Made by a program: the position numbers and the translations under genes. Shown here one piece after another: positions 1 to 64,000 of a stretch of DNA of 64,000 nucleotides. Source of the DNA: Burkholderiales bacterium. Lineage in GTDB: Bacteria > Pseudomonadota > Gammaproteobacteria > Burkholderiales > Burkholderiaceae_C. The notes under the pieces were generated by a model, which was not told where the DNA came from, did not search any database, and worked only from the letters and a program-made list of their open reading frames with translations. The stretch is from contig JACPUE010000004.1 in the NCBI GenBank assembly GCA_016192425.1, positions 1 to 64,000 on the forward strand. Direction: 5' to 3'. Within the stretch, counting starts at the first letter, position 1; each line of letters begins with the position of its first letter.

Positions 1-196
1 CCAGCGCATGCAGCGCCACGTCCCCTCGTCGATCACGAGTTTGCGGCTGCGTATCGCCGCAGCCTTGCTCAAAACGCTACCCCGATGTCCGTGCTGCCTG
101 CGCGTCAACGCAAGGCTAAACTTGTAACACAGTAAGACTAGACGCTTGTAGCTACTATTTTTGTAGCAATTTAGTTCTGCCTTCGGAACCTCCATC
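1..196. other. Upstream stretch, no gene recognised
   Basis: I see no supported coding region here. Bases 141-169 (CGCTTGTAGCTA followed by a T-rich spacer and TGTAGCAA) resemble a decayed copy of the dispersed palindromic repeat found elsewhere in the window. The stretch probably carries the promoter of the LysR gene that follows, but no clear -35/-10 pair can be chosen by eye. Confidence 0.3.
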
Positions 197-1102
197 ATGA
201 ACCTGCGTTTTGTGGAAGCCTTTTATTGGGTTGCGTCCCTCAAGAGCGTGACGCGTGCAGCGGAGAAGCTGTTCCTTACCCAGTCAGCCATGTCCAGCCG
301 CATTGCTGCCCTTGAAGAAGAGCTGGGTGTGCTGCTTCTGGATCGACGGGACAAACACTTCAAGCTCACAGTGGCGGGTACGCGCTTTCTGACGTATGCC
401 AAGCGCATGTTGGAACTACAGCGCCAGCTCAAGGTCGAGATGGGTTCGGGCGCACCAATGGAGGTGAGCTTTCGCCTGGGGGCAATTGAATCGGTGTTGC
501 ACTCGTGGCTCATTCCATGGGTGGAACAAATGCGCAAAGACAACCCTTTGCTTGAGCTGGAACTCACGGTGGAGCCCACGCCTGTGCTGCTTGACCAGAT
601 CCGTCGCGGTACGCTTGATGCAGTGTTTGCTGCACTGCCAGCGTCGGCTGAGGGGATTCGTGGTCAAGCGCTGGCACCCATGGAGATGGTGTTTGTGGGT
701 AACGGCCAGCTACACCGAAAGCGCAGGTATGCGCTGGCGGATTTCGGAGGCGCGGACATTCTTACCTTTCAACGTGGATCGCAGCCCCATGTGGCACTGC
801 TGGATACCCTGCGGCAGGCTCACGTAGAACCACGCTGCGTACACAACATTTCTTCCATCTCTGCGATGGTGCAGCTTGTTCAAGGGGGCTTTGGGGTTGC
901 AACATTGCCGCGCCAGGCTGTTCAGCGCATGCTCGCTTTTCCTGATCTGCGCGTGCTTGATTGTGACTCTGCGTTGCGCCCTTTGCCTATTTACGTCAGT
1001 TACCGCGAAGACCCTGCGTCGCCCGCCATGGAAGCTGTGGTCAGTTCTGCGCTGGCCTTCATTGAATCCGCCCCTGTGGCTGTGCCGCGCAAGCGCAGCT
1101 GA
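197..1102 (+). CDS. LysR family transcriptional regulator
   Basis: A 301-residue protein of standard LysR length. Residues 1-60 form the winged helix-turn-helix (AAEKLFLTQSAMSSRIAALE), followed by a linker helix and a two-lobed effector-binding domain to about residue 290. GGAA lies 9 bases before the ATG. It is co-oriented with, and 268 bp upstream of, the DUF1445/TRAP/oxoprolinase operon. Two T-N11-A dyads stand in that gap, so it most likely controls that operon in response to the imported substrate or a product. This role is inferred from position. The effector is unknown; many LysR proteins also repress their own gene. GC is lower than in the second half of the window, like the rest of this cluster. 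Confidence 0.9.
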   Translation: MNLRFVEAFYWVASLKSVTRAAEKLFLTQSAMSSRIAALEEELGVLLLDRRDKHFKLTVAGTRFLTYAKRMLELQRQLKVEMGSGAPMEVSFRLGAIESVLHSWLIPWVEQMRKDNPLLELELTVEPTPVLLDQIRRGTLDAVFAALPASAEGIRGQALAPMEMVFVGNGQLHRKRRYALADFGGADILTFQRGSQPHVALLDTLRQAHVEPRCVHNISSISAMVQLVQGGFGVATLPRQAVQRMLAFPDLRVLDCDSALRPLPIYVSYREDPASPAMEAVVSSALAFIESAPVAVPRKRS

Positions 1103-1235
1103 GTTTCCTCTGTGGTTCAAGAGGTCTTCTGAACGTCCTGGCGGCCGGTTTGCTCAGCATTTCGATGGGTTCCTGAGTCCCCTGGGGTTAACCCTGGTTG
1201 CGATTCAAGGGTTTACCCTGATTCTTCGGTGCTCT

Positions 1236-1272
1236 ATTTCATTCCCAATGAAATGCATCGAAAAAATCGATG
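1236..1272. promoter_or_regulatory. Two LysR-type T-N11-A dyads upstream of the TRAP/oxoprolinase operon
   Basis: The first site is ATTTCATT-CCC-AATGAAAT (1236-1254), a perfect 8-bp inverted repeat containing TCATTCCCAATGA, a T-N11-A box. The second is CATCG-AAAAAAT-CGATG (1256-1272), again T-N11-A. Their centres are 19 bp apart, about two helical turns, as expected for recognition and activation sites of a LysR tetramer. They lie about 100-135 bp before the GTG of the DUF1445 gene. Further upstream, GGGTTAACCC (1185-1194) and GGGTTTACCC (1209-1218) form a second pair of similar palindromes. Binding is inferred from the pattern only. Confidence 0.55.
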
Positions 1273-1370
1273 AGATAAGAAAAAATTTTTGAATTTGCCA
1301 GGATGGGTTACACACCCACACAATCCGCCCGACGTCATGAAAATGACATTTCTCAAGCAGAGGAGCCGCG

Positions 1371-2195
1371 GTGGAAACAGTTCAAGAAAAAGCACTTGCA
1401 GCGTTTGGTGCGAAGGGTATTGATAACCCCGCCCATGTTCGTGGCGTGATCCGTCGCGGGGGCTGGGCGACGCATACCAGCGGCGTGGCCGAGGGCCGCG
1501 TCCAGGGAAACTTGGTGATTCTTCCCGAGGCGCTCGCCAACGACTTTCTGCGCTACTGCCAGCGCAACCCCAAGCCGTGTCCTGTTCTAGCGGTCAGCGA
1601 AGTGGGCCAGACAGCACTGCCGTCCTTGGGTGCTGATATTGACATCCGCACCGACCTGCCGATGTACCGCATCTGGCAGCATGGTGAGTTGATGCATGAG
1701 GTTGCTGATGTCTCCAGCGTGTGGCGCGCGGATCTGGTGACGTTTGTGCTCGGCTGTTCGTTTTCATTCGAGTCTGCGCTGCAGGAAGTCGGCATTCGTC
1801 TGCGCCATATCGAGCAAGGCAAGAACGTTGCAATGTATCGAACCAACATTCCAACTGCGCCTGCGGGTCCTTTTGGTGGCGCCATGGTGGTGTCCATGCG
1901 GCCCATGCGGGCGGCCGATGCCATCCGCGCAGTTCAGGTGACATCGCGTTTTCCGGACGTGCATGGCGCGCCCGTTCACATTGGCGATCCGGCGCTCATT
2001 GGCATTTCTGACATCAATGCACCGGACTACGGCGACCCTGTCGAGGTGATGCCAGACGAAATACCCGTTTTCTGGGCTTGCGGCGTCACACCGCAGTCGG
2101 CCATTCTTCATGCCCAGCCAGCATTCTGTATCACGCATGCGCCAGGGTGCATGTTGGTCACAGATCTATTCAACCATCAACTTGCCAGTTTTTAA
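1371..2195 (+). CDS. DUF1445/UPF0317 putative hydro-lyase (D-glutamate cyclase family)
   Basis: A 274-residue protein with the usual length of the DUF1445/UPF0317 family, whose members are annotated as putative hydro-lyases and which includes one part of mammalian mitochondrial D-glutamate cyclase. Family-typical stretches are [14 protein letters not shown] (about residues 124-137) and [26 protein letters not shown] comes later in the fold and PGCMLVTD near the C-terminus. The start is GTG, chosen because AGAGGAG sits 5 bases upstream. It is the first gene of the operon, 12 bp before the TRAP binding protein. With a 5-oxoprolinase-type hydrolase in the same operon, interconversion of D-glutamate and 5-oxo-D-proline is an attractive but unproven reaction. 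Confidence 0.85.
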
Positions 2196-2207
2196 AGGAG
2201 ACTCATC

Positions 2208-3173
2208 ATGAAAAAAACCATGCTTTGTGTTGCAACTGCATTCGGCTTATGTTCGGCCCAGGCGCAGGTCAAATGGGATTTGCCAACGGGCTATGGGGCA
2301 AACAGTTTCCAGACGCAAAACGTACAGCAATTTGCAAACGAAGTGGATAAGCTGACTGGCGGCAAGCTCAAGATTACGCTGCACTCTGGCGGTTCTTTGT
2401 ACAAGGCCAATGAAATCAAGCGCGCGGTGCAAACCGGGCAAGTTCCATCGGCTGAGTTCATTCTTTCGGGCGCTAGCAATGAAAACCCGCTGTTTGGTGT
2501 AGATTCCGTTCCCTTCCTGGCCACCAGCTACGCTGATGCCAAGCGCTTGTATCTGGCCGCCAAGCCAGCACAGGAGAAACTTCTTGCTTCGCAGGGAATG
2601 AAGGTGCTATTCACCGTGCCATGGCCGGGCCAGTCTCTTTATTCCGCCAAGCCCGTAAACGCTCCGGCTGACTTCGCTAGCACCAAAATGCGTGCCTACA
2701 ACCCCGCCACCACGCGTATCGCACAACTGCTCAAAGCCCAGCCGGTCACCATACAGTTATCGGAATTGGGGCAAGCGCTGGCCACCAATACCGTGCAGAA
2801 CTTTCTGACCTCCAGCGCCAGCGGCGTTGAGTCCAAGCTGTATGAGCAAGTGAAATACTTCTATCCCGTGAGTGCATGGCTTCCACGCAATGTCACGGTG
2901 GTGAATCAGAAGGCTTTTGATGCACTCGATAAATCACTGCAGGATGCCGTTCTGAAGGCAGCAGCGGCAGCTGAAGAGCGTGGTTGGTCTACCAGCGAGC
3001 GTGTGGACAAAGAGTTCATCAAAGAGCTTTCGGCCAAAGGCATGACCGTGGCAGAGCCAAGCGAGAGCATCAAAAAAGAGTTGACCAGCATTGGCGAATC
3101 CATGACTGCAGACTGGATTAAATCTGCTGGCCCCGAGGGCCAGGCCATCATCGATGCCTATCGCAAGAAGTAA
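2208..3173 (+). CDS. dctP: TRAP transporter substrate-binding protein (DctP family)
   Basis: A 321-residue periplasmic solute receptor. Residues 1-20 are a Sec signal peptide ending in AQAQ. The mature protein has the DctP fold and the region around KMRAYNPATTRIAQLL (about residues 162-177), where TRAP receptors place the arginine that grips the substrate carboxylate. AAGGAG precedes the ATG. It follows the DUF1445 gene by 12 bp and is followed by dctQ and dctM. A second, clearly related receptor (also with a MR.YNPAT. stretch) lies after dctM. The substrate is unknown; the neighbouring enzymes suggest a carboxylate of the 5-oxoproline or cyclic-amide type. Confidence 0.92.
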   Translation: MKKTMLCVATAFGLCSAQAQVKWDLPTGYGANSFQTQNVQQFANEVDKLTGGKLKITLHSGGSLYKANEIKRAVQTGQVPSAEFILSGASNENPLFGVDSVPFLATSYADAKRLYLAAKPAQEKLLASQGMKVLFTVPWPGQSLYSAKPVNAPADFASTKMRAYNPATTRIAQLLKAQPVTIQLSELGQALATNTVQNFLTSSASGVESKLYEQVKYFYPVSAWLPRNVTVVNQKAFDALDKSLQDAVLKAAAAAEERGWSTSERVDKEFIKELSAKGMTVAEPSESIKKELTSIGESMTADWIKSAGPEGQAIIDAYRKK

Positions 3174-3275
3174 GCCGTAAAGGCTTGCTCACAGGCTGCA
3201 GATCCCGGGCGGTACATCCCGTGCCCATTGGGATCTCCCCGTCACACCTTTTGCACTGCGTTATTGGAGCACGCC

Positions 3276-3785
3276 ATGGATAAGCTCATGCGTCTTTTTT
3301 ACAAACTGCTGATGTTGTTGTCAGCACTGTCCATGATTGCCGCTTTTTTGGCGGTCGCGTTGGGCATCATTGCACGCGAAGTGGTTCATGTGAGTATTGA
3401 TGGTCTGGATGCCTATGCTGGGTATGCCATTGCGGCAGCACTCTTCTTTGCGTTGCCCAGCACCCTCCAAAACGGCGAACACATCCGTGTCACGTTGGTC
3501 TTGGATCGCCTGCCAGCTCGCTGGAGAAACTCCATGGAGTGGTTTTGCCTGATGACTGGTCTGGTGCTGACGGTATTCATGGCGTGGTATGCGGCGCGTG
3601 CCGTGTGGATCTCCTACGTCACCCATGACGTTTCACCAGCAGCCGATGCATCGCCCCTGTGGATTCCTCAGATCAGCATGGCCATGGGGTGCATCGGTTT
3701 TGCACTGGCCTTTGCCCATGGAATTGTCGCTCGCCTGCAGGGCAGAGCATTTATCGCCACCTCTGAGTTGGCACGTACCGAATAA
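3276..3785 (+). CDS. dctQ: TRAP transporter small permease (DctQ family)
   Basis: A 169-residue inner-membrane protein with four predicted hydrophobic helices (about residues 10-35, 47-65, 85-108 and 128-150), as in DctQ. The ATG at 3276 is chosen over a TTG 48 bases upstream because GGAG sits 6 bases before it and the protein then begins MDKLMRLFYK, a normal positively charged lead into the first helix. It partners the large permease immediately downstream (21 bp gap) to form the sodium-driven TRAP membrane unit served by the flanking DctP proteins. Confidence 0.9.
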   Translation: MDKLMRLFYKLLMLLSALSMIAAFLAVALGIIAREVVHVSIDGLDAYAGYAIAAALFFALPSTLQNGEHIRVTLVLDRLPARWRNSMEWFCLMTGLVLTVFMAWYAARAVWISYVTHDVSPAADASPLWIPQISMAMGCIGFALAFAHGIVARLQGRAFIATSELARTE

Positions 3786-3806
3786 TTGCTTTACAGAGAT
3801 TTCATC

Positions 3807-5099
3807 ATGGATGTCGCCATTGCGTTTGGCTTGATCGTGCTGCTGTTTGCGGTGCTTGGATCGGGCTTGTGGATCGGGTTGTCCTTGCTGGCAGTCGCCT
3901 TGCTGGGAATGGAGCTTTTTACCAATCGGCCTGTAGGCGACAGCATGATGCTGACCATCTGGGGCTCCACCTCCAGTTGGACACTCACGGCTTTGCCACT
4001 GTTTCTATGGATGGGCGAAATCCTGTTCCGCAGCAAACTCTCCAGCAGCATGTTCAATGGATTGGCACCATGGCTGGAGCGCCTGCCGGGCCGTCTGCTG
4101 CATGTGAATGTGGTCGGCTGCACCATCTTCGCCGCAATCTCTGGCTCCTCGGCGGCCACCTGTGCCACCATTGGCAAGATAACGCTCCCAGAACTCAAGC
4201 AGCGGGGCTACCCCGAAGACATTTCTGTGGGCACGCTGGCCGGTGCAGGCACTCTGGGGCTGCTGATCCCTCCGTCCATCATCATGATCGTGTATGGCGT
4301 AGCGGCAAACGTATCGATCTCCAAACTGTTCCTGGCTGGCGTGATACCCGGGTTGATGCTGGCAGCTTTGTTCATGGGCTACATCATGGTGTGGGCCCTT
4401 TTCAACAAGGACAAAGTACCCGCTCCCGACGAAAAAACGAGCTTTGTGCAAAAGCTGTACGCCTCGCGCCATCTGATCCCCGTGGTGTCGTTGATCGTGT
4501 TGGTGCTTGGCGCCATCTATACGGGCATTGCCACTGCCACGGAGGCAGCTGCGCTGGGGGTGGCTGGTTCGCTCGTACTCGCCTGGATAGAAGGCTCCTT
4601 GAACTGGAATTGCTTCAAGGATGGGCTATTTGCTGCCTGCCGTGTGTACTGCATGATCGGTCTTATCCTGGCCGGCGCAGCATTTCTCACGCTGTCTATG
4701 GGCTTCATCGGTTTGCCTCGTCACCTGGCGGAGTTCATCGGAAGCATGCATCTGGCGCCTTTCACATTGATGCTGTTGCTCATTGTGTTCTTTATCGTGC
4801 TGGGGTGCTTCCTTGATGGCATCTCCATGGTGGTACTCACCATCGCTGTGCTGTTGCCGACCGTTGAGGCTGCAGGTTTTGATCTGGTGTGGTTCGGTAT
4901 CTTCATTGTGCTGGTGGTGGAGATGGCGCAGATCACACCGCCTGTCGGTTTTAACCTTTTCGTGCTTCAAGGCATGACGCGGCGTGAAGTGACCTGGATT
5001 GCGCGCACTGCATTGCCTCTCTTTGCGCTGATGATCGCCGCTGTCATCGTCACTTATTTCGCGCCCGACGTGGTGCTCTGGCTGCCGCGCAACATGTAG
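3807..5099 (+). CDS. dctM: TRAP transporter large permease (DctM family)
   Basis: A 430-residue protein with about 12 hydrophobic segments and the conserved DctM stretches ISGSSAATCATIGKITLPEL (about residues 113-132) and LGLLIPPSIIMIVYG. It is the main transport subunit, using a cation gradient to move substrate handed over by the periplasmic receptor. The ATG at 3807 is preferred to the TTG 21 bases earlier, which would add a short unrelated peptide. The C-terminal part includes ITPPVGFNLFVLQGM, another family hallmark. It is followed 44 bp later by the second receptor gene, so two receptors probably share this one membrane unit. Confidence 0.93.
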   Translation: MDVAIAFGLIVLLFAVLGSGLWIGLSLLAVALLGMELFTNRPVGDSMMLTIWGSTSSWTLTALPLFLWMGEILFRSKLSSSMFNGLAPWLERLPGRLLHVNVVGCTIFAAISGSSAATCATIGKITLPELKQRGYPEDISVGTLAGAGTLGLLIPPSIIMIVYGVAANVSISKLFLAGVIPGLMLAALFMGYIMVWALFNKDKVPAPDEKTSFVQKLYASRHLIPVVSLIVLVLGAIYTGIATATEAAALGVAGSLVLAWIEGSLNWNCFKDGLFAACRVYCMIGLILAGAAFLTLSMGFIGLPRHLAEFIGSMHLAPFTLMLLLIVFFIVLGCFLDGISMVVLTIAVLLPTVEAAGFDLVWFGIFIVLVVEMAQITPPVGFNLFVLQGMTRREVTWIARTALPLFALMIAAVIVTYFAPDVVLWLPRNM

Positions 5100-5143
5100 C
5101 AGCAATACCTGCGACTGCTTCCTTTCTCGCACAGGAGCGTTCT

Positions 5144-6109
5144 ATGAAATGTCTCGTCGCATTGGCTGCGCTTGCCGTAGCCACGGTATCGCACGCCCAG
5201 ACGGTATGGAAACTGGCTACAGGCTATCGCGCTGAATCGTTTCACACTCGCAATCTTCAGCAGTTTGCAGCTGATGTTGAGCGTGCTTCGCAGGGAGAGC
5301 TTCGTATCGAGATCCATCCCAATAACAGCTTGTTCAAACTTGCCGAGATTTCGCAGGCTGTACAGCAGGGGCGTGCGCAAGCAGGCGAAACAATCATGAC
5401 CAACCTGGTGGGTGAAATGCCCATTGCCGGTGCAGATGCAGTGCCCTTTGTTGCGCGAACTTATGCCGACGCGCGGCGTCTCTGGGATTTGCAGCGTCCC
5501 TTGATTGAAAACCACCTTGCGCAGCGTGGCCTCAAGGCTTTGTATGCCGTGCCATGGCCGCCGCAAGGACTGTTTTCTACAGAGCCTGTCAAGTCATCTG
5601 CGGATTTCAAGGGAAAACGCATGCGCACTTACAACCCGGCAACAGTGCGCATTGCAGAGCTATTGGGTGCCACACCGCTGGATGTCCCGATGGTGGAAGT
5701 CAACCAGGCACTGTCTTCAGGGCGGCTTGATTCCATGATCACCTCTGCATTGACGGGTGTGGAAAACCAGGTTTGGGGGCAGATTCATTTCTACTACAGC
5801 GTCAATGCGTGGTTTCCCAAGAACATCGTTCTGGTGAACCAAAAAGCATACGACGCTTTGCCAGTGGCCGTGCGCCAGCAAGTGGCACAGGCGGCCGTTG
5901 AAGCAGAGCGTCGTGGCTGGACGATGAGCGAATCGACTGCTCAAGAATCTGTTGCGGAACTTCAGCGCAAAGGCATCAAGGTGGATAGGCCCACAGCCGA
6001 ACTCGACACAGAGCTCAAACGTCTGGGGGAGCGCTTTTCCCGTGAATGGGTGCATTCGGTGGGAAACGAGGCCAACAGCATCTTCATTCCGTATTACTTC
6101 CAGCGTTGA
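5144..6109 (+). CDS. dctP: Second TRAP substrate-binding protein (DctP family)
   Basis: A 321-residue receptor with a Sec signal peptide ending in SHAQ (residues 1-19) and the same architecture as the receptor encoded before dctQM. Both mature proteins start with a TVWKLATGY / VKWDLPTGY type segment, share the YNPAT. region ([18 protein letters not shown] here), and have a VNQKA.DAL stretch near residue 230. AGGAG precedes the ATG. The two proteins have diverged clearly in sequence, so they probably bind different but related ligands for the same DctQM pair. It is 67 bp upstream of the oxoprolinase gene. Confidence 0.9.
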
Positions 6110-6176
6110 CCCAGTGGGGATCTTTCCCGCTGTATCGCTCACACGCTATTTGCTTTCATTTACAGGAATCAAAACC

Positions 6177-9100
6177 ATGCAAACTACTTCCAATCCTGTC
6201 GGTAACCGTTGGCAGTTCTGGATTGACCGTGGAGGCACCTTTACAGACATCGTGGCCAAGCGCCCCGATGGATCGTTGACAACGCACAAGCTGCTTTCGG
6301 AAAACCCCGAGCATTACAAAGATGCCGCAGTAGCCGGTATTCGATACCTGCTGGGACTGAAGCCAGGGGAGCCTGTGACGCCCGAGCAGGTGGAGTGCGT
6401 AAAGATGGGCACTACTGTGGCCACGAATGCTCTGCTGGAACGCAAGGGAGAACCCACGCTATTGGTCACAACGCGAGGATTCCGCGATGCGCTGCGCATT
6501 GCCTACCAAAACCGACCGCGCTTGTTTGATCGACATATTCAGCTACCTGAACTGCTGTACACCGAAGTCATTGAGGCCAATGAGCGCATGGGTGCCCACG
6601 GTGATGAACTTGAAGCACTGGATGCAGCTGCCTTGCGTAGTGATTTGCAGGTCGCCTATTCGAAGGGACTTCGGAGCGTGGCCATAGTGTTCATGCATGG
6701 CTACCGCTATGTGCAGCACGAAAAGGCTGCAAAGGCCATTGCACAGCAAATCGGCTTCTCCCAGGTCAGCGCCTCGCATGAAACCAGCCCGATGATGAAA
6801 TTTGTGAGCAGAGGCGATACCACCGTGGTGGATGCGTATCTTTCGCCCATTCTGCGCCGATATGTGGATCAGGTGGCCAGCGAGATGCCCGGCGTCAAGC
6901 TGTTCTTCATGCAGTCGTCAGGGGGACTCACGGATGCGGGGGCTTTCCAGGGGAAGGATGCGATTTTGTCCGGCCCGGCTGGCGGCATCGTGGGCATGGC
7001 GCGCACGGCCGGCCTGGCCGGGCATCCTAAAGTGATTGGCTTTGACATGGGCGGTACCAGCACCGACGTGAGCCACTTTGCGGGAGAGTTTGAGCGTGAA
7101 TTTGAGACCCATGTGGCGGGCGTGCGTATGCGTGCTCCCATGATGAGCATCCACACCGTGGCCGCTGGCGGAGGCTCGGTGCTGGCATTTGATGGGTCTC
7201 GGTTCCGTGTGGGGCCAGACAGCGCTGGTGCCAATCCCGGCCCTGTGAGCTACCGTCGAGGAGGGCCTTTAGCCGTGACCGATGCGAACGTCATGGTGGG
7301 CAAAGTGCAACCTCGCTATTTCCCCAGCGTTTTCGGCCCTGCTGCCAATGAAGCGCTGGATGCGGATGCTGTGCTCATGCGTTTTGGGGAAATTGCCGGA
7401 CAGACGAATCGCAAACCTGAAGAGGTGGCAGAAGGCTTCATCCAAATTGCAGTGCAGCAGATGGCAAATGCCATCAAAAAGATCAGCGTTGCCCGGGGTT
7501 ATGACGTGACGCGCTATACCCTGCAGTGCTTTGGTGGCGCTGGTGGTCAACATGCCTGCCTGGTGGCGGATGCCCTGGGTATGACGCGTGTGTTTGTACA
7601 TCCGCTGGCGGGCGTACTGAGTGCCTATGGCATGGGCTTGGCAGACCAGACCGTGATTCGTGAACAGGCAGTGGAGTTGCCACTGACCTGCGAGGCTCTC
7701 CCGCTTATTGCCGATTACCTGAATGCTCTGGGTGCTGCGGCGCAGAGTGAGTTGGAGGGGCAGCAGGTCAGCATCAAACCGGTGCAGGTTCGTCACAATG
7801 TGCATGTGCGTTATGAGGGCACCGACTCTGCCCTGGTGGTGCCGTTTGGTGATATCGCCACCATTCAGTCCGCCTTTGAAACGGCCTATCGCCAGCGCTT
7901 CTCCTTCCTGATGGCGGGGAAGGATTTGGTAGTGGAAGCCGTGTCCGTTGAGGCCGTGATAGCGGGCGATGCGCCAACGGAGATTCGTCAGCCCGAGCAG
8001 CCGATCCGCCAGCACCCGCAACGCGAAACAGTGCGCATGTATTCAGGTGGGCAGTGGCATGATGCATCGCTGGTGGTGCGTGAGGATCTGCGCCCAGGCG
8101 ACTTGATTCCTGGCCCGGCAATCATTGCCGAGAAGAACACCACCACAGTGGTAGAGCCGGGCTGGTCCGCCCGCCTGACGGACTTGGATCACCTTGTGCT
8201 TGATCGGGTGGTCGCCCGCAAAGTGCAGTACGCTGCCGGCACCACGGTAGACCCGGTGCTGCTGGAAGTGTTCAATAACCTGTTCATGAACATCGCCGAG
8301 CAGATGGGGCTGCAACTGCAGAACACGGCTTACTCGGTCAATATCAAGGAGCGATTGGATTTCAGCTGTGCATTGTTTGATGCAGATGGCAACCTTATCG
8401 CCAATGCACCACATGTGCCGGTGCACTTGGGCTCGATGGGCGAAAGCATCAAGACGGTGATCCGTGAAAACGCCGGCAAGATGCAGCCCGGCGACGTGTA
8501 CATGCTCAATGATCCCTACAACGGAGGAACACACCTGCCGGACGTGACGGTGATTACACCCGTCTACGTGACGGGAGGTAAAGAGCCAACGTTTTATGTC
8601 GGAAGCCGTGGCCACCATGCCGATATTGGAGGCACCACACCAGGCTCCATGCCTCCTTTTTCAACCCGTATTGATGAAGAGGGCGTGCAGCTCAACAACG
8701 TGAAACTGGTGGACAAGGGTGTCTTTCTGGAAAGCGAGGTTCGCGCGCTCTTGGCCACAGGTGGTGGCACGACGCAGTTTCCCAGTCGCAATCCGGATCA
8801 GAACCTGGCTGACTTGCGCGCCCAGATCGCAGCCAACGAAAAGGGTGTGCAGGAGCTTACAAGAATGGTGGATCAGTTCGGGCTGGAAGTGGTGCAGGCC
8901 TATATGCGCCACGTGCAAGACAATGCGGAGGAATCCGTGCGCCGCGTAATCACGCAGCTAAAAGACGGACAGTTCACATTACAGCTGGACAACGGTGCGC
9001 GGATTTGCGTTTCCGTGAAGGTAAATACCAGGGAGCGCAGTGCCGTGATTGATTTTGCAGGCACCAGCGAGCAGCAACTCAACAACTTCAATGCTCCGCG

Positions 9101-9839
9101 TGCGGTGTGCATGGCTGCTGTGCTGTACGTATTCCGCACGCTGGTAGATGACGATATTCCCCTGAATGCCGGGTGCCTCAAGCCTTTGCAGGTCATCATT
9201 CCGCAGGGCAGCATGCTTAATCCGAATCCACCCGCATCTGTGGTTGCCGGTAATGTGGAGACTTCGACCTGTATCACCAACGCATTGTTTGGTGCCTTGG
9301 GTGTGCTGGCCGGGAGTCAGCCCACCATGAACAACTTCACCTTCGGCAATGCACAGTATCAGTACTACGAAACCATTGCAGGCGGCAGTGGCGCTGGTGC
9401 GGTGCTGGATATCCAGGGTCGAGCGGTGGGTGGGTTTGACGGTACCAGTGTGGTGCAGACGCACATGACCAACTCGCGTCTAACGGATCCTGAGGTGTTG
9501 GAGTTCCGCTTTCCAGTGGTTCTGGAGAGCTATGAAATTCTGCGAGGATCCGGCGGCGCTGGGCATTGGAAGGGTGGAGATGGTGGCGTGCGCCGCGTAC
9601 GCTTCCTTGAGCCCATGACCGCAAGCATTCTCTCCAATGGCCGACTGAATCCTGCCTTTGGGATGGCGGGGGGGCAGCCTGGAAAGCCGGGCACCAATCG
9701 GGTGTTGCGCAGCACCGGTGAGATAGAAGTCCTGGGCCATATCGGTGCCGCATTGATGCAGCCTGGTGATGTGTTCGAGGTTTGCACGCCCGGTGGTGGT
9801 GGCTACGGTGCCCAGGAGTCGGAAGCAGCGTTGACCTGA
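6177..9839 (+). CDS. 5-oxoprolinase/hydantoinase family hydrolase, fused A and B parts
   Basis: A 1220-residue cytoplasmic enzyme of the ATP-dependent 5-oxoprolinase / N-methylhydantoinase family. The HyuA part (about residues 1-680) has the actin-like ATPase motifs [14 protein letters not shown] and [12 protein letters not shown]. The HyuB part (about 690-1215) begins at [18 protein letters not shown] and ends with GGGGYG. In many bacteria these are two genes; here they are one, as in eukaryotic 5-oxoprolinase. The start is set at the ATG with AGGA 9 bases upstream; the open frame extends upstream into dctP2 but without family sequence. The likely reaction is ATP-driven opening of a lactam or cyclic imide; 5-oxoproline is the best guess, given the DUF1445 neighbour. 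Other substrates, such as hydantoins, are possible. Confidence 0.9.
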
Positions 9840-9984
9840 GGTTGTGCGCTGTGCTTGCACTGCGTTTGCACGGTGCTTGGGGTTGTGCTGGGTTTCTTCA
9901 CATTCCGCTGCAAATCCAGCATGACCCTGTATTGCAATTGGGCCTTCCAGATTCGGTAGTAACGAATGGAGAGGAAAGACCGCT

Positions 9985-11667
9985 ATGAAATCTGTGCACG
10001 CTGTCGCCAAAGTTAAGCAAGACCAACTTGCAGCCAAGCAGGCCAATGCAGATGCCGCGCTGTCCATCAACCCTTCCGTGGCCGAGCCGACGTTATTCCC
10101 CGTTGTTGTACTTGCGGCAGGTCATCGCTCCATGTCTGTCGGCCAAAAGTTGGCAACCAGTTTTGGCTTACTTGGACTGGCTGTGGCATTGCTTGGGGCC
10201 GCCACTTGGTTTACTGGGGAGGAGACGCAGCGGCAGGCTTCGTTGTTGGTGCATGAGCAGTTACCGATCGAGAGGAACGTGCGTAACTGGAAAACGCAGT
10301 CTGTCACTATAGGTCAGGTTGCTTTACGGGCTACCACTTCCACGGATGTGTTTCCTCTAGTGGCGGAAATGCAGGATCGCCTCAAGGCAGAGGAAATCAC
10401 ACGCCAGCGCATCGAGCAAGCTCTCGCCAGTGCCGCAAATGCGCAAAGTACCGAACCCATGTGGAAAGACGCGCAAGCCCAAAGGCATCAATACGCTGCG
10501 GTTCGAAATGCATTGATGCAAAACGCACTGGAATCAAAGGTTATCAGTCAAAAGGAATTGCAGGATCATGCTGCTGCGTTGAACAGATACCTGAGCGCGA
10601 TTGATCGCCTACTGGAGGCGTCAGAACAGTCGTCTCTTGTGGCTGGCCAAACAATGACCACAGGAGCAAGCAATGCACAGTGGATCAGCGGGATCGCTGT
10701 GGCCGTGGTTGTCGCCTTGGCGGCTGTGTTTGGATGGCTGCTGCGGCGTTCTATCGTCCTGCCGCTGCGTGAAGCTTGTGCCGCTGCTGCCGCCGTTGCG
10801 CATGGTGATCTCACAGTGCGCATGCAAGCGGATCGCAGCGATGAAATCGGCCAACTGCTCCACGCGTTGAACAAAATGGTTGAGTCGCTGCACTATGTGG
10901 TGAACGAGGTACGTGATTCTGGCGAGTCCATCCATGTAGCCAGTTCTGAGGTTGCTGCTGGCAATGCCGATCTCAGTACACGAACCGAGCACGCCGCAAG
11001 CAATCTGCAGGAAACGGCAGCCAGCATTGCACATCTTGCTCAAATGGTGGCGGAAAACGCCGAGAGTACGCGGCAGGCAAACGAATTGGCGATGAATGCC
11101 ACCCATGTGGCCAGCAAAGGTGGGCAGGTGGTCAGCCGCGTGGTCAAGACCATGGAAGACATCAATTCCAGCAGCCAGAAGATTGCCGATATTGTTGGAA
11201 TTATCGATGGCATTGCCTTTCAGACCAACATTCTTGCGTTGAATGCGGCGGTCGAGGCTGCCCGTGCAGGTGAGCAGGGCCGTGGGTTTGCGGTGGTAGC
11301 GAGCGAGGTCAGAGCTTTGGCTGGGCGTAGTGCAGACGCAGCACGCGAGATCAAGGTACTGATCTCCGCCAGTGTTGAAGAGGTCGGCGATGGTGCAAAG
11401 CTCGTGGTTACGGCCGGATCGGCCATGGATGACATCGTGAATAGTGTTGAGCGTGTCACCACCTTGATGTCAGAAATCAATGCTGCAAGCAGCGAGCAAA
11501 GTGCACAGATTGGCCAGGTGAGCCAAGCAGTGGATCGGTTGGATCAAATGACCCAGCAGAACGCTGCATTGGTGGAAGAGGGCGCCGCTGCAGCCCAAAG
11601 CCTCAAAGACCAGGCAAACCGGCTGGCAAGTGCAATTGGGCAGTTCCAGTTGGATCGCACAAGTTGA
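9985..11667 (+). CDS. Methyl-accepting chemotaxis protein
   Basis: A 560-residue chemoreceptor. TM1 is at about residues 57-76 and TM2 at about 230-252. They enclose a periplasmic four-helix-type sensor of some 150 residues; a HAMP domain follows to about residue 305. The cytoplasmic hairpin tip is near IIDGIAFQTNILALNAAVEA, the most conserved part of all MCPs. It lacks the C-terminal NWETF-type CheR tether. GAGAGGA supports the first ATG, giving an unusual 49-residue cytoplasmic lead before MSVGQKLATSFG; an internal ATG at 10132 would give the usual N-terminus. It follows the oxoprolinase gene by 145 bp in the same direction and has the same lower GC, so it may sense the substrate of that operon. 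That link is inference. Confidence 0.9.
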   Translation: MKSVHAVAKVKQDQLAAKQANADAALSINPSVAEPTLFPVVVLAAGHRSMSVGQKLATSFGLLGLAVALLGAATWFTGEETQRQASLLVHEQLPIERNVRNWKTQSVTIGQVALRATTSTDVFPLVAEMQDRLKAEEITRQRIEQALASAANAQSTEPMWKDAQAQRHQYAAVRNALMQNALESKVISQKELQDHAAALNRYLSAIDRLLEASEQSSLVAGQTMTTGASNAQWISGIAVAVVVALAAVFGWLLRRSIVLPLREACAAAAAVAHGDLTVRMQADRSDEIGQLLHALNKMVESLHYVVNEVRDSGESIHVASSEVAAGNADLSTRTEHAASNLQETAASIAHLAQMVAENAESTRQANELAMNATHVASKGGQVVSRVVKTMEDINSSSQKIADIVGIIDGIAFQTNILALNAAVEAARAGEQGRGFAVVASEVRALAGRSADAAREIKVLISASVEEVGDGAKLVVTAGSAMDDIVNSVERVTTLMSEINAASSEQSAQIGQVSQAVDRLDQMTQQNAALVEEGAAAAQSLKDQANRLASAIGQFQLDRTS

Positions 11668-11686
11668 TCCAGTACCTCAATTTTGT

Positions 11687-11713
11687 AAAAAAAAGGGCCT
11701 GCAACGCAGGCCC
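11687..11713 (-). terminator. Rho-independent terminator of the ETF-QO gene
   Basis: On the minus strand GGGCCTGC-GTT-GCAGGCCC forms a perfect 8-bp stem followed by eight T residues. It stands 28 bp after the stop codon of the ETF-ubiquinone oxidoreductase gene. On the plus strand the hairpin has no T run after it, so it is not a good terminator for the chemoreceptor gene. Confidence 0.85.
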
Positions 11714-11741
11714 ACCAAGCGCAAGGCGCTATGGTTTTTGA

Positions 11742-13442
11742 TTACATGCCCGAATAGTTCGGCCCGCCACCGCCCTCGGGCGTGACCCACACGATGTTCT
11801 GCGTCGGGTCCTTGATGTCGCAGGTCTTGCAGTGCACGCAGTTCTGTGCGTTGATCTGCAGGCGCTGGGCATTGCCGCCTTTGGTTTCGTCGGGCACAAA
11901 CTCGTACACCCCGGCCGGGCAGTAGCGTGCCTCGGGGCCTGCGTACTTGGCCAGGTTGATAGCGACGGGGACGCTCGCATCCTTGAGCGTGAGGTGCACG
12001 GGCTGGTTTTCTTCGTGGTTGGTGTTGCTGATGAACACGCTGGAGAGCCGGTCGAAGGTGAGCTTGCCATCGGGCTTGGGATAGTCGATGGGTTTGCACT
12101 CGGCCGCGGGCTTGAGGTACTGGTGGTCTGCCTTGTCTCGGTGCAGCGTCCAGGGCATGCGGCCGCGCAGCACGAACTGCTCGAAGCCGTTCATCAGCGT
12201 GGCGGTGGTCAGGCCGTACTTGAACCAGTTCTTGAAGTTGCGATCCTTGTACAGTTCGGTGTAGAGCCAGCTTTCCTCGAAGGCCTTGGGGTAGGCGCTG
12301 AGTTCATCGTGCTGGCGCCCTGCGGCCACGGCCTCGAAGGCGGCTTCACCTGCGAGCATGCCGGTCTTGATGGCGGCGTGGCTGCCCTTGATGCGGCTGA
12401 CGTTCAGGTAGCCCGCGTCGCAGCCGATGAGCGCGCCGCCTGGGAAAACGGTCTTGGGCAGAGAGCTGAGGCCGCTGGCGTTGATGGCGCGCGCGCCGTA
12501 GGACAGGCGCTTGGCGGTGATCTCGCCCTTGTCGTTCTCGAAGTAGTAGCGGATGTTGGGGTGGGTCTTCCAGCGCTGGAATTCCTCGAACGGGCTCAGG
12601 TAGGGGTTGGTGTAGCCCAGGCCGGTGACAAAGCCCACGGCCACCTTGTTGCCCTCCAGGTGGTAGAGGAAGGCGCCGCCGTAGGTGTCGTTTTCCATGG
12701 GCCAGCCAGCGGTGTGCATCACAAAGCCGGGCTGGTGTTTCTTGGGGTCGATTTCCCACAACTCTTTGATGCCGATGCCGAAGCTCTGCGGGTCGCGCCC
12801 TGCGTCGAGCTGGTACTTGGCGATGATTTGCTTGCCCAGGTGGCCGCGTGCGCCTTCGGCAAAGATGGTGTATTTGCCCAGCAGTTCCATGCCGAGCTGG
12901 AAGTTGTCGGTGGGCTCGCCGTCCTTGCCGATCCCCATGTTGCCGGTGGCTACGCCCTTGACCGCGCCCTTGTCGTCGTAGAGCACTTCTGCGGCGGTGA
13001 AGCCGGGGAAGATTTCCACGCCCAGCGCTTCGGCCTGTTCGGCCAGCCACTTGGTCACGGCACCCAGGCTGACGATGTAGTTGCCGTGGTTGTGCGCGAA
13101 CGGCGGCAGGAACATGTTGGGCACACGAAAGGCCGAGCGCTCGCTCAAAAAGCTGTAGGCGTCGTCGGTCACGGGCTGGTTCAGCGGGGCGCCTTTTTCC
13201 TTCCAGTCGGGGATGAGTTCGGTCAGCGCCTGGGGATCCATGATGGCGCCCGAGAGGATGTGCGCGCCGGGCTCGGAGCCTTTTTCGAGCACGACTACAG
13301 AGACCTCCTGGCCTTTTTCTGCAGCCAGTTGCTTGATGCGGATGGCGGTGGACAGGCCGCCAGGGCCGCCACCAGCGACCACCACGTCGTATTCCATGGC
13401 CTCGCGGGGGCCAAACTGGGCGAGGATCTCTTCGTTTGTCAT
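11742..13442 (-). CDS. Electron transfer flavoprotein-ubiquinone oxidoreductase
   Basis: A 566-residue inner-membrane-associated flavoprotein that passes electrons from ETF, reduced by acyl-CoA and other dehydrogenases, to ubiquinone. The FAD-binding VVAGGGPGGLSTAI lies near the N-terminus. The C-terminal domain carries the 4Fe-4S ligands, including NCVHCKTCDIKDPTQNI near residues 540-556. The start MTNEEILAQF is preferred over a codon 34 positions earlier, which would add a non-homologous leader and run into the promoter region. The gene is divergent from an SDR gene, with a TetR-like dyad in between, consistent with co-control by a fatty-acid or amino-acid catabolic repressor. It is a single gene here; etfA and etfB are not nearby. 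Confidence 0.95.
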   Translation of the reverse strand: MTNEEILAQFGPREAMEYDVVVAGGGPGGLSTAIRIKQLAAEKGQEVSVVVLEKGSEPGAHILSGAIMDPQALTELIPDWKEKGAPLNQPVTDDAYSFLSERSAFRVPNMFLPPFAHNHGNYIVSLGAVTKWLAEQAEALGVEIFPGFTAAEVLYDDKGAVKGVATGNMGIGKDGEPTDNFQLGMELLGKYTIFAEGARGHLGKQIIAKYQLDAGRDPQSFGIGIKELWEIDPKKHQPGFVMHTAGWPMENDTYGGAFLYHLEGNKVAVGFVTGLGYTNPYLSPFEEFQRWKTHPNIRYYFENDKGEITAKRLSYGARAINASGLSSLPKTVFPGGALIGCDAGYLNVSRIKGSHAAIKTGMLAGEAAFEAVAAGRQHDELSAYPKAFEESWLYTELYKDRNFKNWFKYGLTTATLMNGFEQFVLRGRMPWTLHRDKADHQYLKPAAECKPIDYPKPDGKLTFDRLSSVFISNTNHEENQPVHLTLKDASVPVAINLAKYAGPEARYCPAGVYEFVPDETKGGNAQRLQINAQNCVHCKTCDIKDPTQNIVWVTPEGGGGPNYSGM

Positions 13443-13543
13443 GTGCTTCTCGTCGGGCGTTTGATAATGAGGCAGATTGTCTGCAAACAGGGGGTACACC
13501 CACTGTCCGGCGGGTGACTGATTGTATGCAAGGAATATAGACA

Positions 13544-13564
13544 ATCGAACGACCGTTCTATTTT
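13544..13564. promoter_or_regulatory. TetR-like dyad between ETF-QO and SDR genes
   Basis: AAT-C-GAACG-AC-CGTTC-T-ATT contains a perfect 5-bp inverted repeat (13547-13558) extended by matching AAT/ATT arms. The GAACG-NN-CGTTC form is typical of operators of TetR-family repressors. It lies 21 bp before the SDR start codon and about 105 bp before the ETF-QO start, so one bound repressor could block both promoters. No TetR gene lies in this window, so the regulator would act in trans. Function is inferred from the pattern. Confidence 0.45.
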
Positions 13565-13584
13565 GTTCAGTGGAGAGACTCTAA

Positions 13585-14367
13585 ATGGCCTACAACATCG
13601 ATCTGTCCGGTCGCATTGCCTTTGTCACCGGCGCGTCCAGCGGCCTGGGCGCACAGTTTGCCCGAACCCTGGCGCGGGCTGGTGCCGCCGTGGTGCTGGC
13701 CAGCCGCCGCATCGAGAAGCTCAAGGATCTGCGCGCACGTATCGAGGGTGAGGGGGGCGATGCGCATGTGGTCGAGCTGGACGTGACCAGCCGTGATTCC
13801 ATCAAGGCCGCCGTGGCGCATGCCGAAACCGAGATGGGTTCCATCGACATCCTGGTCAACAACTCGGGTGTGAGCACCACGCAGCGCCTGCTGGATGTGG
13901 ACGAGGGCGATTTCGACTACGTCTTCGACACCAACGTCAAGGGCGCGTTTTTCGTTGCACAGGAGGTGGGCAAGCGCATGCTGGCGCGCGCGCAGGGCGC
14001 GGCGCCGGGCAGCTTCACGGGTGGGCGCATCATCAATGTGGCGTCCATGGCAGGGCTCAAGGTGCTGCCGCAGATCGGGGTGTACTGCATGAGCAAGGCC
14101 GCCGTGGTGCACATGACACGCGCCATGGCCATGGAGTGGGGGCGCTTTGGCATCAACACCAACGCCATCTGTCCCGGCTACATCGATACCGAGATCAACC
14201 ACCACCACTGGAACACCGAGCAGGGCCGCAAGCTCATGGGCATGCTGCCGCGCAAGCGCGTAGGCCAGCCGCAGGATCTGGACGCCCTCATCGTCATGCT
14301 GGCCAGCGACCAGAGCCATTTCATCAACGGCGCGGTGATAGCGGCCGACGATGGTTTTGCCGTCTGA
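13585..14367 (+). CDS. SDR family NAD(P)-dependent oxidoreductase
   Basis: A 260-residue classical short-chain dehydrogenase. TGASSGLGAQFA (about residues 13-24) is the dinucleotide-binding motif, NNSG follows near residue 92, and YCMSKAAVV near residue 170 holds the catalytic Tyr-X3-Lys. A catalytic Ser precedes it in NVASMAG. The substrate cannot be told from sequence; homologues in Burkholderiales often reduce or oxidise acyl-CoA intermediates. Its divergent neighbour is ETF-ubiquinone oxidoreductase, which supports a link to beta-oxidation-like catabolism. The downstream gene is convergent and its stop lies 52 bp away. Confidence 0.9.
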   Translation: MAYNIDLSGRIAFVTGASSGLGAQFARTLARAGAAVVLASRRIEKLKDLRARIEGEGGDAHVVELDVTSRDSIKAAVAHAETEMGSIDILVNNSGVSTTQRLLDVDEGDFDYVFDTNVKGAFFVAQEVGKRMLARAQGAAPGSFTGGRIINVASMAGLKVLPQIGVYCMSKAAVVHMTRAMAMEWGRFGINTNAICPGYIDTEINHHHWNTEQGRKLMGMLPRKRVGQPQDLDALIVMLASDQSHFINGAVIAADDGFAV

Positions 14368-14418
14368 GCTCGGAACCGCGCTGGGCTTGCTCTTCCAGTG
14401 GCATCCCAACATGCCCGG

Positions 14419-15171
14419 TCACGGCCGGGCACTTGCCGCACTGCCCTCGGCCGATGGCAACACGATGCAGCCGGCCTGCGGCATGCCCCGCAGCGTGGTG
14501 GCACCCAATAGCAGCACCCTGCGCAACTCGGGCAGGTAGCGGATTGCGGTTTGGGGGGCGCTGTAGCCATTGCTGTCTTTGAGGGCTTCGTCCATGCGCA
14601 ACAGCCGTCCGGTGGGCAGGTGCTCGATGGTGAGGCTGCGCACTCCCGTGTAGAAGGTGCTGTCGATGCGGGCCTCGGTGCCAAAGAAGCCGCCGCCTAT
14701 CTTGGCGGTGCGCTGTCGGCCCCGAAAGGTGGTGGTGATGCGCAGTTGCTGGTCGCGGCTGGTGCAACTGCCTTCAAAGGCTGCGGCGCACACCATGGGC
14801 AGCGGATTTTTCTGCACCGTCACGGCCTGCACAGCGGGGTGCTTGGCTTCGGCCAGCGGCACGTTTTCCAGATGGGCGCAGTCGGCGTCGGGAACTACCC
14901 TCCAGGCTGCAGCCCCTGGGTCATCGGGAATACCGAAACGGGGAACGCCCAGTCCGGTGGACAGGTAGTACACGGGAGCATCTCCATCGCGCACCAGCAG
15001 CATGGCCGAAAGCAGCGGCGTGCGTGCATTGGCTGGCACGGTGAAAGGCAGCGCATGTTCGCGCAGCGTGCCGGTGCCGGGCGCGAATCCGCTGACCTGT
15101 GCCTGCACGCTGCTGGCGCAGGCCAGGGCCACAGCCATGCCGACTACCAGGGAATGAGGGCATGTGCGCAT
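14419..15171 (-). CDS. Hypothetical exported protein
   Basis: A 250-residue protein I do not recognise. Residues 1-25 are a Sec signal peptide with a hydrophobic VVGMAVALACASSVQA core. The mature part has four cysteines in the sets DADCAH, VCAAAF, GSCTS and AGCIV, which could form two disulfides, and is otherwise beta-rich. The ATG at 15171 is chosen because it gives a proper signal peptide; the open frame upstream in the same phase is only the shadow of the PAS-LuxR gene. It lies 68 bp downstream of that regulator on the same strand, so the two could be co-transcribed. A short GC-rich hairpin (14412-14431) spans its stop codon. Confidence 0.7.
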   Translation of the reverse strand: MRTCPHSLVVGMAVALACASSVQAQVSGFAPGTGTLREHALPFTVPANARTPLLSAMLLVRDGDAPVYYLSTGLGVPRFGIPDDPGAAAWRVVPDADCAHLENVPLAEAKHPAVQAVTVQKNPLPMVCAAAFEGSCTSRDQQLRITTTFRGRQRTAKIGGGFFGTEARIDSTFYTGVRSLTIEHLPTGRLLRMDEALKDSNGYSAPQTAIRYLPELRRVLLLGATTLRGMPQAGCIVLPSAEGSAASARP

Positions 15172-15239
15172 GGTGCGGATGTCTCTGGGTCGCTCGTCCA
15201 GTGAGGGGAAGGGGCAGCGTGGACTCATGGCAGGTGTTG

Positions 15240-15785
15240 CTACACCCCCGCCAGCAGCTTGTGCACCAGGTCGGCTGCGGTGGATGCGCCGTACTTGCGC
15301 ATCAGCCGGGCGCGGTAGATCTCCACCGTGCGGTGGCTGATGCCCAGGGCCTTGCCGATCTCCTTGGACGTGAGGCCTTCGAGCAGGCGCGCGGCCACCT
15401 CGCGCTCGCGCCCGGTCAGCTCGGCCTTTACCGGGCGCTGCGAGCTCAGGTCTTCGAAGCTCCAGATACCCGACTCGTGCGGTGCCTCGCGGTTGAGGGC
15501 GCGGCCCGACACGTGGCACCAGAACAGCTCGCCGCTCGCGCGCTTCATGATGCGGTTGTCCGCATACCAGCCCTTGGCGTTGAGGATGGGCGCCATGCGC
15601 GCGCCCAGGCGCTCGTACTCCTCTGCGCTGGGGTAGAGCATCTGGAATGACTGGCCCAGCAGCAGCTCGCGCGAGCAGCCGAACATCTCGCACACATGGG
15701 CATTGCAGTCCACCATGGTGCGGTTGCGCGACAGGATCAGCCCCACGGGCGCCAGTTCGAAAGCAAGGCGGTAGTCCACATCCAT
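15240..15785 (-). CDS. PAS-LuxR transcriptional regulator, divergent from scoAB
   Basis: A 181-residue protein with an N-terminal PAS domain (about residues 5-110; FELAPVGLILSRNRTMVDCN) and a C-terminal LuxR/NarL-type helix-turn-helix (about 118-178; LTGREREVAARLLEGLTSKE then ALGISHRTVEIYRARLMRKY). It has no receiver domain, so it probably senses a small molecule or redox state through PAS. It is transcribed away from scoAB across a 76-bp gap holding a perfect palindrome, which points to it being the regulator of the CoA-transferase genes. Effector unknown. Confidence 0.88.
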   Translation of the reverse strand: MDVDYRLAFELAPVGLILSRNRTMVDCNAHVCEMFGCSRELLLGQSFQMLYPSAEEYERLGARMAPILNAKGWYADNRIMKRASGELFWCHVSGRALNREAPHESGIWSFEDLSSQRPVKAELTGREREVAARLLEGLTSKEIGKALGISHRTVEIYRARLMRKYGASTAADLVHKLLAGV

Positions 15786-15805
15786 AGTGCAAATCTTTAC
15801 GGAAA

Positions 15806-15827
15806 ACTACTTAAGCAAATAAGTAGT
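15806..15827. promoter_or_regulatory. Palindrome in the regulator-scoA intergenic region
   Basis: ACTACTTA-AGCAAA-TAAGTAGT is a perfect 8-bp inverted repeat with a 6-bp spacer. It lies 20 bp before the PAS-LuxR start codon and 34 bp before the scoA start codon. Size and symmetry suit a LuxR-type dimer. A site here could let the regulator control both itself and scoAB. Inferred from the pattern. Confidence 0.55.
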
Positions 15828-15861
15828 ATCGTAGTGCATCCCTACAGATGAGGAGACTCTC

Positions 15862-16566
15862 GTGAACAAGGTATTTCCTTCGGCGGCCGCGGCCCTTGAG
15901 GGCGTGGTGGCAGATGGCCAGTTGCTGGCCGTGGGCGGTTTCGGGCTGTGCGGCATTCCCGAAGCCCTGATCGATGCGTTGCGCGATTCGGGGGTGAAGA
16001 ACCTCACCGTCATCTCCAACAACGCCGGTGTCGATGGCTTTGGCCTGGGCAAGCTGCTGGAAACGCGCCAGATCAAGAAAATGATCTCCAGCTACGTGGG
16101 CGAGAACAAGGAGTTCGAGCGCCAGTACCTTGCGGGCGAACTGGAGCTGGAATTCACCCCCCAGGGCACGCTGGCCGAAAAGCTGCGTGCGGGCGGTGCA
16201 GGTATCCCGGCCTTCTTCACCAAGACCGGCGTGGGCACCATCGTGGCCGACGGCAAGGAACTGCGCGAGTTCGACGGTGAAACCTATGTGATGGAACGCG
16301 CCCTGGTGCCCGAGGTGGCGCTCATCAAGGCCGACGTGGCCGACATGTCGGGCAACCTGCGCTTTCACCTGACGGCGCGCAACTTCAATCCCGCTGCCGC
16401 CATGGCAGGCAAGATCTGCATCGTCGAGGTTGAACGCATCGTTGCCACGGGCGACATTGCACCCGACGACGTGCACCTGCCCGGCATCTACGTGCACCGC
16501 ATCGTGCACAACCCCACGCCCGAAAAGCGCATTGAAAAGCGCACCACCCGCGACCGCAAAGTGTGA
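15862..16566 (+). CDS. scoA: 3-oxoacid CoA-transferase subunit A
   Basis: A 234-residue alpha subunit of succinyl-CoA:3-ketoacid CoA-transferase, which activates acetoacetate using succinyl-CoA in the cytoplasm. Family features are [17 protein letters not shown] (about residues 28-44), [14 protein letters not shown] and [15 protein letters not shown]. The start is GTG, with GAGGAG 8 bases upstream. It is 10 bp upstream of scoB, forming the usual two-subunit operon. The alternative assignment, 3-oxoadipate CoA-transferase PcaI, is less likely because no protocatechuate gene is nearby and the sequence reads as the SCOT/Lps type. Confidence 0.93.
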
Positions 16567-16576
16567 GGAGAACACC

Positions 16577-17218
16577 ATGCCCTGGACCCAAGACCAAATG
16601 GCGGCGCGCGCCGCACAGGAACTGCAGGACGGCTTCTACGTGAACCTGGGGATCGGCATCCCCACGCTGGTGGCCAACCATGTGCCCAACCACATCGAAG
16701 TGTGGCTGCAGAGCGAAAACGGCATGCTGGGTATCGGCCCCTTCCCGTATGACGACGAGGTGGACGCCGACCTCATCAACGCAGGCAAGCAGACGGTGAC
16801 CACCATCAAAGGCTCGTCCATCTTTGGCAGCCACGAGAGTTTTGCCATGATCCGTGGCGGCAAGATCAACCTGTCCATCCTGGGCGCCATGCAGGTCACC
16901 GACAAGGGCGACCTGGCCAACTGGATGATTCCCGGCAAGATGGTCAAGGGCATGGGCGGCGCCATGGATCTGGTCGCTGGCGTCAAGCGTGTGATCGTGC
17001 TCATGGAGCACGTAGCCAAAAAGAAGGATGGCACCGAAGACCTCAAGATCCTGCCGAACTGCACCTTGCCGCTGACCGGGCAGGGCGTGGTGGATCGCAT
17101 CATCACAGACTTGGCCGTCATGGACGTGACACCCCAAGGCCTCAAGGTGGTGGAACTGGCGCCCGAAGTGAGCCTGGAGTTCCTGCAGTCCAAGACCGGC
17201 GTGCCGCTGATCCAGTGA
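16577..17218 (+). CDS. scoB: 3-oxoacid CoA-transferase subunit B
   Basis: A 213-residue beta subunit. It carries the catalytic glutamate in the [12 protein letters not shown] stretch (about residues 50-61) and the downstream [16 protein letters not shown] and [15 protein letters not shown] segments of the family. GAGGAG precedes the ATG used here; the open frame runs upstream over the end of scoA but without family sequence. Together with subunit A it makes the heterotetrameric enzyme of ketone-body use or polyhydroxybutyrate-derived acetoacetate. A strong terminator follows at once. Confidence 0.94.
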
Positions 17219-17247
17219 TCCAGTCGCCTCTGCCCTGACGCACGACG

Positions 17248-17274
17248 AAGGCCCGCATCGCGGGCCTTTGCTTT
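17248..17274 (+). terminator. Rho-independent terminator after scoAB
   Basis: AAGGCCCGC-ATC-GCGGGCCTT is a perfect 9-bp stem with a 3-base loop, followed by the T-rich TGCTTT. It begins 30 bp after the scoB stop codon and closes the scoAB operon. Confidence 0.85.
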
Positions 17275-17301
17275 GCTGGGCACAGCGACGCCCTCACTAC
17301 A

Positions 17302-18222
17302 ATGGCCGCCGCCATGCACAACCCCCGCCGCCCCGACGTGTTGCCCATGCGCGCTGGTGTCAGCCCCAGTTGCGTGGTGCTGCCCTCCAGCGGCAGCGGC
17401 ACCATGCTGGACTATCTGGCGCAGCGCATACCGGCAGTCACACGCGAGGAGTGGGCGCAGCGCATGGAGCAGGGCGATGTCGTCGATGAGCGCGGCACCC
17501 CCGTCACCCCCGCGCGGGCCTTCGAGCGGGGCATTCGCCTGTACTACTACCGCTGGCTCGAACAGGAGCCTTGCATTCCCTTTGAGGAAACGGTGCTGTA
17601 CCAGGACGCGCACCTGCTGGTGGCCGACAAACCGCACTTCATGCCCGTCACCCCCACGGGCCGCTACCTGCACCACAGCCTGCTGGTGCGCCTGAAGCAC
17701 CGGCTGCAACTGCCCGAACTCTCGCCCCTGCACCGCATCGACCGCGACACCGCCGGGCTCGTGCTGTTTTCGGTGCAACGGGCCACGCGGGGGCTGTACC
17801 AAGGCCTGTTCCGCGACCGCGCCATCACCAAGCACTACGAAGCCGTGGCGCCCTGGCGCGAAGGGTTGGTGTTTCCGCACGAGCACCGCAGCCGCCTGGA
17901 GGAAAGCCCGCAGTTCTTCCGCATGCATGAAGTTCCTGGCGAAGCCAACAGCCACACCCGGATGCAGGTTCTCGAAGTGGCCAACGGCTGGGCGCGCTAT
18001 GGGTTGGAGCCGGTGACCGGCAAGCGCCACCAGCTGCGCGTGCACATGGCCGCACTGGGCCTGCCCCTGCGCAACGATGCGTTCTACCCCGAAGTCAACG
18101 ACCCGCCAGAGGGCGACTACTCACGCCCCTTGCAACTGCTGGCCCGGTCGCTGGAATTCATCGATCCGCTCACGGGGTCACTCAGGTGTTTTGAAAGCCA
18201 GCGCCGGTTGGAAACGCTGTGA
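17302..18222 (+). CDS. RluA-family RNA pseudouridine synthase
   Basis: A 306-residue pseudouridine synthase. The catalytic motif LHRIDRDTAGLVLFS (about residues 143-157) holds the essential Asp, and GKRHQLRVHMAALGLPL (about 240-256) is the second family motif. The first 90 residues replace a typical S4 domain with a short unrelated region. The start is uncertain: ATG codons at 17302, 17314 and 17347 are all possible and none has a clear ribosome site; the first is used here. Target RNA and position are not predictable from sequence. It stands alone between the scoAB terminator and a tRNA gene. Confidence 0.85.
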   Translation: MAAAMHNPRRPDVLPMRAGVSPSCVVLPSSGSGTMLDYLAQRIPAVTREEWAQRMEQGDVVDERGTPVTPARAFERGIRLYYYRWLEQEPCIPFEETVLYQDAHLLVADKPHFMPVTPTGRYLHHSLLVRLKHRLQLPELSPLHRIDRDTAGLVLFSVQRATRGLYQGLFRDRAITKHYEAVAPWREGLVFPHEHRSRLEESPQFFRMHEVPGEANSHTRMQVLEVANGWARYGLEPVTGKRHQLRVHMAALGLPLRNDAFYPEVNDPPEGDYSRPLQLLARSLEFIDPLTGSLRCFESQRRLETL

Positions 18223-18300
18223 ACGCAGCGGCGCGTTGGGGCCACGTCAGTATGCAACGAGCGTGCGTCGCAGGGAGAGGCTGGGGAGGGGAGGAGAATC

Positions 18301-18374
18301 TGGAGCGGGTGAAGGGAATCGAACCCTCGTATGAAGCTTGGGAAGCTGCCGTTCTACCATTGAACTACACCCGC
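18301..18374 (-). tRNA. tRNA-Gly (CCC)
   Basis: The minus strand folds as a full 74-base tRNA including an encoded CCA end. The acceptor stem is GCGGGTG/CACCCGC, and the D arm is GTTC-AATGGTA-GAAC. The anticodon loop TTCCCAA has anticodon CCC, and the T arm is GAGGG-TTCGATT-CCCTT. The anticodon stem has one C-U mismatch at 28-42. It reads glycine GGG codons. No integrase or direct repeat of the tRNA end was seen nearby. Confidence 0.95.
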
Positions 18375-18460
18375 GAAGACCGCCATTATAGGCATGCCTG
18401 CGCCCGCTTCTTGCGGCAGCGGGCGTCTTGGTTTGGCGAGGGCGGTTACCGCCCTGCCGG

Positions 18461-19594
18461 TCACTGGCTGCTCAGCGCAACGGGCTTGCCGTTCTTGAAG
18501 GTGTTGACCACCGTGGGCGCCTTCAGGCGGTTGCCCTTGTCGTCGTAGCCGTATTCGCCCAGCACGCCCTGGTGGGGGTTCTTGCGCATCCAGTCGCCCA
18601 CCTTGGCGGGGTCGATGGAGCCGCTCTTTTGCATGGCTTCGCCGATGAACATGACCTGGTCGTAGTAGGCCGGGCCATACACGTCGGGGTTCTGGCCGAA
18701 GCGCTTCTTGAACTTGTCCTGGAAGGCCTTGGTGGTGTCGTTGGCGTCCATCAGCATGCCTGCGTAGGCGCAGTACACGAAGTCGTTGACGGCATCGCCT
18801 GCGAGCTTGGCGATTTCGGGGCTGCACAGCGTGTCGCCGCCCAGCAGCTTGGCATTGATGCCCAGCTGTTTCATCTGGCGCGCCATGGGGGCGGCTTGCG
18901 GTGCGTAGCCACCGTAGAAGATGGCTTCGGGCTGTTTGCCCTTGAGGCTGGTGAGAATGGCCATGAAATCCGTGGCCTTGTCGTTGGTGAACTCGCGGCC
19001 CACCACGGTCAGGCCCAGCTTCTGCGCTTCCTTGGCAAATTCCTCGGCCACACCCTGGCCGAAAGCCGTGCGGTCATCGACCACGCCCACTTTCTTGAGC
19101 TTCATGGCGTTGGCGGCGTAGGCGGCCATGTTGCCGCCGATCTGCGAGTCGCTGGCAACGATGCGGAACAGGTTCTTGTAGCCGCCTTGCGTGACCTTGG
19201 GGTTGGTGCCCACGGTGGAGAGCATGGCACCGCCGCCGTCGTACACGCGCGATGCGGGAATGGCCACGCCCGAGCAGTAGGGGCCCATGACGTACTTCAC
19301 GCCCTGGTCTACCAGCTTTTGCGCCACGGCCACACCGGCACGGGCGTCGCACTGGTCGTCTTCGGAGACCACTTCGAACTTCAGCGTCTTGCCGCCCACG
19401 GTGATCTTGCGGGCGTTGAGCTCCTCGACGGCCAGGCGCACGCCGTTGTCGTTGTCGCGCCCGGCAAAGGTGTTGGGGCCGGACAAGGGGCCGCTGTGGC
19501 CGATCTTGACGATCTGCTCCTGGGCCATGGCAGAGGCGCCGCAGGCCAGGGCCGCAACAGCAACGAGGGAGGATTTCAGGGAAAGGGAACGCAT
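18461..19594 (-). CDS. Branched-chain amino acid type ABC substrate-binding protein
   Basis: A 377-residue periplasmic binding protein of the LivJ/LivK (Peripla_BP_6) family. Residues 1-25 are a Sec signal peptide ending in AMAQ. The mature domain starts QIVKIGHSGPLSGPNTFAGR, with the two-lobed fold continuing to the end; ligand-contact regions such as GPYCSGVAIPASRV and DDRTAFGQGVAEEF are in place. The ATG is chosen because it starts the signal peptide; the frame is open for 170 more codons without homology. No permease or ATPase gene adjoins it, so it is an orphan receptor or works with a Liv system elsewhere. Confidence 0.9.
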   Translation of the reverse strand: MRSLSLKSSLVAVAALACGASAMAQEQIVKIGHSGPLSGPNTFAGRDNDNGVRLAVEELNARKITVGGKTLKFEVVSEDDQCDARAGVAVAQKLVDQGVKYVMGPYCSGVAIPASRVYDGGGAMLSTVGTNPKVTQGGYKNLFRIVASDSQIGGNMAAYAANAMKLKKVGVVDDRTAFGQGVAEEFAKEAQKLGLTVVGREFTNDKATDFMAILTSLKGKQPEAIFYGGYAPQAAPMARQMKQLGINAKLLGGDTLCSPEIAKLAGDAVNDFVYCAYAGMLMDANDTTKAFQDKFKKRFGQNPDVYGPAYYDQVMFIGEAMQKSGSIDPAKVGDWMRKNPHQGVLGEYGYDDKGNRLKAPTVVNTFKNGKPVALSSQ

Positions 19595-19916
19595 GGGGAG
19601 AACGAGGCTTCCGAGGAAGGTTGCGGAAAGAGTGCCCTTGGGCGCCAGGCGGGTAGGCCCGGGCCCGCGGGCGGCGGTGTCTGGGTACAGACGATTGCGC
19701 AGAACGCGCGCAGCGATTCTGCCGCAGCAGGGCGCGATTTCAGAGCCATTAATAAATGACGCGGGGGAGTAGCGCGCCGAATCCTGTGGCGCAATGTTCG
19801 GTGACATTGCCGCATCAGGTAACGCGCCGGTAAACAAACCCTGTCGAAGGGTATCGCGGCGGTAAAACTGCGCTTCAGCGCTTGCCCGTGAACAGGCAGG
19901 GGCGCACCATGGCCCC
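19595..19916. other. Intergenic region between divergent binding protein and DUF1800 genes
   Basis: A 322-bp gap that must carry the two divergent promoters. No supported gene is present. The part next to the binding protein is very GC-rich; the central part (about 19740-19850) is AT-richer and is the likely promoter zone. No clear palindrome or -35/-10 pair could be chosen by eye. Confidence 0.4.
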
Positions 19917-21506
19917 ATGACATCCGCATCTTTGCCCAGGCCTGCAAGCAGGCGCGAATTTCTGACCCATGCTGCGGTCGGCATGGCTGCCGTGTGTGCT
20001 GCAACAGCGCGCCTGCCGGCGTTTGCGGCGGTCTCGGCAGGCTGGGAGCATGCCACCCCTGCCACGGTGGCGCGCTTGCTTGATCGGGTGACCTGGGGAG
20101 TCACGGTGCAGGGGCCAGAGGCACTGGCGGGCAGCAGCGTGGCTGCCTACCTGCGCGCGCAGCTCCAGCCCGGCTCCGATGTGTTGCCTGGCCTGATGCA
20201 GGCGCATGTGGATGCCTTGCGCATCAGCCACACGCCGCTGACGGCCCTGTTGCCGGAGCTTGGGCAGCAACTGCACCAGGCACGCAAGCGGCCGGCCGAA
20301 GACGGGCGCAAGCAGGCGCTGAAAGAGGTGCGGCAAGTGCTGAATGCCTTGCAGGAGGAAACCACCCAGCGTTTTGTGTTGCGGGCGCTGCATTCGCCCT
20401 GGCAACTGCGCGAGAAGATGGCGTGGTTCTGGATGAACCACTTCAGCATTTTTGCGCACAAGGGCAGTTTGCGTGCCATGGTGGCTGACTACGAGGAACG
20501 CGCCATTCGGCCGCATGCGCTGGGGCGATTTCGCAATCTGCTGGGGGCGGTCACGCGGCACCCTGCGATGCTGCGCTATCTGGACAACGCCAAAAACGCC
20601 GCTGGCCGCATCAACGAAAACCTGGCGCGCGAGTTGATGGAACTGCACACACTGGGCGTGGACGGTGGCTACACGCAGCAGGACGTGCAGGAGCTGGCCC
20701 GTGTGCTGACAGGGGTGGGTATCACGCTGCAACCGCCCAGCGAGGCGCCCCTGCGTCTGCGCCCCGCGCTGCAGCGCCACTATGTGCGCGACGGGCTGTT
20801 TGAATTCATGCCCAACCGCCACGATTGGGAACCCAAAACCCTGCTGGGCCAACCGCTGCGCCGCGAGGGCTTGGCCGAGCTGGACGAGGCCCTGGATCGC
20901 CTGGCCCGCGCACCCGCCACGGCGCGGCATATTGCGCGCAAGCTGGCGCTGTACCTGGTGGGCGATGCACCACCGGCAGATCTGGTTGCCGCCATGGCAC
21001 GTACCTTTGAACGCACCGACGGGGACATTGCGGCCGTGCTGGCAACGCTGTTCGATTCGCCCGCGTTTGCCGCATCGCTGGGGCAGCGCCTGAGGGATCC
21101 CACGCAGTACCTGATGGCGGCGATGCGCCTGCTGGCCACAGGCACCGAGGCAGACTTCGCAGCCCCCGGCTTGGCCCATGACTGGCTCCAGCGCCTGTCG
21201 CAGCCCCTGTATGGCCGCCCCACACCGGACGGGTATCCGCTCGATTCGGTTGCATGGGTGGGCTCGGGGCAGATGGTGACCCGCTTTGATGCCGCGCGCA
21301 GCTTGAGCGCAGGCCTTGCCGCATACGCACAGCCGCTGCGCCAGCGGGCTGCGCCAGCGGCTGCCACCGCCTTGCAGCACACCATGGCGGCGCGCACGCT
21401 GGTGCCCACCTGGTCGCAAGCCACGCGCAATGCATTGGCACAGGCCAGCACGGAGCGCGAATGGAATTTTCTGTTTCTGAGCGCGCCTGAGTTCATGCAC
21501 GGCTGA
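19917..21506 (+). CDS. DUF1800 family exported protein
   Basis: A 529-residue protein of the DUF1800 family, function unknown. The N-terminus has a twin-arginine type signal, SRREFLTHAAVGMAAV (about residues 11-26), cut near AFA. Family stretches include MAWFWMNHFSIF, NENLARELMELHTLGVDGGY and ELARVLTGVGI. DUF1800 genes nearly always sit next to DUF1501 genes, as here (36 bp gap), implying a joint extracytoplasmic role in a folded, possibly cofactor-bearing complex. The encoded protein is complete. Confidence 0.9.
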   Translation: MTSASLPRPASRREFLTHAAVGMAAVCAATARLPAFAAVSAGWEHATPATVARLLDRVTWGVTVQGPEALAGSSVAAYLRAQLQPGSDVLPGLMQAHVDALRISHTPLTALLPELGQQLHQARKRPAEDGRKQALKEVRQVLNALQEETTQRFVLRALHSPWQLREKMAWFWMNHFSIFAHKGSLRAMVADYEERAIRPHALGRFRNLLGAVTRHPAMLRYLDNAKNAAGRINENLARELMELHTLGVDGGYTQQDVQELARVLTGVGITLQPPSEAPLRLRPALQRHYVRDGLFEFMPNRHDWEPKTLLGQPLRREGLAELDEALDRLARAPATARHIARKLALYLVGDAPPADLVAAMARTFERTDGDIAAVLATLFDSPAFAASLGQRLRDPTQYLMAAMRLLATGTEADFAAPGLAHDWLQRLSQPLYGRPTPDGYPLDSVAWVGSGQMVTRFDAARSLSAGLAAYAQPLRQRAAPAAATALQHTMAARTLVPTWSQATRNALAQASTEREWNFLFLSAPEFMHG

Positions 21507-21542
21507 ACGCGCTTGCCATCCATCGTTTCAGACCACACGCCT

Positions 21543-22745
21543 ATGCAACGCCGCCAATTCCTTCGCACCAGCGCTGGTGCCGCATCCGCACTCATGGGCC
21601 ATGCCACGCTGCTGGCGGCTTCGCGTGCGGGACGCCAGCGTTTGCTGGTGGTTTTCTTGCGCGGAGGCTACGACTGCGCCAGCCTGCTGGTGCCCACGGG
21701 CAGCAGTTTCTATTACGAGTCGCGGCCCACCATCCACATTCCCCGTCCCGGCGCAGAGCAAGGCGCGCTGGCGCTGGACAGTGACTGGGGCCTGCACCCC
21801 GCACTGGCGGCATCCATGCTGCCGCTGTACCAGAAAAAGCAGTTGGCGTTTGTGCCATTTGCGGGCAGCGACAACCTCTCGCGCAGCCATTTTGAGACGC
21901 AAGACAGCATCGAGCTGGGGCAGCCGCTGGCGGGCGCCAAAAACTACCGCTCCGGTTTCATGAATCGACTGGCCCAGGAACTGGGCAGCCATGGGGGCGA
22001 CCTGCAACCCATCGCATTCACCAGCACCTTGCCCCTGATACTGCGCGGCACGCTGGATGTGCCCAATACCGCCCTCACACCTGCAGCGGGCCGTGCCACG
22101 CTGGACGAGCGCCAGACCCGCGCCATTGCCGCCATGTACGCGGGTACGCCGCTGGCCGTTTCGGTCAATGAAGGCTTTGCCACCCGTGACGAAGTGGCCC
22201 GCAGCATGCAAGGCGAGATGGATGCCGCCAGCCGCGAAGCCTTGTCCACCAAAGGGTTTGAGAGCACCGCCCGGCGCATGGCCCGGCTGATGGCCACACG
22301 CTATGCCATGGGTTTTGTGGATGTGGGTGGATGGGACACCCATGTGGGCCAAGGGGCCAGCACAGGCCCGCTGGCCAACCGTCTTGAAGAGCTCGGTCGG
22401 GGACTGGCTGCCTACGCGCAGGAAATGGGACCGTTGTGGGCGTCCACCGTGGTGGTGGTCATGAGCGAATTTGGCCGCACTTTCCGTGAAAACGGCAACC
22501 ACGGCACCGACCATGGCCATGGATCGGTCTATTGGGTGCTGGGCGGCGGCGTAGCGGGTGGGCGCATCGCGGGAGCGCAGCAAACCCTCACCGCCAGCAC
22601 CTTGTTCCAAAACCGCGACTACCCCGTGCTCAACGACTACCGCGCCGTGCTGGGCGGATTGTTTGCCGACATGTACGGCCTGGGCAGTGCCGCGGTAGGG
22701 CGCGTGTTCCCAGGTGTGCGCCCCGCCTTGCTGCGGCTGGTGTGA
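21543..22745 (+). CDS. DUF1501 family exported protein
   Basis: A 400-residue DUF1501 protein of the sulfatase/alkaline-phosphatase-like fold. The Tat-type signal is QRRQFLRTSAGAASAL (about residues 2-17). Family motifs include LLVVFLRGGYDCASLLVP, DVGGWDTHVGQGA, VVVMSEFGRTFRENGN and HGTDHGHGSVYWVLGG; the Asp and His residues in the last three are probable metal ligands. The ATG at 21543 is preferred to a TTG 30 bases earlier because it starts just before the RR motif. It forms the usual pair with the upstream DUF1800 gene. The function of the pair is not established. Confidence 0.9.
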   Translation: MQRRQFLRTSAGAASALMGHATLLAASRAGRQRLLVVFLRGGYDCASLLVPTGSSFYYESRPTIHIPRPGAEQGALALDSDWGLHPALAASMLPLYQKKQLAFVPFAGSDNLSRSHFETQDSIELGQPLAGAKNYRSGFMNRLAQELGSHGGDLQPIAFTSTLPLILRGTLDVPNTALTPAAGRATLDERQTRAIAAMYAGTPLAVSVNEGFATRDEVARSMQGEMDAASREALSTKGFESTARRMARLMATRYAMGFVDVGGWDTHVGQGASTGPLANRLEELGRGLAAYAQEMGPLWASTVVVVMSEFGRTFRENGNHGTDHGHGSVYWVLGGGVAGGRIAGAQQTLTASTLFQNRDYPVLNDYRAVLGGLFADMYGLGSAAVGRVFPGVRPALLRLV

Positions 22746-22790
22746 GCGGCCTGATATTGCATGCTTTTTAGCGCCGCAGCGCTTGAAGAA

Positions 22791-22823
22791 CAAGCGCTGG
22801 CAGCTATGCATTTGATAGCAATT
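22791..22823. repeat. Dispersed palindromic repeat, copy 1
   Basis: CAAGCGCTGGCAGCTATGCA followed by TTTGATAGCAATT. It lies between the convergent DUF1501 and gabD genes, ending 5 bases from the gabD stop codon. It belongs to the same family as the copies near 29.98, 38.8, 47.7, 58.2 and 60.9 kb. Confidence 0.7.
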
Positions 22824-22827
22824 CAGG

Positions 22828-24318
22828 CTATTTGAGGATGTCCCCCACGCAAAGGTACTTGATCTCGACATAGTCATCCATGCCATGGTGCGAGCCCTCG
22901 CGGCCCAGGCCGGACTGCTTGACGCCGCCAAAGGGCACATGCTCGGTGGCCAGGATGCCCACGTTGATGCCCACCATGCCGTACTCCAGCGCTTCGCCCA
23001 CACGGAAGATGCGGCCCACGTCGCGGCTGTAGAAGTAGCTTGCCAGCCCGAACTCGGTGTTGTTGGCCGCGTCGATGGCCTCCTGTTCGGTCTTGAAGCG
23101 GAACACCGGGGCAAACGGCCCGAAGGTCTCTTCGCGTGCGCACAGCATGTCGGGCGTGGCCTCGGCCACCACCGTGGGCTCGTAGAACTGGCCTGAGCCC
23201 AGGCTGCTCAGGCGCTTGCCGCCGGTGAGCACCTTGCCGCCCTTGGCAACGGCGTCCTCCACATGGCGCTGCACTTTTTCCAGCGCGGCTTCCTCGATCA
23301 GCGGCCCCTGGTTCACGCCTTCCTCGAAACCATTGCCCACCTTGGCCGTCTGTACCTTGGCGGCGAACTTGCGCACGAACTCGTCGTACACGCCCTCCTG
23401 CACATAAAAGCGGTTGGAGCACACGCAGGTCTGGCCTGCGTTGCGGTACTTGCTGGCAAAGGCTCCTTCCACCGCGCTGTCGATGTCGGCATCGTCAAAC
23501 ACGATGAAAGGCGCATTGCCGCCCAGCTCCAGCGACATCTTCTTGACCGTGGGCGCCGACTGGGCCATGAGGATGCGGCCCACCTCGGTGCTGCCGGTGA
23601 AGCTGATGTGGCGCACGGTATCGCTGGCGCACAGTACCTTGCCAATGGCGATGGAGTTGGCGGCATCGGCGCAGAGGATGTTGAGCACACCCGCAGGAAT
23701 GCCTGCGCGCTGGGCCAGCTCGGCGGCAGCCAGGGCCGTGAGGGGCGTCAGCTCTGCGGGTTTGATGACCACCGGGCAGCCAGCGGCCAGGGCAGGGGCC
23801 ACCTTGCGCGTGATCATGGCCAGCGGGAAGTTCCAGGGCGTGATGGCCGCGCACACGCCGATGGGCTGCCTGAGCACCAGCAGGCGCCGGTTGTTGTCAA
23901 ACTGGGGCAGCGTCTCGCCGTTCACGCGCTTGGCTTCTTCGGCAAACCACTCGACAAAGCTGGCGCCATAGGCCACCTCGCCCTTGGCCTCGGGCAGCGG
24001 CTTGCCTTGCTCGGCAGTCATGATGCGGCCGAGGTCGTCCTGGTTCGCCATGAGCAGGTCGTACCACTTGCGCAGGATGATGGAACGCTCCTTGGCAGTC
24101 TTGGCGCGCCAGGCGGGCCAGGCAGCATTGGCGGCGGCGATGGCGGCCTGGGCATCCTGGGGGCCCAGGTTGGCTACCTCGGCGAGCTTCAGGCCCGTGG
24201 CCGGGTCGTGCACGGCAAAGCGGCTGGCGCCTGCGACCCATTGGCCGTCGATCAGGGCATCGGTCTTGAGCAGGCTGGGGTCTTTGAGCTGCTTCAGAGG
24301 GCTGTTGCTTGAGGTCAT
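22828..24318 (-). CDS. gabD: NAD(P)-dependent succinate-semialdehyde dehydrogenase
   Basis: A 496-residue aldehyde dehydrogenase that oxidises succinate semialdehyde to succinate, the last step of GABA breakdown. Visible motifs are FTGSTEVGRILM (about residues 239-250), the catalytic Glu in LELGGNAPFIVFDDADID, and the catalytic Cys in NAGQTCVCSNRFYV (about 292-305). The ATG is chosen at MTSSNSPLKQ; the open frame upstream adds a short non-family leader. It is the last gene of the ABC importer operon (82 bp after the second binding protein) and works with gabT upstream. It could also accept glutarate semialdehyde. Confidence 0.93.
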   Translation of the reverse strand: MTSSNSPLKQLKDPSLLKTDALIDGQWVAGASRFAVHDPATGLKLAEVANLGPQDAQAAIAAANAAWPAWRAKTAKERSIILRKWYDLLMANQDDLGRIMTAEQGKPLPEAKGEVAYGASFVEWFAEEAKRVNGETLPQFDNNRRLLVLRQPIGVCAAITPWNFPLAMITRKVAPALAAGCPVVIKPAELTPLTALAAAELAQRAGIPAGVLNILCADAANSIAIGKVLCASDTVRHISFTGSTEVGRILMAQSAPTVKKMSLELGGNAPFIVFDDADIDSAVEGAFASKYRNAGQTCVCSNRFYVQEGVYDEFVRKFAAKVQTAKVGNGFEEGVNQGPLIEEAALEKVQRHVEDAVAKGGKVLTGGKRLSSLGSGQFYEPTVVAEATPDMLCAREETFGPFAPVFRFKTEQEAIDAANNTEFGLASYFYSRDVGRIFRVGEALEYGMVGINVGILATEHVPFGGVKQSGLGREGSHHGMDDYVEIKYLCVGDILK

Positions 24319-24400
24319 GGTTGGTACTTTCAAGTGAGAAGCAAGGAATTCAAGAGTGTCGCGCAACACTGCGCAAGGCAGTGCGAAACGTGGTCAGCGG

Positions 24401-25492
24401 CTACAGCAGGCGTTGCTGGAACATGCGCTCCAGGGCCTGCCCATGTTGAATCCAGAACCTGGCTTCAAAGGGCAAGGATCGGCGCATGTTGCCAGGTGCG
24501 GAGGGCAGGTCGCTCGGCTGGAGCGAGAGATCCACGACATGGGAACCGTCTGCGATCGGCCTGGACGGGCGGGAGTCATAACGCAAGATGGCCTTCACAT
24601 GGGTCGGGCCGTAGGCAATGGCCTGCGAAAACGCCAGCTGGGGTTCTTCGGAGGTGGCAAAGGAGATGAACTGGAGGGCCTGTGCAGTGCGGGGCGAACC
24701 CTTGACGATGGCCCAGTAGTCCAGCTCGTAGATCGCGTCGGTCCAGCTGATCTGCAAGGCGTCCTGCCCTTCGGCCTGGGCGGCTCCGATGCGTCCATTG
24801 AAGGCGCTGGAGACACTGACATCGCCTTTGGCCAGCCATTGCACCGGTTGTGCGCCAGACTCCCACCACACGATGTGCGGCTTGAGTTGTTCAAGGCGCT
24901 TGAAGGCGCGTTCCACGCCCGCATCGGTCGACAGGAGCGTGTAGACGTCACGCCGGCGCACCCCTTCGGACAACAGAGCGATTTCGAGGTTGTAGCGTGC
25001 TCCCTTGCGCAGGCCGCGCTTGCCGGGGAAACGCTGAACATCCCAGAAATCGGCCCAGCTGCGAGGCGCCTCGCGCAGGCGCTTGTGATTGAACGCCAGG
25101 ACGGTAGACCAGACAAAAGCGCCCACGCCACAGTCCTTGATGGTGCCGGGCAGCAGCAAACCTGCATGCGGCAACTGGCTGCGATCGATTTTCTCGAAAA
25201 GACCTTCCTGGCAGCCATTCTGCAAGTCCACGGATTCCAGTTCGACAACGTCCCAGCGGATTTGGCCATTGCTGACTTGTGTGCGTATGGCTGCCAGGTC
25301 GCCGTTGAATTCCGCGCTGTTCGTCGTCACGCCATGCGCTTGGGAAAAGGGCTTGATGAAGGCCTGTTCCTGTGCCTTGCCATTGGCGCCGCCAAAATTG
25401 GCCACCGTGAGTGTCTGCGCGCTGGCGCAGTTCCAGATCAGGGCCAGGCCCATCAGCAAGGTGCGCGCCGCAGGCTGCAAAAAGGGCGTCAT
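24401..25492 (-). CDS. ABC transporter substrate-binding protein, polyamine type (paralogue 1)
   Basis: A 363-residue periplasmic receptor of the PotD/PotF-like extracellular solute-binding family 1. The signal peptide runs to CASAQ (about residue 26). It is clearly paralogous to the other receptor of this operon: both have TVxNFGGANG at the mature N-terminus, CGVGAFVWSTVLA, FPGKRGxRKGARYNLE and YGPTH. This copy has an extra segment of about 30 residues before the C-terminus (after AILRYDSRPSRP) and appears more diverged. AGGAG precedes the ATG. It stands between the PotC-like permease and gabD. The ligand is probably a small amino acid or amine feeding GABA catabolism. Confidence 0.88.
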   Translation of the reverse strand: MTPFLQPAARTLLMGLALIWNCASAQTLTVANFGGANGKAQEQAFIKPFSQAHGVTTNSAEFNGDLAAIRTQVSNGQIRWDVVELESVDLQNGCQEGLFEKIDRSQLPHAGLLLPGTIKDCGVGAFVWSTVLAFNHKRLREAPRSWADFWDVQRFPGKRGLRKGARYNLEIALLSEGVRRRDVYTLLSTDAGVERAFKRLEQLKPHIVWWESGAQPVQWLAKGDVSVSSAFNGRIGAAQAEGQDALQISWTDAIYELDYWAIVKGSPRTAQALQFISFATSEEPQLAFSQAIAYGPTHVKAILRYDSRPSRPIADGSHVVDLSLQPSDLPSAPGNMRRSLPFEARFWIQHGQALERMFQQRLL

Positions 25493-25516
25493 GGAGATCT
25501 CCTGTGGACTTCTGGC

Positions 25517-26332
25517 CTACCTGCGCCGCCCGCGCAGCCATTCCAGCGCCATCATCAGCGCGGTGGTGAAGATCGTGAGCAGCGTGGCCACGGCGGCAAT
25601 CACGGGCGAGATGTTTTCGCGGATGCCGGTGAACATCTGGCGCGGCAGCGTGACCTGCTCGGGCCCCGCAAGGAACAGCGTGACCACCACCTCGTCGAAC
25701 GAGGCGGCGAAGGCAAACAGCGCGCCCGAGATCACGCCCGGCGCAATGACGGGCAGCGTGACCTTGAAGAAGGTGCGCACCGGCCCGGCGCCCAGGCTCA
25801 GGCTGGCCTTGACCAGGTTCTGGTTGAAGCCCTGCAGCGTGGCCAGCACCGTGGTCACCACAAAGGGCGCGCCCAGCGCGGCGTGCACCAGCACCAGGCC
25901 GAGGTAGGTTTCCGACAGGCCGATGCGCGCGAAGAACAGGTAGGTGCTGACGGCCACCACGACGATGGGCACCACCATGGGCGAGATCAGCAGGCCGCTG
26001 ATCAGCCCCTTGCCCACGAAGCGCGTGCGCGCCAGCCCCATGGCCGCGAGCGTGCCCAGGGCCGTGGCCAGCAGCGTGGCCAGCGGCGCGACGATGAAGC
26101 TGTTGCGCGCGGCGCGCGCCCATTCGGCCGAGGCGAACAGTTCCTGGTACCACTGCAGCGACCAGCCCGGAAGCGGGTATGACAGGAAGGAGCCGCTGGA
26201 GAACGACAGCGGCACGATGACGATGATGGGCAGCAGCAGGAACAGCAGCACGCCCGCGCAGAAGGCGCGCAGCGCCACCCAGCCCAGCTTGTCAGCCAGA
26301 CGGTAGTGCGCGGGGAAGTAGGCGGTTTTCAT
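25517..26332 (-). CDS. ABC transporter permease, PotC type
   Basis: A 271-residue inner-membrane permease with six predicted helices. The EAA-loop region is in the second half, FNQNLVKASLSLGAGPVRTF followed by FKVTLPVIAPGVISGAL. It pairs with the larger permease encoded 21 bp upstream to make the membrane channel of the polyamine/GABA-type importer. The ATP-binding protein is at the head of the same operon. The start MKTAYFPAHYR gives a normal cytoplasmic lead to TM1. Confidence 0.9.
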   Translation of the reverse strand: MKTAYFPAHYRLADKLGWVALRAFCAGVLLFLLLPIIVIVPLSFSSGSFLSYPLPGWSLQWYQELFASAEWARAARNSFIVAPLATLLATALGTLAAMGLARTRFVGKGLISGLLISPMVVPIVVVAVSTYLFFARIGLSETYLGLVLVHAALGAPFVVTTVLATLQGFNQNLVKASLSLGAGPVRTFFKVTLPVIAPGVISGALFAFAASFDEVVVTLFLAGPEQVTLPRQMFTGIRENISPVIAAVATLLTIFTTALMMALEWLRGRRR

Positions 26333-26353
26333 GGTGGATATTCCGCGCAGGGG

Positions 26354-27613
26354 TTAGCCTAGGTTGAGTTCAGCCTTGCCGAACTTGCGGTACACGGCAT
26401 AGAGCACCAGCGTGGTCATCAGCAGCACCGAGCCGAGCGCGGCTGCCATGCCCCAGTTGACTTCGACGTTGGTGTACTGCGCCACATAGTAGCTCAGCAT
26501 CTGGTCGGTCGGGCCGCCCAGCAGGGCGGGCGTGACGTAGTAGCCGATGGCGGTGATGAACACCAGCAGGCCGCCCGCGGCCACGCCGGGGTAGGTTTGC
26601 GGCACGTACACGCGGAAGAACGCAGCCAGCGGCGTGCTGCCCAGCGAGACGGCGGCGCGCAGGTAGTTGGGCGGGATGGACTTCATCACGCTGTAGAGCG
26701 GCAGTACCAGGAAGGGCAGCAGGATGTGCACCATGGCGATGACCACGCCCAGCCGGTTGAACAGCAGCGGCACGGGCGAGTCGGTCAGGCCCAGCGACAT
26801 CAGGAAGCGGTTGGCCAGGCCGTTGCTCTGCAGCAGCACGATCCAGGCGGCAATGCGCACCAGCACCGAGGTCCAGAACGGCACCAGCACCAGGATCATC
26901 ATCAGGTTGGCGCGCCGCTCGCTCAAGGTGCTGAGCCAGTAGGACAGCGGGTAGCCGATGAGGATGGCCAGCAGCGTCACCGTGGCGCTCATCTCGAAGG
27001 TGCGCACCAGGATGTCGCGGAAGGCGGCCGCTTCGGCGGGCACGGCCACTACCTTGCCCTGGGGCGTGCGCTGCAGGTCCACCGATGCGAGCAGGTAGTC
27101 CGGCGTCCAGCGCGAGGCGTTCTTGGCGATGGCCATCCAGTAGGGCGCCTCGGCCCAGCGTGCGTCGAGCGCCAGCATGCGCTCGCGCACCTGGGCGTCG
27201 CTCAGGCCCGGCTCCAGCGGCAGGGCGCGGTAGGTGCCCATGATGAGCGAGCGTGCGCCGCTGATCTCGCTGTTCAGGCGCCGCGCCAGCGCGCCGGCCT
27301 GCGCCGTCTCCTGCAGGGCCGAGAGGTCCCGCACTAGCGCGGCGTAGGCCGCATCGGGCGGGGTGCTCTGGCGGTCCCAGCGCTGCAGGGCATTGCCGGT
27401 GTGCACCAGCGTGTCGGCCACCTCGGGATTTTCGATGGCGCGCACCAGCAGGCCCGTCAGCGGTACCACGAACACCGCCAGCAAAAAGGCCAGCAAGGGC
27501 AGGGTCAGCGCCATGGAGCGCAGGCGGCGCCTGCGCTCGGCGGTGCGCAACTGGCGCCCCAGATCGGGGGGCGCATCCTGGTCCTGGGGGACGGCCATGG
27601 TGGCGGTGCTCAT
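26354..27613 (-). CDS. ABC transporter permease, PotB type, with large extracytoplasmic insert
   Basis: A 419-residue permease. TM1 is at about residues 32-55. It is followed by about 150 polar residues (about 60-210, from NPEVADTLVHTGNALQRW to AVPAEAAAFRDILVRTF) before the remaining five helices, so the protein is longer than the PotB norm of about 280-300. The EAA motif is LRAAVSLGSTPLAAFFRVYV. The insert lies between TM1 and TM2 and should face the periplasm, where it could contact the binding proteins. The operon also has two binding proteins, so the insert may help docking; that is inference. Confidence 0.9.
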   Translation of the reverse strand: MSTATMAVPQDQDAPPDLGRQLRTAERRRRLRSMALTLPLLAFLLAVFVVPLTGLLVRAIENPEVADTLVHTGNALQRWDRQSTPPDAAYAALVRDLSALQETAQAGALARRLNSEISGARSLIMGTYRALPLEPGLSDAQVRERMLALDARWAEAPYWMAIAKNASRWTPDYLLASVDLQRTPQGKVVAVPAEAAAFRDILVRTFEMSATVTLLAILIGYPLSYWLSTLSERRANLMMILVLVPFWTSVLVRIAAWIVLLQSNGLANRFLMSLGLTDSPVPLLFNRLGVVIAMVHILLPFLVLPLYSVMKSIPPNYLRAAVSLGSTPLAAFFRVYVPQTYPGVAAGGLLVFITAIGYYVTPALLGGPTDQMLSYYVAQYTNVEVNWGMAAALGSVLLMTTLVLYAVYRKFGKAELNLG

Positions 27614-27660
27614 GCGGGGGCCTTCATGCAGGTGGGGGCTTGCCGGTGCTCAGGGCGGGC

Positions 27661-28701
27661 TTACTGGGCGGCCCAGGCGGCGAAGCGCTTTTCGAGCGCT
27701 TCGCCCTGGTCGGCCCAGAAGGGCACGTCAAAGCGCAGCGCATCCTTGCTGTTGGCGGGCGAGGTGGGCAGCAGGGCCTGGATCTTGGGATCGATCTTGG
27801 CCATGGCCTTGGTGTGGGTCGGGCCGTAGGAAATGTGGCGCGCATATTCGGCCTGGGCGTCGGGCGAGCTGGCCAGGGCAATGAACTTCATGGCCGCTTC
27901 CTTGTTGGCGCCGCCCTTGGGCATGACCCAGAAGTCCAGGTCGTAGATCCCGCCGGTCCAGGTGATCTTGAGGTTCTGGCCCTCGCGCTGTGCGGCGTCG
28001 ATGCGGCCGCTGAAGGCGGTGGTCATGGCCACGTCGCCCGCCACCAGGAACTGCGGGGGCAGGGCGCCGGCTTCCCACCACTGGATATGGGGCTTGAGTT
28101 CGGCCAGTTTCTTGAAGGCGCGGTCGGCGCCGTCCTTGGTGGCCAGCACCTTGTACACGTCGGCAGCCTTCACGCCGTCGGCCATGAGGGCAAATTCGAG
28201 GTTGTAGCGCGCGCCCTTGCGCATGCCGCGCTTGCCGGGGAATTTCTTCACGTCCCAGAAATCGGCCCAGCCTGCAGGGGCGGTCTTGAGCTTGTCGCCG
28301 TTGTAGGCCAGCACGGTGGACCAGACGAAGGCACCCACGCCGCATTCATGCACGGCGGCGGGCAGGTAGTCGGACTTGGCTCCGAGCTTGCTCCAGTCCA
28401 GGCGCTCGAACAGGCCTTCGTCGCAGCCGCGGCTGATGTCCGGGCCCTCGACTTCGACCACGTCCCAGGTCACCTTCTTGGCCTCGACCATGGCCTTGAT
28501 GCGGGCCTGCTCGCCGTTGTATTCCACGGTGGTGATCTTGGTGCCGGTGGACTTTTCATAGGCCTCGACAAAGGCTTTTTTCTGCGCTGCGCCGTTGGCG
28601 CCGCCAAAGTTCACGACGGTGAGGCTTTGCTGGGCCAGAACCGGGCCGGCCAGTGCGGCGGCTGCGGCCAGCACCAGGGTGCGCAGGGTGAAATGTTGCA
28701 T
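27661..28701 (-). CDS. ABC transporter substrate-binding protein, polyamine type (paralogue 2)
   Basis: A 346-residue periplasmic receptor. The signal peptide ends at PVLAQ (about residue 24). The mature part begins SLTVVNFGGANGAAQKKAF and shares most conserved blocks with the second receptor of the operon (CGVGAFVWSTVLAYN, KFPGKRGMRKGARYNLEFAL, HISYGPTHTKAM). It is the better match to a standard PotD-like length. It lies between the ATPase gene (42 bp) and the large permease (47 bp), the usual place for the principal receptor. Ligand not known; GABA, putrescine or a related amine fits gabT and gabD. Confidence 0.92.
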   Translation of the reverse strand: MQHFTLRTLVLAAAAALAGPVLAQQSLTVVNFGGANGAAQKKAFVEAYEKSTGTKITTVEYNGEQARIKAMVEAKKVTWDVVEVEGPDISRGCDEGLFERLDWSKLGAKSDYLPAAVHECGVGAFVWSTVLAYNGDKLKTAPAGWADFWDVKKFPGKRGMRKGARYNLEFALMADGVKAADVYKVLATKDGADRAFKKLAELKPHIQWWEAGALPPQFLVAGDVAMTTAFSGRIDAAQREGQNLKITWTGGIYDLDFWVMPKGGANKEAAMKFIALASSPDAQAEYARHISYGPTHTKAMAKIDPKIQALLPTSPANSKDALRFDVPFWADQGEALEKRFAAWAAQ

Positions 28702-28743
28702 GCTTGTCTCCTTGGGGTGGTTGTGAATGAACGAAGGGGGAAA

Positions 28744-29820
28744 TCAGAGATACACGCGCATGTGCTGCGGTGGCGCATGCAGGTGGACACGGTGGCCGGG
28801 CGTGGGCACGGCGCTGTGGCCCAGCGAGAGCTTGACCATGACTTCGTCCTCGCTGGGCATCTTGCAGCGCAGGCGCAGGTGGTCGCCAAAATAGATCACG
28901 TCCATCACGGTGCCGCTCACAGTGTTGGGCTGGGCGGGGTCGGCCAGTTCGATGCGCTCGGGCCGCACGCTGCACTGCACGGCATCGCCTACGGCGGCGC
29001 GGTTGACGTTGATGCCCCGCAGCCGCTCGCCGCTTTGCAGCACCACGTCGCAGGCGTCGCCGTCGGTGGCCTGCACCTTGGCCTGTAACACCGCGTTGTC
29101 GCCCACAAAGTTGGCCACGAAGCGGTTCACCGGGGTTTCGTAGAGCCGGTCCACGCGGTCGATCTGCTGGATGCGCCCGTCGTTGAACACCGCCACGCGG
29201 TCGGACATGGTGAGCGCCTCGGCCTGGTCGTGCGTGACATAGACAAAGGTCACGCCCAGGCGGCGGTGCAGGGCCTTGAGCTCGATCTGCATGTGCTCGC
29301 GCAGCTGCTTGTCGAGCGCGCCCAGGGGTTCGTCCATGAGCACGAGCTGGGGGTCGAACACCAGGGCGCGTGCCAGGGCCACGCGCTGCTGCTGGCCGCC
29401 CGACATCTGCGCCGGGTAGCGCATGCCCATGGTGCCCATTTGCACCATGTCCAGCGCGCGCTTGACCTTGGCTTCCAGCTCGGCCTGGGGAAGCTTGCGC
29501 ACCCGCAGCGGGTAGGCGATGTTCTCGGCCACCGTCATGTGCGGGAACAGGGCATAGTTCTGGAACACCATGCCGAAGTTGCGCTTGTGCGGTGGCGTGC
29601 GCGTGATGGGTTGGCCACCCAGGTAGATGTCGCCGGCCGTAGGGGACTCGAAACCGGCGAGCATCATCAGCGTGGTGGTCTTGCCTGAACCGGAGGGGCC
29701 CAGCAGCGAGAGGAACTCGCCGCGCTGGATGTCCAGGTTCAGGTCGCGCACCACCAGGCTGGTGCCGTCGTAGGTTTTTTGCACCCCTCGAAAGGTCACG
29801 AGGGCTTCGCTAGCGGTCAT
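28744..29820 (-). CDS. ABC transporter ATP-binding protein, PotA type
   Basis: A 358-residue ATPase. Walker A is LLGPSGSGKTTTLMMLAG (about residues 38-55), the signature is [17 protein letters not shown], and Walker B is QLVLMDEPLGALD. A C-terminal TOBE domain (about 280-350) follows. It energises the two permeases downstream. It is the first gene of the importer operon; its promoter region shares a two-part motif with that of gabT. The order from here is ATPase, receptor, PotB-type, PotC-type, receptor, gabD. Confidence 0.93.
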   Translation of the reverse strand: MTASEALVTFRGVQKTYDGTSLVVRDLNLDIQRGEFLSLLGPSGSGKTTTLMMLAGFESPTAGDIYLGGQPITRTPPHKRNFGMVFQNYALFPHMTVAENIAYPLRVRKLPQAELEAKVKRALDMVQMGTMGMRYPAQMSGGQQQRVALARALVFDPQLVLMDEPLGALDKQLREHMQIELKALHRRLGVTFVYVTHDQAEALTMSDRVAVFNDGRIQQIDRVDRLYETPVNRFVANFVGDNAVLQAKVQATDGDACDVVLQSGERLRGINVNRAAVGDAVQCSVRPERIELADPAQPNTVSGTVMDVIYFGDHLRLRCKMPSEDEVMVKLSLGHSAVPTPGHRVHLHAPPQHMRVYL

Positions 29821-29855
29821 GGGCAGGTGTCGGTTCGTGAAAGGGGATGGGCGCT

Positions 29856-29892
29856 ACTGTAGGCGGGGTGTCATTGCACGGACATATACAGA
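29856..29892 (-). promoter_or_regulatory. Candidate GabR-controlled promoter of the ABC importer operon
   Basis: Read on the minus strand, TCTGTATATGT is followed 19 bases later by CTACAGT. The same two elements with the same 19-base gap stand before gabT. CTACAGT contains a -10-like TACAGT, and the first element overlaps the expected -35, which suits a MocR-type activator. CTACAGT ends 36 bases before the ATPase start codon. The spacer bases are not conserved between the two sites, so the match is not just recent duplication. Confidence 0.5.
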
Positions 29893-29980
29893 AGCGGGTG
29901 CGGCGGTGGGGCACTGTGCAGCAAGCGGGGCCTCTACATAGAAACCCTTGGTACCCGCGCAGGTAGCGATTCCTCCGCAA

Positions 29981-30012
29981 TTTGCTATGTATTTGATAGC
30001 TGCTTGCGCTTG
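29981..30012. repeat. Dispersed palindromic repeat, copy 2
   Basis: On the minus strand this reads CAAGCGCAAGCAGCTATCAA then ATACATAGCAAA. It lies in the gap between gabT and the ABC importer operon, upstream of the importer promoter and downstream of gabT. It may end gabT transcripts, but no T run follows. Confidence 0.7.
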
Positions 30013-30082
30013 ATGGTATTGCGCTGGGTGCCATTTTCATGCTGATTCTAGAGGCCTTCGCCCGCCGCTGTGTGCGCTGCGT

Positions 30083-31381
30083 TCAGCCCGCCAGTGCGGC
30101 CTGCAGCGAGGCGCCGATGATGGCCAGGCCCTCATCGATCAGTGCGTTGCTGGCCGTCAGCGGCACCAGGATGCGGATGACGTTGCCGTAGGTGCCGCAG
30201 GTCAGCAGGATGAGCCCGCGCTGGGCGGCGTGGGTGGCCAGGGCCTTGGCCAGGGCGGCGTCGGGGCGGTGCGGGTTGCCGTCCTGGCACAGCTCCATGG
30301 CCACCATGGCGCCCAGGCCGCGCACCTGGGCCACGCAGCGGTGCTGCTGGGCCAGTGCCTGCAGGCCTTCCGTCAGGCGCTGGCCCACGTCTTCGGCGCG
30401 CTGCAGCAGGTTTTCCTTTTCGAACACGTCCAGCACGGCCAGCGCGGCAGCGCAGGCCAGCGGGCTGCCCGCATAGGTGCCGCCCAGGCCGCCGGGGTTG
30501 GGGGCGTCCATCACCTCGGCGCGGCCCACCACGGCAGAGATCGGGAAGCCGCCCGCCATCGACTTGGCCAGGGTGATGAGGTCGGGCGCCACGCCGCTGT
30601 GCTCGATGGCAAACCACTTGCCCGTGCGGCCCGCGCCGGTTTGCACCTCGTCGGCGATGAGCAGGATGCCGTGCTGGTCGCACACGGCGCGCAGGTGCTG
30701 CAGCAGGGCCGTGGGCGCCACGTTGAAGCCGCCTTCGCCCTGCACCGGCTCGATGATGATGGCCGCCACGCGGCTGGGCTCCACGTCGTTCTTGAACAGG
30801 GCTTCGAGCGAATCGATGGCGTCCTGCACGCTCACGCCATGCAGTTCGTTGGGGAAGCGCGCATGGAAGATCTCGGCCGGGAAGGGGCCAAAACCCGTCT
30901 TGTACGGGGCCACCTTGCCGGTCAGGCCCAGCGTCATCATCGTGCGCCCGTGGTAGCCGCCGGTAAAGGCAATCACCCCCGAGCGGCCGGTGTGGGCGCG
31001 GGCGATCTTCACGGCGTTCTCCACGGCCTCGGCGCCGGTCGTCAGGAACAGCGTCTTCTTGGCGAAATTGCCCGGCGCCTTGGCATTCAGGCGCTCGGCC
31101 AGTTCCACATAGGGCTCATAGGCCACCACCTGGAAGCAGGTGTGCGTGTAGCGGTCGAGCTGATCCTTCACGGCCTGCACCACGGCGGGGTGGCGGTGGC
31201 CGGTGTTCAGGACGGCAATGCCGCCCGCAAAGTCGATGTAGCGCTGGCCTTGAACGTCCCAGATCTCGCCGTTCTCGGCGCGGTCGATGAAGATCTGGTG
31301 CGAATGGCCCACGCCGCGGGGAACGGCGGCTTCACGGCGTGCGTACAGGGAGGCATTGCTGGGCAGGGGGTCGCGGTGCAT
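30083..31381 (-). CDS. gabT: 4-aminobutyrate aminotransferase
   Basis: A 432-residue class III PLP aminotransferase that moves the amino group of GABA to 2-oxoglutarate, giving succinate semialdehyde. TGAEAVENAVKIARAHTGR (about residues 107-125) contacts the cofactor. IADEVQTGAGRTGKWFA carries the PLP-binding Asp, and ITLAKSMAGGFPISAVVG holds the Schiff-base lysine. The ATG at MHRDPLPSNASLY is chosen because AAAGGA precedes it; the upstream codon 33 bases away has none. It is divergent from gabR, its probable regulator, and downstream genes supply the transporter and gabD. 5-aminovalerate is a possible second substrate. Confidence 0.94.
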   Translation of the reverse strand: MHRDPLPSNASLYARREAAVPRGVGHSHQIFIDRAENGEIWDVQGQRYIDFAGGIAVLNTGHRHPAVVQAVKDQLDRYTHTCFQVVAYEPYVELAERLNAKAPGNFAKKTLFLTTGAEAVENAVKIARAHTGRSGVIAFTGGYHGRTMMTLGLTGKVAPYKTGFGPFPAEIFHARFPNELHGVSVQDAIDSLEALFKNDVEPSRVAAIIIEPVQGEGGFNVAPTALLQHLRAVCDQHGILLIADEVQTGAGRTGKWFAIEHSGVAPDLITLAKSMAGGFPISAVVGRAEVMDAPNPGGLGGTYAGSPLACAAALAVLDVFEKENLLQRAEDVGQRLTEGLQALAQQHRCVAQVRGLGAMVAMELCQDGNPHRPDAALAKALATHAAQRGLILLTCGTYGNVIRILVPLTASNALIDEGLAIIGASLQAALAG

Positions 31382-31412
31382 GGAAATCCTTTGGGCTGCA
31401 AATCGTGTTGCC

Positions 31413-31497
31413 ACTGTAGAAGCCGCCCCGCGCAGCTAACATATACAGATAGCCCGCGCTTGTCTCTGCACTGTGCTGTTCAGGCTGCCTGTACAGA
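31413..31497 (-). promoter_or_regulatory. Candidate gabT promoter and GabR sites
   Basis: On the minus strand TCTGTATATGT (31439-31449) and CTACAGT (31413-31419) are separated by 19 bases, exactly as in front of the ABC importer operon. A second TCTGTA occurs at 31492-31497 inside GTCTGTACAGG, 48 bases upstream, forming a direct repeat of TCTGTA toward gabR. MocR/GabR regulators are known to bind direct repeats in the gabT-gabR gap. Assignment to this regulator is inference from position. Confidence 0.5.
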
Positions 31498-31533
31498 CAA
31501 ACCCTTGGTCGTCCCTGTTCCGCCCGCGATCCC

Positions 31534-32925
31534 ATGTTCTCTTTGAATTCCCAGTCCTCCACACCGCTGGTTCTCCAGGTGGTGGAGGGTTTCCGGCAAC
31601 TGGTCGAAGACGGCAGCCTGCGCGCCGGGGCCAAGCTGCCTTCGATCCGGCAGTTTGCCCATGCCCACGGCGTGAGCGTCTATACCGTGGTGGACGCCTA
31701 CGACCGCCTGGTGGCCCAGGGCTATTTCGTGTCGCGCCCGCACTCGGGCTTTTTTGTGCGCCGCCGTGCCGATGCGGCCCAGGCGCCTGCCGCGCCGGGC
31801 GGGCTGTTCAGCTTCGATTCCATGTGGTACATGCAGCGCATTTTCGAGAACCGCGCGCTGCGCCTCAAGCCCGGCTGCGGCTGGCTGCCGGGGGACTGGC
31901 TGTTTTCCGAAGGCGTGCGGCGCAGCCTGCGCGCGCTGGCCGCCGCCGAGGACACCGACCTGGGCGGCTACGGCGAGCCCAAGGGCTACCTGCCGCTGCG
32001 CCAGCTGGTGCGCGACCTGCTGGCCGAGCACGAGGTGGTGGCCAACGCCGAGCAGGTGCTGCTGACCCTGGGCTCCAGCCAGGCCATGGACCTGGTGGCG
32101 CGCCATCTGGTGCGCCCTGGCGACCCGGTGCTGGTGGACGAGCCGGGCTATGCCAACCTGCTGTCTTCGCTGCGCTTTCTGGGCGCACGCCTGGTGGGTG
32201 CGCCGCGCACGCCGCAGGGCTACGACCTCGATGCCCTGGAGGCACGGGTGCAGGAGCACCGCCCCAAGGTCTTCTTCACCCAGCCCCGGCTGCAAAGCCC
32301 CACGGGATCGACCGCGCAGGTGGCCCACCTGTACCGCCTGCTGCAACTGGCCGAGAAGTACGACTTCGTGGTGGTCGAGAACGACATCTACGCCGACCTC
32401 GACCCCGAGCCCCGCCCCTCGCTGGCCAGCCTGGACCAGTTGCGCCGCGTGGTGTACATCAGCAGCTTTTCCAAGACCATCTCGCCCAACATCCGCGTGG
32501 GCTACCTGGCCGCGCAGCCCGACCTGCTGGAAGAACTGGGACGGCTGAAGATGATTTCCGGCCTCACCTCGTCCGAGTTCACCGAGCGCCTGGCCTACGG
32601 CGCCCTGCTGGACGGGCGCTGGCGCAAGCACACCAAGTCGCTGCGCGACCGCCTGGCCGTGGCCCAGCAGCGCGTGGCCTCGCAACTGCTGGACCAGGGG
32701 TTCACCTTGTTTGCCGAGCCCAAGGCCGGCATGCTGCTGTGGGCCAGCCACCCGGCCATCGCCAATGCCACCGAACTGGCCTACAAGGCTGCCGAGCAGG
32801 ACATCCTGCTCGGGCCGGGGCATTTGTTCACCCTGGAACTGCAGCCCAGCCCGTGGATGCGCTTCAACGTCGCGCATTGCCAGGACGAGGCCTTGTTCGC
32901 CTTCCTGCGCAGCCAGACCCTCTAA
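31534..32925 (+). CDS. gabR: MocR/GabR family regulator (GntR HTH fused to aminotransferase fold)
   Basis: A 463-residue MocR protein. Residues about 5-70 form a GntR winged helix (LRAGAKLPSIRQFAHAHGVS). Residues about 110-460 form a type I aminotransferase fold with PLP site features: NDIYADLD, and the lysine in SFSKTISPNIRVGYL, expected to bind PLP. In B. subtilis GabR, GABA and PLP trigger activation of gabT and gabD. The divergent position to gabT, plus the shared promoter motif of gabT and the importer operon, supports the same role. The symbol is by analogy. Codon use is very GC-rich. Confidence 0.88.
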   Translation: MFSLNSQSSTPLVLQVVEGFRQLVEDGSLRAGAKLPSIRQFAHAHGVSVYTVVDAYDRLVAQGYFVSRPHSGFFVRRRADAAQAPAAPGGLFSFDSMWYMQRIFENRALRLKPGCGWLPGDWLFSEGVRRSLRALAAAEDTDLGGYGEPKGYLPLRQLVRDLLAEHEVVANAEQVLLTLGSSQAMDLVARHLVRPGDPVLVDEPGYANLLSSLRFLGARLVGAPRTPQGYDLDALEARVQEHRPKVFFTQPRLQSPTGSTAQVAHLYRLLQLAEKYDFVVVENDIYADLDPEPRPSLASLDQLRRVVYISSFSKTISPNIRVGYLAAQPDLLEELGRLKMISGLTSSEFTERLAYGALLDGRWRKHTKSLRDRLAVAQQRVASQLLDQGFTLFAEPKAGMLLWASHPAIANATELAYKAAEQDILLGPGHLFTLELQPSPWMRFNVAHCQDEALFAFLRSQTL

Positions 32926-32995
32926 AATGCGCGGTTCGCCTGCGGTTTTTGCATCCCAGGCTTGAGCGCCGCCGTTCCCCACCCAAGACCACGCC

Positions 32996-35625
<2,630 letters not shown>

Positions 35626-35629
<4 letters not shown>

Positions 35630-36483
35630 CGGTGCTGGGGTGGGCCTTATGGGCCGCTGTGCAGGCAGCGCCAGCTGCCACTCCGTCTGTGCCAGTACCC
35701 GTGCAGGTTGCCAGCCTGCGAGCGGCAGAAACGGAAGATGCCGTCAAGCTGCGCGCCTGGTGGTATCCCGTGGCCAGTGCGCGCCCGGCACCTGCCGTGG
35801 TGCTGTTGCATGGCTGTGGCGGCATGCTCAATGAACGCGGGGAACCCTCTGCCAAAACACGCGAGTACGCAGACCTGCTCAACGGGCATGGCTGGCATGT
35901 GCTGGCGCTGGATTCGCTGACTGTGCGCGGCGAGAAAGAGCTGTGCACCCAGCGCATTGGCACGCGCAAGGTCACCATGGCCGAGCGCCGCAAGGACGCC
36001 CTGGGCGCTTTGCAATGGCTTGCTGCCCAGCCCCAGGTGAATGCATCGCGCCTGGCGCTGTTGGGCTGGTCCAACGGCGGCAGCACGGTATTGGCGGCCA
36101 ACAACCGGTCCCACCCGCTGGTGGACGGCTTTGCCGTGCGGCCCCGGCTGGCGGCGGCCTTTTACCCAGGGTGCGAGGCCGATCTGCGGCGAGGCTACCG
36201 GCCTGCATCCGACACCTTGCTGCTGGTGGGGCTGGCCGATGACTGGACGCCTGCCGCGCCTTGCCAGCAACTTGAAACCTCCGGCCCGCCAAGCGTGAAG
36301 GCGCTGGCCTATGAGGGCGCCCACCACGGGTTTGATGGCAAGTCCCCCGTGCGCCTGCGCACCGATGTGCCCAATGGTGTGCATCCCGGCGCTGGGGTGC
36401 ATGTGGGGGGCAACCCTGCCGCGCGGCAGGCGGCGCAGCAAGCCCTGGTGCAGGCCCTGGAAAATGCCTTTGCAGCGCCTTGA
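35626..36483 (+). CDS. Dienelactone hydrolase-like alpha/beta hydrolase, probably exported
   Basis: A 285-residue alpha/beta hydrolase of the DLH type. The nucleophile elbow is LGWSNGGS (about residues 146-153), and the catalytic His is in [10 protein letters not shown] (about 227-236). The first 15-17 residues are hydrophobic and end in AAPA, a likely but weakly charged signal peptide. There is no ATG; TTG at 35626 overlaps the alaS stop codon (TTGA), and GTG at 35632 is an alternative. The overlap suggests translational coupling with alaS. The substrate is unknown; exported DLH-like proteins are common hypothetical hydrolases. Confidence 0.75.
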
Positions 36484-36504
36484 GGGGCGCTCTGGGTTGC
36501 TGGG

Positions 36505-37554
36505 CTAGAACAGTTCCACGTCGTCGTTGCTGACCTGCTTGGTCTGCAGCAGGCCTGCGGCCACCAGGTCGTCGTAGTAGCGCACCTGGTTGCGGCCGTT
36601 TTCCTTGGCGAAGTACAAGGCCTGGTCGGCGCGGCCCAGTACCTCCACGGGCGAACCGTTTTCGGCCGAGACAAAGCCTACGCTCACGGTGACCTGGCCG
36701 ACCTGCGGGAAGTAGTAGTCTTCAACGTTTTTGCGGAAGCGGTTGAACACCTTGTGCGCCGTGGCCAGGCTGGTGGAGCGCAGCAGCACCACGAACTCCT
36801 CGCCGCCGAAGCGGAAGATGCGGTCGTGGCTGCGAAAGGACGAGCGCAGGATATTGGCCACCAGGATCAGCACCTCGTCGCCGTACAGGTGGCCGAAACG
36901 GTCGTTCACCATCTTGAAGTGGTCGATGTCCACCACGGCCAGCCATTGCTTGGCGGCCCCCTCCGATCCTTGTTCGGCCTCGTCGCGGGGCAGCTCCAGC
37001 GCCATGGATCCCGAGGCCTCGTGCGCTGCGGCGCGGGCAAACTGCTCGTCGAAGGTTTTGCGGTTGAACAGCCCGGTCAGCGCATCGCGCTCGCTGTAGT
37101 CCAGCAGGCTCTGGTAGTTCTGGAACACCTGGAAGACGCTGGTGATGGTCTCGATCTTTTGCGCCGAGAACGGGCGTGCCTGGATCACCTCCAGGCAGGA
37201 GTGCACCTTGTCGTTCATCCACACGGGCAGCCACAGGGCGTGGCGCCCTTTGCCCAGCATGGCCACGGCACGGGGGGCCTGGTTCTGCAGGCATTCGTGC
37301 AGCGCGGGCAAGTCGGCCACGCGCATGCGATGGGGGTCCGATTGGGCCTCGGTGCCTGCGCTGAGCCATTGGCCCTTGCCGTCCATCCAGGTGCGGGGCC
37401 GACAGTATTGCTCGCCGTCCAGCAAGAACACTTCCAGCGACCGCACCTGCAGCATGCCGCTGAACGATTGCAGCGTGGAGAGCACCGAAACCTCCAGCCG
37501 CAGGTGGTCGCGGTGACCGGTCATTTCGACCAGGTTTTGCAGAATGGGTTTCAT
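36505..37554 (-). CDS. GAF-GGDEF diguanylate cyclase
   Basis: A 349-residue protein with an N-terminal GAF-like sensor (about residues 20-155) and a C-terminal GGDEF domain (about 175-335). The active site is FGGEEFVVLL, and an inhibitory I-site RSHD lies exactly five residues before it, so a working, product-inhibited c-di-GMP synthase is expected. DALTGLFNRKTFDEQF begins the domain. There are no membrane segments, so it is cytoplasmic. It is upstream of trmB on the opposite end of a 19-bp gap, both on the minus strand, with trmB transcribed first. Confidence 0.92.
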   Translation of the reverse strand: MKPILQNLVEMTGHRDHLRLEVSVLSTLQSFSGMLQVRSLEVFLLDGEQYCRPRTWMDGKGQWLSAGTEAQSDPHRMRVADLPALHECLQNQAPRAVAMLGKGRHALWLPVWMNDKVHSCLEVIQARPFSAQKIETITSVFQVFQNYQSLLDYSERDALTGLFNRKTFDEQFARAAAHEASGSMALELPRDEAEQGSEGAAKQWLAVVDIDHFKMVNDRFGHLYGDEVLILVANILRSSFRSHDRIFRFGGEEFVVLLRSTSLATAHKVFNRFRKNVEDYYFPQVGQVTVSVGFVSAENGSPVEVLGRADQALYFAKENGRNQVRYYDDLVAAGLLQTKQVSNDDVELF

Positions 37555-37573
37555 GGGAGCGGGCTCCTGCGGT

Positions 37574-38335
37574 TCATGCGCGGCGCTGGAACACCAGGTC
37601 CCAGACGCCGTGGCCCAGACGCAGTCCGCGGTTTTCGAACTTGGTCAGCGGGCGGTAGTCGGGCTTGTCGGCATAGCCCTGGGCGGTGTTGGCGAGCATG
37701 GGCTCGGCACCCAGCACCTCCAGCATCTGTTCGGCGTAAGGCTGCCAGTCGGTGGCGCAGTGGATGTAGCCGCCAGGGCGCAGGCGCGCGGCGAGCTTGG
37801 CCACCAGGGGCGGTTGGATCAGGCGGCGCTTGTTGTGCCGGGTTTTGTGCCAGGGGTCGGGGAAGAACACATGCACGCCCGAGAGGCTTGCGGGTGCGAG
37901 CATGTGGTCTATGACCTCGACCGCATCGTGCTGCAGGATGCGGATGTTCTGCAGCCCTTGTTCGCCAATGCGCTTGAGCAGGGCGCCCACGCCGGGTTCG
38001 TGTACTTCGCAGCAGAGGAAGTTGTCCTCTGGGCGCACGCGGGCGATGTGGGCAGTGGCCTCGCCCATGCCGAAGCCGATTTCGAGGATCAGCGGCGCCT
38101 CGCGCCCAAAGGCGGCGGGCGCATCGAGCAGCGTGGCGGCATAGGGCAGGATGAAACGCTGCCCGAAGTCGGCAAAGGCCTTGGCCTGGCCTGTGGTGGT
38201 GCGGCCTGCGCGGCGCACAAAGCTCTTGATGGTCTTGGGGTGGAGAACGCCCTCGGGCGCGCTGCCTGGCGCTGCAGCGCCGGCCTGCGGCGGTGCAGAT
38301 ACGGCGGGCGCCAGCAGGGTGGGGGCTGGATGCAT
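37574..38335 (-). CDS. trmB: tRNA (guanine-N7-)-methyltransferase
   Basis: A 253-residue Rossmann methyltransferase that puts the 7-methyl group on G46 of tRNAs. The SAM site is [16 protein letters not shown] (about residues 82-97). The family motif is [18 protein letters not shown] (about 153-170). The C-terminal tail LVFQRRA is typical. The first 30 residues are an alanine/proline-rich extension often seen in this group. ATG at 38335 is used; a GTG four codons earlier is possible. It is 8 bp downstream of gluQ, so the two tRNA-modification genes are likely co-transcribed. Confidence 0.95.
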
Positions 38336-38343
38336 GGTTTCGG

Positions 38344-39318
38344 TCACGATGCCCGATTGTAGAGAGGTGCCCAGGCCTTGGCCCACTGCGCAAGCGCCTG
38401 GGCCAGCGTGGTGTTGTGGGGATGCACCAGTGGCGGCAGCCCGAGCACGGCAGCAGCCTGTCCCAGTGCGGCCAATGGGTCGTCCAGCTCCAGCGGTGCG
38501 GCGCCGTGTTGCTTGGAGAGTTTTTCGCCGTCGCTGCCGCGCACCAGCGGTGTGTGCAGGTAGTGCGGGGTGGGCACGCCCAGTGCGTGCTGCAGCAGCA
38601 TCTGGCGCGGGGTGTTGTCGGCCAGGTCTTCGCCGCGCACGATGTGGGTGATGTGCTGCGCGGCGTCGTCCACCACCACGGCCAGCTGGTAGGCCCACAG
38701 GCCGTCGGCCCGCAGGAGCACGAAGTCGCCCACGCTCTGCGCTACGTCCTGCTGCTGGGGGCCCAGGCGCCGGTCGTGCCAGTGCAGGTTGCCGTTTGCT
38801 ATAAAAAAAGGAGCGGCTTGCGCTTGTTCATCGGGCGCTGGAGGCCATTTTTGTATGTAACCCGTGGTGGCAAAGCGCCAGGCGCGGGGGCTGCGGCCCT
38901 GCAGGCCCAGGCGGCAGGTGCCGGGGTAGGGCAGGCCCGCGTGGCGTGCGCGCTGGTGCCCGGCGGCCAGCAGTGCGGCTTCGATGTCCTTGCGGCTGCA
39001 GGCGCAGGGGTAGGCCAGGCCGCCTTGCACCAGGCGGTCCAGCGCCTGCTGGTAGCTGCCGCCGCGGGTGGATTGCCAGACTGGCGGTTCGTCGGGCACC
39101 AGGCCGCAGGCGGCGAGTTGGGCCAGGATGTGCTCGCCCGCACCCGGCTGGCAGCGCGGGGTGTCCACGTCTTCGATGCGCACCAGCCAGCGGCCGCCAG
39201 GGTGGGCGCGCGCGTCCAGCCAACTGGCCAGGGCGGCCACGAGCGAGCCCGCATGCAAGGGGCCGGTGGGAGAAGGAGCAAACCGGCCGGTGTAAGGTCC
39301 TGGCTCTGCCAGGCTCAT
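38344..39318 (-). CDS. gluQ: Glutamyl-Q tRNA(Asp) synthetase, with in-frame insert
   Basis: A 324-residue truncated GluRS-like enzyme that attaches glutamate to queuosine 34 of tRNA-Asp. It has the HIGH-like [14 protein letters not shown] (about residues 12-25), the zinc ligands CACS and YPGTC in the middle, and the KMSKS-like GEKLSKQ. It lacks an anticodon-binding domain, as expected for GluQ-RS. An insertion of about 20 residues (around [20 protein letters not shown]) interrupts the normally short link before [11 protein letters not shown]. At DNA level the insert contains a copy of the dispersed repeat. ATG at 39318 overlaps the stop of the flavoprotein gene (ATGA). Confidence 0.93.
38795..38826. 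repeat. Dispersed repeat copy inside gluQ
   Basis: TTTGCTATAAAAAAAGGAGC followed by GGCTTGCGCTTG matches the ends of the intergenic repeats (TTTGCTAT...GCTTGCGCTTG). It is translated in frame as part of the extra segment of GluQ-RS. The A-rich centre has no equal in the surrounding GC-rich gene. Confidence 0.6.
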
Positions 39319-40403
39319 GCCACGGCCAGGGCCAGTTCCAGCCCCGAGACGAAGGCGTCTTCCACGCGGCGGCCCAGGCACCAGTCGCCGCACACGCCCA
39401 GGCCCGTGCGTGCATCCCACAGGTGGCTCTGGCCCAGGGGCCGCAGGGTACGGGCGTGGCGCCAGCGTTGCAGTTCGGTATGGGCGGGTTCGGTGCGGAT
39501 GCCGGTGATCTCGGCAAAGGCCTTGCGCAGCTTGGCCTGCACGCGGGCGGGGTCGTCCTCCAGGTGTTCGGCAGACCATTCGGGGCTGGCCTGCACGGTC
39601 CAGCGCTCGATCAGGTTGCGCCCAGGCTTGGACGATTCGCGTGCCACCCAGGCAATGCGGTGGTGGGTGCTGCGCGCGGCATTCCATTGCGGGCCCAGGG
39701 TGGTCAGGCCCGGCTGCATGGCCTGGGGGTAGGCCAGCATCAAGGCCCAGCAGGGGGCCATGGCCACGTCGGCAAGGTCTTTGGCCATGGGGCTGCCTGC
39801 ATCGGCCAGCAAGGCCTGGGCGGGTACGGCAGGCATGGCCAGCAGCACGGCATCGAATCCTGCATGCACGTGGCGTGCACCATCCTTGCCCTGGGTGGCC
39901 AGTTGCCAGGCGCCAGGGCGCAGGCGGTCGGGCTCGACGCGCACCACTTGTGCGTCGGTGTGCAGCCTGCCAGCGTCCTGCAGCGGGGCAGCCCAGGTTT
40001 GCACCAGGGCATCCATACGCGGGGCGGCCACCCAGTGCGGGTCTTTGGGCACAGGGCTGGCAGCCACGACGCGCCCGGCAGCGTCAAGCACGCGCACGGT
40101 GCTGGCGCTCCAGGGGCGGCACAGGCCGGGCTGGGTCTGCAGCACGCGTTCCAGGCGCGGGTCGCGTACGGTGAAGTACTGGGCACCAGCGTCAAAGCTG
40201 CCAAAGGGGCTGTCCACGCTGCGGGTGCGCCCGCCCGGCTCGGTGTGCTGTTCAAACACGCTCACCTGGTGCCCGGCCTGCACCAGGGTGCGTGCGCAGG
40301 CAATGCCGGCAACCCCCGCACCCACGATGGCGATGTGGCGCGGAACCTTGGCAGGGCTTTTTCGGCGGGCTGTGGAGGGAAGGGTGGTGCGGGCTTTGGG
40401 CAT
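39315..40403 (-). CDS. FAD-dependent amine oxidase-like protein
   Basis: A 362-residue flavoprotein of the renalase/protoporphyrinogen oxidase-like group. The N-terminal dinucleotide motif is [17 protein letters not shown] (about residues 23-39), with [13 protein letters not shown] following. [19 protein letters not shown] matches the family substrate-domain lead. The C-terminal [19 protein letters not shown] is the second FAD contact. The ATG at [10 protein letters not shown] is used; the first 20 residues are a basic leader with no clear signal. It is 4-bp overlapped with gluQ downstream. The substrate is not known. Confidence 0.85.
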
Positions 40404-40483
40404 GGCAAAGGCTTTCTGGCAAAGGTGGCAAGGGCTTGGGCCCCACTCTACACGCCCTGCGGCCCGCGCTGCACCGTTTGGGG

Positions 40484-41422
40484 TCAGAAATGGTGGTGGT
40501 TTTCCAGGAGAGCGCGGCGCGTGATGGGGCTTTGCAGCTGCTCCAGCCACCATTGCAGGGCGCGCCCCGGTGCCGTGAAACCAGGCCCGCCCCAGGCATA
40601 GTGCAGAGACACCAGCCGTTCGGGGCGGGCCACCTTGCGTTCGACCAGGCGGCCCGCCTCCAGATAGGGGCGCACCATGGATTCGGGCAGAAAGCCGCCG
40701 CCCAGGCCGCGCAGCTGGGCCTGTATCTTGGCCTGCATGCTGTCCACGGTGAATACGTCCTGCCCACCCAGCAGGCCCATGGTCAGGCCGCCGCGCAGCG
40801 CAGAGTCGGCCACGGCAATCGCCCGGTGACCGCGCAGCACGGCGTCGGCAATCGGTTCGCTGGCCTGGGCCAGGGGATGGTGGGGCGCCACCACGTAGAT
40901 GAAGCGCTGGCTGCCCAGCGGCATTTGCTGCAGCCCCGCCACCGCAGGCCCCAGGGCGCCCACGCCAATGGCCAGGTCGGCACGCCCCGAGGTCAGGGCT
41001 TCGAGCGTGCCGGACATGATGCCGTCGCGCAATTTCAGCCGGGTGGGCGGCGCCATGGCATAGAAGGCTTCCACCAGCTCCAGCATGGTGTGCGGAGAGA
41101 TCACGCCATCGACGGAGATGGTGAGCTGCGGCTCCCAGCCCGTGGCCACGCGCCGCACGCGGTGGGCCACGGCGTCGATGTCCTGCAGCAGGCGCGCGCC
41201 TTCGCGCAGCAGCTCGGCACCGGCCTCGGTGGGGCGGGCCTGGCGCGCGCTGCGGTCGAACAGCAGCACGTCCAGCGCATCCTCGATCTGGCGTACGCGG
41301 TAGGTCAGTGCGCTGGGCACCAGGCCCAGCTTGCGCGCTGCTGCGGCAAAGCTGCCTTCCTCGGCAATCACCTGCAGCATGGCGAGGTTCTCGGGGGTCA
41401 GTGCATCGCGGGTGTCTTGCAT
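40484..41422 (-). CDS. LysR family transcriptional regulator, divergent from pirin gene
   Basis: A 312-residue LysR protein with an HTH at about residues 9-65 (LQVIAEEGSFAAAARKLGLV) and an effector domain after residue 90. The ATG at MQDTRDALTP is chosen over an upstream TTG. It is transcribed away from the pirin gene across a 101-bp gap that contains a T-N11-A dyad, the classical setting for a LysR protein controlling its divergent neighbour. The effector is unknown. Confidence 0.9.
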   Translation of the reverse strand: MQDTRDALTPENLAMLQVIAEEGSFAAAARKLGLVPSALTYRVRQIEDALDVLLFDRSARQARPTEAGAELLREGARLLQDIDAVAHRVRRVATGWEPQLTISVDGVISPHTMLELVEAFYAMAPPTRLKLRDGIMSGTLEALTSGRADLAIGVGALGPAVAGLQQMPLGSQRFIYVVAPHHPLAQASEPIADAVLRGHRAIAVADSALRGGLTMGLLGGQDVFTVDSMQAKIQAQLRGLGGGFLPESMVRPYLEAGRLVERKVARPERLVSLHYAWGGPGFTAPGRALQWWLEQLQSPITRRALLENHHHF

Positions 41423-41441
41423 GGTCGGGTGGGTTTGTTTC

Positions 41442-41458
41442 AATGATTTTGAATCATT
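41442..41458. promoter_or_regulatory. LysR-type dyad between LysR and pirin genes
   Basis: AATGATT-TTG-AATCATT is a perfect 7-bp inverted repeat with a 3-base centre and contains TGATTTTGAATCA, a T-N11-A box. It lies 19 bp before the LysR start and 65 bp before the pirin start. Proposed binding site of the adjacent LysR protein. Confidence 0.6.
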
Positions 41459-41523
41459 CCGTCAAAGCAGCCGCCCCTGCCGGTGCCGATGGCGTTCTAG
41501 AGTGTCACCCGAAGGAGCACACC

Positions 41524-42228
41524 ATGCTGACACTGCGCAAATCCCAGGACAGAGGTTATGCCGACCATGGCTGGCTGCGGTCGTTTCACAGTTTTTCGTT
41601 TGCGGGCTACCACGACCCGCGCTTCATGGGCTTTGGCAACCTGCGCGTCATCAACGAAGACCGCATTGCGCCGGGCACCGGCTTTGCCACCCATGCGCAC
41701 CGCGACATGGAGATCATCAGCGTGGTGCTGTCGGGGGCGCTGGCCCACCGCGACAGCATGGGCAACACCGCGGTGATTCCTGCAGGCGACGTGCAGGTCA
41801 TGAGCGCTGGCAGCGGGGTGACCCACAGCGAATACAACCATGCCAGCGGCGAGGACACGCACTTCCTGCAAATCTGGATCGAGCCCTCACAGCGCGGGCT
41901 GGAGCCCAGCTACGGTCAGACGCCCTTTGGCTGGCAGCCCGGCCTGGGGCTGCGGCTGCTGGCTTCGGGGCAAGCTGAGGCTGGCGCCTTGCGCATCCAT
42001 GCCGATGCAGCCCTGCGGGCGGGCTACCTGGCTGCGGGCGAGACGGCCGATCTGGCGCTGGATGCCGCGCGCAAAACCTATGTGCACCTGGTGCGCGGCG
42101 GCTTGCGTGTCAATGGCCAGTCCTTGCAAACGGGCGATGCCGCCATGCTCGAAGGCGAGGCGCAGTTGCAGCTGGAGGCTCTGCGGGAAGGCGCGCTGGT
42201 GCTGGTGTTCGATCTGAGCCAACGCTGA
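41524..42228 (+). CDS. Pirin family protein (YhaK type)
   Basis: A 234-residue bicupin. The N-terminal cupin has the metal ligands in THAHRDMEIISVVLSG (about residues 57-72) and the conserved LAHRDSMGN, plus SGVTHSEYN (about 98-106). Known pirins of this type are quercetinase-like or act as redox sensors, but the reaction here cannot be told. GAAGGAG precedes the ATG. It is divergently transcribed from a LysR gene and convergent with the MinD-like gene, 16 bp from its stop. Confidence 0.9.
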   Translation: MLTLRKSQDRGYADHGWLRSFHSFSFAGYHDPRFMGFGNLRVINEDRIAPGTGFATHAHRDMEIISVVLSGALAHRDSMGNTAVIPAGDVQVMSAGSGVTHSEYNHASGEDTHFLQIWIEPSQRGLEPSYGQTPFGWQPGLGLRLLASGQAEAGALRIHADAALRAGYLAAGETADLALDAARKTYVHLVRGGLRVNGQSLQTGDAAMLEGEAQLQLEALREGALVLVFDLSQR

Positions 42229-42244
42229 GCAAAGCCTCAGGCTC

Positions 42245-43081
42245 TCAGGCCGACCTGGCGAGCAGCGCTTCTTCGATCTTGCCCGCCAGTTGCGCAATCG
42301 CCAGCGCAGCCGGGCAGCCCGGAAGCTGCAGCAGCAGCAACTGGCGCCGCATCACCGCATCGCGCACGGCAGGGTCAGCCGGAATGTCACCCATATGGAT
42401 GAGCCGCAAGGCGCGGCCGGTGGTGGTGGTCACAAAACGCTCGAGCACCTGCTGCAGCTGGCCGGTGATGGCCCGGCCGTCGCCGGGGCGGGCGGTCTGG
42501 TTGATGACTATGCGCACATGCTGGCGCTTTTGCTGCATGGCCAGCACCTTGATGGCGGCGTAGGCGTCGGTCAGCGAAGTAGGCTCAGGCGTGGCCACGA
42601 TGACCACCTCGGAGGCCAGCGAAACCGAGAACAGCACCACATCGGAAATGCCTGCACCCGTGTCCAGCAGGATCACGTCGTAGCGCGGCGCCAGTGTCTG
42701 GATCACATTCATGAACTGTGTGCGTACCTCGGGTGTAAGGCGCGAATACTCGACCATGCCCGAGCCCGCCAGCAGCACGGAAAAGCCCCCCGGCGCCTCG
42801 ATCACCGCTTCGTCGAGGCTGGACTTGCCGGTGAACACGTCGTGCAGCGTGGTCTTGGGGTACAGGTTCAGCACCACATCCAGGTTGGCCAGGCCCAGGT
42901 CGGCATCGAGTACGAGCACGCGCTGGCCGCGCCGGGTGAGTGCGGCGGCCAGGTTGGCCGAAACAAAGGTCTTGCCCACGCCCCCTTTGCCGCTGGTGAT
43001 GGCAATGATGCGGGCACCCGTGGGCGCACCGGTCGGAGGGACGGTGGGGGAGGGAATGGAGTTGGACGACGCTGGGCTCAT
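42245..43081 (-). CDS. MinD/ParA family ATPase (FlhG-like)
   Basis: A 278-residue deviant Walker-A ATPase. IIAITSGKGGVGKTFVSANL (about residues 25-44) contains the KGGVGKT signature. VLVLDADLGLANLDVVL (about 54-70) and DVILLDTGAGISD follow. It resembles FlhG/YlxH more than chromosomal ParA, but lacks the N-terminal DQA-LR activating helix of FlhG, and no flagellar gene is near. It lies 10 bp downstream of a GGDEF cyclase gene on the same strand, so the two are probably co-transcribed and may position a membrane or polar machine in response to c-di-GMP. The role is inference. Confidence 0.85.
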   Translation of the reverse strand: MSPASSNSIPSPTVPPTGAPTGARIIAITSGKGGVGKTFVSANLAAALTRRGQRVLVLDADLGLANLDVVLNLYPKTTLHDVFTGKSSLDEAVIEAPGGFSVLLAGSGMVEYSRLTPEVRTQFMNVIQTLAPRYDVILLDTGAGISDVVLFSVSLASEVVIVATPEPTSLTDAYAAIKVLAMQQKRQHVRIVINQTARPGDGRAITGQLQQVLERFVTTTTGRALRLIHMGDIPADPAVRDAVMRRQLLLLQLPGCPAALAIAQLAGKIEEALLARSA

Positions 43082-43091
43082 GGGTTTGCCT

Positions 43092-43856
43092 TCAGGGGGC
43101 GTTGTCTTTGGAGGTCATGGCGGCCAGATCGCCCCAACCCGAAGGGGTGTAGAGCGGCCCGATGAGCATGCCTTTTTCCTCGGCGCTGACAGTGCTGTCG
43201 GGCTGGGGTTCGATGCACACGCGGTTGCGGCCCTCGGCCTTGGCCAGATAAAGCTGGTGGTCGGCACGGTCGGTCCAGAGGATGGGAGAGGAGCGGATCC
43301 ATTGCATGGCAAAGGCGCCGCCAATGCTGATGGTCACGTCCAGACGGGTGGACGCGTCGATCTGCACGGGCATTGCCTCCACCGCACGCCGTATGCGCTC
43401 TGCCACCGCCATGCCAAAAGCCGCCTGGCAGGCGGGCATGACGATGGCAAATTCTTCGCCGCCATAGCGCGCCAGCGTGTCCATGGGCCGCACGCATTGC
43501 GCCAGCGTGCGCGCCACGGCCTGCAGCACCCGGTCGCCCGCAATGTGGCCATAGGTGTCGTTGACCTGCTTGAAGCGGTCGATGTCCAGCATCAGCAGCA
43601 GTGCCGCTTCGCCCGAACGCGCCACGCGGTCGATCTCACGGTCCAGTACGGCCTGGAAATGCCGCCGGTTGGCAAGGCCCGTGAGCGGATCTTTGAGCGA
43701 CAGGTTGCACAGGCCGTCGATGACCTCTTGCAGCAGTTGCACAGGCGTCTGCCCCGGCGCAGGCGAAGGGCCTGCGTCCAGGCCGACCAGCGCGCAGGCC
43801 GTCTCCAGGCGCAGGTCGCGCAGATCGACGAGGGGGTGGTCAGGTTTGGACAGCAC
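43092..43856 (-). CDS. GGDEF diguanylate cyclase
   Basis: A 254-residue protein with a short N-terminal region (about residues 1-45) and a GGDEF domain (about 50-215). Active site YGGEEFAIVMP is preceded by an I-site RPMD five residues upstream, so product inhibition is expected. LKDPLTGLANRRHFQAVLDR opens the domain. There is no recognisable sensor or membrane segment, so it may be constitutive or partner-controlled. It is 10 bp upstream of the MinD-like ATPase gene on the same strand. Confidence 0.9.
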   Translation of the reverse strand: MLSKPDHPLVDLRDLRLETACALVGLDAGPSPAPGQTPVQLLQEVIDGLCNLSLKDPLTGLANRRHFQAVLDREIDRVARSGEAALLLMLDIDRFKQVNDTYGHIAGDRVLQAVARTLAQCVRPMDTLARYGGEEFAIVMPACQAAFGMAVAERIRRAVEAMPVQIDASTRLDVTISIGGAFAMQWIRSSPILWTDRADHQLYLAKAEGRNRVCIEPQPDSTVSAEEKGMLIGPLYTPSGWGDLAAMTSKDNAP

Positions 43857-43956
43857 AGGCGTGTAGAGAGCAGACGCGAAAGTGTACCTGTGCCCTGGCG
43901 GAATAAAGCAGCAAATAACAGGTAAAGAACCTGCAGATGCCCGCTACGATGGCAGC

Positions 43957-45198
43957 ATGCAAGACACGCCCCATTTCCCGGCCCCCGCCACCGCACTGAT
44001 CCACCACGCCTACCAGCCCCCGGCAGGCTTTGAGGCCCCGCAGCCAGGGGTGTTCAAGGCCTCCACCGTGTTCTTCCCCAACGTGGCCGCCATGCGCGAG
44101 CGCGAATGGAAGGACAAAAGCGGCTACACCTACGGCCTGCACGGCACGCCCACCACCTTTATTCTGGAAGAGCGCATCTGCGCGCTCGAAGGCGGCCTGC
44201 AGTGCGTGCTGGTGCCCAGCGGCCTGGCGGCACTGGCCAATGTGGCGCTGGCCTTGCTGCGCCAGGGCGACGAGGTGCTGATTCCCGACAACGCCTACGG
44301 GCCCAACAAGGCCATGACGGCCTCGTTGCTGGCGCAGTTCGGCGTGTGCCATGCGCTGTACGACCCGCTGGACCCGGACGACCTGGCACAGCGCATCACC
44401 CCCGCCACACGGCTGGTGTGGCTGGAGGCGCCGGGCTCGGTGACGCTGGAGTTCCCCGACCTGCGCGCCCTGGTGGCCCTGTGCCGTGAGCGCGGCGTGA
44501 CCACCGCGCTGGACAACACCTGGGGCGCGGGGCTGGCGTTTCACCCGTTCGACCTGATGGGCGACGGCAGCGGCAGCCTGGCGGTAGATGTGTCGGCCCA
44601 CGCGCTGACGAAGTACCCCAGCGGTGGTGGCGACGTGCTGATGGGCAGCATCACCACGCGCGACCCGGCGCTGCACCTGCGCATCAAGCTGGCCCATATG
44701 CACCTGGGCCTGGGCGTAGGGGCCAATGATGCCGAGGCCGTGCTGCGTGCCTTGCCCAGCGTGGCATTGCGCTACCACGCCCACGACCGCGTGGCGCGCA
44801 GCCTGGCCCGCTGGATGCAGCAGCAGTCCCCCGTGGTGCAGGTGCTGCACCCGGCGCTTGCGGGTTCCCCGGGCCACGCGCACTGGCAGGCCCTGTGCGG
44901 CCAGGCCCAGGACGGGCAGGGCGCTGCGGCAGGCCTCTTCAGCGTGGTGCTGGACGCGGCAGTCTCGCAGGCCCAGGTGGATTGCTTTTGCGACAGCCTG
45001 CGCCTGTTCCGCCTGGGCTACAGCTGGGGCGGACCCATGAGCCTGGTGGTGCCGTACGATCTGGCCAGCATGCGCCAGCGGCCCAGCAGCCATCTGCAGC
45101 CTGGGCATGTGGTGCGCTTTTCCATCGGCCTGGAGGCCGAAGCCGACCTGCAAGCCGACCTGGCGCAAGCGCTGCGCCGTGCCTTCGGGGGCCGTTGA
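43957..45198 (+). CDS. metC: Cystathionine beta-lyase family PLP enzyme
   Basis: A 413-residue Cys/Met metabolism PLP enzyme. PSGLAALANVALAL positions the cofactor phosphate, TTALDNTWGAG holds the Asp to the pyridine N, and the Schiff-base lysine is in SAHALTKYPSGGGDVLMGS (about residues 216-234). The MetC reaction is cystathionine to homocysteine. Annotation as MetC is by fold and sequence type; cystathionine gamma-synthase or methionine gamma-lyase cannot be fully excluded. The ATG at MQDTPHFPAPAT is used. It is divergent from the cyclase gene with 100 bp between. Confidence 0.85.
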   Translation: MQDTPHFPAPATALIHHAYQPPAGFEAPQPGVFKASTVFFPNVAAMREREWKDKSGYTYGLHGTPTTFILEERICALEGGLQCVLVPSGLAALANVALALLRQGDEVLIPDNAYGPNKAMTASLLAQFGVCHALYDPLDPDDLAQRITPATRLVWLEAPGSVTLEFPDLRALVALCRERGVTTALDNTWGAGLAFHPFDLMGDGSGSLAVDVSAHALTKYPSGGGDVLMGSITTRDPALHLRIKLAHMHLGLGVGANDAEAVLRALPSVALRYHAHDRVARSLARWMQQQSPVVQVLHPALAGSPGHAHWQALCGQAQDGQGAAAGLFSVVLDAAVSQAQVDCFCDSLRLFRLGYSWGGPMSLVVPYDLASMRQRPSSHLQPGHVVRFSIGLEAEADLQADLAQALRRAFGGR

Positions 45199-45294
45199 AC
45201 GGTGCAAGACCCAGAGAAAAACTCGGGTTTGTTTTGACGACCATCAAGAAAGCGCCGGGCAGCATACAGTGGTTCAGACCCTGTAGCGCCCGCC

Positions 45295-46092
45295 ATGAAC
45301 AGCACCACCACCTCTGACACCACTGCGTTCTCGATTGCGTTGCAGCCCCTGCGCTGGGGCGACCCGCTGCGCTGGCTGGCCCTGGGCTGGTCTGACCTGC
45401 GCGCTGCGCCTGGGGTGGGGGCGTTTTATGGCGCGTGCTTCTGGGGTATGGCGCTGGTGCTGGGCTGGGTGTTCCAGCGCCAGCCGGAATACGTGATGTC
45501 CCTGGCCAGCGGCTGCCTGCTGGTGGGGCCCTTCCTGGCCATGGGGCTGTACGACACCAGCCGCCGCCGAGAGCAGGGCCTGGCGCCCGAACTGGGCCGC
45601 TCGCTCACCTGCTGGGACAGGCACCTGGGCAGCATGGGCATGCTGGTGCTGGTGTTGATCATTTTTGAGCTGCTGTGGGGCCGGGCATCGCTGGTGGTGT
45701 TTGCGGTGTTCTTCCACACGGGCCTGCCTTCGACCACCGGGGTGGTGGATGCCTTGCTCAACCCTCAGAACTGGAGCTTTGTCGCCTTGTACTTGATGGT
45801 GGGGGGCTTGTTCGCAGCGCTGGTGTTTTCCTCTACCGTGGTCTCCATTCCCATGATTCTGGACCGCGACACCGACGCACTGACCGCCGCCATCACCAGC
45901 ATGCGCGTGGTGCTGGACAACCCTGGTGTGATGCTGCTGTGGGGCGGCCTGATATCGCTGCTGGTGCTGCTGTCCTTGTCGGCCTGGGGCGCGGGCCTGC
46001 TGGTGGTCGGGCCGCTCCTGGGCCATGCCAGTTGGCATGCCTACCGCACGGCGGTGCGTCCTGCCGTGCAAGCCGGGCCTGCAGCGCCCTGA
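45295..46092 (+). CDS. DUF2189 membrane protein
   Basis: A 265-residue inner-membrane protein of the DUF2189 family, function unknown. It has about six hydrophobic segments, starting near residue 42 (VGAFYGACFWGMALVLGWVF) and ending near 245. The LASGCLLVGPFLAMGLYD and GLYDTSRRREQG stretches are family-typical. It stands alone, 97 bp after metC and 37 bp before a small basic ORF. No operon partner gives a clue to function. Confidence 0.82.
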   Translation: MNSTTTSDTTAFSIALQPLRWGDPLRWLALGWSDLRAAPGVGAFYGACFWGMALVLGWVFQRQPEYVMSLASGCLLVGPFLAMGLYDTSRRREQGLAPELGRSLTCWDRHLGSMGMLVLVLIIFELLWGRASLVVFAVFFHTGLPSTTGVVDALLNPQNWSFVALYLMVGGLFAALVFSSTVVSIPMILDRDTDALTAAITSMRVVLDNPGVMLLWGGLISLLVLLSLSAWGAGLLVVGPLLGHASWHAYRTAVRPAVQAGPAAP

Positions 46093-46129
46093 AGCTGCTA
46101 CAGTAGCTTTCCACCAAAGAAAGCACACC

Positions 46130-46315
46130 TTGGCAACACCCAACTACGGCTACGAGAAGCGCCAGCGCGAGCTGGCCAAGAAAAAGAAGAAAGAAGACAA
46201 GCTCCGTGCCCGCGCATCCAATGCTGGCCGCAACACCGCAGACGACAGCGCCGACCCCGCGCCAAACCCACCCGCAGCCCAGGACGGGCAGGCGCCTAAC
46301 GCAGCAAACCCTTGA
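46130..46315 (+). CDS. Small lysine-rich hypothetical protein
   Basis: A 61-residue protein that starts with TTG and reads ATPNYGYEKRQRELAKKKKK in its first 21 positions. Its KKKKKEDKLRAR core is strongly basic, and the C-terminal half is a low-complexity Pro/Ala/Asn tail. I recall the PNYGYEKRQRELAKKKK type N-terminus as a widespread small proteobacterial protein of unknown function, which supports it as a real gene; that is recall, not a search. AGAAAG lies upstream as a weak ribosome site. Its end overlaps the tesA stop by 20 bases tail to tail. Confidence 0.65.
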   Translation: MATPNYGYEKRQRELAKKKKKEDKLRARASNAGRNTADDSADPAPNPPAAQDGQAPNAANP

Positions 46316-46949
46316 GCGCGGGCCACACGTTGTCCAGCAAGCGCGGATGGGCCTGCTCGTTGGGGTGAATGCGGTCTGCCTGGAACCAGCGGTTCGCATC
46401 CGGCGCGTTGGCCACGCCTTCCAGCAAGAAGGGCACCAGCGCCGTCTTGTGCTGCCGGGCCACGTCGGCAAAGGTTTGCGCAAAGCGGCGCGTGTAGTCG
46501 CTGCCATAGTTGGGCGGCACCTGCATGCCCACCAGCAGCACCTGGGCCCCGGCCTTTTGTGCGGCTTGCACCATGGCGGACAGGTTGTCCTCGGTGTTCT
46601 TCAGCGGCAGGCCGCGCAGCGCATCGTTCCCTCCCAGCTCAATCACCACCACCGTGGGCTGGTGTTGCGCCAGCAGTGCGGGCAGCCGGGCGCGGCCCCC
46701 GGCCGTGGTGTCGCCGCTCACGCTGGCATTCACCACCTTGGCATTGACCTTCTGCTGCTGCAGGCGCTGCTCCAGCAACGCCACCCAGCCACTACCGCGC
46801 TGGATACCGTACTCGGCGCTCATCGAGTCGCCCACCACCACAATGGTGTGCGCGCGGCCCTTGGCGGCAGCGGCCTGCACCGGCGCGGCACAAAGCCCCG
46901 CCAGCACAGCGGCTGCGGCGCTCAGGATAAAGTGGCGTCGATTCCCCAT
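46296..46949 (-). CDS. tesA: Arylesterase/lysophospholipase, SGNH type
   Basis: A 217-residue SGNH hydrolase with a signal peptide to about residue 26 (VLAGLCAAPVQAAA). The catalytic Ser is in VVGDSMSAEYG (about 37-47), block III is ELGGNDALRG, and the Asp-His pair is DRIHPNEQAH near the C-terminus. It is periplasmic and acts on short acyl esters or thioesters. ATG at MGNRRHFIL is used; an alternative 33 bases earlier would overlap the divergent ybbA start. In E. coli tesA is also divergent from ybbA. It overlaps a small convergent gene by 20 bases. Confidence 0.93.
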   Translation of the reverse strand: MGNRRHFILSAAAAVLAGLCAAPVQAAAAKGRAHTIVVVGDSMSAEYGIQRGSGWVALLEQRLQQQKVNAKVVNASVSGDTTAGGRARLPALLAQHQPTVVVIELGGNDALRGLPLKNTEDNLSAMVQAAQKAGAQVLLVGMQVPPNYGSDYTRRFAQTFADVARQHKTALVPFLLEGVANAPDANRWFQADRIHPNEQAHPRLLDNVWPALKGLLR

Positions 46950-46980
46950 GGCTTTCACTTGCGGACACCTTTCATCGTTC

Positions 46981-47676
46981 ATGTCTGATTCTTCCAAGCC
47001 CATCGAGACCCCGGTCATTGCCGTCGAGCATGTGTTCAAGTCGGTCAGCGACTCCACGGGCACGCTCGACATTCTGCGCGACATCGATTTCCGCCTGGCG
47101 CCCAGGGAAACCGTGGCCATCGTGGGTGCCTCGGGCTCGGGCAAGAGCACGCTGCTGTCCATCATCGCCGGGCTCGACACCCCCACGCGGGGCACCGTGC
47201 GCCTGGACGGGCAAGACCTGTTCGCGCTGGACGAGGATGCCCGCGCCGCGCTGCGGGCCCAGAAGGTGGGCTTTGTGTTCCAGAGCTTCCAGCTCATGGG
47301 CAACCTCACTGCGCTGGAAAACGTCATGCTGCCGCTGGAGCTGGCGGGCCAGCGCGATGCGCGCCAGCGCGCCGCCGACATGCTGGCCCATGTGGGCCTG
47401 GGCCAGCGCCTGGGGCATTACCCCAAGTTGCTGTCGGGCGGCGAACAGCAGCGCGTGGCCTTGGCGCGGGCGTTTGTCGTGCAGCCCGCCGTGCTGCTGG
47501 CCGACGAGCCTACCGGCAGCCTGGACTACGCCACGGGCGAAACCATCATGGAGCTGATGTTCCAACTCAACCGCGAGCAAGGCACGACGCTGGTGCTCGT
47601 CACGCACGACCGGGGCATTGCCCAGCGTTGCGAGCGGCGCATCACCATCGAGGCCGGGCGCATTGCGGATTTGTAG
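46981..47676 (+). CDS. ybbA: ABC transporter ATP-binding protein, LolD/YbbA type
   Basis: A 231-residue ATPase. Walker [21 protein letters not shown] (about residues 45-64), signature [16 protein letters not shown], Walker [14 protein letters not shown]. It is of the MacB/LolD-like class that drives release or export of envelope molecules. In E. coli ybbA is followed by ybbP, which encodes its permease; here no permease gene follows, only a repeat and rlmB. It must use a permease encoded elsewhere or act otherwise. It is divergent from tesA with 31 bp between starts. Confidence 0.9.
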
Positions 47677-47703
47677 TGTTTTTGGTCCCTGGCGCAATAA
47701 ATA

Positions 47704-47735
47704 CAAGCGCAAGCAGCTACAAAAATAATAGCAAA
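47704..47735. repeat. Dispersed palindromic repeat, copy 4
   Basis: CAAGCGCAAGCAGCTACAAA followed by AATAATAGCAAA, in the gap between ybbA and rlmB. It has the same ends as copy 2, in the opposite orientation. Confidence 0.7.
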
Positions 47736-47759
47736 TGGCGCAGCGGATAATCACCCCCC

Positions 47760-48524
47760 ATGTCCAGTCCCAAAGTCCTGTTCGGCTTCCATGCCGTGGG
47801 GGTGCGCCTCAAGACCGCACCGCAATCCATCATCGAGATCTACTACGAGCCCACGCGCCGCGACCAGCGCATGCGCCAATTCCTGGAGCGTGCGCGTGAA
47901 GCCGGGGTGCGCCTGATCGAGGCCGACGGCCTGCGCATCGCCAAGCTGGCGGGCAGCCACGGCCACCAGGGCGTGGCCGCGCGCGTCAACCCCATGGCGC
48001 AGGCCAGTTCGCTGGACGACCTGCTCGACCAGTTGGAAGCCGATGGCGCGGTGCCGCTGCTGCTGGTGCTCGACGGCATCACCGACCCGCACAACCTGGG
48101 CGCCTGCCTGCGCGTGGCCGATGGGGCTGGTGCCCACGCCGTGATCGCCCCCAAGGACCACGCCTGCGGCATCAACGCCACCGTGGCCAAGGTGGCCAGC
48201 GGCGCGGCAGAAACCGTGCCGTACTTCATGGTCACCAACCTGGCGCGCACGCTGGGCGAGCTCAAGGAGCGCAACATCTGGATCATCGGCACCAGCGACG
48301 ACGCACCGCGCACGCTGTACCAGGCAGACCTCAAGGCCCCCGTGGCCCTGGTGCTGGGCGCCGAAGGCGCAGGCATGCGCCAGCTCACGCGCAAGACCTG
48401 CGACGAACTCGTGGGCATCCCCATGCAGGGCGCGGTCGAAAGCCTCAACGTCTCGGTCGCCAGCGGCGTCTGCCTGTACGAGGCGCTACGCCAGCGCAGC
48501 GTCGGAAATAAAACATCCCCCTGA
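47760..48524 (+). CDS. rlmB: 23S rRNA (guanosine-2'-O-)-methyltransferase RlmB
   Basis: A 254-residue SPOUT methyltransferase that modifies G2251 of 23S rRNA. The N-terminal RNA-binding domain is about residues 1-85 (KVLFGFHAVGVRLK). The catalytic knot holds LVLDGITDPHNLGACLRVAD, VLGAEGAGMRQLTRKTCD, and NVSVASGVCLYEALRQ. Length and motifs match the family. It is a stand-alone gene; the ribB leader begins over 200 bp downstream. Confidence 0.96.
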   Translation: MSSPKVLFGFHAVGVRLKTAPQSIIEIYYEPTRRDQRMRQFLERAREAGVRLIEADGLRIAKLAGSHGHQGVAARVNPMAQASSLDDLLDQLEADGAVPLLLVLDGITDPHNLGACLRVADGAGAHAVIAPKDHACGINATVAKVASGAAETVPYFMVTNLARTLGELKERNIWIIGTSDDAPRTLYQADLKAPVALVLGAEGAGMRQLTRKTCDELVGIPMQGAVESLNVSVASGVCLYEALRQRSVGNKTSP

Positions 48525-48740
48525 ATCGTCTTCGGCGCCTTCCCCCTGCCCGCACGTGGGAATACTGGCGGCCCTTGCGCGGGAGCTCTGCCAGTTCCCT
48601 GCGTTGCGGGTACAGCACAGATGGAATGGAGTGCGCAGCCAGGGCATATGGCAGGTAGCGCATAATCAGCGCCGACCGGTGCGCACGCTGGGGGGTGCTT
48701 ATCCCGAGCGCCACCCCTGCGGGCACGCCGGTTTTCATGT

Positions 48741-48922
48741 CTTCAGGGCGGGGTGAAATTCCCCACCGGCGGTAGGCGCGGTGCACCTGGCGGTGTGCCG
48801 TGCAAGCCCGCGAGCGCCCTGGCCGTCCTGTGGGTGGCCGGGGGTCAGCAGATCCGGTGCGAAGTGGTGTTGCCGCTTCCATTCCGGGGCCGACGGTCAC
48901 AGTCCGGATGAAAGAAGATGTG
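48741..48922 (+). ncRNA. FMN riboswitch (RFN element)
   Basis: It carries the conserved RFN blocks in order: GGCGGGGTGAAATTCCCCAC, CCGGCGGTA, AGCCCGCGAGCG, GGTCAGCAGATCCGGTG, CCGACGGTCACAGTCCGGAT, and GAAAGAAGATG at the end. It is about 180 bases long and ends 129 bp before the ribB start. FMN binding should reduce ribB expression. The large variable arm between the third and fourth blocks is GC-rich. The 216 bp between rlmB and this element (48525-48740) must carry the promoter; no gene is seen there. Confidence 0.95.
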
Positions 48923-49050
48923 CTGCGCGGGCATGCCCCGTGCAGCCGCGCGTTGCGTGCGTACCGGTGCCCTGGGGCACGGGGGCGTTCGCGCGTGCTT
49001 CTTGCGTGCAAGCCTTGGAGCGTTTCTTTCACTTGTTTGAGGAGCGTTTC

Positions 49051-49776
49051 ATGCCATCAACCCCAACCCATTGCCTCGCACCCGGCGCGTCGGAGCCTTG
49101 TTCCAACGCGGTGGACGACGGCGTCCCCCTGTCCCCGGTTCCGCAGGTCATTGCGGCCATTGCTGCGGGCCAGCCCGTGCTGGTGCTCGACGATGCCGAG
49201 CGCGAAAACGAGGCCGACCTTGTCTGCGCCGCAGCCAACATGACCCCGGCCTCCATGGCGATGATGATCCGCGAGGGCAGCGGCATCGTCTGCCTGTGCA
49301 TCACCGCAGACCATGCGCAAGCCCTGGGCCTGCGGCCCATGGTGGAAGTCAACCGGTCGGCGCATGGCACGGCCTTCACACAGTCCATCGAGGCGGCCCA
49401 TGGCATCAGTACCGGTGTCTCGGCCATCGACCGCCTGCAAACCGTGCGCTGCGCCCTGCGCATTCCAGCGCCGGACGGCCAGCCTGAAGTGGTCAGCCCT
49501 GGCCATGTGTTTCCGCTGGTGGCGCGGCCCGGCGGCGTGCTGGAGCGCCAGGGCCATACCGAGGCTGCTGTCGATCTGGCCGTGCTCGCAGGCCTGCCCG
49601 CTGCGGGTGTGCTGTGCGAGCTGATGAACCCCGATGGCAGCATGGCGCGCGGTGCCCAGGTGGCGCAGTTCGCGCGCGCCAACGGACTGCTTTGCACCAC
49701 CGTGCAGGCCCTGGTGGCGTACCGCAGCCAAGGGTTTTCACTGTGTCCGCAAAGCCCCAGGCTGTCGCTGAACTGA
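49051..49776 (+). CDS. ribB: 3,4-dihydroxy-2-butanone-4-phosphate synthase
   Basis: A 241-residue enzyme that converts ribulose 5-phosphate to 3,4-dihydroxy-2-butanone 4-phosphate for riboflavin. Acidic metal-binding motif DDAERENEADLVCAA (about residues 47-61). EAAHGISTGVSAIDR and the HTEAAVDLAVLAGL stretch complete the site. GAGGAG is found 10 bases before the ATG. There is no fused GTP cyclohydrolase II domain. It is controlled by the FMN riboswitch upstream. It lies apart from other rib genes, a common arrangement for FMN-regulated ribB. Confidence 0.95.
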   Translation: MPSTPTHCLAPGASEPCSNAVDDGVPLSPVPQVIAAIAAGQPVLVLDDAERENEADLVCAAANMTPASMAMMIREGSGIVCLCITADHAQALGLRPMVEVNRSAHGTAFTQSIEAAHGISTGVSAIDRLQTVRCALRIPAPDGQPEVVSPGHVFPLVARPGGVLERQGHTEAAVDLAVLAGLPAAGVLCELMNPDGSMARGAQVAQFARANGLLCTTVQALVAYRSQGFSLCPQSPRLSLN

Positions 49777-49824
49777 CAGCGGGGGCAGGTGGCCCGAACG
49801 TAAGCTCTGGCCACCTTTTGTTGC

Positions 49825-51000
49825 ATGGAGCCCCGCACCACCATGAGCCGCCGCGATTTTCTTTTGCGCACCCTGGCCGCCGCCACGCTGCCCGCCTGGA
49901 CGCACCACAGCCACGCTGCCGAAACCGATGGGGCGGGGCGCCTGGTCACCCTGGGCTGTTCCATGGCCTTGTCGGGTCCCTTGGGGGCTGCAGGGCTGGA
50001 GCAGGTGGCGGGCATGAAAGCCGCCTTCCAGGAGGTGAACCGCGCAGGTGGCATCCACGGGCGCGAGATCGCACTGGAAGTCATGGACGACGCTTATGTG
50101 CCGGCCCGAACGCTCAAGAACGTGACCGAGATGGTGGACGCCAAGTCCGTCTTCGCACTGATTTCACCCATGGGCACGGCCAACACGGCGGCCCTGCTGC
50201 CGCTCATCGAAGGCAAGGGCATACCGACCGTCGGGCCCATCACAGGCGCACCGTCGGTGCGCAGCCCAGAGCAGCGCAACCTGTTCTTCCTGCGTCCCAG
50301 CTATGCCGATGAGGCGCGCCGCCTGGTGCAGCAGATGGTCTCCATGGGCCTGCGGCGCATTGCCGTGGTGTACCTGGACAACCCTTTCGGAAAAGAAGTG
50401 CTGGGCTACATGTCCACCGCACTGGACGAAGCACAGGTGGAACGTGCCGGCGCCTTTGCCCTGGCCGTGGACGGCAAGAACGGTGAGGAAGTGGCCGACA
50501 AGGTCTATGCCGACAAGCCGGGCGCCGTAGTGCTGGCCACCACGGGCACGGCCAACACAGCCTTTGTGCTGCCATTCCGTGCGCGCACCAAGACTGTTCC
50601 GCTGGCCGGTCTCTCGGTGACCTTGTTTGTTTCGGAGCTGCCCAAGCTGGGCGACGCCACCCGTGGGATGGCCGCAGTGCAGGTGTTTCCGGATGCCACG
50701 TCCACCAAATCGGTGGCAGTGCGCAGGTTCCAGACCTCCATGAAGAACGCAGGCGCCAAGCCAGAGTACCTGACCAGCTCAAGCAGCCTGGAAGGCTGGA
50801 TCAATGCCCAGGTCATGATCGAAGGCCTGCGCAATGCGGGCAAGGACCTCAGCCGCGAGCGCTTGCGCGCCGGGTTGGCGGGCATTCGCTCGCTGTCGTT
50901 TGGAGATTTCCATGTGGGCTTTGGCAACAGGGCGCCCTACGTGGGGTCGAGCACGTTGTATCTGGCCATTTATGCCGAGAACGGGCGGCGTGTGAGCTGA
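49825..51000 (+). CDS. Branched-chain amino acid type ABC substrate-binding protein
   Basis: A 391-residue periplasmic binding protein of the Peripla_BP_6 family. The N-terminus has a Tat-like MSRRDFLLRTLAAATLPAW then HSHA cleavage region. The mature part starts at LVTLGCSMALSGPLGAAG. Ligand-contact regions PITGAPSVRSPEQRN and LDNPFGKEVLGYM are present. ATG at 49825 or 49843 may be the start; the second begins just before the twin Arg. No Liv permease or ATPase gene is nearby, so it is an orphan receptor. Such proteins sometimes serve as sensors for adjacent kinases, and a hybrid kinase gene follows 167 bp downstream. Confidence 0.88.
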   Translation: MEPRTTMSRRDFLLRTLAAATLPAWTHHSHAAETDGAGRLVTLGCSMALSGPLGAAGLEQVAGMKAAFQEVNRAGGIHGREIALEVMDDAYVPARTLKNVTEMVDAKSVFALISPMGTANTAALLPLIEGKGIPTVGPITGAPSVRSPEQRNLFFLRPSYADEARRLVQQMVSMGLRRIAVVYLDNPFGKEVLGYMSTALDEAQVERAGAFALAVDGKNGEEVADKVYADKPGAVVLATTGTANTAFVLPFRARTKTVPLAGLSVTLFVSELPKLGDATRGMAAVQVFPDATSTKSVAVRRFQTSMKNAGAKPEYLTSSSSLEGWINAQVMIEGLRNAGKDLSRERLRAGLAGIRSLSFGDFHVGFGNRAPYVGSSTLYLAIYAENGRRVS

Positions 51001-51167
51001 TGCCCAAGGGCTTGCGCTAGCTCAAAAAGAGCCCGCATCGCGCGGACAAATGCCGCGCTGCAGATTGACGTGTAGGTCAACCGCTGCCGATACTCGCCCA
51101 CAGATCGACGCCTTCCCCTGTCGCCCCGTCCAGGCGCGTGCGGGGGGCGGTTCACCTGGGAGGGGCC

Positions 51168-55928
<4,761 letters not shown>

Positions 55929-55941
55929 CGCCTGGTCTGAT

Positions 55942-56850
55942 TCAGCGCACCTTGAGCACGTGGCGGTTGCGTCCTGCGCTCTTGGCTTCATAGAGCGCAG
56001 CATCGGCCAGATCGACCAGCGCCTGGTGCGGCTCGTCGGCGCGGGGCACCACGGTGGCCACGCCCAGGCTGATGGTCACGTGGTCGTGCGTGCCCGATTT
56101 GGCGTGTTCCAGCGCACGGGCCAGGATGCCCAGGCGGATTTGCTCGGCCAGGTTGGCGGCGCCGGCGCTGTCGGTGCTGGGAAGCACGCAGGCAAACTCT
56201 TCACCGCCACAGCGCGCCACCAGATCGGAGGGGCGCGTCACGCAGTTGTCCAGCGTGCGCGCCACCTCGATCAGGCATTGGTCGCCGCCAGGGTGCCCGT
56301 AATGGTCGTTGTAGGCCTTGAAGTGGTCGATGTCGATGGCGATCAAAGAAATGGGGGCCTGCTCACGCACTGCGCGGCGCCATTCAAGCTCCAGAAAGTC
56401 ATCGAACCGGCGCCGGTTGCTGATGCCGGTGAGGTGGTCCTGCGTGGTCAGGCGCTGCAGCAGGTCGCGGCTGCGCTTGAGTTCCAGGTGGTTGCGCACG
56501 CGCGCCTGCACGATCGAGGGCCGGATCGGCTTGACAATGTAGTCGATGGCGCCCAGCGACAACCCCCTTGCTTCGTCCTCCTCCTCGTCGCGCGAGGAGA
56601 CAAACAACACCGGAATGTTGGCCGTGGCGGCATGGCCCTTGAGGCGCCTGCAGACCTCGTACCCGTCCATGCCAGGCATCATCACGTCCAGCAGGATGAG
56701 ATCGGGCGGCGGCTCGGCCTGGGCCAGCGCCAGGGCGCGCTCGCCGTTCAAGGCCACCTTGACCTTGTAGTGCTCTTTCAGAACGGCAGAAAGAACCTGC
56801 AGGTTCTCGGGCGAGTCATCCACCACCAGGATCGTTGCCTGTGCATCCAT
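55942..56850 (-). CDS. Response regulator with GGDEF output
   Basis: A 302-residue protein: receiver domain (about residues 6-120; ILVVDDSPENLQVLSAVLK, phosphorylated Asp in LILLDVMMPGMDGYEV) and GGDEF domain (about 140-300). Active site CGGEEFACVLP with I-site RPSD five residues before. The start MDAQATILVVD is chosen because GGAG lies 8 bases upstream; the ATG 24 bases earlier has no ribosome site. It is the probable phosphotransfer partner of the facing hybrid kinase, raising c-di-GMP on phosphorylation. The pairing is inferred from adjacency. Confidence 0.92.
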   Translation of the reverse strand: MDAQATILVVDDSPENLQVLSAVLKEHYKVKVALNGERALALAQAEPPPDLILLDVMMPGMDGYEVCRRLKGHAATANIPVLFVSSRDEEEDEARGLSLGAIDYIVKPIRPSIVQARVRNHLELKRSRDLLQRLTTQDHLTGISNRRRFDDFLELEWRRAVREQAPISLIAIDIDHFKAYNDHYGHPGGDQCLIEVARTLDNCVTRPSDLVARCGGEEFACVLPSTDSAGAANLAEQIRLGILARALEHAKSGTHDHVTISLGVATVVPRADEPHQALVDLADAALYEAKSAGRNRHVLKVR

Positions 56851-57013
56851 CAGCTTGTCTCCGTACTTCGCCATGGGCGCTGGTTTTGCTGAATGTGTAT
56901 TGCGCACCAGCATAGGGGCGTGGCGGTGCCTTGTGCACAAAAAAACGGCGTGTTCTGTGCTGGATCAATGCTGCGGCGCAGCCTTCCTGCGGGAGTCGCG
57001 CAGGCGACAAGTT

Positions 57014-57604
57014 CTAAATGCCCAGCGCGCCCAGCAAGGCGCCAGCACCCAGCAGCCATAGCAGGTGCAGGCGGGTGCGCCATACCAGCACGGCCACCAC
57101 GGCGGCCAGCAGCCACAGGAGCGCGTCGGTGGCCGGGTTGCCCTGGCCGCGGCCCAGCACCCAGGTGGCAGCCATCAGCAGGCCGATGACCACTGGCGCC
57201 ATGCCTTGCCTGAAGGCCCGCACCGCGCGCCGCTGCCGGTTGCGGTGGGCCCAGCGCGTGGCCAGCCAGGTCAGTGTGGTGCTGGGCAGCATGATCCCCA
57301 CCATGCACACCAGTGCCCCCCACAGGCCCAGGATCCAGCCCCAGGGGCTGGCACCTGCGGCGTTGAGGCCCACATGCCAGCCGATCAGTGCGACAAACAA
57401 GACGTTGGGCCCTGGCGCTGCCTGGGCGATGGCTATGCTGGCGTTGAACTGCACGTCGGTCAGCCAGCCCTGCTGGTTGACCAGAAAGCGGTGCATGTCT
57501 GGCGCTGTGGCAATGGCGCCGCCCACGGCCAGCAGCGAGATCGACAGGTAGTAGAGAAACAGGTTCAGCCAGTCCACAGGCTGCAGTGCAAAGGCTTGGG
57601 TCAT
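57014..57604 (-). CDS. chrA: Chromate transporter, short chain (half 2)
   Basis: A 196-residue membrane protein equal to one half of ChrA. Six hydrophobic segments. Family motifs are GGAIATAPDMHRFLVNQQGW and AQAAPGPNVLFVALIGWHVG. Its start overlaps the stop of the upstream half by 4 bases (ATGA), so they are translationally coupled and work as a heterodimer. Short-chain CHR pairs are common in proteobacteria; a chromate or sulfate-linked transport role is by family only. Confidence 0.88.
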   Translation of the reverse strand: MTQAFALQPVDWLNLFLYYLSISLLAVGGAIATAPDMHRFLVNQQGWLTDVQFNASIAIAQAAPGPNVLFVALIGWHVGLNAAGASPWGWILGLWGALVCMVGIMLPSTTLTWLATRWAHRNRQRRAVRAFRQGMAPVVIGLLMAATWVLGRGQGNPATDALLWLLAAVVAVLVWRTRLHLLWLLGAGALLGALGI

Positions 57605-58194
57605 GGCGCCAGCCTCCGCCAGGTGAGTATGCAGGCCATGCCGCCCAGCACCAGCAGCACGCCGTACAGCGGTATATGCCACCACGCCACCGCCACAAAG
57701 GTGGCCAGCGCCAGTGCACCGCAAACCCAGGGGCCCAGCACATGCGTGTGCAGTGCCGCCGCCAGCTTGAGGGCCATGCCCCCGATGAGGCCCGACGCCA
57801 CGGCCCCCATGCCGCGCAGCGCCCCCGCCATGGCCGGGTGCGTGGCCCATTGGGCATAGAGCAGCGCAGCCGCCAGCGCCAGCACCATGGGCAGCGCGAG
57901 CATGCCCGCCAGCGCCGCCAGGCCGCCGCGCAGGCCGAAGTGGCGGTCGCCAATCATCAGCGACAGGTTCACCACATTGGGCCCGGGCATCACCTGGGCC
58001 ACGGCCCAGTCTTCGAGGAATTCCTCATTGGTCATCCAGCGCTTTTTTTCGACCAGCTCGCGCTGCACCACCGCCACCACGCCGCCAAAACCCTGCAGCG
58101 CCAACCAGGTGAAGGACCAGAACAGGTCCGCAGGGCTTTGCGGCCGGGGGCGATCCTGCAGGTCAGCGGCGGTCGGGGAGGGCTTGGGTGACAT
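57601..58194 (-). CDS. chrA: Chromate transporter, short chain (half 1)
   Basis: A 197-residue membrane protein with the N-terminal-half CHR motifs FGGVVAVVQRELVEKKRW (about residues 36-53) and AQVMPGPNVVNLSLMIG (about 65-81). Six hydrophobic helices. It is coupled with the other half by a 4-base overlap. A TTG/ATG-rich leader is absent and the start MSPKPSPTAADLQ gives a short cytoplasmic lead. The repeat copy 5 lies 36 bp upstream. Confidence 0.88.
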   Translation of the reverse strand: MSPKPSPTAADLQDRPRPQSPADLFWSFTWLALQGFGGVVAVVQRELVEKKRWMTNEEFLEDWAVAQVMPGPNVVNLSLMIGDRHFGLRGGLAALAGMLALPMVLALAAALLYAQWATHPAMAGALRGMGAVASGLIGGMALKLAAALHTHVLGPWVCGALALATFVAVAWWHIPLYGVLLVLGGMACILTWRRLAP

Positions 58195-58229
58195 CTTTGA
58201 GTAAAAAATGGCTTCGGCGCTTTATTCAT

Positions 58230-58259
58230 AAGCGCTAGCAGCTATCAATAGTGTAGCAA
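58230..58259. repeat. Dispersed palindromic repeat, copy 5
   Basis: AAGCGCTAGCAGCTATCAAT followed by AGTGTAGCAA, upstream of the chromate transporter pair. Bases 58262-58435 are GC-rich and hold no supported gene. Confidence 0.65.
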
Positions 58260-58435
58260 CAAGCCGATGGCGCCTGCAGTCGTTCATGCCAGTCATCCAT
58301 TCCGCGAATGCGGCACCCGCGAGGCATGAAACTGGCGCGCCCCAGGCCAGGGCCACCGCGCAAAGGCCGCCCCGCCGCGCTGAGCAAGCGCTCCCCCTGC
58401 CCGCAGCGCTGCGAGAGCGGTGGGCCCCTGCGGCG

Positions 58436-58720
58436 TCAACCCAGCTTGCCGCGCAGCTTGTGGCTGGGGCTGCGCCAGCCGGCTTGCTCGGCGTACTTCA
58501 CCTTGTGCACCTTGAGGTCGGCCTGCGTCTCGTACTTGACCCAGTGGATCTTGACGCTGGCCTGCTGCTCATAGTCCACGAAACACCATACCGCATCCCC
58601 CTGGGCCTGGGGGGCGTATTGGACCTCGAACCAGCACAGATCGGCCTGGCTCTCGTAGGCCACTTCGCAGACCTTGGCATCGGCCTGGCTCTCGTATTTG
58701 GTCTCCAGAATCTTGGCCAT
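58436..58720 (-). CDS. DUF6150 family small repeat protein
   Basis: A 94-residue protein made of about six 13-residue repeats of the form (K/A/Q/D)Y-x-x-QA-(D/Q/S)-(2-6 residues)-V. Repeats are KYESQADAKVCEV, AYESQADLCWFEV, QYAPQAQGDAVWCFV, DYEQQASVKIHWV, KYETQADLKVHKV, then a short KYAEQAGW. The alternating pattern predicts beta strands. It matches what I recall of DUF6150, a widespread family with no known function. There is no signal peptide. The Tyr and Gln at fixed spacing suggest a stacked solenoid. It lies alone between the chromate transporter and tRNA-Arg. Confidence 0.8.
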   Translation of the reverse strand: MAKILETKYESQADAKVCEVAYESQADLCWFEVQYAPQAQGDAVWCFVDYEQQASVKIHWVKYETQADLKVHKVKYAEQAGWRSPSHKLRGKLG

Positions 58721-58798
58721 TTTTTCTTTCGATAGGAGAGGGGGCGGGAGGCCGCAAGGCCCGGAAACAGCCTGGCGGCGGCCCGCTGCATGCAGTAG

Positions 58799-58875
58799 TG
58801 GCCTGCCCGGAGGGACTCGAACCCCCGACCTATAGCTTAGAAGGCTATTGCTCTATCCAGTTGAGCTACGGGCAG
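58799..58875 (-). tRNA. tRNA-Arg (TCT)
   Basis: The minus strand folds into a 77-base tRNA including CCA. The acceptor stem is CTGCCCG/CGGGCAG with G73, the D arm is GCTC-AACTGGATA-GAGC, the anticodon stem is ATAGC/GCTAT with loop CTTCTAA (anticodon TCT), and the T arm is GGGGG-TTCGAGT-CCCTC. It reads the arginine codons AGA and AGG, rare in such a GC-rich genome. Confidence 0.96.
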
Positions 58876-58925
58876 GTGCGGCCTTTGCAAGGCCCAGGAT
58901 CATAACCGGGCGGGATGGCTGTCCG

Positions 58926-60668
58926 TCACTCCAATTCCTCGAACACCAGGCTGGGCGTGGCCATGACGCGCACCACGTCTTCGGGCCGCTCGATCAGCCC
59001 CTGGCCAGGGTAGCCAAAGGGGGTGCCGGCTTCCAGCGCGGCGACGGCGACGTTGGCCAGGGACTGGTTCAGCGGTACGTAGTAGCTGCCAGCCGGCACG
59101 TCGATGGTACTGCGCGCCAACGGGCTAGCCCCTTGAGGCGGGGTGGTTTCGGCCAGCACGGTGCCGGGTTCAGCCACGCGCAATACCTGCAGGCCGTGCA
59201 GGCGCAGCCTCTCGACCGCGTTCAGTGCCGTCGGCGCGATCCAGTAGCCGCAGGGGCGTGCGCGCTCCAGCGTGGGGCTCAGGCGCAGTGCGCTGTCCCA
59301 GTCCACGCGCAGCGGCATGTCGGCGCCGGTGTCCGGGTTCAGCAAGGTGAGTTCGCGGGTTTCTGCCGTATGCGCAGCCTGCACCAGTACCTTGTTGCGG
59401 CATGCCAAGGCCACGGTGTCGCGGACTACGAAGGAGTGGACCTGCTCCAGGCGCGCGGCACGTTCGGAGGCAATGCGCAGTGCGGTGGCCATGGCGTTGA
59501 CCTGGGTGTGCACCCGGCGCTGGATGTGGCTGCGCCCCAGGCCTACGCCACGGCTGGCCACGCGCAGGCTCACGGCGTGCTTGAGGCCCATCAGGTTGCG
59601 GCCGTTGTCGGGTTGCACGCTGTCCATGACCATGCGGCGCTCACCGGGTTGGGCAGACGGGCTGTGCGCCCATTCCACGGCCAGGCCCAGGCCTTGCAGC
59701 GCCTGCTCCAGTGGTTGATGCATCCACTCGCGTGCGGCCTTGGTCACGAATTCGTGGACATTGCCGGTGGTGGCGTAGCTCAGGTGTGCATCGTGCCGGT
59801 TCAGGCCGCCAAACTGGGCCAGCACGGCGCCTCCGGCGGGGAATTCGTCGCTGTCGAGCACCACCATGGGCCGGAAGTCGCGCACCAGCTGTGCCACAGC
59901 GCGGGCTTCGGGTGTCTGCAGCAGCAAGTGGTCACGCTGCAGGTCGGTGCCGTCGGCCGTGGAGGCGGTGCCAGCCTCGGCCCCGTCGGGGTTGGCGCGC
60001 GGCACGATGACCACGTTGATCCGCTCCAGCAAAGGGGCCAGCAGGCCTTGCGCCAGTTCCTGGGCCACCACCAGCAGGGCTTCGCTGGAAGCGGGCGCGT
60101 CGCCATGTTGCTGCCCGACGAGAAGCACGGTAGGGCGTTTGCTTTCGGCCAAGGCCTGGGGGCGGTCGTCGCGCTCCTGGGTCAGCACCAGGGCGTACAT
60201 CGGCGCCCCGCGCTGCGTGGGCCCCAGCTGCAGCACCGTCGCACGGGTTGCTGGCGGCGTCGTTTGCCGGGCCAGGGCGTGCAGCCACTGGCCGATTTCG
60301 GCGTTGGTGGTGAAGGCGCGGCGTTCGGGCTGCAGGCCGGGGGTGTGGTAGAGGATGGCCGGGTCTGGGAACCGTGCAGCCACTTCGGGGCTGTAAGGCA
60401 GGTCGGGCAGGGTGCCGGTCAGCGGAGCGAGTGATGGACGCACCACGGCCGCAGCGGTCGCACCATCGGCCGTGCGCGGTACCGGCGCGGGCAGCACCAC
60501 GCCTGGACGGGCCAAGGGCGCCTGCCCTGGGCGGCTGGGCGGTGGCACAGTGCGTACCGGGGGCGGAGGGCGGCTTGCATTGCGCTCAGGCCAGGGCGGC
60601 AGCGGGGTGCTGGCGCAGCCCCCCAGCAAGGCGCTGGCGAGCGCTATGGCCGCAAGCGGCGACGGCAT
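58926..60668 (-). CDS. M14 carboxypeptidase-like lipoprotein, catalytic residues apparently lost
   Basis: A 580-residue protein with a lipoprotein signal (ALASALLGGCAS, lipid Cys near residue 18), a Pro/Arg-rich linker to about residue 75, and a zinc-carboxypeptidase-like M14 domain. The zinc motif normally reading HGxE is HGDA (His188-Ala191). The usual third His region (DAHEY) reads DSDEF (Asp272-Phe276). The catalytic Glu region (VETRG in the homologues I recall) reads VASRG (Ala371). The conserved Asn-Arg pair reads QRDH. If this comparison is right, it cannot bind zinc normally and is a pseudopeptidase. The ATG at 60668 is chosen for the lipoprotein signal; the ribosome site is weak. It stands just after tRNA-Arg. 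Confidence 0.8.
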   Translation of the reverse strand: MPSPLAAIALASALLGGCASTPLPPWPERNASRPPPPVRTVPPPSRPGQAPLARPGVVLPAPVPRTADGATAAAVVRPSLAPLTGTLPDLPYSPEVAARFPDPAILYHTPGLQPERRAFTTNAEIGQWLHALARQTTPPATRATVLQLGPTQRGAPMYALVLTQERDDRPQALAESKRPTVLLVGQQHGDAPASSEALLVVAQELAQGLLAPLLERINVVIVPRANPDGAEAGTASTADGTDLQRDHLLLQTPEARAVAQLVRDFRPMVVLDSDEFPAGGAVLAQFGGLNRHDAHLSYATTGNVHEFVTKAAREWMHQPLEQALQGLGLAVEWAHSPSAQPGERRMVMDSVQPDNGRNLMGLKHAVSLRVASRGVGLGRSHIQRRVHTQVNAMATALRIASERAARLEQVHSFVVRDTVALACRNKVLVQAAHTAETRELTLLNPDTGADMPLRVDWDSALRLSPTLERARPCGYWIAPTALNAVERLRLHGLQVLRVAEPGTVLAETTPPQGASPLARSTIDVPAGSYYVPLNQSLANVAVAALEAGTPFGYPGQGLIERPEDVVRVMATPSLVFEELE

Positions 60669-60985
60669 TTTCACCCATGCAGCCAGATGTCGGGTGCTGG
60701 TGTGGGGAATAGAGTTTGAGCGAAGCAGGTGGAAAGGGCTCATGCGTGGACCACGGTGCCCAGGCGCCGCCACATGGGGCCGGGGTTGGGCGGCATATTA
60801 CCCGCGAAGCCGCGGTGCTGCGGCAGGTGCACGCAGCCATGTGTGCCCGGTTGCATGCCCCGCTGTGCGAGCCAGGCCTGGGATTGCCCCAATGGACAAA
60901 GCGCCAGCAGCTATCAATTCAATAGCTGCTGGCGCTTGCTGGATGTGCCTTGGCTGCAATTTCTTACAAATATGCAGCCGCAGAA
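60669..60985. other. Intergenic region with repeat hairpin
   Basis: No gene is supported here. The part next to the lipoprotein gene must carry its promoter; no clear -35/-10 was found. The notable element is the perfect hairpin at 60899-60937, described separately. Bases 60940-60985 are AT-richer (CAATTTCTTACAAATATG). Confidence 0.45.
60899..60937. repeat. Dispersed repeat copy 6, perfect hairpin form
   Basis: AAGCGCCAGCAGCTAT-CAATTCA-ATAGCTGCTGGCGCTT is a perfect 16-bp stem with a 7-base loop. It carries the same AAGCGC-N-GCAGCTAT core as the other copies. It lies between the M14-like and rhlE genes (both minus strand). The hairpin may end rhlE transcripts or stabilise their 3' ends, but lacks a T run. 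Confidence 0.75.
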
Positions 60986-61203
60986 CGTGCCGTGCCCGAG
61001 GGCGGGCGCGGCTTCAAAGGGTTCAGCGGTTGAAACCGCGTGGGCCGCCTCGGCGGCGGCCACGGTCGGCCATGCTGTCGATGCTGGTACGCATCGTGCC
61101 GTGCCCGAGGGCGGGCGCGGCTTCAAAGGGTTCAGCGGTTGAAACCGCGTGGGCCGCCTCGGCGGCGGCCACGGTCGGCCATGCTGTCGATGCTGGTACG
61201 CAT
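60986..61203. repeat. Perfect 109-bp tandem duplication at the 3' end of rhlE
   Basis: Copy 1 (60986-61094) and copy 2 (61095-61203) are identical over all 109 bases by my reading. Each contains the last 23 codons of rhlE and its stop codon, plus a GC-rich hairpin GCCGTGCCCG-AGGG-CGGGCGCGGC (60989-61012 and 61098-61121; one mismatch). rhlE uses copy 2, next to the gene; copy 1 lies downstream as untranslated sequence. Confidence 0.9.
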
Positions 61204-62844
61204 GGGGTCGGGCTGGCCCGAGCCACCCATGCCCCGGCGCGCCTGAAGGTTCAGGCCGCTGTGGGTGCCCAGGTGGGCGTCGGGGCGCGGGGGCTGGTCC
61301 TCGTAGCGGTGCGACCCGCCAGCGCCCGGCGCTGCGCCGCTGCGGTTGCGGCCGCCACCTGCCTGGCCACCCGCTTGCTGCGGGCCCTGGCGATGGTTGC
61401 GGGGTGCCGGTTGCCCTTGGCGCGCGGCCTGCTGGCCGTGGCCATGTCCGGCACCGGCGTTGCTGCCCTGGCCTGCAGGCTTCTTGCGCTGGCCGTTGGC
61501 GCTGGTCTTGGCTGCAGCCGGGCTGTTGCCCTGGCGGCCGCCGCGTTCGCCTTGGGTGCCCTTGTTGGCGCGGATGCGGTCCATCATCTCGCTGCGGGCA
61601 GCCTTGGCGGCGGCCTGCATCACTTCGCGGCTCGGGGGTTTGCCAGCGCCGCCCCAGAGCGTCTGGCGGCCCATGGCGATGGGTTCGGCCTGTTCGCCTT
61701 CGTCCGGGCCAAAGCCCTCCAGGATCTGGACGGGGATTTCCTGCTTGGTGAAGCGCTCGATCTCCATCATGAAACCCTCTTCGTCCATGCAGACCAGGCT
61801 CACGGCCTGGCCTTCGCGCCCGGCGCGGCCCGTGCGGCCAATGCGGTGCACGTAGTCTTCGGGGACGTTGGGGATCTCGTAGTTGACGACGTGCGGCAGG
61901 TCGTCGATGTCGATGCCGCGCGCGGCAATGTCGGTGGCCACCAGGGCACGGATCTGGCCGGTCTTGAAACCCTCCAGCGCCTGGGTGCGCGCGCTCTGGC
62001 TCTTGTTGCCGTGCAGTGCCATGGCTGTGACGCCGTTCTTCTGCAGGAAGTCGGCCACGTTGTTGGCGCCAAACTTGGTGCGCGTGAACACCAGCACCTG
62101 GCTCCACTCGTTCTGCTGGATGATGTGCAGCAGCACCTGCTTTTTCTTGGCACGGCCCACCGGGTGGATGACCTGGCTGATGCGCTGCACCGTGGTGTTG
62201 CGCGGCGTGACCTGGATGCTTTGCGGGTTGCGCAGCAGGGTGTTGGCCAGTTCGCGGATTTCGTCGCTGAAGGTGGCCGAGAACAGCAGGCTTTGCTTGT
62301 CGCGCGGCAGCAGCGCAAGGATTTTCTTCACATCGTGGATGAAGCCCATGTCCAGCATGCGGTCGGCTTCGTCAAGCACCAGCACCTCGACCGTGGACAG
62401 GTCCAGGTGCCCTTGCTGCTGCAGATCCAAAAGGCGGCCGGGCGTGGCTACCAGAAAGTCCACGCCGCGCTGGATGCGGTCGATCTGCGGGTTCATGCCC
62501 ACGCCGCCGAAGATCACCGTGGAGTCCAGATCGAGGTACTTGCCGTAGGTGCGGATGGATTCCTCGACCTGTGCGGCCAGCTCGCGCGTGGGCGTCAGTA
62601 CCAGGGCACGCAGCCCCTTGCCGCCGCGCTTGCCTTGCGGTGCGGGCTGCTGCGCAAGGCGGTGCAGCAGCGGCAGCGTGAAGGCAGCGGTCTTGCCCGT
62701 GCCGGTCTGTGCGCCGGCCAGCAGATCCTGGCCCTGCAGCACGGCAGGAATGGCTTGCGCCTGGATCGGGGTGGGGGTTTCGTAGCCTTGCTCGCGCACG
62801 GCCTTCAGAATGGCCGGGGCCAGGTTCAGTTCGTCAAATGTCAT
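61132..62844 (-). CDS. rhlE: DEAD-box RNA helicase RhlE
   Basis: A 570-residue ATP-dependent RNA helicase. Q motif around [11 protein letters not shown], Walker A AQTGTGKT (about residues 44-51), DEAD box [10 protein letters not shown] (about 152-161), SAT in LLFSATFS, and motif [13 protein letters not shown]. The C-terminal 190 residues are rich in Gly, Gln, Arg and Pro and end [13 protein letters not shown]. The end of the gene has been tandemly duplicated, leaving a second copy of the last 23 codons and stop downstream. It is divergent from ettA with 244 bp between starts. Confidence 0.95.
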
Positions 62845-63088
62845 TTAGGGAGATGCGCCTTCCGGGCGCCGGGGATCGGCCTGTCGGTACAGCCGCTGCG
62901 GGCTGCCGAGCCAGTGTCAAGCCGATGGGTTCTGTCGGATGGGACGGTGCAAATCCGGGATTGCTGTCCCCAGCACATGTTGCTGATGCCGGGCCCACTG
63001 GAGGGCTCGGCGCGGCGGTATTGTCGCATGAGTCGATAATCGGGGTGTCTCACGGCACAATTGCCGCACTTTTGACAGAAACAACTCC

Positions 63089-64000
<912 letters not shown>

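Follow-up and report, generated by a model that had tools for sequence, protein, structure and literature searches.

The locus considered here raises the question of what a peptidase gene is kept for once its active site has gone. The window, i.e., the whole stretch of 64,000 nucleotides that was analysed, carries a gene for an M14-like lipoprotein, which an earlier note had described as a pseudoenzyme devoid of its zinc and catalytic residues. Most work on pseudoenzymes concerns cases that arose once and long ago, in many instances following a gene duplication. In this family, orthologs, some of them in the same neighbourhood, grade from intact forms via forms lacking E270 only to forms in which most of the active site is lost. 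Homology, predicted fold, active-site losses, orthology to intact relatives and purifying selection are computational results. The window protein is probably an M14 pseudopeptidase under purifying selection, lipid-anchored, most likely in the outer membrane, and serving as a non-catalytic periplasmic binder or scaffold. The observations are better explained by its membership in a group of M14 lipoprotein pseudopeptidases, with several origins and retention by selection, than by decay.

Gene and domain architecture

The reading frame on the minus strand, from 60668 to the stop at 58926, is open and encodes 580 residues with no internal stop. The ATG at 60668 leaves the start of the signal peptide without a positive charge, which the in-frame GTG at 60674 (reading MKMPSPL) or the ATG at 60743 would supply; any of these codons may be the true start. 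The product matches the Pfam profile PF00246 with an E-value of 3.4e-11 and 43.8 bits, above the curated cut-off of 21.6, and all 52 members of alignment set A2 match the same profile at E <= 0.01. The features of the gene and its surroundings are collected in Table 1.

Table 1. Features of the M14-fold lipoprotein gene and its flanks, in window coordinates; active-site residues carry CPA numbers, followed by the residue of the window protein
Feature	Position	Strand	Basis and remarks
M14-fold lipoprotein gene	58926..60668	minus	580 aa + stop; alternative in-frame starts GTG 60674, ATG 60743, GTG 60773
Signal peptide with lipobox LGGC	60615..60668	minus	Sequence; Cys18 is the expected lipid-modified residue; +2 is Ala, not Asp
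Pro-rich tether (putative), ~residues 19-98	60375..60614	minus	Alignment; CxSTPLPPW opening in many rows; mostly pLDDT < 50 in the model
M14 carboxypeptidase-fold domain (predicted), ~residues 89-408	59445..60404	minus	VIA-align Z 19.0-21.5 among the matches listed
HGDA: H69 kept (188), E72 to Ala (191)	60096..60107	minus	Ortholog alignment and sequence
R127 equivalent to Ala (235)	59964..59966	minus	Ortholog alignment; absent from the earlier note
N144 to Gln (244), R145 kept (245)	59934..59939	minus	Ortholog alignment
Zinc ligand H196 to Asp (274, DSDEF)	59847..59849	minus	Ortholog alignment and sequence
Catalytic base E270 to Ala (371, ASRG)	59556..59558	minus	Ortholog alignment and sequence
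C-terminal beta-rich part (predicted), ~residues 409-580	58929..59444	minus	Models and alignment; present in intact and altered orthologs
tRNA-Arg (TCT), directly downstream	58799..58875	minus	Also 3' of some intact and some altered orthologs
RhlE-like DEAD-box helicase, upstream	61132..62844	minus	Neighbourhood scan; a neighbour, outside the mechanism

As in bacterial lipoproteins, a lipobox Cys follows a hydrophobic stretch (ALLGGC in the window protein). This column holds Cys in 125 of the 128 ungapped rows of a 139-row alignment, and among these 125 rows the +2 position is taken by S, A, G or T in 121 and by Asp in none. Since the lipoprotein sorting rule has it that a +2 residue other than Asp favours the outer membrane, the sequence suggests that the window protein is probably anchored there by its N-terminal lipid. 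The stretch behind the lipobox, with 22 Pro within residues 19-100, looks like a tether.

The AlphaFold2 model was built from an alignment of 52 sequences, namely, the window protein and 51 of the 80 named loci, and its numbering corresponds to the residue number plus 25. It reaches a mean pLDDT of 84.0 and a pTM of 0.80, with about the first 110 residues disordered, and predicts the three-dimensional fold of M14 peptidases. Compared with solved M14 structures by VIA-align, it gives Z-scores of 19.0-21.5 among the 50 matches listed, the best of those being 7eqx_C (Z 21.5, rmsd 3.0 over 249 residues). An intact ortholog from Simplicispira lacusdiani models to the same fold, with Z up to 22.6. 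The C-terminal part is beta-rich and predicted with confidence; no solved fold was assigned to it, the VIA-align rows listed barely extending that far, and a PHROGs search gave no match at E <= 0.01.

A search of the same genome with the window protein gave one match and no second close copy. Two other PF00246 genes, L177 and L179, are present, and inspection by eye shows HxxE, the third His and, at the E270 place, a Glu in both. The 418-aa ORF L179 reads HGDE and DLNRN, the latter being DLMRN in L177. M14 genes with a zinc site are thus not lacking from this genome.

Active-site residues of the window protein

Residues are numbered as in CPA, in which the Asn of the substrate clamp is at position 144. 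The places of H69, E72, R127, R145, H196 and E270 follow a table in a 2024 review of pseudo-metallopeptidases (PMC11266112).

In an alignment of 22 orthologs, the motifs fall into register without gaps, HGDE being replaced by HGDA, MNRD by LQRD, DAHEF by DSDEF, ETRG by ASRG and GTR by GTA. The altered residues sit at canonical places, and the four motif changes reported before (HGDA, DSDEF, ASRG and QR) were all recovered; a fifth, R127A, had been missed. The window protein carries E72A, R127A, N144Q, H196D and E270A, while H69 and R145 are kept, as are, within the DxHE motif, Asp (residue 272) and Glu (residue 275). The codons at 60096-60098 (Ala), 59847-59849 (Asp) and 59556-59558 (Ala) agree with these calls. 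The claim that zinc and catalytic residues are lost holds for the base E270 and the ligands E72 and H196, but H69 persists, so that two of the three zinc ligands are gone rather than all three.

Compared with an active M14 metallocarboxypeptidase, the window protein thus reads H, A and D at the zinc ligands H69, E72 and H196, A at the catalytic base E270, and A, Q and R at R127, N144 and R145. An M14 fold combined with lost catalytic residues places it among M14 pseudopeptidases, and zinc-dependent hydrolysis would be absent. The changes are concentrated at the active site: the window protein departs at five of the seven canonical columns vs. 15 of 105 others (Fisher p = 0.0019), these 112 columns being those at least 95% conserved in rows with intact core residues. 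A sequencing error is very unlikely because L002, L003 and L004, from three other genomes, likewise depart from the canon at the five positions, with residues identical to those of the window protein or different from them.

The retention of H69 and of the DxHE Asp and Glu would be compatible with an enzyme that has changed its chemistry or its metal, like Helicobacter Csd4 with its altered metal motif (QxxE...H). Csd4 is an M14 D,L-carboxypeptidase that binds metal via Gln46, Glu49 and His128 (PMC4220969). As this protein works with a changed metal motif, the sequence does not suffice to call an ortholog inactive when just one ligand is changed, and some such orthologs (e.g., L070, reading HERNRRE) could well still bind metal. 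The window protein, however, lacks the base as well as two ligands, and its nearest relatives differ from one another at the lost positions, unlike what a new fixed catalytic set would show: within L001-L004, position 196 reads D/G/G/G and position 127 A/A/T/P. Positions that are still changing argue against a new fixed active site, and a surviving enzyme of this kind is considered very unlikely.

Distribution and neighbourhood of the orthologs

The gene is present in 22 of the 26 genomes of the window's genus, and in 14 of the 15 that have at least 90% completeness and at most 5% contamination. At the family level, some match, in good part weak, was found in 192 of 399 genomes sampled from a larger group; with such a patchy presence, many bacteria do without the gene. 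The 139 aligned orthologs comprise 21 from the genus and a single one from a different family of the order; the remaining 117 stem from fetched regions (120 loci, from which the weak matches L174-L176 were left out). Split or short family matches (e.g., G082, G149, G303 and G412) lie outside this set and loci L031-L056 outside the alignment, whereas G434, the one further gene-bearing genome of the genus added by the genus survey, entered as L173.

All seven residues are kept in 91 of the 139 orthologs, and at least one is changed in the other 48. A zinc ligand or E270 is lost in 43 orthologs: 18 of these differ at a single core residue, and 25 have lost at least two of the four (H69, E72, H196 and E270). 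No row contains an internal stop. E270 alone is lost in L006, L105 and L111, which keep the metal ligands and the clamp residues, and L022, from another taxonomic family, has all seven residues intact. Given the 91 intact rows and L022, the intact active site would be the ancestral state. It might be objected that the intact family never was a zinc peptidase, in which case nothing was lost, and the literature searches turned up no assay of any member. Nevertheless, all seven canonical residues recur in most orthologs up to that of another family, and both the Pfam profile and the fold comparisons lead to zinc carboxypeptidases, which leaves this objection hardly any credit.

For the named loci, all seven residues are kept in 65 and not in 15 of 80, which are the best-scoring of at least 192 confirmed relatives and hence biased to query-like forms. 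The altered ones include those of Delftia tsuruhatensis NBRC 16741, Giesbergeria anulus ATCC 35958 and Polaromonas glacialis R3-9, and the intact ones those of Acidovorax facilis DSM 649 and Simplicispira lacusdiani CPCC 100842. Five loci (L013, L015, L018, L019 and L245) have an intact zinc site and E270 with N144 replaced by Asp or Ser and, in some, R127 by His, possibly reflecting a shift of specificity rather than a loss. L132 and L133, of genus code g136, are strongly diverged, with all three zinc ligands changed and E270 kept; L084 and L167, of the same genus code, are intact.

Of the 80 named loci, 31 have an RhlE match on the upstream side (weak in L214), including those of Acidovorax, Simplicispira, Giesbergeria and Delftia; none was found in the Polaromonas, Rhizobacter and Vandammella loci, and some of the 80 are too short to tell. 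The tRNA-Arg(TCT) gene is found downstream, up to ~2.2 kb off, in 11 of 26 scanned loci. Both genes flank the intact L244 and L202 as well as the altered L257 and L212. Intact and altered copies with the same two neighbours are orthologs and not members of a paralogous family. The neighbours examined (RhlE, ABC-F, Dus, isochorismatase, YebC, D-Tyr-tRNA deacylase, a histidine kinase and PrkA) are housekeeping or unrelated genes, those of L247 being less sure because the M14 gene itself is not among the ORFs picked there. No peptidoglycan link or partner gene was seen among the examined neighbourhoods.

Besides these genes, the window displays a perfect 109-bp tandem duplication in two copies at 60986-61203, between the M14 gene and rhlE; one copy (61095-61203) includes the 3' end of rhlE, and the other (60986-61094) is a stray duplicate of this end. 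An open frame of 1461 aa (50970-55355, minus) runs antisense to a gene for a 1596-aa hybrid PAS/histidine kinase/response regulator (51138-55928, plus) and is probably a product of high G+C rather than a gene. Two adjacent chromate-transporter (PF02417) frames on the minus strand, 57014-57850 and 57601-58194, resemble a split ChrA pair and adjoin a response regulator-GGDEF gene (55942-56940).

Separate losses of the active site

Several separate losses of active-site residues occurred within the family. A quick tree was computed from the 139 rows under LG+G4 and a careful one from 51 of them under a mixture model, with the active-site columns left out. On the quick tree, the character "zinc ligand or E270 changed" requires 10 changes, and also 10 if only losses are allowed. 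On the 51-row tree, the four core residues require 8 changes and the zinc site by itself 10; these counts do not by themselves separate loss from regain, and the 10 of the quick tree and the 8 of the careful one refer to different row sets. A grouping of the 31 core-altered rows of the 51-row set into one clade is rejected (p_AU 5e-54).

The window's genus forms one clade on the 51-row tree (support 99/97). A single clade of its 15 altered rows is not rejected (p_AU 0.24), so that E270 may have been lost once there, whereas the state of the zinc site requires at least four changes among the rows of the genus. The three relatives lacking only E270 point to an early loss of this residue, which probably disappeared before or together with the zinc ligands. 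A clade of 25 altered rows from several genera, seen on the quick tree, was split by the 51-row mixture tree and is a probable case of long-branch attraction; the new places of the altered rows from other genera have modest support (80-87 bootstrap).

Possible parallel changes beside the active site

In the 51-row set, residue 377 is Leu in 30 of the 31 core-altered vs. four of the 20 core-intact rows, and L369 is lost in 28 vs. three. In an independent-pairs test, Leu377 and the loss of L369 track core loss in ~5.5 and ~5.4 of six pairs, respectively, with a median sign-test p of 0.0625 each for columns that were picked after the alignment had been seen. Y334, G376, M348 and Q297 do so in 2.1, 2.1, 1.9 and 1.0 of six pairs. 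These figures are only suggestive of a region beside E270 that would be remodelled alike at each loss. A bolder proposal, more doubtful than probable, is that the main selected function of the family is non-catalytic and that peptidase activity is optional, switched off in about eight lineages, often via a similar loss of E270 and L369 and gain of Leu377. If true, the family would offer, in nature, a series of repeated conversions of an enzyme into a scaffold, and single genera would contain graded intermediates.

Selection on the altered orthologs

Selection remains on the altered forms, although somewhat relaxed. Retention was scored in 54 altered rows at the 66 columns that are at least 98% conserved in 133 distinct intact rows. 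The median retention is 0.98, and 53 of the 66 columns, among which that of the lipobox Cys, stay at 89% or more. The other 13 drop to 0.83 or less: L369, N244 (144), E371 (270), R235 (127), H274 (196), Y334, R245 (145), G376, M348, H188 (69), S367, Q297 and E191 (72), with CPA numbers in brackets. As the altered rows were defined by the seven canonical columns, the drop of those seven is circular. In a control in which rows were defined by the four core residues only (lost in 47 of 187 distinct rows), the three clamp residues fall to 0.38, 0.26 and 0.51, while the median over 105 other columns with at least 95% conservation is 0.957 (p = 0.0024); 10 of these 105 are also below 0.6. C-terminal residues held constant include R469, R471, G474 and Y475.

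The dN/dS calculation called for by the earlier note gave values mostly of 0.06-0.33, well under 1, indicating purifying selection. By the NG86 method, the window gene gives 0.12 against L002, 0.16 against L003 and 0.30 against L004, and the range among L001-L004 is 0.10-0.30 (0.21-0.30 for pairs with L004), with no stops; selection on the protein thus continued after catalytic loss. For 13 close altered pairs, dN/dS is 0.06-0.19 with a median of 0.120, vs. a median of 0.087 for 17 intact pairs (p = 0.036); these close pairs were chosen, and pairs of higher dN/dS (in g89, L005-L173, between the halves of g112 and with L004) lie outside that set. Higher ratios are found in the altered genus g89 (0.27-0.53), for L005-L173 (0.33) and between the g112 halves (0.30-0.32), while some intact pairs reach 0.56. 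The C-terminal part is less constrained when altered (0.176 vs. 0.092 in intact pairs). The raised values in altered pairs and genera mean that some of the relaxation is real.

A gene on its way out, in which catalysis became useless and constraint was relaxed first at the active site while the rest has yet to decay, would account for these raised ratios, including those of g89, L005-L173 and the pairs with L004, as well as for the patchy presence across the family. Nonetheless, dN/dS is 0.08-0.30 in two groups of altered relatives whose dS is already large (0.48-0.87 among L001-L004; 0.40-1.35 among L010, L011, L012 and L016), and no stops have appeared. Most of the near-invariant columns also persist in the altered rows, and nearly all good genomes of the genus have kept the gene. 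Decay is therefore regarded as quite unlikely. The original contention of a pseudoenzyme rather than random decay is supported by the low dN/dS, the lack of stops, the retention of most near-invariant columns and the separate losses of the same residues.

A proposed non-catalytic role in the periplasm

What the altered protein would do is best approached from what is kept. Lost positions are variable and two of the three clamp residues are gone, whereas the lipobox, most of the near-invariant M14 scaffold and some residues of the C-terminal part are constant, which favours non-catalytic binding or scaffolding. The role retained would be exerted in the periplasm via the conserved scaffold and not via the old active site. 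In the proposed arrangement, the N-terminal lipid would anchor the protein, and the Pro-rich tether would hold the M14-fold domain and the C-terminal beta-rich part in the periplasm. A plausible route leads from an enzyme to a protein that holds its substrate uncut, and then to a metal-free scaffold.

The earlier note had instead suggested that binding of peptides or peptidoglycan was kept through the old cleft, the protein acting, for instance, as a decoy or sensor. Such a function is conceivable for L006, L105 and L111, which could bind without cutting, and the lipobox does put the protein in the envelope. The idea is weakened, however, by the loss of R127 and N144, two of the three substrate-clamp residues, in the window lineage. 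Further conserved residues (L369, Y334 and Q297 as sequence columns) are changed as well, positions 196 and 127 keep changing among the nearest relatives, and the examined neighbour genes do not point to peptidoglycan. Binding through the old cleft is accordingly rated as unlikely, and a role in peptidoglycan or peptide sensing is a guess. If the window protein, as a non-catalytic binder or scaffold, does bind a ligand, the old substrate pocket would not be the obvious site. The graded series of orthologs would permit tests of the sequence in which catalysis, metal binding and binding of the substrate were abandoned, and of the function that remains.

Comparison with known systems

Among bacterial M14 members, the murein tripeptide amidase MpaA is the sole NCBIfam match of the window protein (E = 0.00097), but the score of 18.2 bits falls far below the NF007897 cut-off of 157. 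The MpaA alignments span the HGDE and DLNR stretches, the profile having 237 positions. Csd4 of Helicobacter pylori is similar to the window protein in being an M14 member with a changed metal motif; its metal remains bound, and it has been described as active (PMC4220969), whereas the window protein is devoid of two ligands and the base.

No bacterial M14 pseudopeptidase was found in the literature searched, and those named in the excerpted part of the 2024 review are from animals and yeast (PMC11266112). Among them, AEBP1, CPXM1, CPXM2 and Ecm14 resemble the window protein in combining an M14 fold with changes at catalytic or clamp positions (PMC11266112). They differ from it in being eukaryotic (vertebrates and yeast) and in carrying a discoidin domain or a prodomain.

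A carboxypeptidase D entry, 9j6z, is the first match of the window protein both by sequence and by Foldseek. A close parallel is domain III of carboxypeptidase D. Its zinc site reads H69, A72 and D196, just as in the window protein, and both proteins have replaced R127 as well as E270; domain III has T145, whereas the window protein keeps R145 (PMC11266112). The former is part of a eukaryotic transmembrane protein, in which it stands beside two active domains, whereas the latter is a bacterial lipoprotein with one M14 domain. The common H/A/D pattern would be convergent. The inactive carboxypeptidase D domain is reported to be necessary for the binding of a viral protein and to affect viability in the fly (PMC11266112). 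A group of bacterial M14 pseudopeptidases would widen the range known from animals and yeast.
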